The notes under the pieces are model-generated. The model was given only the letters and a program-made list of their open reading frames with translations, was not told where the DNA came from and did not search any database. From Helicobacteraceae bacterium (GTDB taxonomy: Bacteria; Campylobacterota; Campylobacteria; Campylobacterales; Sulfurimonadaceae), in contig WFNF01000021.1 of NCBI GenBank assembly GCA_015488775.1, forward strand, positions 1 through 50,015: a stretch of 50,015 bases of DNA. Reading direction: 5' to 3'. Positions 1 to 50,015 of this stretch are shown in pieces (position 1 is the first letter of the stretch; each line of letters begins with the position of its first letter). The position numbers and the translations under genes were made by a program.

Positions 1-2
1 CT

Positions 3-185
3 ATAGGTGTTGATTATTTTTATAATATGATCACAGGAGATAAAAAAGAGTATGATTTAGCTTTTGTTGACAATCAAGTAGTTTATCCAATTCAAATTGT
101 TAAAGCATCTTTAGCAAAATTTGAGGTTGTAGATAAAGAAGAACTTCAAAATTTACAAATTCCTCTTGCTGATAAAGATAAATAG
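3..185 (+). CDS. C-terminal fragment, possibly 6-phosphofructokinase
   Basis: Open from the window edge to a TAG at 183-185, giving the last 60 residues of a protein. The text YDLAFVDNQVVYPIQIV followed by a short acidic/hydrophobic tail ending in PLADKDK resembles the C-terminus of ATP-dependent phosphofructokinases, where a GIQNNQLV-like strand is followed by a last helix. That match is from memory of the family and is weak. The gene runs towards the minus-strand acetyltransferase and overlaps its last 33 bases tail to tail, so the two transcripts are convergent. Confidence 0.4.
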   Translation: MGVDYFYNMITGDKKEYDLAFVDNQVVYPIQIVKASLAKFEVVDKEELQNLQIPLADKDK

Positions 186-950
186 TAAATTTATTTCATC
201 AGATGTTAATTTATATAAAAATATTGTTTTAATTATATTGTCAAATTCATCAATATTTTCAATTTTATTTGTATATACTGCTTTACCTAAATCATAAACT
301 GTATAATCTAAATTGATTAATGAGTATGTTTTGGTACCTTTTTGTAAACTAAGAACCAAATTTTTTACAAAATTTGCATTTGGATGTTTATGTGAATAAA
401 AATGTCCAAGTTCAAAATCAACTTCATTATAATTCATAAAATCAAAACTATATAATATAAAATTTTTATCTGCGTTTGATAGATTTAAAAAATATGTATG
501 ATTTTGTTCTTTGGTAATATTATAAGAGAGTTTGTTTGATGTAATGGTATTGTTCTTAGAAAGTTTAATAGCAGATGATGGTGAGTAGGCTCCAAAGCCT
601 ACATCAACTAAGTATGATATGTTGTCTATGATAACTATATTAAATCTATGTGTTTTTCCAACATCAATATTTTTATTTAGCAACACTCTAGCAAAATAAG
701 ATTTTACCTCAAAACCAAGCTCATTAAGTAGAGTATAAAAAAGCTTATTATGCTCAAAACAATACCCACCATCAGAGTTTAAAAATCTACGCTCTATATC
801 TTGTGTATTAAGAGATAAGTCTTTTTTAAGTAAAACATTTATAGAACTAAAAGTGAAAGTATTTAAGTGCTTTATAATTAAAGTATTTAAAAAATCAATA
901 CTCAAAGTATTTTTATTTGATAAATCAAATATATCTATATAATTTCTCAT
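153..950 (-). CDS. Arylamine N-acetyltransferase (NAT)
   Basis: Cytosolic enzyme of the NAT family, which moves acetyl groups from acetyl-CoA to arylamines and hydrazines by a Cys-His-Asp ping-pong mechanism. From the ATG at 950 the protein is 265 residues, normal for the family. The catalytic residues are readable: Cys64 in GGYCFEHN, His101 in THRFNIV and Asp116 in VDVGFG. A TTG one codon upstream (953) is an alternative start. The ATG shares a base with the TGA of the upstream fliO-like gene (TGATG), so translation is probably coupled to it. The natural substrate cannot be read from the sequence. Its place at the end of a flagellar gene string is unexpected. Confidence 0.85.
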   Translation of the reverse strand: MRNYIDIFDLSNKNTLSIDFLNTLIIKHLNTFTFSSINVLLKKDLSLNTQDIERRFLNSDGGYCFEHNKLFYTLLNELGFEVKSYFARVLLNKNIDVGKTHRFNIVIIDNISYLVDVGFGAYSPSSAIKLSKNNTITSNKLSYNITKEQNHTYFLNLSNADKNFILYSFDFMNYNEVDFELGHFYSHKHPNANFVKNLVLSLQKGTKTYSLINLDYTVYDLGKAVYTNKIENIDEFDNIIKTIFLYKLTSDEINLLFIFISKRNL

Positions 951-1795
951 CAAGTTTTAAAATCTATCTCTTGCGCAGAAAATTTGTTTTTTAAGGATTC
1001 GTACTCATCATTATCTGATTTATCTATTTGAAGAAAATCATCTAATTCACTCTCTCTTTTATCTAAAATTTTTTCAAAATCATTTTGTGTAGATGGTGTA
1101 TTATCTGAAAATTTTTCAAGTAAAACATTGTTTGCACCAAGAAGTAAAAGATAACTTTCATTTTCATAATCAAGCATAACAACTTTATTTTTTTGATCAA
1201 TTGATTTTTGAAATCTTACATTTACATCATCTTTATTTCCATTCTGATTTGATTTAAAAAGCCAAGATGATTTTGATTTATTATCACTAGTTGAACCTGT
1301 AATCTTTTTTAACATTAAAAAAACAATACCTATTAAGACTACTAATATTGAGATAATATAACTAGATGTCATAGAACTATCATCTTTTGTTGGTAAAGAT
1401 GATAGTGAGTTTTTTGAGTTTGAATTTAACGCAACTTTACGTTTAGTAAATCTAAGTCTTAACCCATAGCCATCAGAAGTTTTAGAAGCTTTTAGTATGA
1501 CACTTGGTGCTATAGTTGCAATTATATTTGTGTAATTATATTTAGGATTGAGTTGAATTCTTTTTAATATGCTTGTATTGACTATTTTCTCTTTTTTATT
1601 TTCAATGCTACTTTCAAAAAGTTTAATACTTATAATAGAATTTTTTTTACTTTGTATTATTTTACCACTATAAGGGGTATCGAAAGTTATCATTAAATCT
1701 ACTCTATCACTTCTTTCATATAGATTATAAGATAAAATTTGTGAAGCATTAAGCGATAATGTAAGTAAAAACACTAAGATTAATATTTTTTTCAT
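950..1795 (-). CDS. fliO: FliO-like flagellar export protein
   Basis: 281 residues: a signal peptide (residues 1-17), a periplasmic beta-rich AMIN-like domain (about 18-125), a Ser-rich linker, one membrane helix (about 146-162, SILVVLIGIVFLMLKK) and a charged cytosolic tail. In the Campylobacterota, FliO proteins have this enlarged form with a periplasmic domain and lie directly beside fliN. Here the start codon overlaps the fliN stop by 4 nt (ATGA). FliO is an accessory factor for the FliP/FliQ/FliR flagellar export gate. The protein is poorly conserved in sequence, so the call rests on domain order and neighbourhood; a generic AMIN-domain membrane protein is the alternative. Confidence 0.6.
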   Translation of the reverse strand: MKKILILVFLLTLSLNASQILSYNLYERSDRVDLMITFDTPYSGKIIQSKKNSIISIKLFESSIENKKEKIVNTSILKRIQLNPKYNYTNIIATIAPSVILKASKTSDGYGLRLRFTKRKVALNSNSKNSLSSLPTKDDSSMTSSYIISILVVLIGIVFLMLKKITGSTSDNKSKSSWLFKSNQNGNKDDVNVRFQKSIDQKNKVVMLDYENESYLLLLGANNVLLEKFSDNTPSTQNDFEKILDKRESELDDFLQIDKSDNDEYESLKNKFSAQEIDFKT

Positions 1796-2124
1796 ATACG
1801 CTCTTTTGAGAGGTAGTAAAGAACAGCACTTGAGTCTAGTACTTCATTTATTCTAATTGCAAGATTTTTTTCATATACCATCACTTCACCTTTACCTAAA
1901 ATTCTACCATTAACATAAGATTCTACACTTTCACCTGCTGGTTTATTTAAATCTATAACTGAACCTTTTTCTAATTTTAATATATTTTCTATTGTGATTG
2001 TAGTTTCACCTAAATCAGCGATAAATTCAACTTCCATATCCAAAAGACCTTCGTAGTTCATCCACGATAACTCTTCATCAATATTAAAATCTATTTTTGT
2101 ATTATCTTTGTCGCTAGTACCCAC
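1792..2124 (-). CDS. fliN: Flagellar motor switch protein FliN
   Basis: 110 residues, mostly one SpoA (FliM/FliN C-terminal) domain from about residue 28 to 100. The typical run is visible: LDMEVEFIADLGETTITI, then a conserved LEKGSVIDLNKPAGE turn and the strand pair NGRILGKGEVMVYEKNLAIRI. FliN forms the base of the C-ring and takes part in export substrate docking and switching. The start codon shares one base with the stop of the CheX-like gene (TAATG) and its end overlaps fliO by 4 nt, so cheX-like, fliN and fliO form a coupled unit. The N-terminal 25 residues are acidic and not recognised. Confidence 0.88.
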   Translation of the reverse strand: MGTSDKDNTKIDFNIDEELSWMNYEGLLDMEVEFIADLGETTITIENILKLEKGSVIDLNKPAGESVESYVNGRILGKGEVMVYEKNLAIRINEVLDSSAVLYYLSKERI

Positions 2125-2531
2125 TAAAGCTCCTTAATAGCTACTTGTATTGATGCCTCACCCATAGTTAAAGTAGTAAATATATTATATATCTCTTTTT
2201 CTTTAGTAAAATGTGGTGTAGAAATATCAAAATGTTTGTCATGTGTTTGTATTGCTAAAACTTTTGCACTACCTATAATCATATTTGCAAGTTCTAATGC
2301 TATATCATTAAGTGTTTCATCATCACTATTTTCTTCACCAAGCATAATTAGTGCCACTTTTTGAGTAAACATAATATTTACATCAATAAATGCTCTAAAA
2401 GATGAACCTTCCGTTGTAGATAAGTCTATAAATACACTTGTACCATTAACTTCATCTTTTGTGACAATAAACTCTTCTCTAATCTGGTGAATACAAAAAT
2501 TTTTAGTTGCTTGTGTAAGTATATCAATCAT
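2124..2531 (-). CDS. cheX: CheX-like chemotaxis phosphatase domain protein
   Basis: 135 residues with the fold pattern of CheX/CheC-type proteins. The helix NDIALELANMIIGSAK carries the E-x-x-N signature (Glu80, Asn83) that in CheX inserts into the CheY active site and promotes CheY-P hydrolysis. One E-x-x-N helix is present, as in CheX, rather than the two of CheC/FliY. Translationally coupled to fliN (TAATG), which fits a role in CheY-P turnover near the motor switch. No signal peptide or membrane segment. Activity as a phosphatase is inferred from the motif. Confidence 0.75.
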   Translation of the reverse strand: MIDILTQATKNFCIHQIREEFIVTKDEVNGTSVFIDLSTTEGSSFRAFIDVNIMFTQKVALIMLGEENSDDETLNDIALELANMIIGSAKVLAIQTHDKHFDISTPHFTKEKEIYNIFTTLTMGEASIQVAIKEL

Positions 2532-2583
2532 TTTATGTTCTTTTATATTTTATTAATCATAATAATGTAACTAGGCTTTAATA

Positions 2584-3177
2584 CTACTTTAATTTTATTG
2601 CTAGTGCTAACCTATCTGATACTTCAAGCTTTTCATATATACTACTAAGGTGTGCTTTAACTGTTCTAGGTGTTATATTTAACTCTATAGCTACCTCTTT
2701 ATTTGTTAGACCATCTTTGATCAGTAAGGCTACATTCTTTTGCGCAGGAGTTAATTTTTCTAATAATAAACTTGTGCCTTCTGAATTAGTTGGGATTTTA
2801 CTTATCATCTCACTTATAAAATCTGGATATAACCATATATTATCGCTTTTTACAACATCTAACGCTTGTTCTAGGTTCTCTTTTAGCATGATTACATTTC
2901 CATAAGCATTTATACCAAAACGAAGATAATTACTTCCATTTTTAAATGATGGAACATCTTCTAGTAAAATTATACGTACACTAAGTGTTTGTAGGTTTTC
3001 TAAAAGATTAACAATGTTCTCTATTCCTCGAGTATGTAAAACAAGGATGGAGCCTATATTCTCTTTTAGCTCTAATATAAGATTTTTAATCTCAAAACTA
3101 ATAATAGAGTTATAAAAGTATCCTTGAATTCTTTGGGTAGTTGAATTATCAACTGAATAAATATAGATATTACTCAT
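2584..3177 (-). CDS. LuxR-family regulator with atypical receiver
   Basis: 197 residues. The C-terminal 65 residues are a LuxR/FixJ helix-turn-helix: LTPAQKNVALLIKDGLTNKE, then VAIELNITPRTVKAHLSSIY with the recognition helix around TPRTVKAHL. The N-terminal 120 residues have the length of a receiver domain, but the strand where the phosphoacceptor Asp should end reads ILVLHTRG (His48), so normal phosphorylation looks impossible. It begins 4 nt after the HlyD-type adaptor gene and is probably the last gene of the type I secretion operon, which makes control of surface-protein secretion or of its substrate a reasonable guess. No target site was identified. Confidence 0.82.
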   Translation of the reverse strand: MSNIYIYSVDNSTTQRIQGYFYNSIISFEIKNLILELKENIGSILVLHTRGIENIVNLLENLQTLSVRIILLEDVPSFKNGSNYLRFGINAYGNVIMLKENLEQALDVVKSDNIWLYPDFISEMISKIPTNSEGTSLLLEKLTPAQKNVALLIKDGLTNKEVAIELNITPRTVKAHLSSIYEKLEVSDRLALAIKLK

Positions 3178-3181
3178 AATT

Positions 3182-4558
3182 TTATCTTTCTGTGAAAGCG
3201 TTATATTTGGCTTTCATAATTGGTTTTAGCATATATTCTAATATAGATTTTTTACCCGTTATTATATCTACATTTGCTGTCATACCAACTATGATGTCCA
3301 TTTTTTCGCCATTTTTTTCTAAATAGTTCTTATCCGTTTTAATTCTAACAAGATAATAACTCTCTCCTTTTTCATCTACAATAGTATCTGCTGATATCTG
3401 TGTTACAACGCCATTGAGACCACCATAAATTGTAAAATCATAAGCAGTAAATCTAACTAAAGCTTTTTGCCCTGGATAAAGATAAGCGATATCTTTAGGT
3501 TGTATCTTTGTTTCAATAAGTAAATTATCTTGAACAGGAACTATCTCTACTATATCCATACCTGGTTGTACAACACCATTTATTGTGTTTACAAGCATTC
3601 TTTTTATAATACCTTTGACTGGTGATCTGACTAAAGTCCTTTTAACTTTATCATCTAGAGCTGAATTTTGTTCTATAATTCTATTCATCTCATCTGTAGT
3701 TTTATTCCACTCAAGTTTGGCTTTATTTTGAAAGTTAAGTTTTGCTGTATTTATCTTGTCTTGAACCTCTAATATAGATGATTTAAGTCTTGGTATTGAG
3801 TTTTTAGCTTCCTCTAATTCACCTAATATATTATTAGCTTTTCTTTGTAATTGTAAAAATTCTACTTTAGAAACTATACCTTTTGTAACCATTGGTTTTG
3901 TTATTCCAACCTCTTCTTCCATTAACTTATAAGATCTTCTAAGCTTTTTTAACTTTGATCTAGATTCAGTTAAAGCACTTTTCTTTTGACTTTTCTGACT
4001 TTTAAGTTCACTTATTTGAGATACAAGTTGCTTTTTATTTGATTGAAAAAGAGACTTTTCTTTTTTATAATACTCAGGATGACTAGAATTTTTAACATCC
4101 TGGTCTCTCATAGCTCTAGAAGTTGCTTCCGCCTCTAATCTCAATGATTTTGCTTTTAGAGCAGCTAAATGCCCCATAGCCTCATCATATGAGCTTGAAA
4201 AAGATGTATCATCTATTTTAATTAAAACTTGATTTGGTTCAACAAGTTCACCTTCATCAACTAAAATATCAGAAACTATACCACCCTCAAGATTTTGTAC
4301 AACTTGAATCTGATGAGATGGTATAACCTTACCTAAACCTCTAGTTAACTCATCTATATGAGCATATTTAGCCCAAAATATCAATGCTATTAAAACAGTT
4401 AAAATTATCCAAAGAATAATTCTACTTGAAGTTGGTGATTTTAATACAACCGCAGATGAAAGTGATGACATATAAGCAAGATCACCTTTAGAACACTCCC
4501 CTTTACATGATATACTTAGGTTATGATGATCAGCAGTTGTTTTTTCTTTAAGAGACAT
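3182..4558 (-). CDS. Type I secretion periplasmic adaptor (HlyD/LapC family)
   Basis: 458 residues. A cytosolic N-terminus (1-44) is followed by one membrane helix (about 46-63, ILWIILTVLIALIFWAKY), a lipoyl-type half domain (QNLEGGIVSDILVDEGELVE), a long coiled-coil hairpin (about 140-310, rich in Lys/Glu/Leu), the second lipoyl half and a beta-barrel domain ending near VGMTANVDIITGKKSI, the classic HlyD C-terminal signature. The protein bridges an inner-membrane ABC exporter and a TolC channel. Its ATG overlaps the stop of the ABC transporter gene by one base (TAATG). Two cysteines near the N-terminus (SCKGEC) are unusual for the family. Confidence 0.92.
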   Translation of the reverse strand: MSLKEKTTADHHNLSISCKGECSKGDLAYMSSLSSAVVLKSPTSSRIILWIILTVLIALIFWAKYAHIDELTRGLGKVIPSHQIQVVQNLEGGIVSDILVDEGELVEPNQVLIKIDDTSFSSSYDEAMGHLAALKAKSLRLEAEATSRAMRDQDVKNSSHPEYYKKEKSLFQSNKKQLVSQISELKSQKSQKKSALTESRSKLKKLRRSYKLMEEEVGITKPMVTKGIVSKVEFLQLQRKANNILGELEEAKNSIPRLKSSILEVQDKINTAKLNFQNKAKLEWNKTTDEMNRIIEQNSALDDKVKRTLVRSPVKGIIKRMLVNTINGVVQPGMDIVEIVPVQDNLLIETKIQPKDIAYLYPGQKALVRFTAYDFTIYGGLNGVVTQISADTIVDEKGESYYLVRIKTDKNYLEKNGEKMDIIVGMTANVDIITGKKSILEYMLKPIMKAKYNAFTER

Positions 4559-6693
4559 TATTTACCACCATTTGAAAATCTAGTAACAACTTCACTTTTT
4601 GGACCATCAAAAGCAATTTGACCATGTTCCATAACAATTACTCTATCAACAAGTTCAAGTAAAGAAGTCTTATGTGTAATGATAATAGATGTTTTATCTT
4701 TTATTTTTACTTTTAATCTATCTATTAACTCTTTTTCAGTTGAATTATCCATAGAGTTAGATGGTTCATCAAGTAAAACAATTGGTGAGTCTTTTATAAA
4801 AGCTCTAGCAATAGCAACACACTGTTGCTGACCACCAGATAGCCCAACTCCTCCCTCACCAATATCCAAGTCGTACCCTTTAGGATGAGAATTTATAAAC
4901 TCATCTAATACACCTATTTTAGCTGCTTCAATGATTTCAAAATCTTCAGCATTTGGAGTTTTATAAACTATATTGTCTTTCATAGTACCCTTAAACAAAG
5001 ATACAACCTGTGGTACATAAGATATATTATTTCTAATATTTGCAGGATCACTTTGATTAACATCAATTCCATCTATTAAAACTGAGCCACTATCAGCATT
5101 ATATATACCCATAATTAGTTTTTCTAATGTAGTTTTACCACTTCCAATACGTCCAATTATTGCAATTTTTTCACCAGCATTAATTTTTAAATTAAAATTT
5201 TTAAATGTTGGTCTTTGCTCATCTGGATAAGTAAAAGTAACATCTTTAAACTCTATATTACCAAGTAATATATCTCTTTGCACAAACTTTTTACCATGAG
5301 GTCTATCTGTTGGTAGTTCCATAACTTGATTTATGGAATTTAATGCAGTTTTAGTTTGAGCATACTGAGATAAAAGTGCAGCAAATTGTCCAAATGGTGC
5401 AACCGCGCGTGATGCTAATATGACAGTAGCTATTAATCCACCCATTGTTATACGCATATCATCAATCATATAAACACCAACTATTAAAATTGCAACTGTA
5501 TTTAGTTGAACAAGAAATTGAGTGACTGTAGTTATTGAAGTTGATAATATTCTTGATTTTAAAGATTTGTTTGCAATCTCTCCTGTTGATTCTTCCCACA
5601 ACCATTGTGTATGCCCAGCTGCACCAAGTGTTTTTATTGTTTCATGATTTGTTAAAGCCTCAATTAATATAGAGTTTTTATGTGAAGATGCTTCAAATGT
5701 AGATTCTATACTTCTTTGCAAAGGACCTTTAATAGACAAAGAATAAATTGTAATAAACACTATAATACTTAGTGGTACTAAAACAAGTTCGCTACCAATA
5801 AAGTTAATTACAAGTAAAAATATAAATACAAAAGGTATATCAATTAGTGTGCTTATAGTTGAAGCAGTAAAAAAAGATCTGATTGATTCAAACTCTTTTA
5901 GAGTATTGGCAAAAGAACCAACTGATTTTGGTTTAACTGCTGTTTTTAGATTTAGCACATGTTCAAAAATTATAGATGACATAATAATATCGCTTTTTTT
6001 ACCTGCAGTTTCTAAAAAATATGTTCGTATAAATTTTAATAATAAATCAAAACTATACACAATCATAATACCAATAGCCATAACCCACATTGTATCTATT
6101 GCCCCATTTGGAACAACTCTGTCATAAACATTCATTGTAAATAGTGGAGTAGCTAGAACAAATAAATTTATAACTAATGAAGCTACAAGCACATCAAAAT
6201 AGATTTTTTTTGATCTCATTAAGGTTGAAAAAAACCAATGATCGCTCTCTTTTTTCAAAGTTTTATTTATATTTTCAGACTTCCTAGTCCTTTTTAAAAA
6301 AAATGTGTAGCCTATGTACTCATTTTCTAAAACGCTAACTTTTATCCATGATTCCCCATCGCTTACTTCTGGTAAAATAACTTTAGCATACTCTTTATTT
6401 TCATCAAAGCCAAGAAGTACAACAGCATTTTTATCTTTTAAAAGTAAAATAGCTGGTAAAACAAGATCCGGAACTTTTGTGAGTTCCCTTTTTACAAGGG
6501 TAGATGCAAAACCAGCTCTTTTTGCCGCTCTTGAAAAGAGTGACTTTGAGCCTTTTAGAGAAAATAGTTCTGGAGTAGCAAAACCTTCTTCTACAGGTAA
6601 GCCATCTGTAAGGGCATCTGGTTCAAACGGTTGATGATATAGCCTTGTAAAAATTACAAGACATCTTAATAGGGGGTCTTCTTGAAAATCCAT
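4558..6693 (-). CDS. Type I secretion ABC transporter (LapB-like permease/ATPase)
   Basis: 711 residues: an N-terminal C39-like domain (about 1-130), six-helix ABC membrane domain (about 165-450) and nucleotide-binding domain (about 480-700). The ATPase motifs are all present: Walker A GRIGSGKTT, signature LSGGQQQ, Walker B IVLLDEPSNSMD and H-loop IIITHKT. The C39-like domain has no recognisable Cys/His peptidase centre, as in the CLD class that exports RTX proteins and giant adhesins without cleaving a leader. With the HlyD adaptor and TolC genes it makes a complete exporter. No large RTX or adhesin gene is visible in this window, so the substrate lies elsewhere. Confidence 0.93.
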   Translation of the reverse strand: MDFQEDPLLRCLVIFTRLYHQPFEPDALTDGLPVEEGFATPELFSLKGSKSLFSRAAKRAGFASTLVKRELTKVPDLVLPAILLLKDKNAVVLLGFDENKEYAKVILPEVSDGESWIKVSVLENEYIGYTFFLKRTRKSENINKTLKKESDHWFFSTLMRSKKIYFDVLVASLVINLFVLATPLFTMNVYDRVVPNGAIDTMWVMAIGIMIVYSFDLLLKFIRTYFLETAGKKSDIIMSSIIFEHVLNLKTAVKPKSVGSFANTLKEFESIRSFFTASTISTLIDIPFVFIFLLVINFIGSELVLVPLSIIVFITIYSLSIKGPLQRSIESTFEASSHKNSILIEALTNHETIKTLGAAGHTQWLWEESTGEIANKSLKSRILSTSITTVTQFLVQLNTVAILIVGVYMIDDMRITMGGLIATVILASRAVAPFGQFAALLSQYAQTKTALNSINQVMELPTDRPHGKKFVQRDILLGNIEFKDVTFTYPDEQRPTFKNFNLKINAGEKIAIIGRIGSGKTTLEKLIMGIYNADSGSVLIDGIDVNQSDPANIRNNISYVPQVVSLFKGTMKDNIVYKTPNAEDFEIIEAAKIGVLDEFINSHPKGYDLDIGEGGVGLSGGQQQCVAIARAFIKDSPIVLLDEPSNSMDNSTEKELIDRLKVKIKDKTSIIITHKTSLLELVDRVIVMEHGQIAFDGPKSEVVTRFSNGGK

Positions 6694-7985
6694 TAGTTGT
6701 TATAAATCTTTACTTTTGCTGTAACATCTAAGTTTAAATAATCTGCTAAAGATCCAGTTACACTTAATATACGGTATTTTGAGTAAAGTAAATCAAACTC
6801 TGCTCTGATTTGTGATTGTTGTGCTGAGTTATACTCTAGCTCTGCATTTAAAAGGTCAATTAATGATCTTCTTCCAAGGTTGTATTCTTGAGCATAAGAA
6901 TCACTAGCTTGTTTTGTATAAAGTGCATGATCTTTTAAAGATGCTAATTGCTTTGTGATTAAATCATTTGCTGCGAGTGCTAGTTTTAACTCTTGTGATA
7001 TATCTTGCTCTTTATCAGATAGTGAACTCTGTTCTTTCTGAATTAAAATTTTATTTTTAAGTCTTTGTGCCTCATCTGAACCACCACGGAACAAGTTATA
7101 TTTAAACACTAACATTGCAGAGTAAGATTCATCCTTACCCTCAATACCATGCACATTTTTATTCCAATCACCTTTGATTTCAGCATCTAGTGTTGGGTAG
7201 TAAGGTGTTTTTGTTTGCTCATATAAAGCTTTTTGAGTAACAATATTTGATTCCACTATTTTAAGAAGTGGATTAAATTCATTTGCTTGAGATTCTAATA
7301 TATCATACTCTGTTGATGATAGAGCAGGGCTTTCAGGAATGCTTAAGTTTTCAACATCTTCATCTCTACCTAAAACTCTAGCAAATTGACTCTGAGCATC
7401 TACGTAGTTGTTTTCTTGTGCATAAAGGTTTGCAGTAGCTAATGCTAAACGACCTTTAGTTTGTTCTACATCACTTTTTTTACCAAGACCTGCATTTGTT
7501 TTCTCTTCAATTTTAGCCAAAATTATTTTATGAGTTTCTACATAATCAGTTGCTAAATCTAATAAAGCTTTCTCTTTAAGTACATTAAAATAAACTTCAC
7601 TAGCTTTTAAACTTAGAGAGTTAGCCTGATCAAGAACAGTATATGCCTGAGCATTGATACGTGCTTTTTTTTCCTTAACTTGTTCCATAGTTCCAAAACC
7701 CTTGAAAATATTTTCAGTTAAGGTTAAAGATGTCTCTCGTCTAAGTAAAGTGTTTTCATTAGTATTTGGTGTATCTGATTGTTCAGCTCCACCCTTAGCA
7801 AGTAAGTCAAGTGATGGGTAATAACCAGCATTTGCAGAGTTTAAGTCCTCTAATGTTGCTTTATAATTATTTAAAGCAACTTCCATTTTAGGGTTAGAGC
7901 TTATGGTTTCTTGTGCCATCTCTTGTATGCTCAAGGCGCTTAGTAGGGTAAAACTTAGTAGTGATAGAGATAAAATTTTTTTCAT
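6693..7985 (-). CDS. TolC-family outer membrane channel of the type I system (LapE-like)
   Basis: 430 residues from the chosen start, an ATG at 7985 that begins MKKILSLSLLSFTLLSALS, a signal peptide. An AGGA lies 8 nt upstream; an ATG seven codons earlier (8006) has neither. The mature part has the TolC repeat pattern: long amphipathic helices rich in Ala, Gln and Asn with two similar halves (for example NLNIPESP-like turn at mid-protein, and AQEYNLGRRSLIDLLNAELEY near the end). It forms the outer-membrane tunnel for the adjacent ABC/HlyD pair, whose ATPase gene starts where this one stops. First gene of the secretion operon. Confidence 0.92.
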   Translation of the reverse strand: MKKILSLSLLSFTLLSALSIQEMAQETISSNPKMEVALNNYKATLEDLNSANAGYYPSLDLLAKGGAEQSDTPNTNENTLLRRETSLTLTENIFKGFGTMEQVKEKKARINAQAYTVLDQANSLSLKASEVYFNVLKEKALLDLATDYVETHKIILAKIEEKTNAGLGKKSDVEQTKGRLALATANLYAQENNYVDAQSQFARVLGRDEDVENLSIPESPALSSTEYDILESQANEFNPLLKIVESNIVTQKALYEQTKTPYYPTLDAEIKGDWNKNVHGIEGKDESYSAMLVFKYNLFRGGSDEAQRLKNKILIQKEQSSLSDKEQDISQELKLALAANDLITKQLASLKDHALYTKQASDSYAQEYNLGRRSLIDLLNAELEYNSAQQSQIRAEFDLLYSKYRILSVTGSLADYLNLDVTAKVKIYNN

Positions 7986-8012
7986 TAACAATCCTAAAAC
8001 GCACATATGGCG

Positions 8013-8018
8013 ATAATA
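8013..8018 (-). promoter_or_regulatory. Candidate -10 box for the secretion operon
   Basis: On the minus strand the sequence reads TATTAT, with a start point predicted about 7 nt further on, some 20 nt before the ribosome site of the TolC gene. No clear -35 box is visible, which is common in this phylum. Position and sequence only. Confidence 0.35.
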
Positions 8019-8119
8019 TGGGTGTATGTTAGTTTAAAAAATGTGAAAATATACTTAATTATACGCTAAATATATGAAATATTTGAGATAATAACAAAAT
8101 TATTACTTAATGTAGCAAG

Positions 8120-8701
8120 TTATTTTTTTATTAAAAATATAGTTTTATCGTTATCTAAATAAGAGCTTTTAACAATTACATCTGCATTAAGCTTATTTAA
8201 GAGTGGTTTTAACATTTTCATAGATAGATAGTTATATGTATCTGACTTTACATTATCATCTAAAAAGTTAAAAATAAAACCTTTTTTTGAAGCCTTAAAA
8301 CAGTTAGATATAAATAAAAAAGTTTCAAATCTTTCTAAGATATTTAACGCTCCACTACAAATATAATAATCACAAATTGGTAAGGTGTCTTTAGTGGCAT
8401 CGAGATTTAGTAATGTAATCTCATTTTTAAATTTAATCTTTTCTAACATAGCTTTTTCTACATCTATACCGATGTATTTTTTAGGTTTAAGGGATGCTTT
8501 TTTTAAGTATTTGTAATAATGGGCAAGTCCACAACCTACATCTGCGATACTAGATGTTTGTATCTCATCTACTATAAATGATGTTAGTATCTCAAAACGT
8601 ATATTTTGAGTTTTTTTAGATATCCAAGCAACACCTTGAGCACTATCTCCATGCTTTTCTAAAGTAGCAGTATAGAACTTATGATTTTTAAGTGTACTCA
8701 T
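8120..8701 (-). CDS. SAM-dependent methyltransferase, class I
   Basis: 193 residues from the ATG at 8701, which shares a base with the yggS stop (TAATG); a longer frame to 8749 exists but lies inside yggS and has no support. Motif I is ADVGCGLAHYYKYL, followed by the acidic residue of motif II in YIGIDVEKAML and a post-motif DATKDTLPICDYYICSGAL. These are the SAM-binding features of Rossmann methyltransferases; the acceptor cannot be deduced. Last gene of the pgsA-rseP-yggS unit. Its downstream side (8089-8105) holds only a weak TAATAA/TTATTA hairpin. Confidence 0.8.
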   Translation of the reverse strand: MSTLKNHKFYTATLEKHGDSAQGVAWISKKTQNIRFEILTSFIVDEIQTSSIADVGCGLAHYYKYLKKASLKPKKYIGIDVEKAMLEKIKFKNEITLLNLDATKDTLPICDYYICSGALNILERFETFLFISNCFKASKKGFIFNFLDDNVKSDTYNYLSMKMLKPLLNKLNADVIVKSSYLDNDKTIFLIKK

Positions 8702-9372
8702 TAGTAGTTGAACATTCTTGAACCTAGTCTTACCATGTTTGACCCACACTTTATAGCTAACTCAAAATCAGCACTCATACCCATCGAAAGAGTATTTACA
8801 TTATCTAAGGTATCATAAAGATTTTTTGTATCTTCAAAAGATTTTTGAGTATCTTTTTCATTATCAGAATGTGCTCCAATACTCATTAATCCTTTTATAT
8901 TTATATTTGGACATAACTCTTTTATCTGATCAAAAGAATCTTTTGCACACTCTAGTGAAAAACCATGTTTACTCTCTTCATTTGCACTATTTATTTGGAG
9001 TAGGGTGTCTAAAACCATATCTTCTCTACTTAGTCTTAGTTGTAACTCTTTAGCTAACTCTATTGAGTCTAATGCTTGAAACATAGAGGGGTTTGATTTT
9101 ATAAGATTGTTTATCTTGTTTTTTTGAAGATTACCTATAAAATGCCACTCTAAGGGTAGCTCCTCTAAAATTTCAGTTTTTTGCATTAAGTCTTGAACTT
9201 TATTTTCACCAAAAGCTCTTTGACCAATGTCATATAATGCTTTAATATCTTCACTAGTATTATATTTGCTAACTGAAACAATTTTAACAATGTGGTGAGC
9301 ATTAACACTAAGTCTAGCTCTTTCTATATCTTCAAAAATTTTATCTATATGTATTTTATATTGTATGCTCAT
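8701..9372 (-). CDS. yggS: YggS-family PLP homeostasis protein
   Basis: 223 residues, usual length for this single-domain PLP-binding alanine-racemase fold. The PLP lysine is Lys36 in IVSVSKYN; the other family marks are RAFGENKVQDL, WHFIGNLQKNK and the phosphate-binding end MGMSADFELAIKCGSNMVRLG. The protein has no known catalytic reaction; it keeps vitamin B6 and amino/keto-acid pools balanced. It lies 40 nt after rseP in the same direction. Confidence 0.95.
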   Translation of the reverse strand: MSIQYKIHIDKIFEDIERARLSVNAHHIVKIVSVSKYNTSEDIKALYDIGQRAFGENKVQDLMQKTEILEELPLEWHFIGNLQKNKINNLIKSNPSMFQALDSIELAKELQLRLSREDMVLDTLLQINSANEESKHGFSLECAKDSFDQIKELCPNINIKGLMSIGAHSDNEKDTQKSFEDTKNLYDTLDNVNTLSMGMSADFELAIKCGSNMVRLGSRMFNY

Positions 9373-9412
9373 TTTATACCAATCTATTTTTATTATTCTA
9401 TTTTAATGAGAC

Positions 9413-10468
9413 TTAGTTTATAAGTCTATTTATATCGTTATATATTCCTAGAGTCATTAATCCTAGTAGGATTACCCATCCAGCTATTGTCATATTTATA
9501 AGTATTTTTTCGCTAGGTGCTTTTTTTGTAATAAGCTCATAGAGGTTAAACATTATATGTCCACCATCAAGAGCGGGGATAGGTAGTAGGTTTAGTACCC
9601 CAAGGTTAACAGATATAAGTGCTGCAAAAAATAGAACCGCCATCCAACCACTTTCACTAGCATCTGAGGTTATTTTTACAATAGAGATAATACCACCAAG
9701 CTCTTTTGCAGGAACTGCACCACTTACAAGTCTTTGTAGTCCACCAAATATTAAGCCACTTGCCCACACTGTTTTATCATAAGCATAAATTAAAGACTCG
9801 CCCATTGATAAATCAAGCTCTATGGTGTCACCTAGTGGTGCTATACCAATCATAGGCTTTTGTATAGTCTCATTAAACTCATTAACAGACTCTCTCATAG
9901 ATGGTATAATGCTAAGATGTTGAAGCATTCCATCTCTATCTATGGTGAAATCTAATGTTTTATTGGCTTTAAGTTGTATTTTTTTTGCCATCTCTTCCCA
10001 TGTAGCTACTTCTACGCCATTTATCTCAATGATTTTATCTCCAACAACTAAACCTGCTTGTTGTGCTGGTGAATCATTAACTATTTCACCTATGTATGGT
10101 AGTAAAGCTTTTGGTGATCCAAGAGCAACAATAAAAAAAAGTACAAAAGCTAAAATAAAGTTTGCAAAAGGTCCTGCTAAAAGTATTGATATACGCTGTA
10201 ATGGTGTTTTTACATTGTATGAGTCTTTAGAATAGTCCATCTCAGATGGATCTGCATCGTTTTGACCCTTCATTTTTACATACCCACCAAGAGGTATCAT
10301 AGCTATTTTCCATTCAGTTCCAAAAGCAAAAAATGAATATATAGTTTTTCCAAAACCTATAGAAAAAACTTCAACCTTAACACCATTTAATTTTGCAAGA
10401 TAATAATGCCCAAGTTCATGAAAAAATATTAAAGCACTTAAAACCAGTAAAGATACTAACCAAGACAT
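9413..10468 (-). CDS. rseP: RIP metalloprotease RseP (site-2 protease)
   Basis: 351 residues, four predicted membrane helices. The zinc site is HELGH at residues 17-21 in the first helix, and the third ligand is in LDGGH near residue 302. One PDZ domain follows the second helix (about 118-200, with DSPAQQAGLVVGDKIIEING). Members cut membrane-embedded substrates such as anti-sigma factors and leftover signal peptides. Start overlaps the pgsA stop by one base. The pgsA-rseP pairing recurs in related genomes. Confidence 0.95.
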   Translation of the reverse strand: MSWLVSLLVLSALIFFHELGHYYLAKLNGVKVEVFSIGFGKTIYSFFAFGTEWKIAMIPLGGYVKMKGQNDADPSEMDYSKDSYNVKTPLQRISILLAGPFANFILAFVLFFIVALGSPKALLPYIGEIVNDSPAQQAGLVVGDKIIEINGVEVATWEEMAKKIQLKANKTLDFTIDRDGMLQHLSIIPSMRESVNEFNETIQKPMIGIAPLGDTIELDLSMGESLIYAYDKTVWASGLIFGGLQRLVSGAVPAKELGGIISIVKITSDASESGWMAVLFFAALISVNLGVLNLLPIPALDGGHIMFNLYELITKKAPSEKILINMTIAGWVILLGLMTLGIYNDINRLIN

Positions 10469-11019
10469 TAGTTCACCTCTTTCATAAATGCTTTTCTAAA
10501 GCCATATAGATACTCAAAACCTGAATATAAAGTAATAGCTACAGCTAACCAAAGAAGCTCATTTGCCATAGGCCAATGCATTAATAAAAAGCCTATAGCT
10601 ATCATTTGTAGAACAGTTTTGATTTTACCCATCATAGATGCAGCAATATCTAAACCTTCACCTACGGCTATAGTTCTTAAACCAGTTATAAAAAGTTCCC
10701 TAACTATAATAATATATATAGCCCATGCAGATGCTTCACCTATCATCATTAAGCCTAAAAATGCAGCTAAAGTTAACATTTTATCAGCTAATGGGTCTAT
10801 GATTTTTCCTATCATTGTAATCTGATCAAGTTCTCTAGCTACGTAACCATCAAAAAAGTCAGTTACACTTGCTAATACAAAGATTAGAGTGGCTAAATAC
10901 CAGTTCCAAGATATATGGTAACCATTATCTGTAAATATATCAGGATTTAAGATAATCCAAAACATAATAGGTGCTAAGAAGATACGAGAGAGTGCTAAAG
11001 TATTTGGTATATTGAACAA
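10468..11019 (-). CDS. pgsA: CDP-diacylglycerol-glycerol-3-phosphate 3-phosphatidyltransferase
   Basis: 183 residues with the CDP-alcohol phosphotransferase signature D-G-x2-A-R-x8-G-x3-D-x3-D spread over TDFFDGYVARELDQ and GKIIDPLADKML. About five membrane helices. It makes phosphatidylglycerol phosphate, the committed step to the anionic lipids PG and cardiolipin. N-terminus MFNIPNTLALSRI is typical. First gene of the run pgsA-rseP-yggS-methyltransferase. Confidence 0.95.
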   Translation of the reverse strand: MFNIPNTLALSRIFLAPIMFWIILNPDIFTDNGYHISWNWYLATLIFVLASVTDFFDGYVARELDQITMIGKIIDPLADKMLTLAAFLGLMMIGEASAWAIYIIIVRELFITGLRTIAVGEGLDIAASMMGKIKTVLQMIAIGFLLMHWPMANELLWLAVAITLYSGFEYLYGFRKAFMKEVN

Positions 11020-11110
11020 ATTTATTCCTAATTGTAGTAATCTTGCAATTATATATAATTAAAGTTAAATTAGTATCTTATTATATAATTTAGATAGTGA
11101 TTAAGAGGAG

Positions 11111-11141
11111 TTAAGATAATTAATTAATTCAATTATCTTAA
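11111..11141. terminator. 11-bp hairpin after the FabL-like gene
   Basis: TTAAGATAATT and AATTATCTTAA form a perfect 11-bp stem around a 9-nt loop. It lies 11 nt beyond the stop of the minus-strand FabL-like gene and before pgsA. There is no strong U-run on the minus strand, so it may be a weak terminator or transcript-end stabiliser. It marks the boundary of two minus-strand operons. Confidence 0.55.
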
Positions 11142-11151
11142 AAATATAGTA

Positions 11152-11922
11152 TTATGAAGTAAAAGTTGTTCCACCATCTACAACTATTGTTTGTCCAGTT
11201 AACCATGAAGCTGATTGTTCACATAAAAACATACAAGCACCAGTTAAATCTTTAGTTTCACCCATGCGTGAAAGTGGAGAGCGTTTAGCAACTTCTGCTT
11301 TTACCTCTTCATAATTTGGGAAAGCTTTAAGTGCGTCAGTATCTATTGGTCCACCACTTACTGCATTTACTCTAATACCCTTAGAACCTAGTTCTGCTGC
11401 CGCGTACTTAACCATAGTTTCAACTGCTGCTTTATTTGTACCATGACCAGCGTAGTTAGGAGTGTAAACTAAGTTGCCTGTACTAGACATAGAAATTATT
11501 GAGCCACCACCAGTTTTTTCCATACGAAGTGTTGCTTGTTGAGCACCAACTACAAAAGCATCTACAGTTGCAGTCCATATATTGTCTAATCCACGAGGTT
11601 TAAGTCTCATAAAAGGACCAAAACCACCAACAACAGCGCGTCCAGAGATTATAGCATTAGAGATAAAAAAGTCTAATCTATCAAAATCTTGATCAAATTC
11701 TTTAAAAACATCTTTGTATGTAAGTGGTTCAAGTATATTTAATTTATATGCTCTACATTTTACATTGTATGTTTTTTCGATATCTGCAATAATCTCATTT
11801 GCAGTGTCAGCACTTGAAGCGTAAGTAAATGCAACATCAGCACCTTTTTGAGCAAATGCATAAACAATAGCCTTACCAATTCCACGTGTTCCACCACTAA
11901 TAAATAGAGTTTTTCCTGTCAT
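11152..11922 (-). CDS. Enoyl-ACP reductase, FabL-like short-chain dehydrogenase
   Basis: 256 residues, Rossmann SDR with the NAD(P)-binding GGTRGIGKA (residues 10-18) and the cofactor-side SNAI (88-91). The catalytic pair is spaced Y157-x6-K164 (YAGHGTNK). That spacing is the mark of enoyl-ACP reductases (FabI, FabL), whereas ordinary SDRs have Y-x3-K. The overall sequence is closer to classical SDR/FabL than to FabI, including the end LTGQTIVVDGG. It likely reduces the enoyl-ACP double bond in fatty acid elongation. Follows dapA by 2 nt in a string conserved in the phylum, where it is often labelled only as an SDR. Confidence 0.78.
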   Translation of the reverse strand: MTGKTLFISGGTRGIGKAIVYAFAQKGADVAFTYASSADTANEIIADIEKTYNVKCRAYKLNILEPLTYKDVFKEFDQDFDRLDFFISNAIISGRAVVGGFGPFMRLKPRGLDNIWTATVDAFVVGAQQATLRMEKTGGGSIISMSSTGNLVYTPNYAGHGTNKAAVETMVKYAAAELGSKGIRVNAVSGGPIDTDALKAFPNYEEVKAEVAKRSPLSRMGETKDLTGACMFLCEQSASWLTGQTIVVDGGTTFTS

Positions 11923-11924
11923 TT

Positions 11925-12818
11925 TTATAATCCTTTAATTGTATAGTTTTCTAATACTTTTTCTATTCTCTTGAAGTTCATATCACTAGGTGCAACTAGT
12001 GGTAATCTGTATTCTAATGTGTCTAAAAGACCAGCAATATACATTGCTGCTTTTATAGGTATAGGATTTGATTCACAAAACATTACTGAGTTGAGTGGAT
12101 ATAAATCACTATTTATTTTTTTAGCTTCAGCAAATTTTTCATTAAAAACTTTATGAACAAGATCAGATTTTAAGTCTGGCATTAAGTTTGCAGTTACAGA
12201 TGTAACACCAGCACCACCATTTGTAAGAATAGGGTAATCAATAGCATCATCACCAGAAAATATAGCTAAATCAGGACGAAGCGAATGGAGCTCAACTGTA
12301 CGCTCTAATGAACCAGTTGCCTCTTTAACACCATATATATTTTTTACATCATCAAAAAGTCTTATTGTTGTTTCAACATTAATATCTACACCTGTACGAC
12401 CTGGTACATTATAAAGCATAAATGGTAGTTCAATCACAGCTTCAGCAATAGCTTTATAATGTTGGTATAAACCCTCTTGTGATGGTTTATTGTAGTATGG
12501 TGAAACAGAAAATATAGCATCAACTCCAGCACTTTGAGCGTGTTTTGCTATCTCAATAGCTTCAGCCGTTGCATTAGAACCTGCTCCTGCTAGAACTTTA
12601 ACCTTAGTACCTTTACAAACTTCAACAGCTATATCTATACATCTTTTATGCTCATCATGAGTTAAAGTTGCACTTTCTCCAGTTGTTCCAACTGGACATA
12701 CAGCGTCTATGTTGTTATCAATTTGTCTTTGAATAAGTTTAGCATAGCGCTCTTGGTCTAGTACCCCATTTTTAAATGGAGTTATAAGTGCAGTTGTTGC
12801 ACCAGTTACTATATCCAT
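11925..12818 (-). CDS. dapA: 4-hydroxy-tetrahydrodipicolinate synthase
   Basis: 297 residues, class I aldolase barrel. It condenses pyruvate with aspartate semialdehyde in lysine and diaminopimelate synthesis. Key residues are visible: GTTGES at 44-49, Tyr136 and the following NVPGRTG, and the Schiff-base Lys165 in YGVKEATGS. It begins 2 nt before the end of the M16 peptidase gene region and runs into the FabL-like gene with a 2-nt gap, so all are likely on one transcript from pyrD. Confidence 0.97.
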   Translation of the reverse strand: MDIVTGATTALITPFKNGVLDQERYAKLIQRQIDNNIDAVCPVGTTGESATLTHDEHKRCIDIAVEVCKGTKVKVLAGAGSNATAEAIEIAKHAQSAGVDAIFSVSPYYNKPSQEGLYQHYKAIAEAVIELPFMLYNVPGRTGVDINVETTIRLFDDVKNIYGVKEATGSLERTVELHSLRPDLAIFSGDDAIDYPILTNGGAGVTSVTANLMPDLKSDLVHKVFNEKFAEAKKINSDLYPLNSVMFCESNPIPIKAAMYIAGLLDTLEYRLPLVAPSDMNFKRIEKVLENYTIKGL

Positions 12819-12819
12819 A

Positions 12820-14121
12820 CTATTTTCCTTTTCTTAAAATAATTGTTGTTGATTTGTTTAAATCAAAATATTTGTTTGCTACATCTTTAAGTTCACTAGC
12901 TTTAATTGAATTGATTCTATCTTCATATTTCAAAAGAGGTTCTAAATCGCCTTTAGCAATGTACCCACCAAAAAGATCTGTAACTGAACTACTAGATTCT
13001 AAAGAAAATATAAAATCTGCTTTTGAATTTATCTTAACTTTTTTAAGTTCACTTTCACTAACAAGGTTTTTCTTTAAGTCTTTAATTTGTTTAATTAACT
13101 CTGCTTCAACACTCTCTGCTTTCACCTTAGGGTTACATACAGCTAAAAATATAAAAAGACCTGGATCAATGTTTTCCATATTGTAGGCGTAGATTTGATT
13201 TACTAAACTTTTATCTTCAACTAAATCTGAGTAAAGACGTGAACTTTTACCAGAACTTAGTATCTCTGATATTGCAGATAGTTTAACTTGATCAGGGTCT
13301 TGAAAGTTAGGTATATGAAAAGTTATAGCTATCATCTCAACTTCACTATCTTTGTTTATTATAACTCTTTTAGCACCATCTTGTTCTGGTTCAACAAATT
13401 TAACTTTTTCAATATCTTTTATATTTTTGATTTTAGCAAAATATTTATCTGCATTATCAAAAACATCTTTAGCCTTAATATCACCACTAACTAATAATAT
13501 AGCATTTTTTGGTTGGTAAAACTTTTCATGAAAATCTACAATATCTTTTAATTTCCAAGTTTTTATGTCATTCATAAATCCAATTGGTGTCCAATGGTAT
13601 GGATGGTAAAGATAAGCATTATTAAACATTCTAAAATACATATATCCAAGGGGATTATTATCTGTTCTCCATCTACGCTCTTCTGCAACTACATCTCGCT
13701 CAGGTTGGAACTCGTCATCTTTTAGGTTTAGATTTTCCATAAGCTCAGCAAAAAGAGAGATTGATTTTTCTAAATTTGATGAAGATGACTTGATAAAATA
13801 ATGAGTGTAGTCAAAACTAGTTGAGGCATTATTTACACCACCAACACTTTTTACCTCTTTATCAAACTCACCTGCGTCTAAGTTTTTTGTAGATTTAAAG
13901 TTCATATGTTCTAACATATGTGCTATACCTGTTTTACCCATAACTTCGTTACGGCTTCCAACCTTATAAAAAATATCTGTTGAGATTACATCTGTATTGT
14001 TATCAAGCTCAATTACATAAACCTCTAAACCATTTTCTAGAACTTTATGTTGATACTCTGGTAGTGAACTTGCCATTAAAACCCCTATGTTTAAAATTAT
14101 TGAAAAAATTATTTTTTTCAT
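12820..14121 (-). CDS. M16-family zinc peptidase, periplasmic
   Basis: 433 residues with an N-terminal signal peptide (MKKIIFSIILNIGVLMASS). The inverted zinc motif HMLEH is at 68-72 (His68, Glu71, His72), and a distal Glu follows in VVAEERRWR about 75 residues later. Members of this pitrilysin/processing-peptidase-like group cut short peptides; those in this phylum are usually called insulinase-family proteases. Its start overlaps the pyrD stop by 4 nt (ATGA). Confidence 0.93.
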   Translation of the reverse strand: MKKIIFSIILNIGVLMASSLPEYQHKVLENGLEVYVIELDNNTDVISTDIFYKVGSRNEVMGKTGIAHMLEHMNFKSTKNLDAGEFDKEVKSVGGVNNASTSFDYTHYFIKSSSSNLEKSISLFAELMENLNLKDDEFQPERDVVAEERRWRTDNNPLGYMYFRMFNNAYLYHPYHWTPIGFMNDIKTWKLKDIVDFHEKFYQPKNAILLVSGDIKAKDVFDNADKYFAKIKNIKDIEKVKFVEPEQDGAKRVIINKDSEVEMIAITFHIPNFQDPDQVKLSAISEILSSGKSSRLYSDLVEDKSLVNQIYAYNMENIDPGLFIFLAVCNPKVKAESVEAELIKQIKDLKKNLVSESELKKVKINSKADFIFSLESSSSVTDLFGGYIAKGDLEPLLKYEDRINSIKASELKDVANKYFDLNKSTTIILRKGK

Positions 14122-15176
14122 TTTCTATCGCTTCCTATTGCATCTGTTATATTTTGAAAGCCATTATTATGTAGCATTTCAATTAAACCAAGATTTATAT
14201 CTTTAACAAAACTTGGACCTTTAAAAATTAGTGATGATAAAACTTGAACTAAAGATGCTCCAGCTTTTATCCTTTTGTACGCTTCTTCTGCACTATCAAT
14301 CCCACCAACACTAATCAGTGCCGTTTTCCCATAAAGCTCTTTAGCCACAGCTTCAAAAATCTTAAAGGATTTCTCTTTTATAACTGCTCCACTTATGCCA
14401 CCTATATCGTAAGGTTTACCCACTAAAGTGTAGTCTATAGATGTGTTTGTAGCTATAATTCCATCTGCACCATGTTCAACAGCCATTGAAGTTAAATCAA
14501 CTGCTTGTTGCTCGCTCATATCTGGAGCGATTTTTAGTAAAATCGGTTTGGAAGTTAAACCTTTAGCCTTTTTAAATAGTTCTTTAATAAAAGTTTCATT
14601 TTGTAAATCTCTTAAACCTGGTGTGTTTGGTGAGGATATATTTATAACTATGTAGTCACCTAATGTATGTAGTTCACTAATTAGTTTAGTATAGTCTTTA
14701 ATAGCATCATTTTCACTTGTAGTTTTGTTTTTTCCAATATTTACACCAATTGGTGTGGTATAAGGATATATATTTTCTAGTCTTTTTTTAATTTTATGTA
14801 GACCATCATTATTAAAACCCATTGCATTTTGTAATGATTCCTCTTCTATATGTCTAAATAAACGAGGTTTAGGGTTTCCATCTTGAGCTATTGGAGTAAT
14901 AGTTCCAATTTCACTAAAACCAAAACCCAAAGATGACATGCCACGAATTATAGTAGCATTTTTATCAAATCCAGCACCAAGTCCGACAGGATTTAAAAAA
15001 GTTTTTCCAAAAAGCTCTTGTTTTAAAGAATCATGAGCTATAAAATTGGAATTTGTCATGATATTGTAAGCATTAGGGCATATATTTGCCCCACTTAAAA
15101 ATATTTCAGAAAGGTAATGAGCACTCTCTGGATCAAGTTTAAAAAGAAGTTGTTTAAAAGTATTGTAGTTTATCAT
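14118..15176 (-). CDS. pyrD: Dihydroorotate dehydrogenase (quinone), class 2
   Basis: 352 residues, with the N-terminal membrane-associating helices of class 2 enzymes (FKQLLFKLDPESAHYLSEIF). FMN-barrel motifs are clear: NPVGLGAGFDKNA, the active-site loop NISSPNTPGLRDLQ with its catalytic Ser, and SVGGIDSAEEAYKRIKAGAS for phosphate binding. It oxidises dihydroorotate to orotate and passes electrons to the quinone pool. First gene of pyrD - M16 - dapA - FabL-like; its promoter must lie in the 120-nt gap to the divergent gene at 15297. Confidence 0.96.
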   Translation of the reverse strand: MINYNTFKQLLFKLDPESAHYLSEIFLSGANICPNAYNIMTNSNFIAHDSLKQELFGKTFLNPVGLGAGFDKNATIIRGMSSLGFGFSEIGTITPIAQDGNPKPRLFRHIEEESLQNAMGFNNDGLHKIKKRLENIYPYTTPIGVNIGKNKTTSENDAIKDYTKLISELHTLGDYIVINISSPNTPGLRDLQNETFIKELFKKAKGLTSKPILLKIAPDMSEQQAVDLTSMAVEHGADGIIATNTSIDYTLVGKPYDIGGISGAVIKEKSFKIFEAVAKELYGKTALISVGGIDSAEEAYKRIKAGASLVQVLSSLIFKGPSFVKDINLGLIEMLHNNGFQNITDAIGSDRK

Positions 15177-15296
15177 TATAATGTCTTCAGATTTTTTGCG
15201 TGATTATACTTTAATTCATATGATTTTGAGCTGATATAAGTGAATTAATAACAATATTTACTAAAATTTAGCTACATTACTATAAAAGGATTTTTT

Positions 15297-15590
15297 ATGA
15301 TAAAAGTAAATAATTTAGAAGAGTTAAGAGTTGAAATAGATAAAATAGATATTGAGATTGTAAAACTAATTGCTTCAAGAGCTAAATATATACATCAAGC
15401 TGCAAGCTTTAAAAATACAGTAGAAGATGTTAAAGCACCTGCTAGAGTAGAAGAAGTTATACAAAATGTAAGAAGTCAAGCATTAGCTTTAGGTATGTCA
15501 CCTAATTTAGTAAATGATATATATAAGTTAATGATTGAAGATATGGTTGAGTCTGAGATAGCTGAGTTTAGAAATCTTGGAGATTTTTAG
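15297..15590 (+). CDS. Chorismate mutase type II (AroQ/PchB-like)
   Basis: 97 residues, all alpha-helical. The AroQ pattern is seen in ELRVEIDKIDIEIVKLIASR and the following basic helix KYIHQAASFK, then ARVEEVIQNVRSQA. Size and the pattern match the single-domain chorismate mutase/isochorismate-pyruvate lyase group. Which reaction it performs cannot be settled from sequence alone. An AAGGA ribosome site lies about 7 nt before the ATG. It ends 4 nt inside the convergent thioredoxin-fold gene. Confidence 0.85.
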   Translation: MIKVNNLEELRVEIDKIDIEIVKLIASRAKYIHQAASFKNTVEDVKAPARVEEVIQNVRSQALALGMSPNLVNDIYKLMIEDMVESEIAEFRNLGDF

Positions 15591-15979
15591 TGACTTAAAT
15601 CTGCTTCATCTAAAATTAGTTTCCATCCATCTAGATTAACACCACCCCAAGTTTGAAAATATATTTCACCATTTGATGTGGTAAAGTAGTGAATAGGGAC
15701 ACCTATAGTCTTAAATTTGCTAGGTATAGTGTGTCTATCTCTTGATAAATATACAAGAACATAATCTTTTTGCATTGTTTTTATTAAACTTTCATCTGAT
15801 AATACATCTTTTTTGAATGTATCACAAAACCTACATACATCTGCTCCAACAAATACATATATATCTTTTTTTTCAATTTTAGCTTTTTTTAAAGCAAAAT
15901 CGTAGTTGTGAATCCAATTTTTTGTATTGGCATTAAGCGTAAATGTTAAAATAATAAATGTAAAAAGTAGTTTAGTCAT
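15587..15979 (-). CDS. Periplasmic thioredoxin-fold protein
   Basis: 130 residues with a signal peptide (MTKLLFTFIILTFTLNAN) and a thioredoxin-like domain. The redox pair is C49-R-F-C52 in GADVCRFCDTF, and the conserved cis-proline strand appears as TIGVPIHYFT. The CxxC is of the kind found in DUF255/SoxW-like thioredoxins that act on periplasmic disulfides or in cytochrome maturation. The partner is unknown. Convergent with the chorismate mutase gene. Confidence 0.82.
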   Translation of the reverse strand: MTKLLFTFIILTFTLNANTKNWIHNYDFALKKAKIEKKDIYVFVGADVCRFCDTFKKDVLSDESLIKTMQKDYVLVYLSRDRHTIPSKFKTIGVPIHYFTTSNGEIYFQTWGGVNLDGWKLILDEADLSH

Positions 15980-16075
15980 AAAATGAATTTTAGTAAAATA
16001 TACTTGAGTGTAAGCTAAGTTACAAAAAAATTTAAATTATTTGGATAATATTTTAACCCAAATTAAAGGATGAGA

Positions 16076-16498
16076 ATGAAATTGTTACTATTAAGTTTAG
16101 CTAGTGTTGCTATATTGAGTGCTAGTGAATATATAAGTGTTAAGTCTAAATTGAGTGTAAATGAAGTTAGTAAGTCTATTTTAGCTAAAATTGAAGCAAA
16201 TAAAATGATAAATGTTTTTACAGTATTTGATCATAAAAAAAATGCACTTAATGCTGGTTTAAAGATGAAAGATTCAAAAGTTATAGTTTTTGGTAATCCA
16301 AAAGCTGGAACTATACTTATGAAAAAAAATCCAGATATAGCTATAGAACTTCCAATGAAAATAGCAATTTATAAAAATGCTAAAGATGAAACAGTTATTA
16401 AGTATAAAGATCCAAAGTATTTAGAAAAGAAGTATTCTTTGCAAGGTGTGAAAATCATAAAAAAAATGACTAAACTTTTTTATCATCTATCTCATTAA
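16076..16498 (+). CDS. DUF302-domain protein, secreted
   Basis: 140 residues from the ATG at 16076. This start is preferred over the in-frame ATG two codons earlier because the AGGA at 16067-16070 overlaps that earlier codon but lies 5 nt before this one. A signal peptide (MKLLLLSLASVAILSAS) precedes a DUF302 domain (about 20-135), recognised by VFTVFDHKKNAL, the strand VIVFGNPKAGTILMKKNPDI and the following LPMKIAIYK. The function of DUF302 is not known; it is common in sulfur- and metal-oxidising bacteria. Confidence 0.85.
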   Translation: MKLLLLSLASVAILSASEYISVKSKLSVNEVSKSILAKIEANKMINVFTVFDHKKNALNAGLKMKDSKVIVFGNPKAGTILMKKNPDIAIELPMKIAIYKNAKDETVIKYKDPKYLEKKYSLQGVKIIKKMTKLFYHLSH

Positions 16499-16541
16499 TA
16501 CATAGAATAAATATATAATGAAAACTAAAGCAATACTTTAG

Positions 16542-17285
<744 letters not shown>

Positions 17286-17304
17286 TAATTTAAGGAAATA
17301 AAAT

Positions 17305-17526
17305 ATGATGAGAATAGAAGAATTAACTGCAAAAGCTTTAAAAGTTGCAAATATAGATAGATACCAGCTTGCTGTGGCAGTTGCACAAAGAGCATTACAA
17401 ATAGATAAGGGTGCTTCAGCAAAGATAAGTGTTTCTAATAAAAACACTAAAAGTGCAGATATAGCTCTTTTGGAAATTGCAGAAGGTTTAACTGTGATTA
17501 AAGGTTTTACTCCTAAAGAAGACTAA
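17305..17526 (+). CDS. rpoZ: RNA polymerase omega subunit
   Basis: 73 residues, with the omega signature RIEELTAKALKVANIDRYQL and AVAQRALQIDKGA. It supports assembly of the beta' subunit. AAGGAA sits 8 nt before the first ATG; a second ATG follows at once. The stop codon is 2 nt before the TTG start of spoT, which fits the known rpoZ-spoT pairing and joins ppGpp metabolism with polymerase. Confidence 0.95.
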   Translation: MMRIEELTAKALKVANIDRYQLAVAVAQRALQIDKGASAKISVSNKNTKSADIALLEIAEGLTVIKGFTPKED

Positions 17527-17528
17527 AT

Positions 17529-19679
17529 TTGAACAAGTATAAGTTTGAATTTATAAAAGATATAAAAACTGTAGCTGAGGCTACAGAGTACCTCTTTACA
17601 CACATTGAACGTTCCCCCTCTCTTGATAAGGCATTGAAATTTGCTTTTGAAGCACATAAAACACAAAAAAGAAAATCTGGTGAACCTTATATAATACATC
17701 CTATACTTGTTGCAGCTATAGTAGCAATAATTAGTGAAGATACTTCTATGGTTCAAGCAGCACTTTTACATGATGTGGTAGAAGATACTCATTATACTAT
17801 AGAAGATATTATTAAGTATTTTGGTGATGATGTTGCTCATTTAGTTGAAGGTCTTACAAAAATAGATGATATTAGAGATGAGAATCTTGTAGCTTCTAAC
17901 TCAAATGAAAAACTTATAGTTTCAGCTCTTTCTTTTAGAAAAATGTTGCTTGCCTCAATTAAAGATGTTAGGGTGCTTGTTGTAAAACTTTGTGACAGAC
18001 TTCACAATATGTTAACCTTAGATGCACTAAATGATGCAAAACAATTAAGAATCTCAGAAGAAACACTTGTTGTATATGCTCCAATAGCACATAGACTTGG
18101 TATTTCATATATAAAAAATCTGCTTGAAGATCTCTCTTTTAGATATTTATTTAAAGATGATGTGTTTAAAATAAATACATACTTGAAAGAAAACTATGAA
18201 TCTATTGAGCTTAGGCTAAATGCATTTGAGCATAAATTAACACAAATATTTTTAGAAAATGGATTTTGCAGTGATGATTTTGAACTTGTGTCAAGAGTTA
18301 AACATACTTACTCTATATATCTCAAGATGCAAAGAAAAGGTGTGGGTATAGATGAAGTTTTAGACCTACTAGCTGTTCGTGTAATTGTTAAAGATGAACT
18401 CGCTTGTTATAAGGTATTGGGATTAACACATTTAAACTTTCAGCCTCTTGCTTCAAGATTTAAAGATTATATTGCTATAGCAAAAGATAATGGATACCAA
18501 ACTATACATACAAGCGTCTTTTCTGAAACTTCTATATTTGAAGTGCAAATTAGAACTAAAAAGATGCATGAAACAGCAGAGTTAGGTGTTGCAGCTCATT
18601 GGAAATATAAAAATGCTGGTAACTCGAACGTAAATTTAGACTGGTTACAAAATTTACAATACCAGAATGAGAGTGTTGAAGATTTTTATGAGCTTATAAA
18701 AAATGATTTATATAGTGAAGATATAAGTGTATTTTCACCTCAAGGCAAGCCTTATACCTTACCACGCGGCGCTAGAGTTTTGGATTTTGCTTACGCTGTT
18801 CATACAGAAATTGGTAAAAAAGCTGAATATGCCTTAGTAAATAAAGAAAAAGCTTCTCTTCTTAGTGAGATACACAATGGAGACATAGTAAAAATAATTT
18901 TAGCTGAAAATGAGATACTTAGATGTTCATGGATGGATGCTATTAAAACATCTAAAGCAAAAAGTTCTATAAAAAACTCTTGCAATCAGAGAATAAAAAG
19001 TATTGATATCAAATCAACTTCAAATATACTTTCAAATTTACTTAATATATCTTGTGAAGAGCTTAACTCTTGGCTTGATTCTAACATTAGTGAGGAGTTA
19101 AGGCAAAAAGCTGTGTCTGACAATATAGCTTTAATGGAGATTCTTAATAGATATTATAATGAGGTTAGACCTACAAAATTTGCTAAATTTATATCATGGA
19201 GACCAACTTTAAAAAAATTCACTTTTGGTGCTTTAGAATTTATGAATTTTAAAAATGTGAGTAGTGTTGTCTTTGATTATTGCTGTCACCCAAAAACTGG
19301 AGATGAAATTGTGGCTTTTTACAGTTCATCAAAGGCTCATGTTCATCATAAATTATGCTCACATGCTTTGAGTATGATGGATAAGCATGAACCTATGATA
19401 TTTACAAAATGGGTTAGACAAAGTACTTATCATTATCATCTTATAGTTAGCATGACTAATGCACAAGGCTCTTTAGCTGAGTTTTTAACTTATCTTGCAA
19501 AAGAAAAGATAGACATAATTTCTATAGAATTAGGTACGGAAAAAGGGGAACATATACAGCTTTGTGAGATGGAATTTCAAAGTATAGAAGCCGATATTAA
19601 CCGACTTAAGAGTATAATAGACAAAAAAATAAAAATAATACAGTTCATCAGAACAGATGATGCGTATAGATCAATATAG
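17529..19679 (+). CDS. spoT: Bifunctional (p)ppGpp synthetase/hydrolase (RelA/SpoT)
   Basis: 716 residues, TTG start 2 nt after rpoZ. Order of domains: HD hydrolase (about 40-190, with HPILVAAIVAII and LLHDVVEDT), synthetase (about 240-350, with RVIVKDE and YQTIHTSV), TGS (about 395-455, SVFSPQGKPYTLPRGARVLD), and a C-terminal ACT domain (about 640-710). The HD residues are intact, so both synthesis and hydrolysis are expected. It is probably the only long Rel protein of the cell, as usual in this phylum. Confidence 0.96.
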   Translation: MNKYKFEFIKDIKTVAEATEYLFTHIERSPSLDKALKFAFEAHKTQKRKSGEPYIIHPILVAAIVAIISEDTSMVQAALLHDVVEDTHYTIEDIIKYFGDDVAHLVEGLTKIDDIRDENLVASNSNEKLIVSALSFRKMLLASIKDVRVLVVKLCDRLHNMLTLDALNDAKQLRISEETLVVYAPIAHRLGISYIKNLLEDLSFRYLFKDDVFKINTYLKENYESIELRLNAFEHKLTQIFLENGFCSDDFELVSRVKHTYSIYLKMQRKGVGIDEVLDLLAVRVIVKDELACYKVLGLTHLNFQPLASRFKDYIAIAKDNGYQTIHTSVFSETSIFEVQIRTKKMHETAELGVAAHWKYKNAGNSNVNLDWLQNLQYQNESVEDFYELIKNDLYSEDISVFSPQGKPYTLPRGARVLDFAYAVHTEIGKKAEYALVNKEKASLLSEIHNGDIVKIILAENEILRCSWMDAIKTSKAKSSIKNSCNQRIKSIDIKSTSNILSNLLNISCEELNSWLDSNISEELRQKAVSDNIALMEILNRYYNEVRPTKFAKFISWRPTLKKFTFGALEFMNFKNVSSVVFDYCCHPKTGDEIVAFYSSSKAHVHHKLCSHALSMMDKHEPMIFTKWVRQSTYHYHLIVSMTNAQGSLAEFLTYLAKEKIDIISIELGTEKGEHIQLCEMEFQSIEADINRLKSIIDKKIKIIQFIRTDDAYRSI

Positions 19680-19688
19680 AGGGTTATT

Positions 19689-20888
19689 ATGATAGAAGAA
19701 GCTTTAAATGAGATACAAAGAGGCTCATTTGAGATAATAGATGAAGAGAGAATAATAAAACTATTAAAAAAGTTTTATGAATCTGGTGAAACATATACAG
19801 TTAAAGCAGGTTTTGATCCTACTGCACCTGATCTTCACTTAGGACACACAGTTTTACTTCACAAATTGGCAACATTTCAAAAATATGGTGCTAAAATACA
19901 ATTTTTAATTGGTGATTTTACTGCACAAATTGGTGATCCAACTGGAAAAAGTGAAACAAGAAAAAAATTATCTCCAGAGCAAATAGAAAAAAATGCTGTA
20001 TCTTACAAAGAACAAGTATTTAAAATTTTAGATCCTAAAAAAACTGAAGTTGTTTTTAACTCTGAGTGGATTAACCCTCTTGGTGCAACTGGTATGTTAG
20101 AACTTACAACTACTTTTAATGTTGCAAGAATGTTAGAAAGAGATGACTTTGAAAAACGCTATAAAGGTGGAATTTCTATATCAATAAGTGAATTTATATA
20201 TCCACTACTTCAAGGTTATGATAGTGTTTACTTAAAAAGTGATATTGAGATTGGTGGCACTGATCAGAAATTTAATCTTCTTATGGGTAGACACCTTCAA
20301 AGATCTTATGATATTGGTAAAGAACAAGCAGTTTTAATGATGCCAATTTTGGAAGGACTTGATGGGGTTAATAAGATGAGTAAATCTCTTAATAACTATA
20401 TTGGTGTAACTGAAAACCCTAAAGATATGTTTGGAAAAATTTTATCTATATCTGATGAACTTATGTGGAGATATTATGAGCTTTTAAGTTCAAAGTCTTT
20501 AGTAGAAATCAAAGATTTGAGAAAAGCTGTTGAATCAAGAGAATACCATCCTAAAAAAGCTAAAGAAGATTTAGCTATGGAAATTGTTGAGAGATTTCAT
20601 TCTAAAGATATTGCTCTTGATGCTCAAAGTGAGTTTAATAAAGTTTTCAAAAAAAGTGAAATACCAAGTGATATGCCATCATTTGAATGTGAAGCTGGTA
20701 CTTGGATAGCAAAAGCTTTAGTTGATTGTAAATTAGCTCCATCAACCTCTCAAGCAAGACGTGATATAAAAGCAGGAGCAGCTAGAATTGATCAAGTTAA
20801 AGTTAGTGATGAACAGTTAAAGCTTGAAGTTGGTAAATATATTATGCAAATAGGTAAGAGAAAATTTGCTTCTTTAAAGGTAGTGTAA
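19689..20888 (+). CDS. tyrS: Tyrosyl-tRNA synthetase
   Basis: 399 residues, class I synthetase. HIGH motif as HLGH at 50-53, the binding motif [10 protein letters not shown], tyrosine-site IGGTDQKFN, and a C-terminal S4 RNA-binding domain (about 335-395, [17 protein letters not shown]). GGAG-type site about 6 nt before the ATG. Ends with a one-base overlap (TAATG) with the following flavin oxidoreductase. Confidence 0.97.
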
Positions 20889-21970
20889 TGAGTATAAAAA
20901 TTGGAAAATATGAGATTGAAAAGCCTATAGTACAAGGTGGTATGGGTGTTGGTATATCTTGGGATCAATTAGCTGGTAATGTTTCTAAAGAGGGTGGTCT
21001 TGGTGTTATTAGTGCTGTTGGTACTGGATATTATCAAGATAAAGAGTTTACAAAAAAACTTGTTAGTGATAGACCTCTTGATGCTGCAAACTTTTACTCA
21101 AAAGAAGCTTTAGCTGAAATTTTTAAAAATGCTAGAAAAGTTTGTGGTGATAAGCCTTTAGCTTGTAATATTCTTTATGCTATGAATGATTATGGTAAGG
21201 TTGTTAAAGATGCTTGTGAAGCTGGTGCAAATATAATCATAACGGGAGCTGGTTTACCTACTAATATGCCTGAATTTACTGAGGGTTATCCTGATGTCGC
21301 TTTAATACCAATAGTTTCTACGGCTAAAGCTCTTAAAATTATATGTAAAAGATGGCAAAAAAGATATGACAGACTTCCAGATGCTGTTATCCTTGAAGGG
21401 CCTAAAAGTGGTGGTCATCAAGGGTTTACGTATGAACAATGTTCTATGGAAGAGTACCAATTAGAAAATTTAGTTAAGCCTGTTGTAGAAGAGGCTAAAA
21501 ACTGGGGTTCTATGCCTATCTTTGCAGCTGGTGGAGTTTGGGATAAAAGTGATATTGATGAGATGATGGCACTTGGTGCAAGTGGCGTTCAAATGGGTAC
21601 TAGATTTTTAGGTACTCATGAATGTGATGCTCATGATAATTTTAAAGAGGTTCTAATCGCTGCAAAAGAGGAAGATATAGCTTTAATGAGCTCACCTGTT
21701 GGCTACCCAGCGCGTGGTGTAAAAACTAACTTGACTAATCTTATTGCTACAAGAACAGGGCCAGATATTAAGTGTATCTCAAACTGTGTTGCTCCATGTA
21801 ATCGTGGTGTGGAAGCTAAAGAGGTTGGTTTTTGTATTGCAGATAGACTTTCTGATGCTTATGAAGGAAATAAAGAGTTTGGTCTTTTCTTTTCTGGTAC
21901 TAATGGTTATAGAATAAAAGAGCTGATATCTGTAAAAGAGTTAATGGAAAAACTAACTAATGGTGAGTAA
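20888..21970 (+). CDS. NAD(P)H-dependent flavin oxidoreductase (nitronate monooxygenase family)
   Basis: 360 residues, FMN-dependent TIM barrel. Family marks are IVQGGMGVGISWDQLAGNVS at the N-terminus, LEGPKSGGHQGF with the active-site His, and GASGVQMGTRFLGTHECDAH for FMN phosphate binding. The group includes nitronate monooxygenase, FabK-type enoyl reductases and uncharacterised oxidoreductases. The Cys-rich patch ISNCVAPCNRG towards the end is typical of the version found in this phylum. Exact substrate uncertain. Confidence 0.85.
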   Translation: MSIKIGKYEIEKPIVQGGMGVGISWDQLAGNVSKEGGLGVISAVGTGYYQDKEFTKKLVSDRPLDAANFYSKEALAEIFKNARKVCGDKPLACNILYAMNDYGKVVKDACEAGANIIITGAGLPTNMPEFTEGYPDVALIPIVSTAKALKIICKRWQKRYDRLPDAVILEGPKSGGHQGFTYEQCSMEEYQLENLVKPVVEEAKNWGSMPIFAAGGVWDKSDIDEMMALGASGVQMGTRFLGTHECDAHDNFKEVLIAAKEEDIALMSSPVGYPARGVKTNLTNLIATRTGPDIKCISNCVAPCNRGVEAKEVGFCIADRLSDAYEGNKEFGLFFSGTNGYRIKELISVKELMEKLTNGE

Positions 21971-21976
21971 GTAAAA

Positions 21977-23365
21977 TTGAAGGCTCTATTTTTATTATTA
22001 GTGTTTTTTTCACTATTGTTTTCTGCTAGTGATAGTGAGATCATAAAAAGGGCCAACAACCTTAGCAACTCCTCTAAATCTTCAGATTTATTCCGTGCTT
22101 ATAATGACTACAAAAATGTATTCCTTAGAGCAATTATTAACGACAATGATAAGCTTAAAACTAAATCTCTTAAAGGTATAGTTAAATCTGGCAAAAAACT
22201 TCACATAGATATATCGAAATATGCTAATGAATTAAGATCTATGAAAAAAACTACAAATAACGTACCAAAAATAATAAATAAAAAAGTGCAAGACATTAAA
22301 GTTGTTCAAGTTAATAAACTAAAACAAATCTTTTGGAGTGGATCTAGATTAGTTTTAAAATTTGAAAAAAAAATATTTTTAGGGCATATAAATTATTTTA
22401 AGCTAGAAGATGCAAAGAAAAAGCGGTTTAGATATATTTTTGATATACATGCATCTATGCAGATGAAAAATCATTCATTACGACATAAAGATATAAAAAG
22501 GATAAAACTAGGACAGTTTAAAAGAAATATTTTAAGACTTGTGTTTGAAAATAGTAAAAAATTAAAAGTTAGATTTAAATTAGAAGATAATAAGCTTATA
22601 ATAAATATGGGAGTAAGTCCAGTCAAAGTTGTAAAAAGTTTTGAAAAATTTGTACCTTCTATCCCTCAAAATACAGTTTATAAACCATCTTCTAAAATTA
22701 TAGTTGTAGATGCTGGACACGGTGGAAAAGATCCTGGTGCTATTGGATATAAAAAGTATAGAGAAAAAATAGTTGTTATGCAAATAGCTAAAAAGTTAAG
22801 ATATATGCTTAAAAAAAGAGGATATAGAGTTCATTTAACTAGATCAAATGATAAATTTATAAAATTAAAACATAGAACATCATTTGCAAATAAAAAAAAT
22901 GCAGATATATTTGTTTCTATACATGCCAATTCTGTCCCTAGAAAAAGTTCAAAAAAAGCTTATGGAATTGAGACATTTTTTTTATCTCCATCAAGATCAT
23001 CTAGAGCATCTAAGGTTGCAGCAAAAGAAAATAGTAAATATATCTCTGATATGAAGTATTATAATAAAAATGAGTATTTATCTTTATTGAATAGGGGTAG
23101 AATAGTTCAGTCTCATAAACTTGCTATTGATATACAAAGAGGTGTTCTGGGATCTTTAAGAACCAGATATTCAAATGTAAAAGATTCTGGAGTTAGAGAA
23201 GGACCATTTTGGGTTTTAGTTGGAGCGCAAATGCCTTCTATTTTAGTTGAAGTTGGATTTATATCTAACCCTGCTGAGGCAAAGAGACTAGTAAATTCAA
23301 ATTATCAAAATCTATTTGCTGATGGTTTAGCAGATGGTATAGATAACTACTTTTTACACAATTAG
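21977..23365 (+). CDS. N-acetylmuramoyl-L-alanine amidase (AmiC-like)
   Basis: 462 residues, TTG start. Signal peptide (1-17), a Lys-rich linker, an AMIN-like domain (about 100-205) and a C-terminal Amidase_3 zinc domain (about 235-460). Zinc and catalytic residues are in IIVVDAGHGGKDPGAIG, YREKIVVMQIAKKL, DIFVSIHANSVP and ILVEVGFISNPAEAKRL. It cleaves the bond between MurNAc and the stem peptide, needed to separate daughter cells. The unusually basic sequence (many Lys) before the catalytic domain may bind the anionic wall. Confidence 0.93.
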   Translation: MKALFLLLVFFSLLFSASDSEIIKRANNLSNSSKSSDLFRAYNDYKNVFLRAIINDNDKLKTKSLKGIVKSGKKLHIDISKYANELRSMKKTTNNVPKIINKKVQDIKVVQVNKLKQIFWSGSRLVLKFEKKIFLGHINYFKLEDAKKKRFRYIFDIHASMQMKNHSLRHKDIKRIKLGQFKRNILRLVFENSKKLKVRFKLEDNKLIINMGVSPVKVVKSFEKFVPSIPQNTVYKPSSKIIVVDAGHGGKDPGAIGYKKYREKIVVMQIAKKLRYMLKKRGYRVHLTRSNDKFIKLKHRTSFANKKNADIFVSIHANSVPRKSSKKAYGIETFFLSPSRSSRASKVAAKENSKYISDMKYYNKNEYLSLLNRGRIVQSHKLAIDIQRGVLGSLRTRYSNVKDSGVREGPFWVLVGAQMPSILVEVGFISNPAEAKRLVNSNYQNLFADGLADGIDNYFLHN

Positions 23366-23407
23366 TAATATAAGTAATCTTTGTTTAAATTTTTAACTGT
23401 TTTTAAA

Positions 23408-23419
23408 ACTCTTAAGAGT
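23408..23419. other. 12-bp perfect palindrome between amidase and regulator genes
   Basis: ACTCTTAAGAGT is fully symmetric and lies in the 88-nt gap between the amidase stop and the receiver/PAS gene. It could be an operator or a weak transcript-end hairpin; nothing else in the gap decides. Confidence 0.35.
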
Positions 23420-23453
23420 ATCATAAAAATATAATAATATAAGGTAAGTAAGT

Positions 23454-24404
23454 ATGGAACATCTTCACGCATTGATGGAACTCGCAAAAGATTTAAACAT
23501 CTTGTATATTGAAGATGATGAATCTCTTCAAAAAGAGACTAAAAAAATATTAGATAGAATCTTTAGAAGTGTTGATTTAGCTTGTGATGGTGTAGATGGT
23601 ATTGAAAAATTTAATAGTAAAACTTACGATTTAATTGTTACTGATATTGAGATGCCGCGTCTTGATGGTTTAAGTATGTGTAAGCAGGTAAAACAGATTG
23701 ATGATAATATACCTATTATTATTGTATCTGCTTACTCAAATACAGATTATCTTCTTGATGCAATCTCTATTGGTATTAATTACTATATCTTAAAACCTAT
23801 AAAGATGCCTAGGTTAGTACAGACACTTTATAATGTGGTTAAATATATTATAGATACTAAGATGGCTAATGAGTATAGAGATGCTCAGGTGCAAGCTGAG
23901 ATACAAAGAGCATCACAAGCACTTTTAAAAAGCGTTTCTGAAGCATCTCCTAATCCTGTTGTTGTGTATGGAGATAATAATATTGAGTTTATGAATGGAA
24001 CTTTTAAAGATCTGTTTGAAAACTCTGAGTTAGAGTCTTTAATCAATAATGAACTCTCTTTAAAAGATTTTTTAAATAATAAAATGTCTTTAGATGGTGT
24101 ACTTAAAACTGCAGATGATTTCATTGAACATTTAGACTCTTTTACAGATTTAAATGGAACAAAAAATAAAATATCTATGAGAACTAAAAAAGGTAGAAAA
24201 ATATATTTAGTTATATGTTCTAAGATAAATATTGATGGTAAAAAAAGTGGTTTTATGTACACTTTTAATGATATAACTATAGTTGAATACCAAAAAGTTC
24301 AAATAAATCAATACAATGAGTATATGTCAGATTTGACTTATATGAAGTATAAGGTTAAAAAAGATGAATCATCAAACTCTATCATAGATAAAACCTCTTT
24401 TTAA
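23454..24404 (+). CDS. Response regulator with PAS-like output domain
   Basis: 316 residues. Receiver domain at about 14-130, with the acidic pocket Glu20-Asp21-Asp22, phosphoacceptor Asp64 in IVTDIEMPRLDG and the conserved Lys in ILKPIKMP. A helical linker (130-160) leads to a PAS-like domain (about 165-280, EASPNPVVVYGDNNIEFMNG) and a short tail. There is no DNA-binding, GGDEF or kinase domain, so it probably works by protein contact. It is convergent with cheV (4-nt overlap), hinting at a link with chemotaxis or taxis-related signalling. Confidence 0.85.
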   Translation: MEHLHALMELAKDLNILYIEDDESLQKETKKILDRIFRSVDLACDGVDGIEKFNSKTYDLIVTDIEMPRLDGLSMCKQVKQIDDNIPIIIVSAYSNTDYLLDAISIGINYYILKPIKMPRLVQTLYNVVKYIIDTKMANEYRDAQVQAEIQRASQALLKSVSEASPNPVVVYGDNNIEFMNGTFKDLFENSELESLINNELSLKDFLNNKMSLDGVLKTADDFIEHLDSFTDLNGTKNKISMRTKKGRKIYLVICSKINIDGKKSGFMYTFNDITIVEYQKVQINQYNEYMSDLTYMKYKVKKDESSNSIIDKTSF

Positions 24405-25348
24405 GAGATTCTATTCATAACTTCAATAATCAGTGGTATTACATCATGACTTTTTGTTTTACTTATAAATCCATCAGCACCTAAAACTTCTGCTTCTCTT
24501 TTATTGTTGTCACCTGTCATAGATGAGTTTACTATAATTGGAATATCTTGAGTTAAATAGTTCTCTTTTAAAATTTTTATAACTGTAAAACCTGACATCT
24601 CAGGCATCTCAATATCTGTAATAATTGCAGGTATTATATTTTTAGCATCTTCTAATGATAGTATATAATCTACTAAGTCTTTACCGTTGTTGAAGAGTTT
24701 ATACTTTACTTTAGATTTTTCAAATATATTTTTTAAGTGTCTTTGTGCAGTTCTTGAATCTTCTGCAATCAAAACTGTACCTGACTTTAGGCGTTTTGGA
24801 ACATCTAAACTTAATAGATTTGATGGTGATTCATCTACATCAACCATGGCTTGTGGTATTACATCTGCAAGAAGTTTTTCATAATCTAAAATTAAACAAA
24901 GACTACCATCTTCAAGTCTTGTATCATTCATAACTAATCCATCATCACCTAAAGAGTAACTATCTGGTGCATGCATATCTTGCCAATTCTTTTTTATAAC
25001 CCTAAAGGCAAACATAATTCTAAGTCCAATTATAATTCCATTGAAGTCACATATAAGATAATCAGATTTAGCTATATCTTCTTTGTTTAATGAAGTGTTT
25101 AGCCATACAGGTAGATTTAATATTGGAATTTGTAAACCTCTTAGAACTATTGTTCCCTCCAAAAGAGGATGAGAAGATGGAATTTGTGTTAAGTGTGATC
25201 GTTTAGACTCTACAACTTCTCTTGTTTTAAATACATTTATAGCATAGTATGGTGATTCATCAGAGTCTTGTACTTTAAAGACTAAAAGTTGGACTTCATT
25301 GTTTTTTGCTAGATTTGTTGCAGCATCAACATGTTCTAAAATTGACAT
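24401..25348 (-). CDS. cheV: Chemotaxis coupling protein CheV
   Basis: 315 residues with a CheW-like domain (about 15-165, VFKVQDSDESPYYAINVFKT and LPVWLN) fused to a receiver domain (about 190-315, VLIAEDSRTAQRHLKNIF, phosphoacceptor in AIITDIEMPEMSG, and FISKTKSHD). CheV links chemoreceptors to CheA and its phosphorylation adjusts signalling. Campylobacterota often have one or more CheV proteins. An AAAGG site is close before the ATG. Confidence 0.95.
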   Translation of the reverse strand: MSILEHVDAATNLAKNNEVQLLVFKVQDSDESPYYAINVFKTREVVESKRSHLTQIPSSHPLLEGTIVLRGLQIPILNLPVWLNTSLNKEDIAKSDYLICDFNGIIIGLRIMFAFRVIKKNWQDMHAPDSYSLGDDGLVMNDTRLEDGSLCLILDYEKLLADVIPQAMVDVDESPSNLLSLDVPKRLKSGTVLIAEDSRTAQRHLKNIFEKSKVKYKLFNNGKDLVDYILSLEDAKNIIPAIITDIEMPEMSGFTVIKILKENYLTQDIPIIVNSSMTGDNNKREAEVLGADGFISKTKSHDVIPLIIEVMNRIS

Positions 25349-25449
25349 AAATGACCTTTAATGATTATTTGTTAAATGTGTTAGCATATTTTATCATAAA
25401 TAATACTAATATTAACGTCATATTAATAAATAAAGTATAAACTCTTTAA

Positions 25450-28400
25450 ATGCAAAAACTTATTAAATACTTTTTAAACAATACTCACTTAAATCATCTA
25501 TTGATGGTGTTTCTAATTATAAGTGGAATTTATGCTTATATAAACATACCTAAAGAGCTTTTCCCAAATATGGAATTAAATAAAATCATAGTTAGTGGTG
25601 GTTACGCTGGTGTGAGTTCTAACGATATGGATAAACTTGCAGTAAGAGACATAGAGGATGCGATAAATACTGTAAGTGGCATTACGGAGGTACAAAGTAT
25701 TATAACTCCAGGTAGATTTAGCATTATATTAACATTAGATGAGTCTAGAGATAAAAATGAGATACTTTTTAAAGTTAAAGACTCTTTAGCAAATGTTAAA
25801 CAAAATTTACCATCTGATATGAACGAAGTTGTAGCTAGTTTACTTGTTATATCTAAAGATTTAATTAAACTCTCAGTAGCATCAAATGACATCTCTTATG
25901 ATAAACTTTTAAATATCTCAAAAGAGATAAAATCTTTAATTATGAAAAAAGATCATATTAGTGAAATAAAAATATATGGTGAATCTGATCAAAAAATTGA
26001 AATATTAATTGATCAACAAGCTATAAAAGCTTATGGCTTAAATCCTGTATCTATAACTAAGGCTATAAAAAATCTATCTTACACTTTTCCTATTGGTGAG
26101 ATAGATGATGAAGATGAATATGTTTTTATATCTACCATAAATGGCAAAAATAGTGTTGATGAATACTTAAATTCTACTATACAAATTGACGATAAATTTA
26201 TTTTATTAAGTGATATTGCTGATGTGAAAATATATTATCCTCAAGATAGTACTTTAGCTAGTGTAAATGCAAAAGATTCTATATCGTTGAAAATATCTAA
26301 GGATTTAAGTGGCGATGGCATCAAGATGTCAAAAGAGTTACGTAAATATGTAAAAACATTACAAAAAAAATATCAAAGTGTAGATTTGAACCTTTATGAT
26401 GACTCATCAATACCAACACAAAAGCGTTTAAAATTAATTACATCCAATCTATTTTTAGGTTTAATTCTTATCTTTTTCACCATGTACTTTCTGATCAATA
26501 AAAATTCTGCAATTGTTGTTAGTATGGGAGTTCCATTTGCTTTTATAATTGGACTTTTATTTATATATATTATGGGTTACTCTATAAATATTATATCTTT
26601 GATTGGTGCATTACTTGTTGTTGGTATTGCAGTTGATGACGCGGTTGTTGTAAGTGAAAATATACAAAGACATATAGATGAGGGTTTAGACCCTAGTGAA
26701 GCTGCTTATATAGGTGTAAAGGAGGTTCTTATACCTGTTACTTTTGCTACTTTAACAACTATAGTTGCATTTTTACCTATGTTTATGATGAGTGGGCAAG
26801 TTGGACTTTTTATAAAACTTATACCTGTAGTTGTGGTTGCAGTTCTTGTAGGTTCTATCATAGAAAGTTTTTTATTTTTACCATTACACTCAAAAACTAT
26901 ATTGAAAAAAGATGTTAAGTCATTGGATTGGTCTGTAGTTACATCAAAATATAATTATATTTTACATAAACTTATATTACATAAAAAGACTACATTGGCA
27001 TTGTTTTTTATCTTAGTTCCATTACTAACTTATGTTAGTGTAAAAAATTTACATTTTAATTTTATGCCATCTTATGACTCTAGTAAATTATATATTACTG
27101 CAAAGATGCAACAAAACTCTAATTTGATTAATACCAATAAAAAAGCTAAAGAGATAGAAAAATATCTTTATGACAATAAAGAAAAATATAATATTAAAAT
27201 AGTTTCTAATTTTACTGGAAGTAGAAAAACATTAGCTGGAGATTGGGAAAATGGCGTAAATATGTTTTATATAACAATAGAACTTTTTGAAAAAGAGCCT
27301 GAAAACTTTGTTAATCTATATATTAACCCTTTTTTAGATTTTAGTTTTGATTTTGAACATAAAGATAAAACAAGAAAACTTTCCTCTTCACAAATTGCAC
27401 TACAACTTAGTGATGATTTAAAAAAGTTTGAAGAAAATGGGGAGTTTTTAGAGTTTGCTGTTATGCAAAGACGACCTGGTTTAGTTAAAACAGATGTAAA
27501 AGTTGATTTAATAAGTAAAGATTCTGCATTGATTCAAAAATCTATACTAAGATTAGAAAAAGAGTTCCACTCTATAAAAGGTGTAACTACGGTTATTGAT
27601 AATGTTAAGTTAGGTCGTAAAGAGTATAAACTTGAAGTTAATGAATATGGTGTATCTTTAGGATTAAATGAGGTAGAGTTAGCAAGTACCCTTAGTGGAT
27701 ACTTCTTAGGATCAAAAAAAGCTATGAGCTTTAATGAAGATGGGGTTATAAACATTGTAAGTGAGTTTAAAAATAAAGATTCATTGCAAACTCTTTATTC
27801 TTTTGAAGTGCCTTTGAAAGATGGCTCTAGTGTAAGGCTTGATGAAGTTGTTAATTTTCATATATCTCAAGATTTTGAGATGTTAGAAAAACTTGATGGT
27901 GAGATAAGAAAAAGTGTAAGTGTAAATATAGATAAAAACCTTATAACTTCTTCTGAGGTTTTAGAAAAGATTAACCCAGTTTTAGATGAGATAAAATCAA
28001 GTGGTGTAAAAGTTAGGCTTAAGGGTGAAAAAGAGAAAAATGATCAATTAAAAGCAGATATGAAAAAAGCAGTTTTTATAGCAATGTTTTTGATTTTAAT
28101 ACTTCTTTTAATGGTTTTTAAAAAAATCAAATATGCTTTAATGATTATCTCTGTTATACCTTTGTCCTTACTTGGTGCATTTGTTGGTCATATAATATTA
28201 GGTGTAAATTTATCTATGACATCTATGATAGGCATGCTAGGTTTAGCAGGTGTTGTTATAAATGATGGGATTATTATGTTAGATTTTTTAAATGGAACTA
28301 AAGATAAAGATAACTTTTTTAAAAGAGCAACACAAAGATTTAGACCAATTATAATCACCTCCTTAACAACTTTTATAGGTTTAGCTACTTTAGTATTTTT

Positions 28401-28527
28401 TGCAACAGGACAAGCTGTTATAATGCAACCTCTAGCTATATCTTTAGGTTTTGGTTTACTTTGGGGAACTATAGTCAATCTTTTTTATCTTCCAGCACTT
28501 TATGCTATGGTAAATAGGATAAATTAG
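25450..28527 (+). CDS. RND efflux permease
   Basis: 1025 residues, usual size for AcrB/MdtB-type inner-membrane pumps. Twelve membrane helices in two groups of six, each group preceded by a large periplasmic loop. Proton-relay residues are in GIAVDDAVVVSENIQRH (helix 4). The second half repeats the plan, ending in GLAGVVINDGIIMLDFLNG and ITSLTTFIGLATL. It would export hydrophobic compounds, detergents or similar, driven by protons. A short adaptor gene follows at 28600 and a TolC gene lies four genes on, so the tripartite pump appears complete. Confidence 0.93.
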   Translation: MQKLIKYFLNNTHLNHLLMVFLIISGIYAYINIPKELFPNMELNKIIVSGGYAGVSSNDMDKLAVRDIEDAINTVSGITEVQSIITPGRFSIILTLDESRDKNEILFKVKDSLANVKQNLPSDMNEVVASLLVISKDLIKLSVASNDISYDKLLNISKEIKSLIMKKDHISEIKIYGESDQKIEILIDQQAIKAYGLNPVSITKAIKNLSYTFPIGEIDDEDEYVFISTINGKNSVDEYLNSTIQIDDKFILLSDIADVKIYYPQDSTLASVNAKDSISLKISKDLSGDGIKMSKELRKYVKTLQKKYQSVDLNLYDDSSIPTQKRLKLITSNLFLGLILIFFTMYFLINKNSAIVVSMGVPFAFIIGLLFIYIMGYSINIISLIGALLVVGIAVDDAVVVSENIQRHIDEGLDPSEAAYIGVKEVLIPVTFATLTTIVAFLPMFMMSGQVGLFIKLIPVVVVAVLVGSIIESFLFLPLHSKTILKKDVKSLDWSVVTSKYNYILHKLILHKKTTLALFFILVPLLTYVSVKNLHFNFMPSYDSSKLYITAKMQQNSNLINTNKKAKEIEKYLYDNKEKYNIKIVSNFTGSRKTLAGDWENGVNMFYITIELFEKEPENFVNLYINPFLDFSFDFEHKDKTRKLSSSQIALQLSDDLKKFEENGEFLEFAVMQRRPGLVKTDVKVDLISKDSALIQKSILRLEKEFHSIKGVTTVIDNVKLGRKEYKLEVNEYGVSLGLNEVELASTLSGYFLGSKKAMSFNEDGVINIVSEFKNKDSLQTLYSFEVPLKDGSSVRLDEVVNFHISQDFEMLEKLDGEIRKSVSVNIDKNLITSSEVLEKINPVLDEIKSSGVKVRLKGEKEKNDQLKADMKKAVFIAMFLILILLLMVFKKIKYALMIISVIPLSLLGAFVGHIILGVNLSMTSMIGMLGLAGVVINDGIIMLDFLNGTKDKDNFFKRATQRFRPIIITSLTTFIGLATLVFFATGQAVIMQPLAISLGFGLLWGTIVNLFYLPALYAMVNRIN

Positions 28528-28564
28528 CTATATTTACAATCTCTTTACATAAAGTAAAAAAAAT

Positions 28565-28571
28565 TGGATAA
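28565..28571 (+). promoter_or_regulatory. Candidate -10 box before the adaptor gene
   Basis: TTGGATAAAATAAT occurs 30 nt before the adaptor ATG. The TAAAAT core in T/A-rich DNA is typical for the vegetative sigma factor in this phylum. It would give the adaptor-to-thiS run a promoter separate from the permease gene. Sequence match only. Confidence 0.35.
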
Positions 28572-28599
28572 AATAATAAAAAAATTAGGAAATATATAA

Positions 28600-29394
28600 A
28601 TGAAAAAAATATCTTTGATTTTAGCACTACTAGCAAGTTCATTACTAGCTAAAGATTATTATGCGAAGGTTGAGCCTTATGAGATGTATAATATAAGCTC
28701 TAATGTTGGTGGTGAAGTTATTATGGTAAATGAAAGTTTTGAGGGTCAAATTCTTGGTTCTAAACCTTATATCTTAATAGATTCATCTTTAGACAAAAAA
28801 GAGCTTAAAGCAGTAACATTAAAATTAACACTTTTAAAAGATATGATCAAAGCTAATAACAAGCTAATTAAAAACTATGAAGAGATTGTTAAGCGTAAGC
28901 AAGAGAATTATAATCGTATAAAAGACTTAGATATTAAGTCTCAATCAGATAAAGATAGAGAATTTTACGATTTAGTAAGTTCACAAAATCAATACATTTC
29001 AACTCTAAAAGAGATAGATAATCTTAAAACTCAAGAAGCAGATTTGACTTTTAGATCATCTCAACTTAATAAAAGTATTAAGGATAAAACATTAAATGCA
29101 AAAGGAAAAATGCTTTATAAACTTGAGGTAAAAAAAGGTCAAGTTGTAAATGTAACTACTCCTCTTGCAAAAATTGCAGATATCTCAAAAGCTAAGTTGG
29201 AACTGTTTTTATCATATAATGAATTAGAAGATATAAAAAATAAAACTGTTTATATTGATGGCAAAAAAACATCATATAAAATTGAAGCTTTATGGGATGT
29301 TGCTGATGAAAAACATCTTTCATCATATAAAGCACGTATTATAGTTAAAGCACCTAAACAGTTTTCAAAACTTGTTAAGGTTGAGTTTAAATAA
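28600..29394 (+). CDS. Periplasmic adaptor (membrane fusion protein), short form
   Basis: 264 residues, signal peptide (MKKISLILALLASSLLA), lipoyl-like first half (EVIMVNESFEGQILG), a Lys/Glu-rich coiled-coil hairpin (about 65-160), the second lipoyl half (LYKLEVKKGQVVNV) and a small barrel. At 264 residues it lacks the membrane-proximal domain of typical 350-400-residue adaptors. Its position after the RND permease points to the bridge role in that pump. TAGGAAAT ribosome site; stop overlaps the next start by one base (TAATG). Confidence 0.78.
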   Translation: MKKISLILALLASSLLAKDYYAKVEPYEMYNISSNVGGEVIMVNESFEGQILGSKPYILIDSSLDKKELKAVTLKLTLLKDMIKANNKLIKNYEEIVKRKQENYNRIKDLDIKSQSDKDREFYDLVSSQNQYISTLKEIDNLKTQEADLTFRSSQLNKSIKDKTLNAKGKMLYKLEVKKGQVVNVTTPLAKIADISKAKLELFLSYNELEDIKNKTVYIDGKKTSYKIEALWDVADEKHLSSYKARIIVKAPKQFSKLVKVEFK

Positions 29395-31103
29395 TGCTAA
29401 AAAGTGGATGTGTACTTGATTGTTATGATTCTTGTGAACTTAGTGTTGATGAGTCATATAACTTTCAAGCTTCAAAAGATAAACCTACATCAAGATTTTT
29501 ATGTCAAAATTTAGCTCATTATCATGATTTTGAAACTATAAAAAAGCCTAGATTTGATGGTGTTGAGATTACAAAAGAGGAATCTTTAGAAAAACTTTTT
29601 GAGATAATAAAAGAGTCTAACTCTACATTGTATTATAAAAATGGTGGAAATTTTGGCTTAATGCAAGATGTACTTGGACACTTTTTTGCATCTCACAACG
29701 ATACTTTAACTAAGGGTTCTTTGTGTGATGGTGCAGGGGACGCTGGTATAGTTGCAGGACGTGGGGTAAACCATATATTACCAATCTCACAGATTGAAAA
29801 GAGTGAAGTTGTTATTGTCTGGGGTAGGGATATCCATACAAGCTCTTCACATCTTTTACCAATTTTAAAAGGTAAAAAACTTATAGTTATAGACCCTATA
29901 AAAACAAAAATAGCTAAAATGGCAGATCTTCATGTTCAACTGAAACCTAGAAGTGATATTTATGTTGCTATATTACTTTATAGATTTGCGATGATAGAGG
30001 GTGAGTATGATGAGGAGTATCTTGAAGAGCATGCTGGTGAGTTTGAAGAGTTTTATGAGTTAAGTCAAACTATACGTATTAAAAAAACTCTTGACAAAAT
30101 AGATGTAGATCTTGGTGTTTTTGGAAAAATCTTAGGTATGATGAAAGATAAAAAAACATCTATTATTGTTGGAGTTGGAGTTCAAAAATATAGAGAGGGT
30201 GCTGATGTTTTAAGAGCAATTGATGCTTTTGCATTAGTTATGGGACTTTTTGGTAAAGAGGGTTGTGGTGTCTCTTACCTTGGTAACTCAAAAGAGTCTA
30301 TTGAGTCACCATTTAAAGATAGTTCAAAAAAAGTATCTAAAGTTGATACAAAATTTGATCAGTTTGATACAGTTTTTGTTCAAGGTGCAAATCCACTTAA
30401 TCAGATGCCAAATACACTAAGAGTTAAAGAGTCTTACTCTAAAGTGAAAAATACTATATATTTTGGTCTTTATGAAAATGAAACATCTCAAAACTCAAGA
30501 CTTATACTACCAGCTCAAGAGTTTTATTTTAAAAATGATGTTAGAAGCTCTTATGGTGATAATAAAATGACATTTATGAATGCCTTAAAAAAGAGTGAAA
30601 ATGGTTTTAGTGAGTATGAACTATCAAACGCTTTATGTAAAGAGTTTGATGTTGAACTTAAAACAGAAGATGAGTATCTTGAACATTTTAAATCTTTTAG
30701 TGATGAAAATGGAAATATTAAAGGTAGGCAAGATTTGCCTTACAAAGATGGTTTTGATGATGAGTTTGAATTTTTAGATGAACTTGAGTTAAAACTTAAT
30801 TTTAAAAAAGATCTTTTTTTAATCACAGCAAAATCTCCAAGCTCTTTAAACTCAATGTTTAAAAGGGAAAAATGTGTTTATCTACACCCATCTCATAACT
30901 TTAAAGATACTGAGATGATTAGGGTTAGTAGTGATATTGGTTTTGTAGATTTAGAGGTTAAAAATAATGAAGATATAAGAGAAGATTGTGTTTTAATACG
31001 CTCGGGAGTAAGTGGTGTAAACAATTTAACACCATCTCATCACTCTTATGATGGACTTGGTGCTTGTTATCAAGATGTAAAAGTAAAAATAGGAAAAATA
31101 TAA
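29394..31103 (+). CDS. Molybdopterin-dependent oxidoreductase, cytosolic, short
   Basis: 569 residues of the Mo-bisPGD/DMSO reductase superfamily. N-terminal iron-sulfur ligands are Cys6, Cys10, Cys14 and Cys37 (C-x3-C-x3-C-x22-C). A likely Mo-site cysteine is Cys111 in GSLCDGAGDAG, and the cofactor-binding segments VIVWGRDIHTSSSH, VQGANPLNQMP and the C-terminal dinucleotide-binding half (about 460-569) are present. No twin-arginine signal, so it should stay in the cytosol. It is shorter than formate dehydrogenases or nitrate reductases and has no visible partner subunit. Substrate unknown. It lies between the efflux adaptor and argD with almost no gaps. Confidence 0.82.
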   Translation: MLKSGCVLDCYDSCELSVDESYNFQASKDKPTSRFLCQNLAHYHDFETIKKPRFDGVEITKEESLEKLFEIIKESNSTLYYKNGGNFGLMQDVLGHFFASHNDTLTKGSLCDGAGDAGIVAGRGVNHILPISQIEKSEVVIVWGRDIHTSSSHLLPILKGKKLIVIDPIKTKIAKMADLHVQLKPRSDIYVAILLYRFAMIEGEYDEEYLEEHAGEFEEFYELSQTIRIKKTLDKIDVDLGVFGKILGMMKDKKTSIIVGVGVQKYREGADVLRAIDAFALVMGLFGKEGCGVSYLGNSKESIESPFKDSSKKVSKVDTKFDQFDTVFVQGANPLNQMPNTLRVKESYSKVKNTIYFGLYENETSQNSRLILPAQEFYFKNDVRSSYGDNKMTFMNALKKSENGFSEYELSNALCKEFDVELKTEDEYLEHFKSFSDENGNIKGRQDLPYKDGFDDEFEFLDELELKLNFKKDLFLITAKSPSSLNSMFKREKCVYLHPSHNFKDTEMIRVSSDIGFVDLEVKNNEDIREDCVLIRSGVSGVNNLTPSHHSYDGLGACYQDVKVKIGKI

Positions 31104-31104
31104 A

Positions 31105-32265
31105 ATGAGTAGTTTATTAAATACATACGCAAGAATGGATGTTGGCTTTACAAAGGCAAAAGGTGCAAAACTTTATGATGAAAATGATAAAGAGTATATA
31201 GATTTTACAAGTGGTATAGGTGTTGTAAGTGTTGGTCATGCTAATGATAGAGTAAATGAGGTTATATGTGATCAACTAAGTAAAATATCTCATATATCTA
31301 ATCTTTATCAGATTGAACCACAAAAGCAGTGTGCTAAAAAGATAGTTGAACTAAGTGGTTACGATATGGCTTGTTTTTTTGGTAACTCAGGAGCAGAAGC
31401 AAATGAGGGAGCTATAAAGATAGCTAGAAAATATGGTGAGGTTGATGGTGAGACTAAAAAATATAAAATTATCACTTTAGAACACTCTTTTCATGGTCGT
31501 ACAATTACAACTGTAAAAGCTACTGGTCAAGAGAGTATGCATAACTACTTTGGACCATTTCCTGATGGTTTTGTTTATGCTAAAACTATAGACGATATAG
31601 TACCTTTAATAGATAATCATACTGTAGCAGTTATGATAGAACTTGTTCAAGGTGAGGGTGGGGTTCAACCATTAGATAAGAAAAAAGTTCAAGAGTTAGC
31701 TAAGTATCTAAAAACTAAAAACATTTTACTTATAGTTGATGAAGTTCAAACAGGTATATATAGAACAGGAGATTTTTTAGCTTCAAATGTTTATGAGATA
31801 GAGCCAGATATCATAACTTTAGCTAAGGGTCTTGGTGGTGGTTTGCCAGTTGGTGTAGTTATGACATCAAAAAAAGAGATTTTTACACCAGGTGATCATG
31901 GTTCAACTTTTGGTGGAAACTATATCTCAACTCGTGCATCTCTTGAAGTTCTGAATATACTTGATGAGTATAAAAACTCTGGTGCACTAGATGAGTCCAT
32001 AATATATTTTAGCTCTAAACTAGAAAAAATTTACAAAACATATAAAAATCTTTTTGAAGATATAGTAGGTTTTGGTCTTATGAGAGGTTTGCGTGTTAAA
32101 GATGCTCAAACTTTAAGTGATATTTTAAATGCTTCTGTAGAAAATGGAGTGATGGTTTTAAAAGCTGGTAAAAACACTTTACGTTTTTTACCACCACTAA
32201 CTATAAGTAAGGAGGAGATAGATGAAGGTTTTAAACGTCTTAACACTGCTCTTAGTAACATCTAG
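31105..32265 (+). CDS. argD: Acetylornithine aminotransferase
   Basis: 386 residues, class III PLP aminotransferase. Marks include FFGNSGAEANEGAIKIARK, LEHSFHGRTITTVKATGQ, the aspartate of LLIVDEVQTGIYRTG and the PLP lysine in ITLAKGLGGGLPVG. It converts N-acetylglutamate semialdehyde to N-acetylornithine in arginine synthesis and may also act in lysine synthesis. It starts 2 nt after the molybdoenzyme. Its last 44 nt are shared with the start of the TolC gene. Confidence 0.93.
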   Translation: MSSLLNTYARMDVGFTKAKGAKLYDENDKEYIDFTSGIGVVSVGHANDRVNEVICDQLSKISHISNLYQIEPQKQCAKKIVELSGYDMACFFGNSGAEANEGAIKIARKYGEVDGETKKYKIITLEHSFHGRTITTVKATGQESMHNYFGPFPDGFVYAKTIDDIVPLIDNHTVAVMIELVQGEGGVQPLDKKKVQELAKYLKTKNILLIVDEVQTGIYRTGDFLASNVYEIEPDIITLAKGLGGGLPVGVVMTSKKEIFTPGDHGSTFGGNYISTRASLEVLNILDEYKNSGALDESIIYFSSKLEKIYKTYKNLFEDIVGFGLMRGLRVKDAQTLSDILNASVENGVMVLKAGKNTLRFLPPLTISKEEIDEGFKRLNTALSNI

Positions 32266-33457
32266 TTTTACCTACGCAGATGATACTAACTCAAGTAAAT
32301 TAGATGAGTATATTTCAGATTTAAAACGTAAAGAGTTTAAACTTGATCGTGATAAATCTGAAGCAGATAGCTCAAAGCTAAGAGATTCGTGGATATCTCC
32401 ACTACATCTTAATTATGGGATTAGTAGAGCAAACTCTTTTGATAACCCTACAACTTCTCAAAATGCTGGTATAAGTATTGATCAGCCTATATTTAGAAGT
32501 GGTGGAATATATTTTGGCATAAAGTATGCAAATGCATCAAGAGATTTTTTAAATCTTAGCATATCTCAACAAGAAAGAGCTATGATAAAACAAGCTGTAT
32601 CCTTGTTGATGAATATAAAAAAATCTCAATTTGGCATAGAAAAGCAAGAGTTGCAAATTGCCAATTCTCAAATAAACATGGAACAAAAAAAAGAGCAGTA
32701 TCTTAATGGACAACTTGACTCTGGATTTTTAAATAATGCAATTATTGAGAGAAATGTCGTAGAACAAAAACTTTATGATTTACAAACTGCACTAGAGAGA
32801 CTAATCTCACAGTTTGAATCTATATCTGATTTAGATTATAAAGATGCAAAAGTTCCACATTTAACTTTACTAAATCAAGAAGAGTTTATTAAAAACAATA
32901 TTGATGTAAAAGTCTTAGATGCACAAATAAATAGAGATTATTACAATAAAAATGTAACAATTGCAAAATACCTACCAAAAGTAAGTTTACAAGGTTCTTA
33001 TAACTGGCAAAAAAATGAGCAAGATAAAGCACAAATCCAAGGTAATGATATACCAGGTTTTTCAAGAACAACTGAAACTGATTTTTACTCTTATGGGGCA
33101 AAAATATCTATGCCACTAGATATAAATACTTTTAGTGATATAGAGTCCTCTAAGGCTGCTTATTTAAAGTCTCAGGTCCTAATCCAAGATAAAAAACGTG
33201 AGCAGATATCGCTATTTGATCAAGTAAATCAAAATATTGCTAATATTGAAAAAAAGATACTTTTAGCTAAAAAAAATAAAGAGTTGTATGAAAAACTTTC
33301 AGATGAAACTGTAAAACTTTTTAAAGCTGGCTATAAAACTCAATATGATGTAGATAATCTTAAAAATTCAGTAGCTATTCAAGATGTTGATATGAAAATT
33401 TTTGATATGGAAAAACAGTTAGAGTTACTTAATCTATATGAAAAAATCACTAAATGA
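32222..33457 (+). CDS. TolC-family outer membrane protein
   Basis: 411 residues. The start at 32222 lies inside argD and is supported by a signal peptide (MKVLNVLTLLLVTSSFTYA) and by a strong GGAGG at 32211-32216, itself coding sequence of argD. The mature part is long amphipathic helices with the usual two-fold TolC pattern. It is divergent from the LapE-like protein at 6693. It most likely completes the RND pump encoded from 25450. Its stop overlaps the next ATG by 4 nt. Confidence 0.85.
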   Translation: MKVLNVLTLLLVTSSFTYADDTNSSKLDEYISDLKRKEFKLDRDKSEADSSKLRDSWISPLHLNYGISRANSFDNPTTSQNAGISIDQPIFRSGGIYFGIKYANASRDFLNLSISQQERAMIKQAVSLLMNIKKSQFGIEKQELQIANSQINMEQKKEQYLNGQLDSGFLNNAIIERNVVEQKLYDLQTALERLISQFESISDLDYKDAKVPHLTLLNQEEFIKNNIDVKVLDAQINRDYYNKNVTIAKYLPKVSLQGSYNWQKNEQDKAQIQGNDIPGFSRTTETDFYSYGAKISMPLDINTFSDIESSKAAYLKSQVLIQDKKREQISLFDQVNQNIANIEKKILLAKKNKELYEKLSDETVKLFKAGYKTQYDVDNLKNSVAIQDVDMKIFDMEKQLELLNLYEKITK

Positions 33458-34452
33458 TATTTTCACAATTTATAAATAAATGGCTTTATAGTAATGATGG
33501 TTACTATTCAAAGTATAAAGCTATAGGTAAAAAAGGTGATTTTTATACATCAGTAAGTACATCAAAGTTTTTTGGTGGAACTATTGCTAAACATATAATT
33601 TCCCTTATCGAATCTAAAAAGCTAGATGAAAACTCGGTTATATGTGAAATAGGTGCTCATCATGGTTACTTGATGGCAGATGTAATAGAGTTTATATATA
33701 CATTAAAACCTGAACTTTTAAACAGCCTAGAATTTGTGATAATAGAAAGATATGATGACTTACAAATGCAACAAAAAAAATATCTAAAAGAGTGTTTTGG
33801 TGATGCTATAAAACTTACTCACTATAAAGATTTAAGTGAGTTGTCTTGTGATAGTGCGTTTTTCTTAGCAAATGAAATATTTGATGCTTTTGAGTGTGAG
33901 CTTTTACATGATGGTAAGTTTGCTAGTGTTGATGATGATTTTAAAATCGCTTTTGATGTTGAAGATGAAAAATTATTTGGAATGGCTAAAAAGTACAATA
34001 AAGATAAGGGTGAGATAGCTGTAGGTTATGAAGAGTTTGCCCTTGGGATGTACAATAGTGCCGAAAAATTTGAATTTTTAAGTTTTGACTATGGAGATAA
34101 ATTAGCTAGAAATGATTTTTCAATTAGGATATACTCTGATCACAAAGTCTTTCCATTTTTTGAGGAAAATTTAGATTATAAAAAATTATATAAAAATTCT
34201 GATATAACTTATGATGTAAATTTTAGCCATGTAAAAGATGCTTTTGAAGATGTTGGTTGTACACATATAGAGACAAAAGCACAAATGACAGTATTGGTTG
34301 ATTTTGGTATTTTGGATCTTTTGGAGATGTTAAGATTAAATGTAGATGAAAAAATTTACACTCAGGAATTAGATAAGGTAAAAACACTTATAATGCCAGA
34401 CTTTCTTGGAGAAAGGTTTAAAGCAATTAGATTTACAAAGGGTATGAAATGA
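33454..34452 (+). CDS. MidA/NDUFAF7-like SAM-dependent methyltransferase
   Basis: 332 residues of the DUF185/MidA family. The N-terminal KAIGKKGDFYTSVSTSKFFG and the SAM-binding ICEIGAHHGYLMADVIEF are diagnostic, followed by FFLANEIFDAFEC. Mitochondrial members methylate an arginine of a complex I subunit. Whether this bacterial one acts on the NADH dehydrogenase is inference. ATGA overlaps link it to the TolC gene before it and thiS after it. Confidence 0.85.
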   Translation: MIFSQFINKWLYSNDGYYSKYKAIGKKGDFYTSVSTSKFFGGTIAKHIISLIESKKLDENSVICEIGAHHGYLMADVIEFIYTLKPELLNSLEFVIIERYDDLQMQQKKYLKECFGDAIKLTHYKDLSELSCDSAFFLANEIFDAFECELLHDGKFASVDDDFKIAFDVEDEKLFGMAKKYNKDKGEIAVGYEEFALGMYNSAEKFEFLSFDYGDKLARNDFSIRIYSDHKVFPFFEENLDYKKLYKNSDITYDVNFSHVKDAFEDVGCTHIETKAQMTVLVDFGILDLLEMLRLNVDEKIYTQELDKVKTLIMPDFLGERFKAIRFTKGMK

Positions 34453-34646
34453 TAATTATTGTTAATGGTAAAGATGTTGAAACATCAAAAAATAGTTTAG
34501 AAGATATAATTACTGAACTTGGCTTAAGTGGTAAAGTTATGGCTGCTGCTGTAAATATGAATGTAGTTAAACAAAGTGAATGGAGTAAATTTGCTTTATC
34601 ACAAAATGACAAACTTGAGCTTTTAGATTTTGTTGGCGGAGGATAA
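34449..34646 (+). CDS. thiS: Sulfur carrier protein ThiS
   Basis: 65 residues, beta-grasp fold with the C-terminal Gly-Gly tail (LLDFVGGG) that becomes a thiocarboxylate and donates sulfur to the thiazole of thiamine. N-terminal MIIIVNGKDVET is typical. No thiG or thiF is beside it, so its partners are elsewhere on the chromosome. Its start overlaps the stop of the methyltransferase gene by 4 nt. Confidence 0.92.
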   Translation: MIIIVNGKDVETSKNSLEDIITELGLSGKVMAAAVNMNVVKQSEWSKFALSQNDKLELLDFVGGG

Positions 34647-34713
34647 ACATACTTTATAACCCTTAATTGTGGTATTAGTATGGATGTTTATTTTAATGTT
34701 TATATATTTTTTT

Positions 34714-34719
34714 TATAAT
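34714..34719 (+). promoter_or_regulatory. Candidate upstream promoter -10 (TATAAT)
   Basis: A consensus TATAAT follows a run of eight T, the T-tract context of vegetative promoters in this phylum. A transcript from here would carry a leader of about 160 nt before the cytochrome gene. The 238-nt gap 34647-34884 holds this, a second TATAAT and two dyads, and no credible ORF. Confidence 0.4.
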
Positions 34720-34766
34720 CTTAAAATAGATAAAAATTAAAATAAAAAGTAACTATTAACAGATTG

Positions 34767-34782
34767 TATCGTTTTGACGATA
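34767..34782. promoter_or_regulatory. Dyad TATCGT-TTTG-ACGATA
   Basis: A perfect 6-bp inverted repeat with a 4-nt centre, 18 nt upstream of the second TATAAT. It may be a regulator site or a small RNA hairpin in the leader of the longer transcript. Confidence 0.4.
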
Positions 34783-34799
34783 TAGTTTAAGGTTAAAAT

Positions 34800-34805
34800 T
34801 ATAAT
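34800..34805 (+). promoter_or_regulatory. Candidate proximal promoter -10 for the cytochrome gene
   Basis: TATAAT, 79 nt before the cytochrome c ATG. A TTGACG lies upstream at 34774-34779, but the 20-nt spacing is too long for a strong -35. The predicted start point falls in the following dyad at 34812-34835. Confidence 0.4.
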
Positions 34806-34811
34806 TATGTA

Positions 34812-34835
34812 TGTAATATTTAAGTAGATATTACA
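34812..34835. promoter_or_regulatory. Operator-like dyad TGTAATAT-N8-ATATTACA
   Basis: Perfect 8-bp half-sites separated by 8 nt, centred about 60 nt before the cytochrome ATG and covering the predicted start point of the proximal promoter. Size and symmetry suit a dimeric repressor. The factor is not identifiable from the sequence. Confidence 0.5.
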
Positions 34836-34884
34836 AAGATATCTTTTATTCATAGAGATTGAATATTTTTTAGAAGGTTTTAAT

Positions 34885-35217
34885 ATGAAAAAAATTGTGT
34901 TTATTAGTATAGTTATTGCTCTTTTAGCAGTTTCTAGTGAAGCAGCTGTTTATAAAGGTCAAAAGGTATATGTTAAAAAATGTAGAAAATGTCATGGTGG
35001 TGGACAAGAATTAGCTGCTTCAAGAACACAAAAAGAGTGGACTAAAATACTTAAAAATAAGGGTGCTGGTCTTGCTGATTTACATCTTTCAAATCCAAAA
35101 GCTGAAAAATCATGGAAATACTTTAAAAAGAAAAAATATAGAAAGCGTGCTCGTCATTTAAAAGATTTTTTAGTTGAGTATGCTAAAGATTCTGGAAATG
35201 TTCCTGCGTGTAACTAA
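34885..35217 (+). CDS. Small periplasmic monohaem cytochrome c
   Basis: 110 residues. A signal peptide (MKKIVFISIVIALLAVSSEA) is followed by one haem motif C33-R-K-C36-H37. The mature protein contains no methionine at all, so the usual distal Met ligand is absent; His67 or His91 could serve. It is strongly basic around KKKKYRKRAR (81-90) and ends PACN. Electron carriers of this size are common in sulfur-oxidising Campylobacterota, but the partner is unknown. Ribosome site AGAAGG before the ATG. Stands alone between thiS and argH. Confidence 0.88.
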   Translation: MKKIVFISIVIALLAVSSEAAVYKGQKVYVKKCRKCHGGGQELAASRTQKEWTKILKNKGAGLADLHLSNPKAEKSWKYFKKKKYRKRARHLKDFLVEYAKDSGNVPACN

Positions 35218-35239
35218 AAGAGTTTTTCTCTTTTAGTTA
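35211..35239 (+). terminator. Hairpin overlapping the cytochrome c stop codon
   Basis: TAACTAAAAGAG and CTCTTTTAGTTA form a perfect 12-bp stem with a TTTTT loop, and the stop TAA at 35215-35217 lies in its left arm. There is no U-run after it, so it may act as a transcript-end stabiliser as well as a terminator. Confidence 0.6.
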
Positions 35240-35270
35240 ATCAATATAAAAACTATCCTCTTAAGCTTTA

Positions 35271-35281
35271 TTGGCTAAAAT
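35271..35281 (+). promoter_or_regulatory. Candidate -10 box for argH
   Basis: TTGGCTAAAAT lies 27 nt before the argH ATG. The TAAAAT core and its distance agree with promoters in this phylum; there is no clear -35. Confidence 0.45.
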
Positions 35282-35308
35282 TACAAAAAATATTTATCGG
35301 AGTCTATT

Positions 35309-36691
35309 ATGCAAAAAATGTGGTCTGGACGTTTCTCTAGTAGTGCAAGTTCTCTACTTGATGAGTTTAACGCATCTATTGGTTATGATCAAAAACTTTA
35401 TAATGAAGATATAGAAGGCTCTTTAGCACACGCAGCTATGTTGCATAAACAATCTATCTTAAGTGATGATGAGCTAAAATCTATACAAGATGGTTTGGCT
35501 CAAGTAAAAAAAGAGATAGAGTCTGGTGAATTTATCTGGGATATAGCAGATGAAGATCTTCATATGGGTATTGAGAAGCGTTTAACACAAATTATTGGTG
35601 ACGCTGGTAAAAAACTTCATACCGCGAGAAGCAGAAACGATCAAGTAGCACTAGATTTTAGAAAATATGTTCTTAGAAAAAATCAAGAGATTGCAACTCA
35701 AACAAAAGAGTTGATGGAAGTTGTTTTAACTATAGCTAAAAAACACACTTCAGATATGCTACCTGGTATGACTCATCTACAACATGCGCAACCTATTAAC
35801 TTTGGTTTTCATCTTGGTGCTTACTTGTCTATGTTTAAAAGAGATTTAGAAAGATTTAATGAGTCTTATAAAAGAAACAATATCTCACCTATTGGTTGTG
35901 CAGCTCTTGCTGGTACTCCACACAATATAGATAGAGAGTTTACAGCCTCAAAGCTTGGTTTTGATAGTGTAAGTGTAAACTGTTTAGATACAGTAAGTGA
36001 TAGAGATTTTGCTTTAGAGATTTTGTTTAATATCTCAACTATGATGATGCATATATCTCGTTTAAGTGAAGAGCTTGTTTTATGGTCATCTTATGAGTTT
36101 GGTTTTGTAGAGTTTAGTGATGAGTACTCAACAGGCTCATCTATAATGCCTCAAAAGAAAAATCCTGATGTTCCAGAGTTATTGCGTGGTAAAAGTGGTA
36201 GGGTATATGGAAATCTTATGTCACTTTTAACTGTTATGAAAGGTCTTCCTTTAGCTTACAATAAAGATACACAAGAGGATAAAGAGGGCGTGTTTGACTC
36301 TGTTGAAACTATACAGTTATCTTTAGAGATTTTAAAAGCATCTTTAGCAACTCTTATAGTAAAACCTGAAAATATGTTAAAAGCTACAAAAATAGGGCAT
36401 CTAAGTGCAACAGATTTAGCTGATTATTTAGTAGCTAAATGTAATATACCTTTTAGAGAGGCTCACTTTATAACTGGAAATGCTGTAGCAAGAGCAGAGG
36501 TGTTAAACATAGATTTAAGTGAGATAAGTTTAGATGAACTTAAAGCTATAGATAAGCGTATAGAAGAGGATGTTCTTCCTTTACTTCAACTTGAAAGTTC
36601 AATGAATGCTAGAGATTCACAAGGTGGAACAGCAACGAAACAAACAATAAAACAACTTGAACAATTTGAAAATTATATAAAAGGTCTTTAA
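35309..36691 (+). CDS. argH: Argininosuccinate lyase
   Basis: 460 residues of the fumarase/aspartase superfamily. Diagnostic runs are [35 protein letters not shown] and the signature [12 protein letters not shown] with the catalytic serine loop. It splits argininosuccinate into arginine and fumarate, the last step of arginine synthesis. Start after ATCGGAG. The next gene follows after 3 nt. Confidence 0.97.
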
Positions 36692-36694
36692 AAT

Positions 36695-37159
36695 ATGAAA
36701 ATAAGTGTAAGTCACCAAAGTGAAATGAAGTTTGAAGCAAAAACTGAAAAAGGAAGTTTTGTTATAAACTGCCCTGAGATAACTCCCATAGAGTATTTTT
36801 TAAGTAGTGTTGTTACTTGTAGTGCAACAGATATGGTTTTAATGCCAAAAAACAGTGGTAACAGTGTTACAAACTTAAATATAGATGCAGATGGAACAAG
36901 AGCAGATGATCATCCAAGAAAGTTTGTAAAGCTTCATTTAGATTATAGCTTTGATAGTGACGCTGATGATGTAAAAGCAAGTAGATGGGTTATGGCATCA
37001 CTAGAAACATACTGCTCAACTATAAATACAATCAGAGATAGCGTTAAGATATCTTACTCAATCAAACATAATGGAAATCTGATCAAAGAGAATGAAGAGA
37101 TGATATCTGGTGGCGGAGTTGAGATAGATATGGGTAAAATTGATGCTTGTGGTGCATAA
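36695..37159 (+). CDS. OsmC-family peroxiredoxin-like protein
   Basis: 154 residues. The two active-site cysteines of OsmC/Ohr proteins are Cys42 (VVTCSATDM) and Cys107 (LETYCSTINT); both are present, so reduction of organic or sulfur peroxides is plausible. The C-terminal tail after residue 125 is longer than usual and ends in CGA. It follows argH by 3 nt and is the last gene before the accessory region. Confidence 0.88.
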   Translation: MKISVSHQSEMKFEAKTEKGSFVINCPEITPIEYFLSSVVTCSATDMVLMPKNSGNSVTNLNIDADGTRADDHPRKFVKLHLDYSFDSDADDVKASRWVMASLETYCSTINTIRDSVKISYSIKHNGNLIKENEEMISGGGVEIDMGKIDACGA

Positions 37160-37167
37160 TCTGGGAA

Positions 37168-37195
37168 TGTAGGAGTCCATCCATACAATCCTACA
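37168..37195. other. Stem-loop TGTAGGA/TCCTACA after osmC
   Basis: Seven-base arms around a 14-nt loop, 9 nt past the osmC stop. It may end that transcript. First of three structured elements in the gap 37160-37305. Confidence 0.4.
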
Positions 37196-37200
37196 CAATA

Positions 37201-37220
37201 CCATATAATACCATATAATA
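37201..37220. repeat. Tandem 10-bp repeat (CCATATAATA, two copies)
   Basis: Two exact adjacent copies, with a partial copy (AATA) just before. Each copy contains an ATATAAT-like string, so chance in AT-rich DNA or a promoter-like array are both possible. Confidence 0.5.
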
Positions 37221-37250
37221 CGAAGTTCAAGAAAATCTTATAACTAAATA

Positions 37251-37285
37251 ATGTAGTATAGTTTTGTACAAAAACTATACTACAT
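37251..37285. terminator. 15-bp hairpin between convergent osmC and GNAT genes
   Basis: ATGTAGTATAGTTTT and AAAACTATACTACAT pair perfectly over 15 bp around a 5-nt loop. It lies between two converging genes and has T- and A-rich arms, so it can work in both directions. The GNAT stop is 20 nt away. Confidence 0.65.
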
Positions 37286-37305
37286 GAAATATGCTCAATC
37301 TTCTC

Positions 37306-37860
37306 TTATATCTTATAAATCATTCTCATACTGCCATCTTCAGATTCTTCTACGTTAGTATCTAATAATGCAAATCCATTCTCTGTATAAAAATTTAATA
37401 CCTTTTTGTGATTGATGGCATCCACTAATATATATCGTCCTGCAACTAAATCATGTGCCATTTCAATTTTTGAAAAAGCATCATCTAATAATAAAGTACC
37501 AAGTTTATATTCTGCATAGTTATCAGATATTCCAAGCTGTCCTATTAAAAAACTATGAATACAGACTCTACTATTTGAAATACCATCTATTTTTTTTATA
37601 CTTGTTTTAGACATTCCATTAGTGCTGAGTGATTTCATAGATATTGTAAAATATCCAACAACTTCATTTTTATAATGATTTACAAGTACAAAAGTTCTTG
37701 CTATTTGTCTAACTTCAAAGTCAATAGCAGTATTATGAATGAAGTTCGTTAAATCTGAATTTATTTTACAGTTGAATGTATGAAGGAGAGAAGGTTCAAC
37801 TTCTCCAAGTGGGAGTAGTTTAAAATTTGCATACAGTGTTTCTTTTTGTATATCTGTCAT
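37306..37860 (-). CDS. GNAT acetyltransferase, possibly toxin-like
   Basis: 184 residues. GNAT fold marks: strand VVGYFTISMK, the acyl-CoA region IGQLGISDNYAEYKLGTLLL, where the usual pyrophosphate loop R/Q-x-x-G-x-G/A is only partly kept (EYKLGTLL), and the C-terminal ADAINHKKVLNFYTENGF-like segment (seen as VDAINHKKVLNFYTENGF). This layout resembles TacT/AtaT-type tRNA-acetylating toxins. Those are paired with a DUF1778 antitoxin, which is not what precedes it here. The gene directly follows a 52-residue basic ORF with no gap. Toxin function is a guess; a plain protein or small-molecule acetyltransferase is equally possible. Confidence 0.7.
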   Translation of the reverse strand: MTDIQKETLYANFKLLPLGEVEPSLLHTFNCKINSDLTNFIHNTAIDFEVRQIARTFVLVNHYKNEVVGYFTISMKSLSTNGMSKTSIKKIDGISNSRVCIHSFLIGQLGISDNYAEYKLGTLLLDDAFSKIEMAHDLVAGRYILVDAINHKKVLNFYTENGFALLDTNVEESEDGSMRMIYKI

Positions 37861-38019
37861 TTATGCAGATGCACGAAGTTTATTGAGTCTATCTCTTCTC
37901 TCTTTACGAGCAGTATCTTGTTTTTTTCGTGTTAAAGAGTTTGCATTTTTCTCAGCCACTGCAAAACCTTTAACAGATGAATCCGATAATTTAATTATTT
38001 CAGTAAATGCTTTTGTCAT
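37861..38019 (-). CDS. Small basic protein, 52 residues, coupled to GNAT
   Basis: ATG at 38019, stop TAA at 37861-37863 directly before the GNAT ATG at 37860. An AGGA lies 10 nt upstream. It begins MTKAFTEIIKLSDSS and ends in a strongly basic helix (RKKQDTARKERRDRLNKLR) with no signal or membrane segment. No family is recognised; it is not a DUF1778 ribbon-helix-helix as far as can be read. The zero-gap linkage suggests it works with the acetyltransferase, for example as a partner, a substrate or a DNA-binding regulator. Confidence 0.55.
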   Translation of the reverse strand: MTKAFTEIIKLSDSSVKGFAVAEKNANSLTRKKQDTARKERRDRLNKLRASA

Positions 38020-38157
38020 GATTATCTTATCCTCTTTTTATTATATGTAATTATAGCATATTTTATAAACTGCTTTTACTTAATGAAAAATATGCTAGGT
38101 ATATTCTGAGAAAAGATATTGAAAGAGCTAGTTTTCTAAAAACAGATGGGCATAATT

Positions 38158-39948
38158 TTACAAAAACTCTTTTTTATACCAAACACTAAAAACATATAAA
38201 GCCCAAAAGTGTTGCTTAAAGCGACCTTTTGAGGCTTGTGATATAAGACTTACTAGATACTCCTCATTAAAAAGTTTACTTTTTCTATTTACATCCAAAA
38301 CAATATTTATATTATGATCTTGTATCCATTCATTAAAAGGTGTTGAAAAACCTCTCTTTTTCTGATCAATTATCTTTTTATCTAAGTATCTACTAGCTAC
38401 TTTTTTTAGAAGATCTTTTGTGTTGTTGTTTTGGTACTTTAGTTTAGGATCAATGCTAAAAACTGTATCAACAAGTTTATGATCAAGAAATGGGGATCTT
38501 GCTTCTATGGAGTGTGCCATACTTACTCTATCAAGCTTAGTTAAAAAGTGCTCAGCTTGAAAATGGTACAAATCTAAGTATGAATACCAAGAACTCATAT
38601 CTTTATGCTCAGAGCCCTTAAAATGATCAAAAAATAGGTTTAGATATTTTAACGAATAGTTGTCTTTTATATTTTTCTTAAAAAGTTTGTTTTGTTGTAT
38701 ATCTGTAAATTTTTCACCACTTGATCTAAAAAGTAAACTTTTTTCAAAAACTCTTTTGTACCATTCCCATTCTCTGTTTTCATTATAGTTTGACTTGAAG
38801 TATTTTTCTGCCCACATAGGCTTTTTTAGTGATGATAGTTTTTCTAAGTCAAGATACTCAAAATAATGTCTATAACCTAAAAAAAGCTCATCACTGCCTT
38901 CACCTGAGTAAACTATGTCTATATTGTCATTTTTTATATGTTTCATCAGTATATATAAAAATGATGAAGCAGGGTCGTTTATAGGCTCATCCATATAAAA
39001 AAATGTATCTTCTAAAGATTCTATAAAATCATCTCTACTTGCCACAATTTGTGTATGCTCACTTCCTAAAAGGTTTGAGCTATACAAAGCCATATCTAGC
39101 TCATTATATTTGTTGTACTGATCAAAACCAAAAGAGTATGTTTGTACTTTTTGTTTTTTAGATGCTATAGATGTTATAAGTGAACTATCTAGCCCACCAG
39201 AGAGTAAAAAACTTGAATTTACATCAAAATTTAACCTTTTATGAACTGAATTTACAAGTTCATTTTCTATATTTTCTATGGCATCTTTTTCACTAAAAAT
39301 AGATATTTTGTTTGTTAAAGGTGAGTAGTACCTTTTTATTTTAAGTGATCTGTTCTCAAATACAAGGTAATGTGAGGCTGGAAGTTTATAAACATCTTTA
39401 TAAAATGTTTGATCAAAACTTGGAGCTAAAAAAGCTAGATAAGAGTGCAGGGCATCCACATTTAACTCTTTATGTTTAAGGTGTGGCTTTATAGCTTTAA
39501 GCTCAGAAGCAAAGATAAAACTATCTTGATTAGTATAATAAATAGGTTTTTTTCCAAATCTATCTCTAAAAATTAAAAGTTTAGCACCATCAAAAACAGC
39601 TATAACAAACATACCCTCAAGTTTGCTTACAAAATCAACTCCCCACTTAAGGTAAGATGCCATAATAACCTCAGTATCACTAGAGGTCTTAAAATCAAAA
39701 TCCAACTCTTTTTTTAACTCTTTAAAGTTATATATCTCACCATTAAAATTTAATAATATATCTTTAAATACAAAGGGTTGATTAGAGCGTTTCTCTTGAT
39801 CAACAATACTTAATCTATTGTGTGCAAAAAAGAGTTGCTCTTTTTCAATAATACCACAATGATTAGGCCCTCTATGACTCATAAGTTCTATAGATTTTCT
39901 AGCAAGAGATGGTGAATAATCACCTAATATTCCAAATACTGCACACAT
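38158..39948 (-). CDS. asnB: Asparagine synthase (glutamine-hydrolysing)
   Basis: 596 residues. N-terminal glutaminase domain with the catalytic Cys2 (MCAVFGILG), SHRGPNHCG and FNGEIYNFKEL; C-terminal ATP-pyrophosphatase synthetase domain with the PP-loop LLSGGLDSSLI, YSGEGSDELFLGY and the end RRGFSTPFNEW. It makes asparagine from aspartate with glutamine as amide donor, or modifies a sugar or peptide if it belongs to a secondary paralogue group. It reads away from the cas genes; the 175-nt gap to cas1 must hold both promoters. Confidence 0.93.
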   Translation of the reverse strand: MCAVFGILGDYSPSLARKSIELMSHRGPNHCGIIEKEQLFFAHNRLSIVDQEKRSNQPFVFKDILLNFNGEIYNFKELKKELDFDFKTSSDTEVIMASYLKWGVDFVSKLEGMFVIAVFDGAKLLIFRDRFGKKPIYYTNQDSFIFASELKAIKPHLKHKELNVDALHSYLAFLAPSFDQTFYKDVYKLPASHYLVFENRSLKIKRYYSPLTNKISIFSEKDAIENIENELVNSVHKRLNFDVNSSFLLSGGLDSSLITSIASKKQKVQTYSFGFDQYNKYNELDMALYSSNLLGSEHTQIVASRDDFIESLEDTFFYMDEPINDPASSFLYILMKHIKNDNIDIVYSGEGSDELFLGYRHYFEYLDLEKLSSLKKPMWAEKYFKSNYNENREWEWYKRVFEKSLLFRSSGEKFTDIQQNKLFKKNIKDNYSLKYLNLFFDHFKGSEHKDMSSWYSYLDLYHFQAEHFLTKLDRVSMAHSIEARSPFLDHKLVDTVFSIDPKLKYQNNNTKDLLKKVASRYLDKKIIDQKKRGFSTPFNEWIQDHNINIVLDVNRKSKLFNEEYLVSLISQASKGRFKQHFWALYVFSVWYKKEFL

Positions 39949-40123
39949 TGTGGAATTATAGCAGATTATGATTTGGTGTAAAAATTATAATCCAAAATAT
40001 ATGTTACAAAAAGTTTCAATTTATCAAATTATGTATATTATTTTTTAAATTCTTATATTATGTTTATAAAATAGTATTAATATATTTTAATTATGTTATC
40101 GTGTAAAAGATTGAGGAGATGCA

Positions 40124-41074
40124 TTGCAACAACTTACAGATTTAAAAGCAATTTTACACTCTAAGCGTGCTAATATCTATTATTTAGAGTATTGTCGTGT
40201 GATGCAAAAAGATGGACGAGTCCTTTACTTGAGCGAAGCTAAAAAAGAGTACCAATACTGGAACATACCTATAGCAAATACTACTTGTTTGCTTTTGGGC
40301 ACTGGCACATCCATTACTCAAGCTGCTATGAGAATGTTAGCAAGTGCTGGTGTTCTTGTAGGTTTTAGTGGAAGTGGTAGCACACCGCTAATCTCGGGTA
40401 CTCAGATAGAGTGGTTAACCCCACAAAGTGAATATAGACCAACAGAGTATATTCAAGGTTGGATGAGCTTTTGGTTTGATGATATGAAAAGACTTGAGGT
40501 TGCAAAACGCTTTCAAGTTACTCGAATAAATTTTATAAAAAAAGTTTACTCTAAAGATAGAGAACTAAAACTTGCAGGTTTTAACCTTGAAGATATAGAA
40601 CCGATGTTAGATAAAAGTATTGACTCTATATATAAAGCTCCTAGCGTTGGTAAACTTTTACAACTAGAAGCTGAACTTACCAAAAAACTTTACAAATACG
40701 CAGCAAAAACAACAAACCAAATAGGCTTTACAAGAGAGCATAATGCAGCTGATGATGCTAACGCTTTTCTAAATCATGGAAACTATCTTGCTTATGGTCT
40801 TGCCGCATCTACTTTGTGGGTGCTTGGCATACCTCATGGTTTTGCTGTAATACATGGAAAAACAAGAAGAGGTGCTTTAGTGTTTGACATAGCAGATCTG
40901 ATCAAAGATGCTCTTGTGTTACCTTGGGCTTTTGTGTGTGCATCTGAAAATATGGATGAAAAAGGTTTTAGGTCTCAATGTTTACAAAATTTTGTAGATT
41001 ACAAAGCACTTGATTTTATGTTTAATGAAGTAAAAGATGTAGCACTTTTTTACAAGCAGGAGCATAAAGTATGA
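40124..41074 (+). CDS. cas1: CRISPR-associated endonuclease Cas1, type I-F
   Basis: 316 residues, type I-F Cas1: LKAILHSKRANIYYLEYCRV, WNIPIANTTCLLLGTGTSIT and the metal-binding half with NHGNYLAYGLAASTLWVLGI and HGFAVIHGKTRRGALVFDIA (His and Asp ligands). It integrates new spacers with the Cas2 part of Cas2-3. The start is TTG, placed 5 nt after GAGGAG (40113-40118); an ATG at 40119 is in another frame and stops after eight codons. Ends in a 4-nt overlap with cas2-3. Confidence 0.97.
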   Translation: MQQLTDLKAILHSKRANIYYLEYCRVMQKDGRVLYLSEAKKEYQYWNIPIANTTCLLLGTGTSITQAAMRMLASAGVLVGFSGSGSTPLISGTQIEWLTPQSEYRPTEYIQGWMSFWFDDMKRLEVAKRFQVTRINFIKKVYSKDRELKLAGFNLEDIEPMLDKSIDSIYKAPSVGKLLQLEAELTKKLYKYAAKTTNQIGFTREHNAADDANAFLNHGNYLAYGLAASTLWVLGIPHGFAVIHGKTRRGALVFDIADLIKDALVLPWAFVCASENMDEKGFRSQCLQNFVDYKALDFMFNEVKDVALFYKQEHKV

Positions 41075-44000
41075 TGGTTACTTTTGTCTCACAATGTGAG
41101 AAAAATGCTTTAAAAAAAACAAGAAGAGTATTAGATGCTTTTGCAAACCGCATAGGTGACAACACTTGGCAAACAATTATTACTCAAGAGGGTTTAGATG
41201 CGGTAAAAAAACTGTTAAGAAAAACAGCATCAAAAAGTACAGCAGTCTCATGTCATTGGATAAGAACAAGAGCAAGAAGCGAGTTTATCTGGGTGGTTGG
41301 AAATAGAGATAAATTTAGTAGTGAGGGGTATGTGGCGGTGAATAGTACAAAGAAAAATTTATTAAAAGATTATAGTGAGAGTGATTGGAAATATCTACCT
41401 TTAATAAAATCGTTAGTAGCAGTTAGTGCATTATTTCATGACTGGGGTAAATCTAATGATTTTTTTCAAGATAAATTAACTAACAAAAAAATAACAAGTG
41501 ACCCAATCAGGCATGAATGGCTTTCATGTTTACTTTTGTATAGTTTTATAAAAGTATGTGAAAAAAAATCTAAACATTGGTTAGACTGCTTAATTGATAT
41601 TGACATTGATGAAAAAGATATAATAAAAAACGTAGATTTAGATGTAAAAAACCCATTTAGAGATTTATCAGAACTAGAACAAGTTATTTTTTGGTTGATA
41701 CTCTCTCATCATAAGCTACCTGCTGAATTTAAGACTAAAAAATTGTTAAATGATTTACAAGGTGTAGAAGCTAAAAGTATTAATGATGTAGTGAAATATA
41801 TAACTAAAAGTTGGGGATATGAAAACAAAAATAATGACAATAATAGGGATTTAGTTAAGTGCTTTACTTTTTCAAAGGGCTTACTTAGTAATTCTAATAG
41901 ATGGACAAAAGAGATTAAAAAGTGGTCATATAAATTAAAAAATGAATCTAAAGAGTTTGAAACAGTTCTTAACGACGGAAGTATACGAGTTATTTTACAT
42001 TATGCAAGACTTTCATTAATGTTAGGAGATTATGACTATTCATCGAAAGAAGCTGATTTGTCATGGGAAAATGCAACAGGACTATTTGCTAATACAGATT
42101 TTAAAACTAAAAAACTAAAACAAAGTTTAGATGAACATATTGTAGGTGTTGCAAAATCTGCTTTAAAAATTGCACATAGCTTAGTAAAACTTGAGCATGA
42201 AATGCCAATGGTTCATGATGTTAAAGGATTAAAAAAGTTAAGTCCAAAAAACTTTTCATGGCAAGATAAGGCAGTACAAAAATTAAAAAAACATTATAAA
42301 GCCAAAAGTGGTTTTTTTGCAGTTAACATGGCAAGTACAGGTTGTGGGAAAACATTTGCAAATGCAAAAATAATGCAGGCTACTTCTTCTGATAAAAAAT
42401 CATTGCGCTATGTTTTAGCTTTAGGATTACGAACATTAACTTTGCAAACGGGTGATGAGTATAGAAATAATATAGGATTAAACAATAGTGAGCTAGCTGT
42501 ACTTATTGGTTCAAAAGCAATATCTATATTACACAATACAAAAGATGTAGATATTGAAGAAAATATTTTTAGCCATACTGGTTCAGAATCTAGTGAATCC
42601 CTTTTTGATGAAGATATTGATTTTGAAGGAGATTTTTCTGAAAAAGGTTTAGATACAGTTTTAAAAAATAAGAAAGATAGACAATTTTTATATGCTCCAG
42701 TTTTAGCTTGTACAATAGATCATTTGATGGGTTCTGTAGAAACTAAACGAGGAGGTAAATATATTTTGCCTTCATTGCGACTTAGTTCATCAGACTTGGT
42801 TATTGATGAGATTGATGATTTTAGTGGTTCTGATAGTATTGCTATTGGAAGATTAATTTATTTAGCAGGACTTCTTGGTAGGAAAGTTATGATCTCTTCT
42901 GCTACTATACCACCTGATTTGGCTGAAGGATATTTTAATGTTTATAAAAAAGGATGGAACCTTTTTTCAAAAACAAGAGAGGTTAATAATAATATTTATA
43001 CTTCAATAATTGATGAATTTACAACTACAGTGGAAAATTTTGATAGTAATTGTGATATTGAATTGTATAAAAATTTTCATAAAGTATTTGTAGAAAAGCG
43101 TGTTAATTCACTAGCAAAGCAAGATGTAAAAAGAAAGGCAGATATCTTTGAATGTAAAACTAATATGGATGATTGTGAGTTTGAAGAAGACGACATAAAA
43201 ACCAATAGTTATTTTGAACATATTAAAGAAGCAGTTTTACAAAAACATAGTGATCACTATAGTGTAGATAATAAAAGCACAAAAAAAGTATCTTTTGGTG
43301 TGGTTAGAGTTGCTAACATTGAACCATGTATCTCATTGAGTATATATCTGCAGAATGTTGAGCTAGATGAAGATACTGAATTTAGAGTTATGAGTTATCA
43401 TTCACGACAAATATTATTACTCAGACATATTCAAGAAGAACATTTAGATGCTGTACTAAAAAGAAAAGAGAAAGATGGTGAAGAAATCAATGCTTTTAAA
43501 AATAATATTATTCGTAGCCATTTAGATAATACAAAAGCTAAAAATATTATTTTTATTTTGGTCGCCACTCCAGTTGAAGAGGTTGGACGAGATCATGATT
43601 TTGATTGGGCAGTGATAGAACCTTCTTCATATAGATCCTTAATTCAACTAGCAGGTCGTGTTCGACGTCATAGAGAAGGAAATATTGAAAAACCAAATAT
43701 ATCTGTTATGCAGTATAACTATAAAGCATTTAAAGCCTGTGATGAAGATGGAAAATATTTTATAAAGCCAGGCTATGAAGAGATGTTACAGCTTAATACT
43801 CACGATTTAAAAGAGTTACTAGATGAAGAAAAATTATTAAACTCACTTGATGCTACATTAAGAATTCAAAAGCCCCAATCTTTAGATGAATATAACTCTT
43901 TAAGTGATTTGGAACATTACGTTATACAAGAAGATTTAACTACATATTCTCAAGTTGGTGCAGATAGCATGCAAGGATTTATAAATGAAGCTTGGTACTT

Positions 44001-44343
44001 AAGTGCACATCCTCAAATATTTCATAAATTTAGAGATTCACCTGAAAGTACACAAATATTTTTTCTTTATGATGACAAATCTGATGAAATTTATATTGGA
44101 GAAAAAGATGATTGTGGCGAATTTATAAATAGAGAGGGTATATATGAAATTGAAATATACTGTGATGAAAATATAACATCATTGTGGTTGCCAAGAGATT
44201 ATAAGTCGGCACTAAAAGTTTACTCCAATTTACATAGTAAAAGTATAGTAGATGTTTCTAAACTCTTTGGTGAATTGAATTTTATGTATCAAGATGGCGC
44301 TGAATATCGATACAGTGATCAAACTGGATTGGTAAAAATATAA
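41071..44343 (+). CDS. cas3: Cas2-Cas3 fusion nuclease/helicase, type I-F
   Basis: 1090 residues. Cas2-like N-terminus (about 1-95), HD nuclease domain with HD at 123-124 (LFHDWGKSNDFFQDKL), then a superfamily 2 helicase: Walker A ASTGCGKTF near residue 425, DExD-type LVIDEIDDF near 576, SAT motif as MISSATIP, and motif VI LAGRVRRHR. It degrades DNA marked by the Csy complex and, through the Cas2 part, joins Cas1 in spacer uptake. No truncation: all catalytic motifs are present. Start overlaps the cas1 stop (ATGATG); the second ATG at 41074 is also possible. Confidence 0.96.
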   Translation: MMVTFVSQCEKNALKKTRRVLDAFANRIGDNTWQTIITQEGLDAVKKLLRKTASKSTAVSCHWIRTRARSEFIWVVGNRDKFSSEGYVAVNSTKKNLLKDYSESDWKYLPLIKSLVAVSALFHDWGKSNDFFQDKLTNKKITSDPIRHEWLSCLLLYSFIKVCEKKSKHWLDCLIDIDIDEKDIIKNVDLDVKNPFRDLSELEQVIFWLILSHHKLPAEFKTKKLLNDLQGVEAKSINDVVKYITKSWGYENKNNDNNRDLVKCFTFSKGLLSNSNRWTKEIKKWSYKLKNESKEFETVLNDGSIRVILHYARLSLMLGDYDYSSKEADLSWENATGLFANTDFKTKKLKQSLDEHIVGVAKSALKIAHSLVKLEHEMPMVHDVKGLKKLSPKNFSWQDKAVQKLKKHYKAKSGFFAVNMASTGCGKTFANAKIMQATSSDKKSLRYVLALGLRTLTLQTGDEYRNNIGLNNSELAVLIGSKAISILHNTKDVDIEENIFSHTGSESSESLFDEDIDFEGDFSEKGLDTVLKNKKDRQFLYAPVLACTIDHLMGSVETKRGGKYILPSLRLSSSDLVIDEIDDFSGSDSIAIGRLIYLAGLLGRKVMISSATIPPDLAEGYFNVYKKGWNLFSKTREVNNNIYTSIIDEFTTTVENFDSNCDIELYKNFHKVFVEKRVNSLAKQDVKRKADIFECKTNMDDCEFEEDDIKTNSYFEHIKEAVLQKHSDHYSVDNKSTKKVSFGVVRVANIEPCISLSIYLQNVELDEDTEFRVMSYHSRQILLLRHIQEEHLDAVLKRKEKDGEEINAFKNNIIRSHLDNTKAKNIIFILVATPVEEVGRDHDFDWAVIEPSSYRSLIQLAGRVRRHREGNIEKPNISVMQYNYKAFKACDEDGKYFIKPGYEEMLQLNTHDLKELLDEEKLLNSLDATLRIQKPQSLDEYNSLSDLEHYVIQEDLTTYSQVGADSMQGFINEAWYLSAHPQIFHKFRDSPESTQIFFLYDDKSDEIYIGEKDDCGEFINREGIYEIEIYCDENITSLWLPRDYKSALKVYSNLHSKSIVDVSKLFGELNFMYQDGAEYRYSDQTGLVKI

Positions 44344-44354
44344 ATGAATTTAGG

Positions 44355-44360
44355 TATTAT
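44355..44360 (+). promoter_or_regulatory. Possible weak -10 for the mini-array
   Basis: TATTAT, 14 nt before the first degenerate repeat, in a T-rich stretch after the cas2-3 stop. The nearest -35-like TTGGTA (44329-44334) is 20 nt away, too far. Read-through from cas2-3 is an equal alternative. Confidence 0.25.
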
Positions 44361-44373
44361 TTCATACGCACTT

Positions 44374-44401
44374 TATATATACCGTACAGGTAGCTTAGAA
44401 A
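44374..44401 (+). repeat. Degenerate CRISPR repeat 1 of the mini-array
   Basis: Positions 7-28 match the array repeat except C12 to T (TACCGTACAGGTAGCTTAGA continues to AAA); most of the first six bases are lost. The closing C6-G20 pair of the Cas6f stem becomes A-G, leaving a 4-bp stem, so cutting here may be slow. The 3' 8-nt handle (44394-44401) is perfect. Confidence 0.9.
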
Positions 44402-44421
44402 AATGTATTAAAGTGTATCAT

Positions 44422-44449
44422 ATTTACTACCGCACAGGTAGTTTAATAA
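44422..44449 (+). repeat. Degenerate CRISPR repeat 2 of the mini-array
   Basis: The stem-loop CTACCGCACAGGTAG (44427-44441) is identical to the array repeat. The 3' part reads TTTAATAA instead of CTTAGAAA, and the first bases also differ. The part needed for the 3' end of a crRNA is kept and the part that would be the handle of a next crRNA is worn. Confidence 0.9.
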
Positions 44450-44454
44450 TTTAC

Positions 44455-44483
44455 TTGACTTTAAAATAATAAAAGAGTATTAT
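44455..44483 (+). promoter_or_regulatory. Predicted sigma70 promoter of the csy operon
   Basis: TTGACT at 44455-44460 and TATTAT at 44478-44483 are separated by 17 nt, the best spacing. Each box is one base from consensus. The predicted start point is near 44490, about 90 nt before the csy1 ATG. The -35 box begins 5 nt after the second degenerate repeat. Confidence 0.75.
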
Positions 44484-44488
44484 TTTAT

Positions 44489-44510
44489 CCAATGTATTAA
44501 AATGTTTAAT
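44489..44510 (+). promoter_or_regulatory. PAM and protospacer-like target of the mini-array guide
   Basis: CC at 44489-44490 is the I-F PAM on the correct, 5', side. Bases 44491-44510 match the 20-nt pseudo-spacer except at positions 12, 16 and 18. Positions 12 and 18 belong to the every-sixth bases not paired in Cascade-type complexes. The next three bases (ATT) also match the sequence after the guide. The site covers the predicted transcription start, so bound complex would block polymerase. Confidence 0.75.
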
Positions 44511-44532
44511 ATTGCACAAATAGCTTAATTAA
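44511..44532 (+). repeat. Worn third repeat copy after the target
   Basis: ATTGCACAAATAGCTTAATT aligns with the GCACA-GG-TAGCTTA portion of the array repeat, with GG changed to AA and the left stem arm missing. Together with 44491-44510 it looks like a second, decayed copy of the pseudo-spacer plus repeat unit. Confidence 0.55.
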
Positions 44533-44580
44533 ATACACGTAAGTTGAGATACTTATCAAAAAAGTAACAAGGAGGATTTT

Positions 44581-45825
44581 ATGAATCAAACGGCGTTATC
44601 CAACTTTTTTAAAGATAGAAAAGAGGCATGGATAAAAAAGAACTTGAAAACTTCTATGAATGAAGATGAAGTTTTTGAGTTGAAACTTAAGTGTGAAAAA
44701 CTTTTTTCACTACAAGAGTGGTTACCAAATGCTTCATCTCGTGCAAAACAGATTTCTATGGCTACCCATCCGTGTACATTTTCACATCCATCTTCTAGAA
44801 AAAATAAAAATGGATATGTAAATCCAATTATTTTTCAGGCTAAAAAAAGAGAAGATGGATATTTGCATAGTGGTAATGTAGATGTTAAAGTGGATGCCTT
44901 AGGTAATGCAGCAGCATTAGATGTATATAAGTTTTTGACACTTAAAATGGATGATGGTTTAGAATTAATTGAACATATTAAACAAGATTCTAATATAGCT
45001 AAAGAACTATTGTCAATTAAAAATATATCATATACTGAGCTTAAAAAAGGCTTTTTAGAGATGATTGAAGAGTCTACTGATAGTGTCACAAGTTTGCGAA
45101 TCAAGCAGGTGTACTTTCCATTAGAAAATGAATACCATTTACTTTCTATACTAACAAATTCTGGAATTATGTATCACCTCAGACATAAACTTGATGAGAT
45201 GAGATTTTCAGATGAAGTAAAAGATTTAAGAGATAAAAAAAAGAAAAAAGAGTATTCTGATGATAGTTTTATAGAGATATACAACTTAACAACTATTGGT
45301 TATGGTGGAACTAAACCTCAAAATATTAGTGTATTGAATAATCAAAATGGAGGTAAAGCACATTTACTACATTCTATGCCTCCTTTAATTAATAAAAGAG
45401 ATATTTATTTCCCCAAGAAGAATTTTTTTACAGATTCTTTACGCTTATGGGATTTTAAAGAGAGCTTTCTTGCTTTGGATAGTATTATAAAAACAGATTA
45501 TAATAATAAAAATATTCGTGAGGGTAGGGAGTATAGATATGAAGAGATAATTGAAAAAATTATTTATAAAATGTATTTAATTAGAGAGGTTGCGGATGAA
45601 CAATACTATGAAAAAACTTCTATGTTGAAAGCTCATCAAAAAATTTGGTTATTAGATAGTGAAAAGCGAATAGATAGTGATGAATGGTTGGATAAACTTT
45701 TAAAAGAAACTACCTCTTGGTTTGTAAGGTCATTTGAAAAAAGTATAGGTAAGAAAGTGTATAACAAGTCTGAAATAGATAACTTTAAAGATATTTTGGA
45801 AAAAAATAAAGAGGCATTTAGATGA
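44581..45825 (+). CDS. csy1: Type I-F large subunit Csy1 (Cas8f)
   Basis: 414 residues, length normal for Cas8f. Typical segments are WLPNASSRAKQISMATHPCT, HPSSRKNKNGYVNPI and GGTKPQNISVLNNQNGGKAH near the middle. In the Csy complex it pairs with Cas5f at the crRNA 5' end and reads the CC PAM. A very strong GGAGG lies 6-11 nt before the ATG. The transcript begins at the promoter at 44455-44483. Ends in a 4-nt overlap with csy2. Confidence 0.95.
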   Translation: MNQTALSNFFKDRKEAWIKKNLKTSMNEDEVFELKLKCEKLFSLQEWLPNASSRAKQISMATHPCTFSHPSSRKNKNGYVNPIIFQAKKREDGYLHSGNVDVKVDALGNAAALDVYKFLTLKMDDGLELIEHIKQDSNIAKELLSIKNISYTELKKGFLEMIEESTDSVTSLRIKQVYFPLENEYHLLSILTNSGIMYHLRHKLDEMRFSDEVKDLRDKKKKKEYSDDSFIEIYNLTTIGYGGTKPQNISVLNNQNGGKAHLLHSMPPLINKRDIYFPKKNFFTDSLRLWDFKESFLALDSIIKTDYNNKNIREGREYRYEEIIEKIIYKMYLIREVADEQYYEKTSMLKAHQKIWLLDSEKRIDSDEWLDKLLKETTSWFVRSFEKSIGKKVYNKSEIDNFKDILEKNKEAFR

Positions 45826-46706
45826 GTAATTCTATAAAAAAACTTATTGTATTGCCACATATAAAAGTTCAAAATGCAAACGCGTTGTCAAGCCCTTTTA
45901 CTATTGGTATTCCAGCTTTAACGGCTTTTTTAGGTGCTACTCATAATTTGCAAAGGCTTTTAAATCAGAGTGGCTTTAATGATTTTATTGTACATTCTAC
46001 TGGTATAGTTGTTCATTCTGCTGATTTACAAACTCATAAGGGTTCAGGTGATTTCGTACACTCAATAATAGGTACAGGTAATCCTTTGGATAAAGATGGA
46101 AAACGTTCAGCTTTTATAGAGGAAGCAAGAATTCATTTAGATGTTTCACTTGTTCTTGAATATAGTGGAATAGCTAGAGATGAAAAAGAGATAGTTTTAG
46201 AAAAGATTTCTCAAAAACTTTATAAAATGCGTTTGGCTGGTGGAGATATAATGGGTTTTAGAGAGCCAACCTATGCTACTGTTAAAAAAGGTAGTGATGA
46301 TATGAAGTTTTTGTGTAAAAAACTTATGCCTGGATTTGTACTTGTAGAGCGACGAGAATTGATGTTGGAGATGATGAGTAAGGGTCAAGATGCAATAGAA
46401 TCCTTAATTCATTATCTTGGAGTACATAATAGTTGTGAATCTAATGAAGAGGGTGTGATTTGGCATCAAAAAAGAGCAACTTCTGGATGGATTGTACCTT
46501 TAGCTGTAGGGTTTCAAGGTATTAGTGATATTGGTTTTGCAAAAAATCAAAGAGATGAAGATACTCCACATCGGTATGCTGAGAGTATAGTTACTTTGGG
46601 TGAGTTTAAAATGGCATACAAAATTACATCTTTAGATGAGATGTTATGGGTCTATAGATTTGATAAAGAAAATGCTCTTTATCAATGTACACAACAAAAA
46701 TTATAA
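45822..46706 (+). CDS. csy2: Type I-F Csy2 (Cas5f)
   Basis: 294 residues, RAMP-fold Cas5f. Recognised by KLIVLPHIKVQNANALSSPF at the start, the following FTIGIPALTAFLGATHNLQR and IVHSADLQTHKGSGDFVH. It caps the 5' handle of the crRNA with Csy1. ATGA overlap with csy1 and 10-nt gap to the csy3 start. Confidence 0.95.
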   Translation: MSNSIKKLIVLPHIKVQNANALSSPFTIGIPALTAFLGATHNLQRLLNQSGFNDFIVHSTGIVVHSADLQTHKGSGDFVHSIIGTGNPLDKDGKRSAFIEEARIHLDVSLVLEYSGIARDEKEIVLEKISQKLYKMRLAGGDIMGFREPTYATVKKGSDDMKFLCKKLMPGFVLVERRELMLEMMSKGQDAIESLIHYLGVHNSCESNEEGVIWHQKRATSGWIVPLAVGFQGISDIGFAKNQRDEDTPHRYAESIVTLGEFKMAYKITSLDEMLWVYRFDKENALYQCTQQKL

Positions 46707-46716
46707 GGAAAATAAA

Positions 46717-47721
46717 ATGGCAAAAATTAAAGTAGCATCTGTGTTAAGTTTTGAAAAGAAATTGGTTCCATCTGATGGATATATGTATGGTACATCTTGG
46801 GATAATCGTAGTAAATGTACTCCTTTACATCTAATAGAAAAATCTGTACGTGGTACAATTTCAAATCGCTTAAAACCAGCGATTAAAAATGATCCTTTAA
46901 AGTTAAATGCTGAGGTGGAAAAAGCAAACCTGCAAACTGTAGACTTCTGTTCTCTTTCTCCTGAACAAGATACTCTGAAATTAAGTTTTAGTTTAAAAAT
47001 TTTAGGTTCTGTTGCACCTTCAGCTTGTAATAGTTCAGAATTCAAAAAAAGCTTACATATTGCATCAAAAAAATATATAAAAAATAATGGTTTTACTGAA
47101 CTTGCTAAAAGGTATGCTTTAAATATTGCAAATGCAAGATTTTTATGGAGAAATAGGGTGGGTGCAGAGAATATTGAGGTGCATGTAAAGTTTAATGATA
47201 CATCGTTGACCTTTGATGCTTTAAAATTTAATACTAAGTCTATGGAGTGTGAAGACAAAGATCTACTTTCTTTAGGTGAAAAAATTGCAGCAACCTTAGC
47301 AAGTGAAGATGATTTTTTATTGTTAGACATAGAATGTTTTGCTAAGATTGGCAAGGCTCAAGTAGTTTATCCAAGCGAAGAACTAGTTTTGGATAAAGGT
47401 AAAGCACAAAAAAGTAAAATCCTTTATTCAGTAAATAATATTTCAGCTATGCATGAACAAAAAATTGGTAATGCTTTAAGAAGTATTGATACTTGGTATA
47501 AAGCTTATGATACAGATGATAGTGCTGGTGCTATTGCCGTTGAACCTTATGGTGCAGTTACAAATTTAGGTATAGCATACAGGACGCCCAAAGATAAACA
47601 AGATTTTTTTACACTATTTGATAAATTTGCAACTGGTGAAAATCTTGAGAGAATTGAAGACGAGCATTATGTTATGGCAGTACTAATTCGTGGTGGTGTA
47701 TTTGGCGAAAGTGCAAAGTAA
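46717..47721 (+). CDS. csy3: Type I-F backbone Csy3 (Cas7f)
   Basis: 334 residues from the ATG at 46717, which has AAGGAA at 46705-46710. A longer frame from 46636 would overlap csy2 by 71 nt and has no ribosome site. Cas7f marks: KVASVLSFEKKLVPSDGYMY, GTSWDNRSKCTPLHLIEKSV, and LRSIDTWY near the end. Copies of it line the crRNA spacer, one per six bases; a 20-nt guide would therefore hold about two fewer than a 32-nt one. Confidence 0.95.
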   Translation: MAKIKVASVLSFEKKLVPSDGYMYGTSWDNRSKCTPLHLIEKSVRGTISNRLKPAIKNDPLKLNAEVEKANLQTVDFCSLSPEQDTLKLSFSLKILGSVAPSACNSSEFKKSLHIASKKYIKNNGFTELAKRYALNIANARFLWRNRVGAENIEVHVKFNDTSLTFDALKFNTKSMECEDKDLLSLGEKIAATLASEDDFLLLDIECFAKIGKAQVVYPSEELVLDKGKAQKSKILYSVNNISAMHEQKIGNALRSIDTWYKAYDTDDSAGAIAVEPYGAVTNLGIAYRTPKDKQDFFTLFDKFATGENLERIEDEHYVMAVLIRGGVFGESAK

Positions 47722-47727
47722 ATAATA

Positions 47728-48291
47728 ATGAAATACTATATAGATATTAAACTCCTAAATGAAGGTGAAATTAGTTTAGGATTTTTATGGAAAAAAGTTT
47801 ATGCGCAAATTCATCTAGCTTTAGTTGAAATAAATAATGAGAGTATAGCACTCTCTTTTCCAAATTATGGTACAAAAATTTTTCCTATGGGTGAGTGTTT
47901 AAGGATATTTGCTAACGATAAAGAAGATTTGATAGATTTAAAATTAGATACTTGGTTAGAACGTCTAAAAGATTATCTTTGTATGGGTGAAATTTTGGCA
48001 ATACCAAAAACAGATAAATTTGTACAATTTAAACGAAGACAGTTTAAAGCAAATTTATTGAAAAGAGCAGAGAAACAAGCATTAAGACGAGGAATAAGTG
48101 TTGCTGATGCATTAAAACACTATGAAGGTATGGAAGATAAAAGTTCTAAACTTCCATTTATTATGGTAAAAAGTTTATCTTCTGATCAAGAGTTGAAACT
48201 ATTTATAGAAAAAATAGATTTTGATAGTGAAGTTGAGGGTACTTTTAATACTTATGGCTTAAGCAAAACAGCAACAGTGCCTTGGTTTTAG
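47728..48291 (+). CDS. cas6f: crRNA-processing endoribonuclease Cas6f (Csy4)
   Basis: 187 residues. The catalytic His29 is in its usual place (VYAQIHLALVEI), the RNA-binding Arg-rich helix follows (KANLLKRAEKQALRRG) and the C-terminus YGLSKTATVPWF is diagnostic for the family. It cuts the repeat after the stem-loop and stays bound to the hairpin. Six nt separate it from csy3. Its stop codon is the first three bases of the palindrome at 48289. Confidence 0.96.
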   Translation: MKYYIDIKLLNEGEISLGFLWKKVYAQIHLALVEINNESIALSFPNYGTKIFPMGECLRIFANDKEDLIDLKLDTWLERLKDYLCMGEILAIPKTDKFVQFKRRQFKANLLKRAEKQALRRGISVADALKHYEGMEDKSSKLPFIMVKSLSSDQELKLFIEKIDFDSEVEGTFNTYGLSKTATVPWF

Positions 48292-48333
48292 GAATATATT
48301 CCTAAATATATGCTAATATATAGAATACATTCC
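48289..48333. promoter_or_regulatory. Two similar palindromes before the ATPase gene
   Basis: TAGGAATATATTCCTA (48289-48304) is a perfect 16-bp palindrome. AGAATACATTCC (48322-48333) copies its inner 12 bp with two changes. Their centres are 31 bp apart, about three helix turns, so both face the same side. They lie 18-62 nt before the ATPase ATG and could be a paired operator, or the first could end the csy transcript. Confidence 0.5.
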
Positions 48334-48350
48334 AGATAAATGGAGAAAAT

Positions 48351-49628
48351 ATGGAATCAATTCTATTAGAAGATAATCCTCATTGGGTAAATTCTGAAGC
48401 ATATACTGATTTTTCTAAAAGAGAGATTCTAGATAAAGCCCTTGCTTTTTTAAAACCTAAAGAGGTTTTAGCCCTTATTGGGGCTAGGCGTGTTGGTAAA
48501 AGTACCTTGGCAAAACTGATGATAAATGAACTTATAAAAAGTGGTGTTATGGCACAAAACATCTTTTTTATTAACCTAGAAAAGCCTTTTTTTATACCAT
48601 ATAAAAATGATGCTGCTTATCTTGAAAAGATATATATAGAATTTTTAAAACTTGCACAACCACAAGAGGATAAAAAGATATATTTTTTTATAGATGAGAT
48701 ACAAATCTTTCAAAATTGGGAAGTATTTATAAAGTCTAGATATGAAAACTCAAATATAAAGTTTGTTATAACAGGTTCTAACTCCTCACTTTTAACCTCA
48801 AATTATGCTACTTTGTTAACAGGAAGAGTTTTAAAACTTAGAGTTCATAGTTTTAGTTTTATAGAGTTCTTAATTTATAAAAATATAGATATATCATCAA
48901 ACATACAAGTTGTAAAAAACAGTATAACTATACAAAAGGCTCAAGATGAGTATATGAAGTGGGGAGGGTACTTTTCTGTTATATCTAATGACAATATAGA
49001 GATAAAAAAAGAGATTTTAAAAAACATAGCAGAAGATATTATACTTAAAGATATAGTCCCTTGTTACAACATAAAAAACTCCAAGATTATAAGAGATCTT
49101 TTTTACTATGTTGTATCTAACGCAACAAGCATACTCAACTACAGTTCATTAGCTAAAAAGTTGTCTTGTGATGCTAAGATGATTAAAGAGTATACTGGGT
49201 ATTTTGAAGATAATTTTTTGATTACATTAATCTCAAAAAAACATAACAAATTAAGTGAAACTATAAAATCTTCAAAAAAGATTTATCTAAATGATAATGG
49301 ATTTTTAAATTTAGGTATAAGTCCACAAAGAAACTTAGGCACTGCTTTAGAAAATATGGTTTTTACCTTTTTAAATGAAAATGGTGAAGATATATATTAT
49401 ATTAGAGATAACAAAGAGATAGACTTTATATATAAAAATAATCTGATTCAAGTCTCTTACAACATAGACAACGAAGATACAAAAAAAAGAGAACTAAGTG
49501 CATTAAAGTTTTATGAAAACACTAAATGTAAATCTCTACTTATAACAAAAGATACTGATCAGAAAGTAGATAATGTAGAGATTATTAGTTTTTACAAGTT
49601 TTCACTGCAAAAAAACCTTTATTTTTAA
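48351..49628 (+). CDS. AAA ATPase with DUF4143 domain
   Basis: 425 residues. P-loop ATPase domain at about 30-190: Walker A IGARRVGKSTL, Walker B IYFFIDEIQIF, sensor FVITGSNSSLL and the arginine-rich GRVLKLRVHSFSFIEF. The C-terminal DUF4143 half (about 200-425) has LENMVFTFLNENG and NKEIDFIYKNNLIQVSY, similar to the PD-(D/E)xK fold but with Gln in place of the catalytic Lys, so nuclease activity is doubtful. These proteins are common and poorly understood. Its place between cas6f and the array, in the same direction, is unusual; GGAG lies 6 nt before the ATG. Confidence 0.88.
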   Translation: MESILLEDNPHWVNSEAYTDFSKREILDKALAFLKPKEVLALIGARRVGKSTLAKLMINELIKSGVMAQNIFFINLEKPFFIPYKNDAAYLEKIYIEFLKLAQPQEDKKIYFFIDEIQIFQNWEVFIKSRYENSNIKFVITGSNSSLLTSNYATLLTGRVLKLRVHSFSFIEFLIYKNIDISSNIQVVKNSITIQKAQDEYMKWGGYFSVISNDNIEIKKEILKNIAEDIILKDIVPCYNIKNSKIIRDLFYYVVSNATSILNYSSLAKKLSCDAKMIKEYTGYFEDNFLITLISKKHNKLSETIKSSKKIYLNDNGFLNLGISPQRNLGTALENMVFTFLNENGEDIYYIRDNKEIDFIYKNNLIQVSYNIDNEDTKKRELSALKFYENTKCKSLLITKDTDQKVDNVEIISFYKFSLQKNLYF

Positions 49629-49745
49629 GAGATGCAATAGCACCCTAAAAATAGGGCTAAAGTAAATGTATGATTTTTTTTGGTATAATTTGCTTTAGGA
49701 GCTATTGAGCTCGATATATTGGTAACTTTAGCCAAAATATTTGCT
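49629..49745 (+). promoter_or_regulatory. CRISPR leader with extended -10 promoter
   Basis: AT-rich 117-nt stretch before the first repeat. It contains TGGTATAAT (49681-49689), an extended -10 box that would start the pre-crRNA about 50 nt before the array, with no good -35. Upstream is a CCCTA-AAAA-TAGGG hairpin (49643-49656) that may end the ATPase transcript. A GAGCT-ATTG-AGCTC dyad follows at 49697-49710. No clear IHF site was seen. Confidence 0.65.
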
Positions 49746-50015
49746 GTAAACTACCGCACAGGTAGCTTAGAAATCGCTTGTTGTTTATAATAGTAGCATC
49801 AGGGTGTAAACTACCGCACAGGTAGCTTAGAAAAGCCGAAACTAGATAAGAGTATTAATGTTTACGTAAACTACCGCACAGGTAGCTTAGAAAAATAACT
49901 TCTGTCATCCTCAAAAGCTTGTAATGTAAACTACCGCACAGGTAGCTTAGAAAATTGCAGTATGATACTGTGTCAATGTATCATGGTAAACTACCGCACA
50001 GGTAGCTTAGAAAAA
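49746..50015 (+). CRISPR. Type I-F CRISPR array, leader-proximal end
   Basis: Five identical 28-nt repeats start at 49746, 49806, 49866, 49926 and 49986, with four 32-nt spacers between. The repeat begins GTAAA, has the stem-loop CTACCGCACAGGTAG and ends CTTAGAAA, a I-F repeat matching the linked cas6f. Orientation is leader to array in the + direction, so these are the most recent spacers. The array continues past the window. Spacer 4 (49954-49985) contains a self-complementary ATGATAC/GTATCAT. No match of any spacer inside the window was noticed. Confidence 0.98.

Follow-up and report, generated by a model that had tools for sequence, protein, structure and literature searches.

Does the gap between cas2-3 and csy1 in this type I-F CRISPR-Cas locus encode a guide RNA with which the effector complex restrains its own operon? 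A preliminary description had proposed a CreR-like guide of this kind from the sequence of the window (the whole of the 50,015-nucleotide contig C21, from a 2.7-Mb draft genome bin of 170 contigs), and all of its coordinates and counts proved correct, base for base, on a direct recount. Named Sulfurimonas records occur among the family relatives of the window (L037, L041, L043 and L045), which points to a Sulfurimonas-like campylobacterotan as the probable host. The system is complete and clearly of type I-F, with Cas1f, Cas3f and Csy1-Csy4 all scoring above their NCBIfam cut-offs. Along the window lie cas1f (40124-41074), cas2-3 (cas2-3f; 41071..44343, plus strand, TIGR02562), csy1 (cas8f; 44581..45825, plus strand, TIGR02564), which is the first gene of the effector operon, and csy2, csy3 and cas6f (together 45822..48291, plus strand, recognised by their NCBIfam families). 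An AAA_14/DUF4143 protein (48351-49628) stands between cas6f and the canonical CRISPR array, which has five plus-strand repeats up to the contig end (49746..50013; repeat GTAAACTACCGCACAGGTAGCTTAGAAA, from 49746). This ATPase matches the PADLOC candidate defence family PDC-S01 (E 4e-97). The cas3-csy1 gap measures 237 bp and holds two degenerate repeats, a guide, a promoter, a CC protospacer-adjacent motif (PAM) and the guide's target.

The two degenerate repeats, psiR1 (44374..44401) and psiR2 (44422..44449), both on the plus strand, are each identical to the array repeat of this genome at 22/28 positions. Between them are just 20 nt, the pseudo-spacer recognised at the outset, which we call the guide (psiS, AATGTATTAAAGTGTATCAT, 44402..44421, plus strand). 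An ordinary CRISPR array, with identical repeats and spacers of about 32 nt, is a description that we rejected for these elements, as the repeats are degenerate and the spacer is only 20 nt long. The arrangement is that of CreR, a cas-linked mini-array of two repeat-like sequences. The two repeats have decayed in different places. In the 12 loci whose mini-array is read in the same direction as csy1 (sense loci), the 5’ handle, formed here by the last 8 nt of psiR1 (CTTAGAAA), is kept in psiR1 at 92/96 bases and the same part of psiR2 at only 47/96; the 5-bp Cas6f-type hairpin of psiR2, which would supply the 3’ handle, is intact in all 12, the window included. The same split has been reported for two-repeat creA genes, where the first repeat keeps the 5’ handle and the second the hairpin (PMC8501985).

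The mature RNA of Acinetobacter I-F CreA has been sequenced and consists of 8 + 20 + 20 nt (PMC10097628), and by analogy we predict a 48-nt guide RNA of the same composition at 44394..44441 on the plus strand. Its own -10 element may be the TATTAT at 44355..44360 (plus strand), 13 nt 5’ of psiR1, which is a weak box found by eye; a TATAAT-like box 10-30 nt 5’ of psiR1 is seen in most sense loci, again weakly and by eye. Base pair 6-20 of the psiR1 stem in the window is A.G, and because of this mismatch at the stem base, Cas6f cleavage at psiR1 may be poor. The mini-array RNA as a whole folds no better than its shuffles (z -0.53).

The csy1 operon promoter is predicted at 44455..44483 (plus strand). 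Its sequence, TTGACT-17-TATTAT, is the best promoter-like site of the region, agreeing at 10/12 positions. The scan returned 5 sites in the region and 2.2 in shuffles, so the promoter alone is modest evidence. It faces csy1 directly, through a 90-nt leader with no terminator. A CC PAM (44489..44490, plus strand) precedes the target (AATGTATTAAAATGTTTAAT, 44491..44510, plus strand), which begins 7 nt after the -10 box and matches the guide at 17/20 positions, with mismatches at 12, 16 and 18. Direct alignment thus reproduces the partial match, the PAM on its proper side and the three mismatched positions first described, and the promoter stands where it was first placed. A guide that pairs only in part with a PAM-flanked site in its effector operon promoter is likewise a feature of CreR. 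In 1000 dinucleotide-shuffled versions of the gap, no CC-flanked match was as good (the mean best had 10.4 mismatches), and the csy1 promoter is the sole CC-flanked site for the guide at three mismatches or fewer in the whole 2.7-Mb draft genome. A look-alike of the guide in C12 has neither repeat nor CC and was rejected.

Relatives of the locus were gathered by Csy1 searches over the family, the order and neighbouring families, together with a scan of named genomes; a contig search with a single Csy1 protein found no relative, and a search with a Csy1 alignment did. We counted 51 loci with gaps below 100 bp (most of 10-25 bp) as lacking room for the cassette, and these lie outside the cassette scan. 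The long-gap Campylobacterota I-F loci number 12 that are independent (the window and eleven others), with guides that differ in sequence, and all 12 carry a handle, a guide and a CC-flanked target, so that the guide-target match is maintained in every one. With a cut-off of at most 2 mismatches in 15 for a clear guide-target pair, such a pair is present in 28 of the 34 long-gap I-F loci from all lineages sampled. I-F loci in which the cas3-csy1 gap is long therefore have a regulatory mini-array as a rule.

The comparison of related genomes for which the preliminary description had called reveals no independent drift of guide and target: they co-vary. In the sense loci, own pairs have 0-1 mismatches at the 15 pairing positions and swapped pairs a mean of 9.0. 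Individual substitutions tell the same story. The guides of L006 and L011 differ by A to T changes at positions 3 and 8, with matching changes in the target; between L012 and L020, positions 4 and 14 change, and again the target follows. The distance from the -10 box to the start of the target is 5-7 nt in five loci (the window and four relatives) from at least three families; in L014 and L022 the target lies 5’ of the likeliest csy1 promoter. Campylobacterota have the mini-array in sense with csy1, Gammaproteobacteria and some other lineages have it in antisense, and in the loci sampled the sense cassette is best described as the Campylobacterota variant. L063 is set apart from the other antisense loci by a minus-strand mini-array whose target is on the plus strand, and L068 is possibly arranged likewise (by eye). 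A small ORF of about 60 codons with a KYVKKET-like start lies between mini-array and csy1, 3’ of the target, in the antisense loci L079, L102 and L093 (by eye).

Two further regularities concern the way in which the guide would be read. When the best match was sought with no PAM requirement, the bases preceding it were CC in 21/21 loci (12 sense, 9 antisense). Across the same 21 loci, mismatches fall at positions 6, 12 and 18 in 36/63 cases and at the other positions 1-17 in 13/315 (p = 1.5e-22). The sense loci alone give 20/36 and 7/180 (p 4.5e-13), and enrichment persists in the sense loci when the window is left out (p = 5.5e-12); these p-values are only indicative because the loci are related. 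Cascade-type complexes flip every sixth base of the guide out of the duplex, and the 6/12/18 pattern therefore reads as the fingerprint of a Csy-complex guide. This natural mismatch spectrum, free at 6, 12 and 18 and fixed at the other positions, lets base flipping by Cascade be read out from evolution. The first reading of the window named 12 and 18 as flipped-out bases; its third mismatch, at 16, is not a flipped-out base. Pairing at position 16 is required in Acinetobacter I-F CreA (PMC10097628), so binding in the window may be weaker. Anatomy, PAM, covariation, mismatch periodicity and conservation are all properties of the sequences themselves.

Taken together, these features make it probable (about 0.86, by our own estimate from sequence) that the mini-array at 44374-44449 is a CreR-type regulator and that the Csy complex carrying its guide represses the csy1 operon. 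The PAM, the geometry, the exact 5’ handle of psiR1 and the 6/12/18 mismatches all fit a guide that is bound by Csy at the csy1 promoter and does not lead to cutting. The proposal of a guide directed at its own csy promoter thus gains support from covariation, the CC PAM, the handle and the mismatch pattern. Expression, processing, binding, repression and de-repression are steps that we infer. A transcript would start just 5’ of psiR1, and cleavage by Cas6f would release from it a crRNA-like product, about 48 nt long, whose guide measures 20 nt. The guide-loaded Csy complex would then bind the CC-flanked site at the +1 of csy1 and block transcription of csy1-csy2-csy3-cas6f. Cutting by Cas3 should not follow, because the guide is short and its pairing imperfect. 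The result would be negative feedback on effector abundance that eases once ordinary crRNAs or anti-CRISPRs occupy the effector. In CreR systems, ordinary crRNAs compete with CreR and anti-CRISPRs relieve repression (PMC12737573). Two triggers of de-repression had been suggested for the window; relief by anti-CRISPRs agrees with this precedent, but relief by scarcity of crRNA does not, since competition with CreR leads one to expect relief when crRNAs are abundant (PMC12737573).

The csy1 leader contains a third repeat-derived element, which the preliminary description had overlooked. This hairpin, psiR3 (TATT-GCACA-AATA, about 44504..44531, plus strand), is identical to the array repeat at 18/28 positions and lies directly 3’ of the target, overlapping its end. 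A short repeat-derived hairpin 3’ of the target, 48-92 nt before csy1, is present in 10/10 sense loci with a direct csy1 leader. Its similarity to the repeats of its own locus is significant in 7/10 of these leaders (p <= 0.012; window p 0.012); the three non-significant hairpins and that of L003 were picked out by their shape, a source of bias in the hairpin count. On the coding strand, significant repeat similarity was found in the leader of 0/9 antisense loci. In an alignment of 11 sequences, four of the five stem pairs persist throughout, three of these four with compensatory changes, and about half have lost the closing pair 6-20; the all-A/U stem of the window is not predicted to form. 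We rejected a terminator role for psiR3, as the stem is short and A+T-rich and no U run follows. Duplication of a spacer-repeat unit likely gave rise to psiR3. It may also explain where the target came from, and because the spacing of target and repeat resembles that of guide and psiR2, it is the likely origin of their complementarity. It is tempting to guess that Cas6f binds the leader of the csy mRNA at this hairpin.

Such an origin raises the possibility that nothing here is functional, and that target and third repeat are an old duplication of a spacer-repeat unit in a decayed array. A degenerate repeat does follow the target at nearly the guide-psiR2 spacing. Decay in the absence of selection, however, would not cluster mismatches at 6, 12 and 18, would not be expected to preserve the match where guides differ by about 60%, and predicts the AA of a handle upstream of the target, where CC is found; we consider this explanation very improbable. 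The PAM has another reading as well, for a PAM-flanked match between a spacer and the chromosome is generally the start of autoimmunity, and the guide might be an immunity spacer taken accidentally from the csy1 promoter. A spacer of 20 nt and not 32, flanked by degenerate repeats, outside any array and in a layout common to 12 lineages leaves that idea with next to no credibility. A real guide could, alternatively, act mainly as a roadblock that stops transcription running on from cas1-cas2-3 into csy1 and contribute little to promoter control. The window has no terminator between the genes, and the upstream position of the target in L014 and L022 would suit a roadblock, but the start of the target 5-7 nt past the -10 box in the window and four relatives points to the promoter, and we think a principal roadblock role quite unlikely.

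The remaining rival is an addiction module of the CreTA type, in which the guide would repress a small toxic RNA encoded in the gap and control of csy1 would be secondary. Gap and guide format are indeed shared with Acinetobacter I-F CreTA, and two relatives have a PBECR3-like nuclease gene 3’ of target and mini-array. The window's promoter, in contrast, leads straight to csy1 through its 90-nt leader with no terminator; the leaders have no mini-ORF in common, L012 and L020 lacking an ATG there (by eye); and the Acinetobacter toxin is divergent from creA, whereas promoter, target and mini-array are co-directional here. No toxin gene lies under the targeted promoter in the window, which leaves narrow room for a small RNA toxin, and we hold the addiction module to be improbable. 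In the two relatives concerned, L013 (=L044) and L024 (=L058), the target is 5’ of psiR1 and an ORF of about 136 aa lies between mini-array and csy1. It resembles the PBECR3 nuclease (PF18812) just below the cut-off, has relatives in 17/175 genomes of that family, and is possibly a CRISPR-repressed protein toxin of the CrePA kind.

If autorepression of the csy operon is the correct reading, a phage might exploit it. Both the repeat search and the guide search led to C94 (L138), a contig of 4089 bp in the same genome bin, with a second copy of the guide that the preliminary description did not include. A TATAAT box (1155-1160, by eye) is followed there by a solitary repeat (1168-1195), 26/28 identical to the array repeat, and then by AATGTTTTAAACTGTATTAT. 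This sequence equals the CreR guide at 17/17 pairing positions, its sole differences being at 6, 12 and 18; of the 118,096 20-mers examined, none but the guide and the C94 copy reach 17/17. The contig encodes SSB, a ParA fragment, an Arc-like repressor, Rz-like proteins (weak hits) and DUF5675, and its lysis gene order resembles that of Sulfurimonas phage SNW-1, with DNA similarity for one gene; family hits that range from weak to good, together with the synteny of the lysis genes, suggest that C94 is a phage. Its 246-aa protein has no relative in the phage and viral collections and one weak match in the family. The contig is short and binned and contains no second repeat, and the 3’ half of its guide falls within a strong hairpin (an inverted repeat in region 1155-1240), possibly serving either strand as a terminator.

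We compared all csy1 gaps with the 305 guides found behind repeats in viral contigs, that of C94 among them. Besides C94 there was one good match, in L189, which we rejected as repeat matching repeat, and the rest equalled the shuffled null. When viral contigs were searched by pattern for guides of the L012/L020 and L006/L011 types, nothing emerged, or sites with no repeat upstream, and no other phage in the viral collection has such a guide for the csy1 loci compared. Viral contigs L166 (7781-7947) and L213 (1435-1505) contain I-F repeats spaced 48 nt apart, which makes them phage mini-arrays with spacers of 20 nt in place of 32 nt. The C94 copy suggests an RNA anti-CRISPR that would hijack the host circuit; if functional, it would be a counter-defence that silences CRISPR by over-using the host's own brake. 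A still broader picture, in which Campylobacterota I-F systems have two RNA-level feedbacks (the promoter guide and a Cas6f-recognisable csy1-leader hairpin) and a phage counterfeits the guide so that the Csy complex silences its own operon, is tentative, and we doubt it as a whole more than we believe it.

How much of this is new? Shmakov et al. are said to have reported in 2023 that mini-arrays with standalone repeats belong mostly to type I and V-A systems and often target cas8 promoters, that one I-F1 mini-array acts as a regulatory guide, and that some, found in phages, may inhibit effector expression. Ours are probably of the same class, and the antisense I-F loci of Gammaproteobacteria are likely what that work describes. 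Our literature search found no description of the system in this lineage. To that extent the original statement that the locus was undescribed holds in the literature searched; I-F mini-arrays as such are published. The principle is already published for types I-B, I-E and V-A, and a toxin version for I-F. Apparently new are the sense-oriented Campylobacterota cassette with its leader hairpin, the 6/12/18 covariation statistics and the phage copy of a host guide. Our comparative evidence, checkable from sequence, would add the type I-F systems of Campylobacterota to those with autorepressed CRISPR effectors.

CreR is known in types I-B, I-E and V-A (Liu et al. 2023, Cell Host Microbe, as cited in PMC13131331). 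Compared with CreR, the locus is alike in its two degenerate repeats, short partial guide and PAM-flanked target in the effector operon promoter, and differs in its type (I-F), its mini-array co-directional with csy1 and its extra leader hairpin. Acinetobacter I-F CreA, proven by mutagenesis, lies in the cas3-csy1 gap and has a 20-nt guide that matches at 17/20, with mismatches at 6, 11 and 18 and a CC PAM (PMC10097628). The window shares the gap, the guide length, the 17/20 match, the PAM and, as predicted, the 8 + 20 + 20 RNA; the Acinetobacter target, however, drives a divergent RNA toxin, and the window target drives csy1. The Racr RNA anti-CRISPRs of phages have the layout of a promoter followed by a solitary repeat (PMC10651486), and C94, with a single I-F repeat directly behind its promoter (the -10 having been found by eye), has that layout. 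Unlike Racr, the C94 repeat precedes the host's CreR guide, and it may guide repression beyond sequestering Cas6f and Cas7f.
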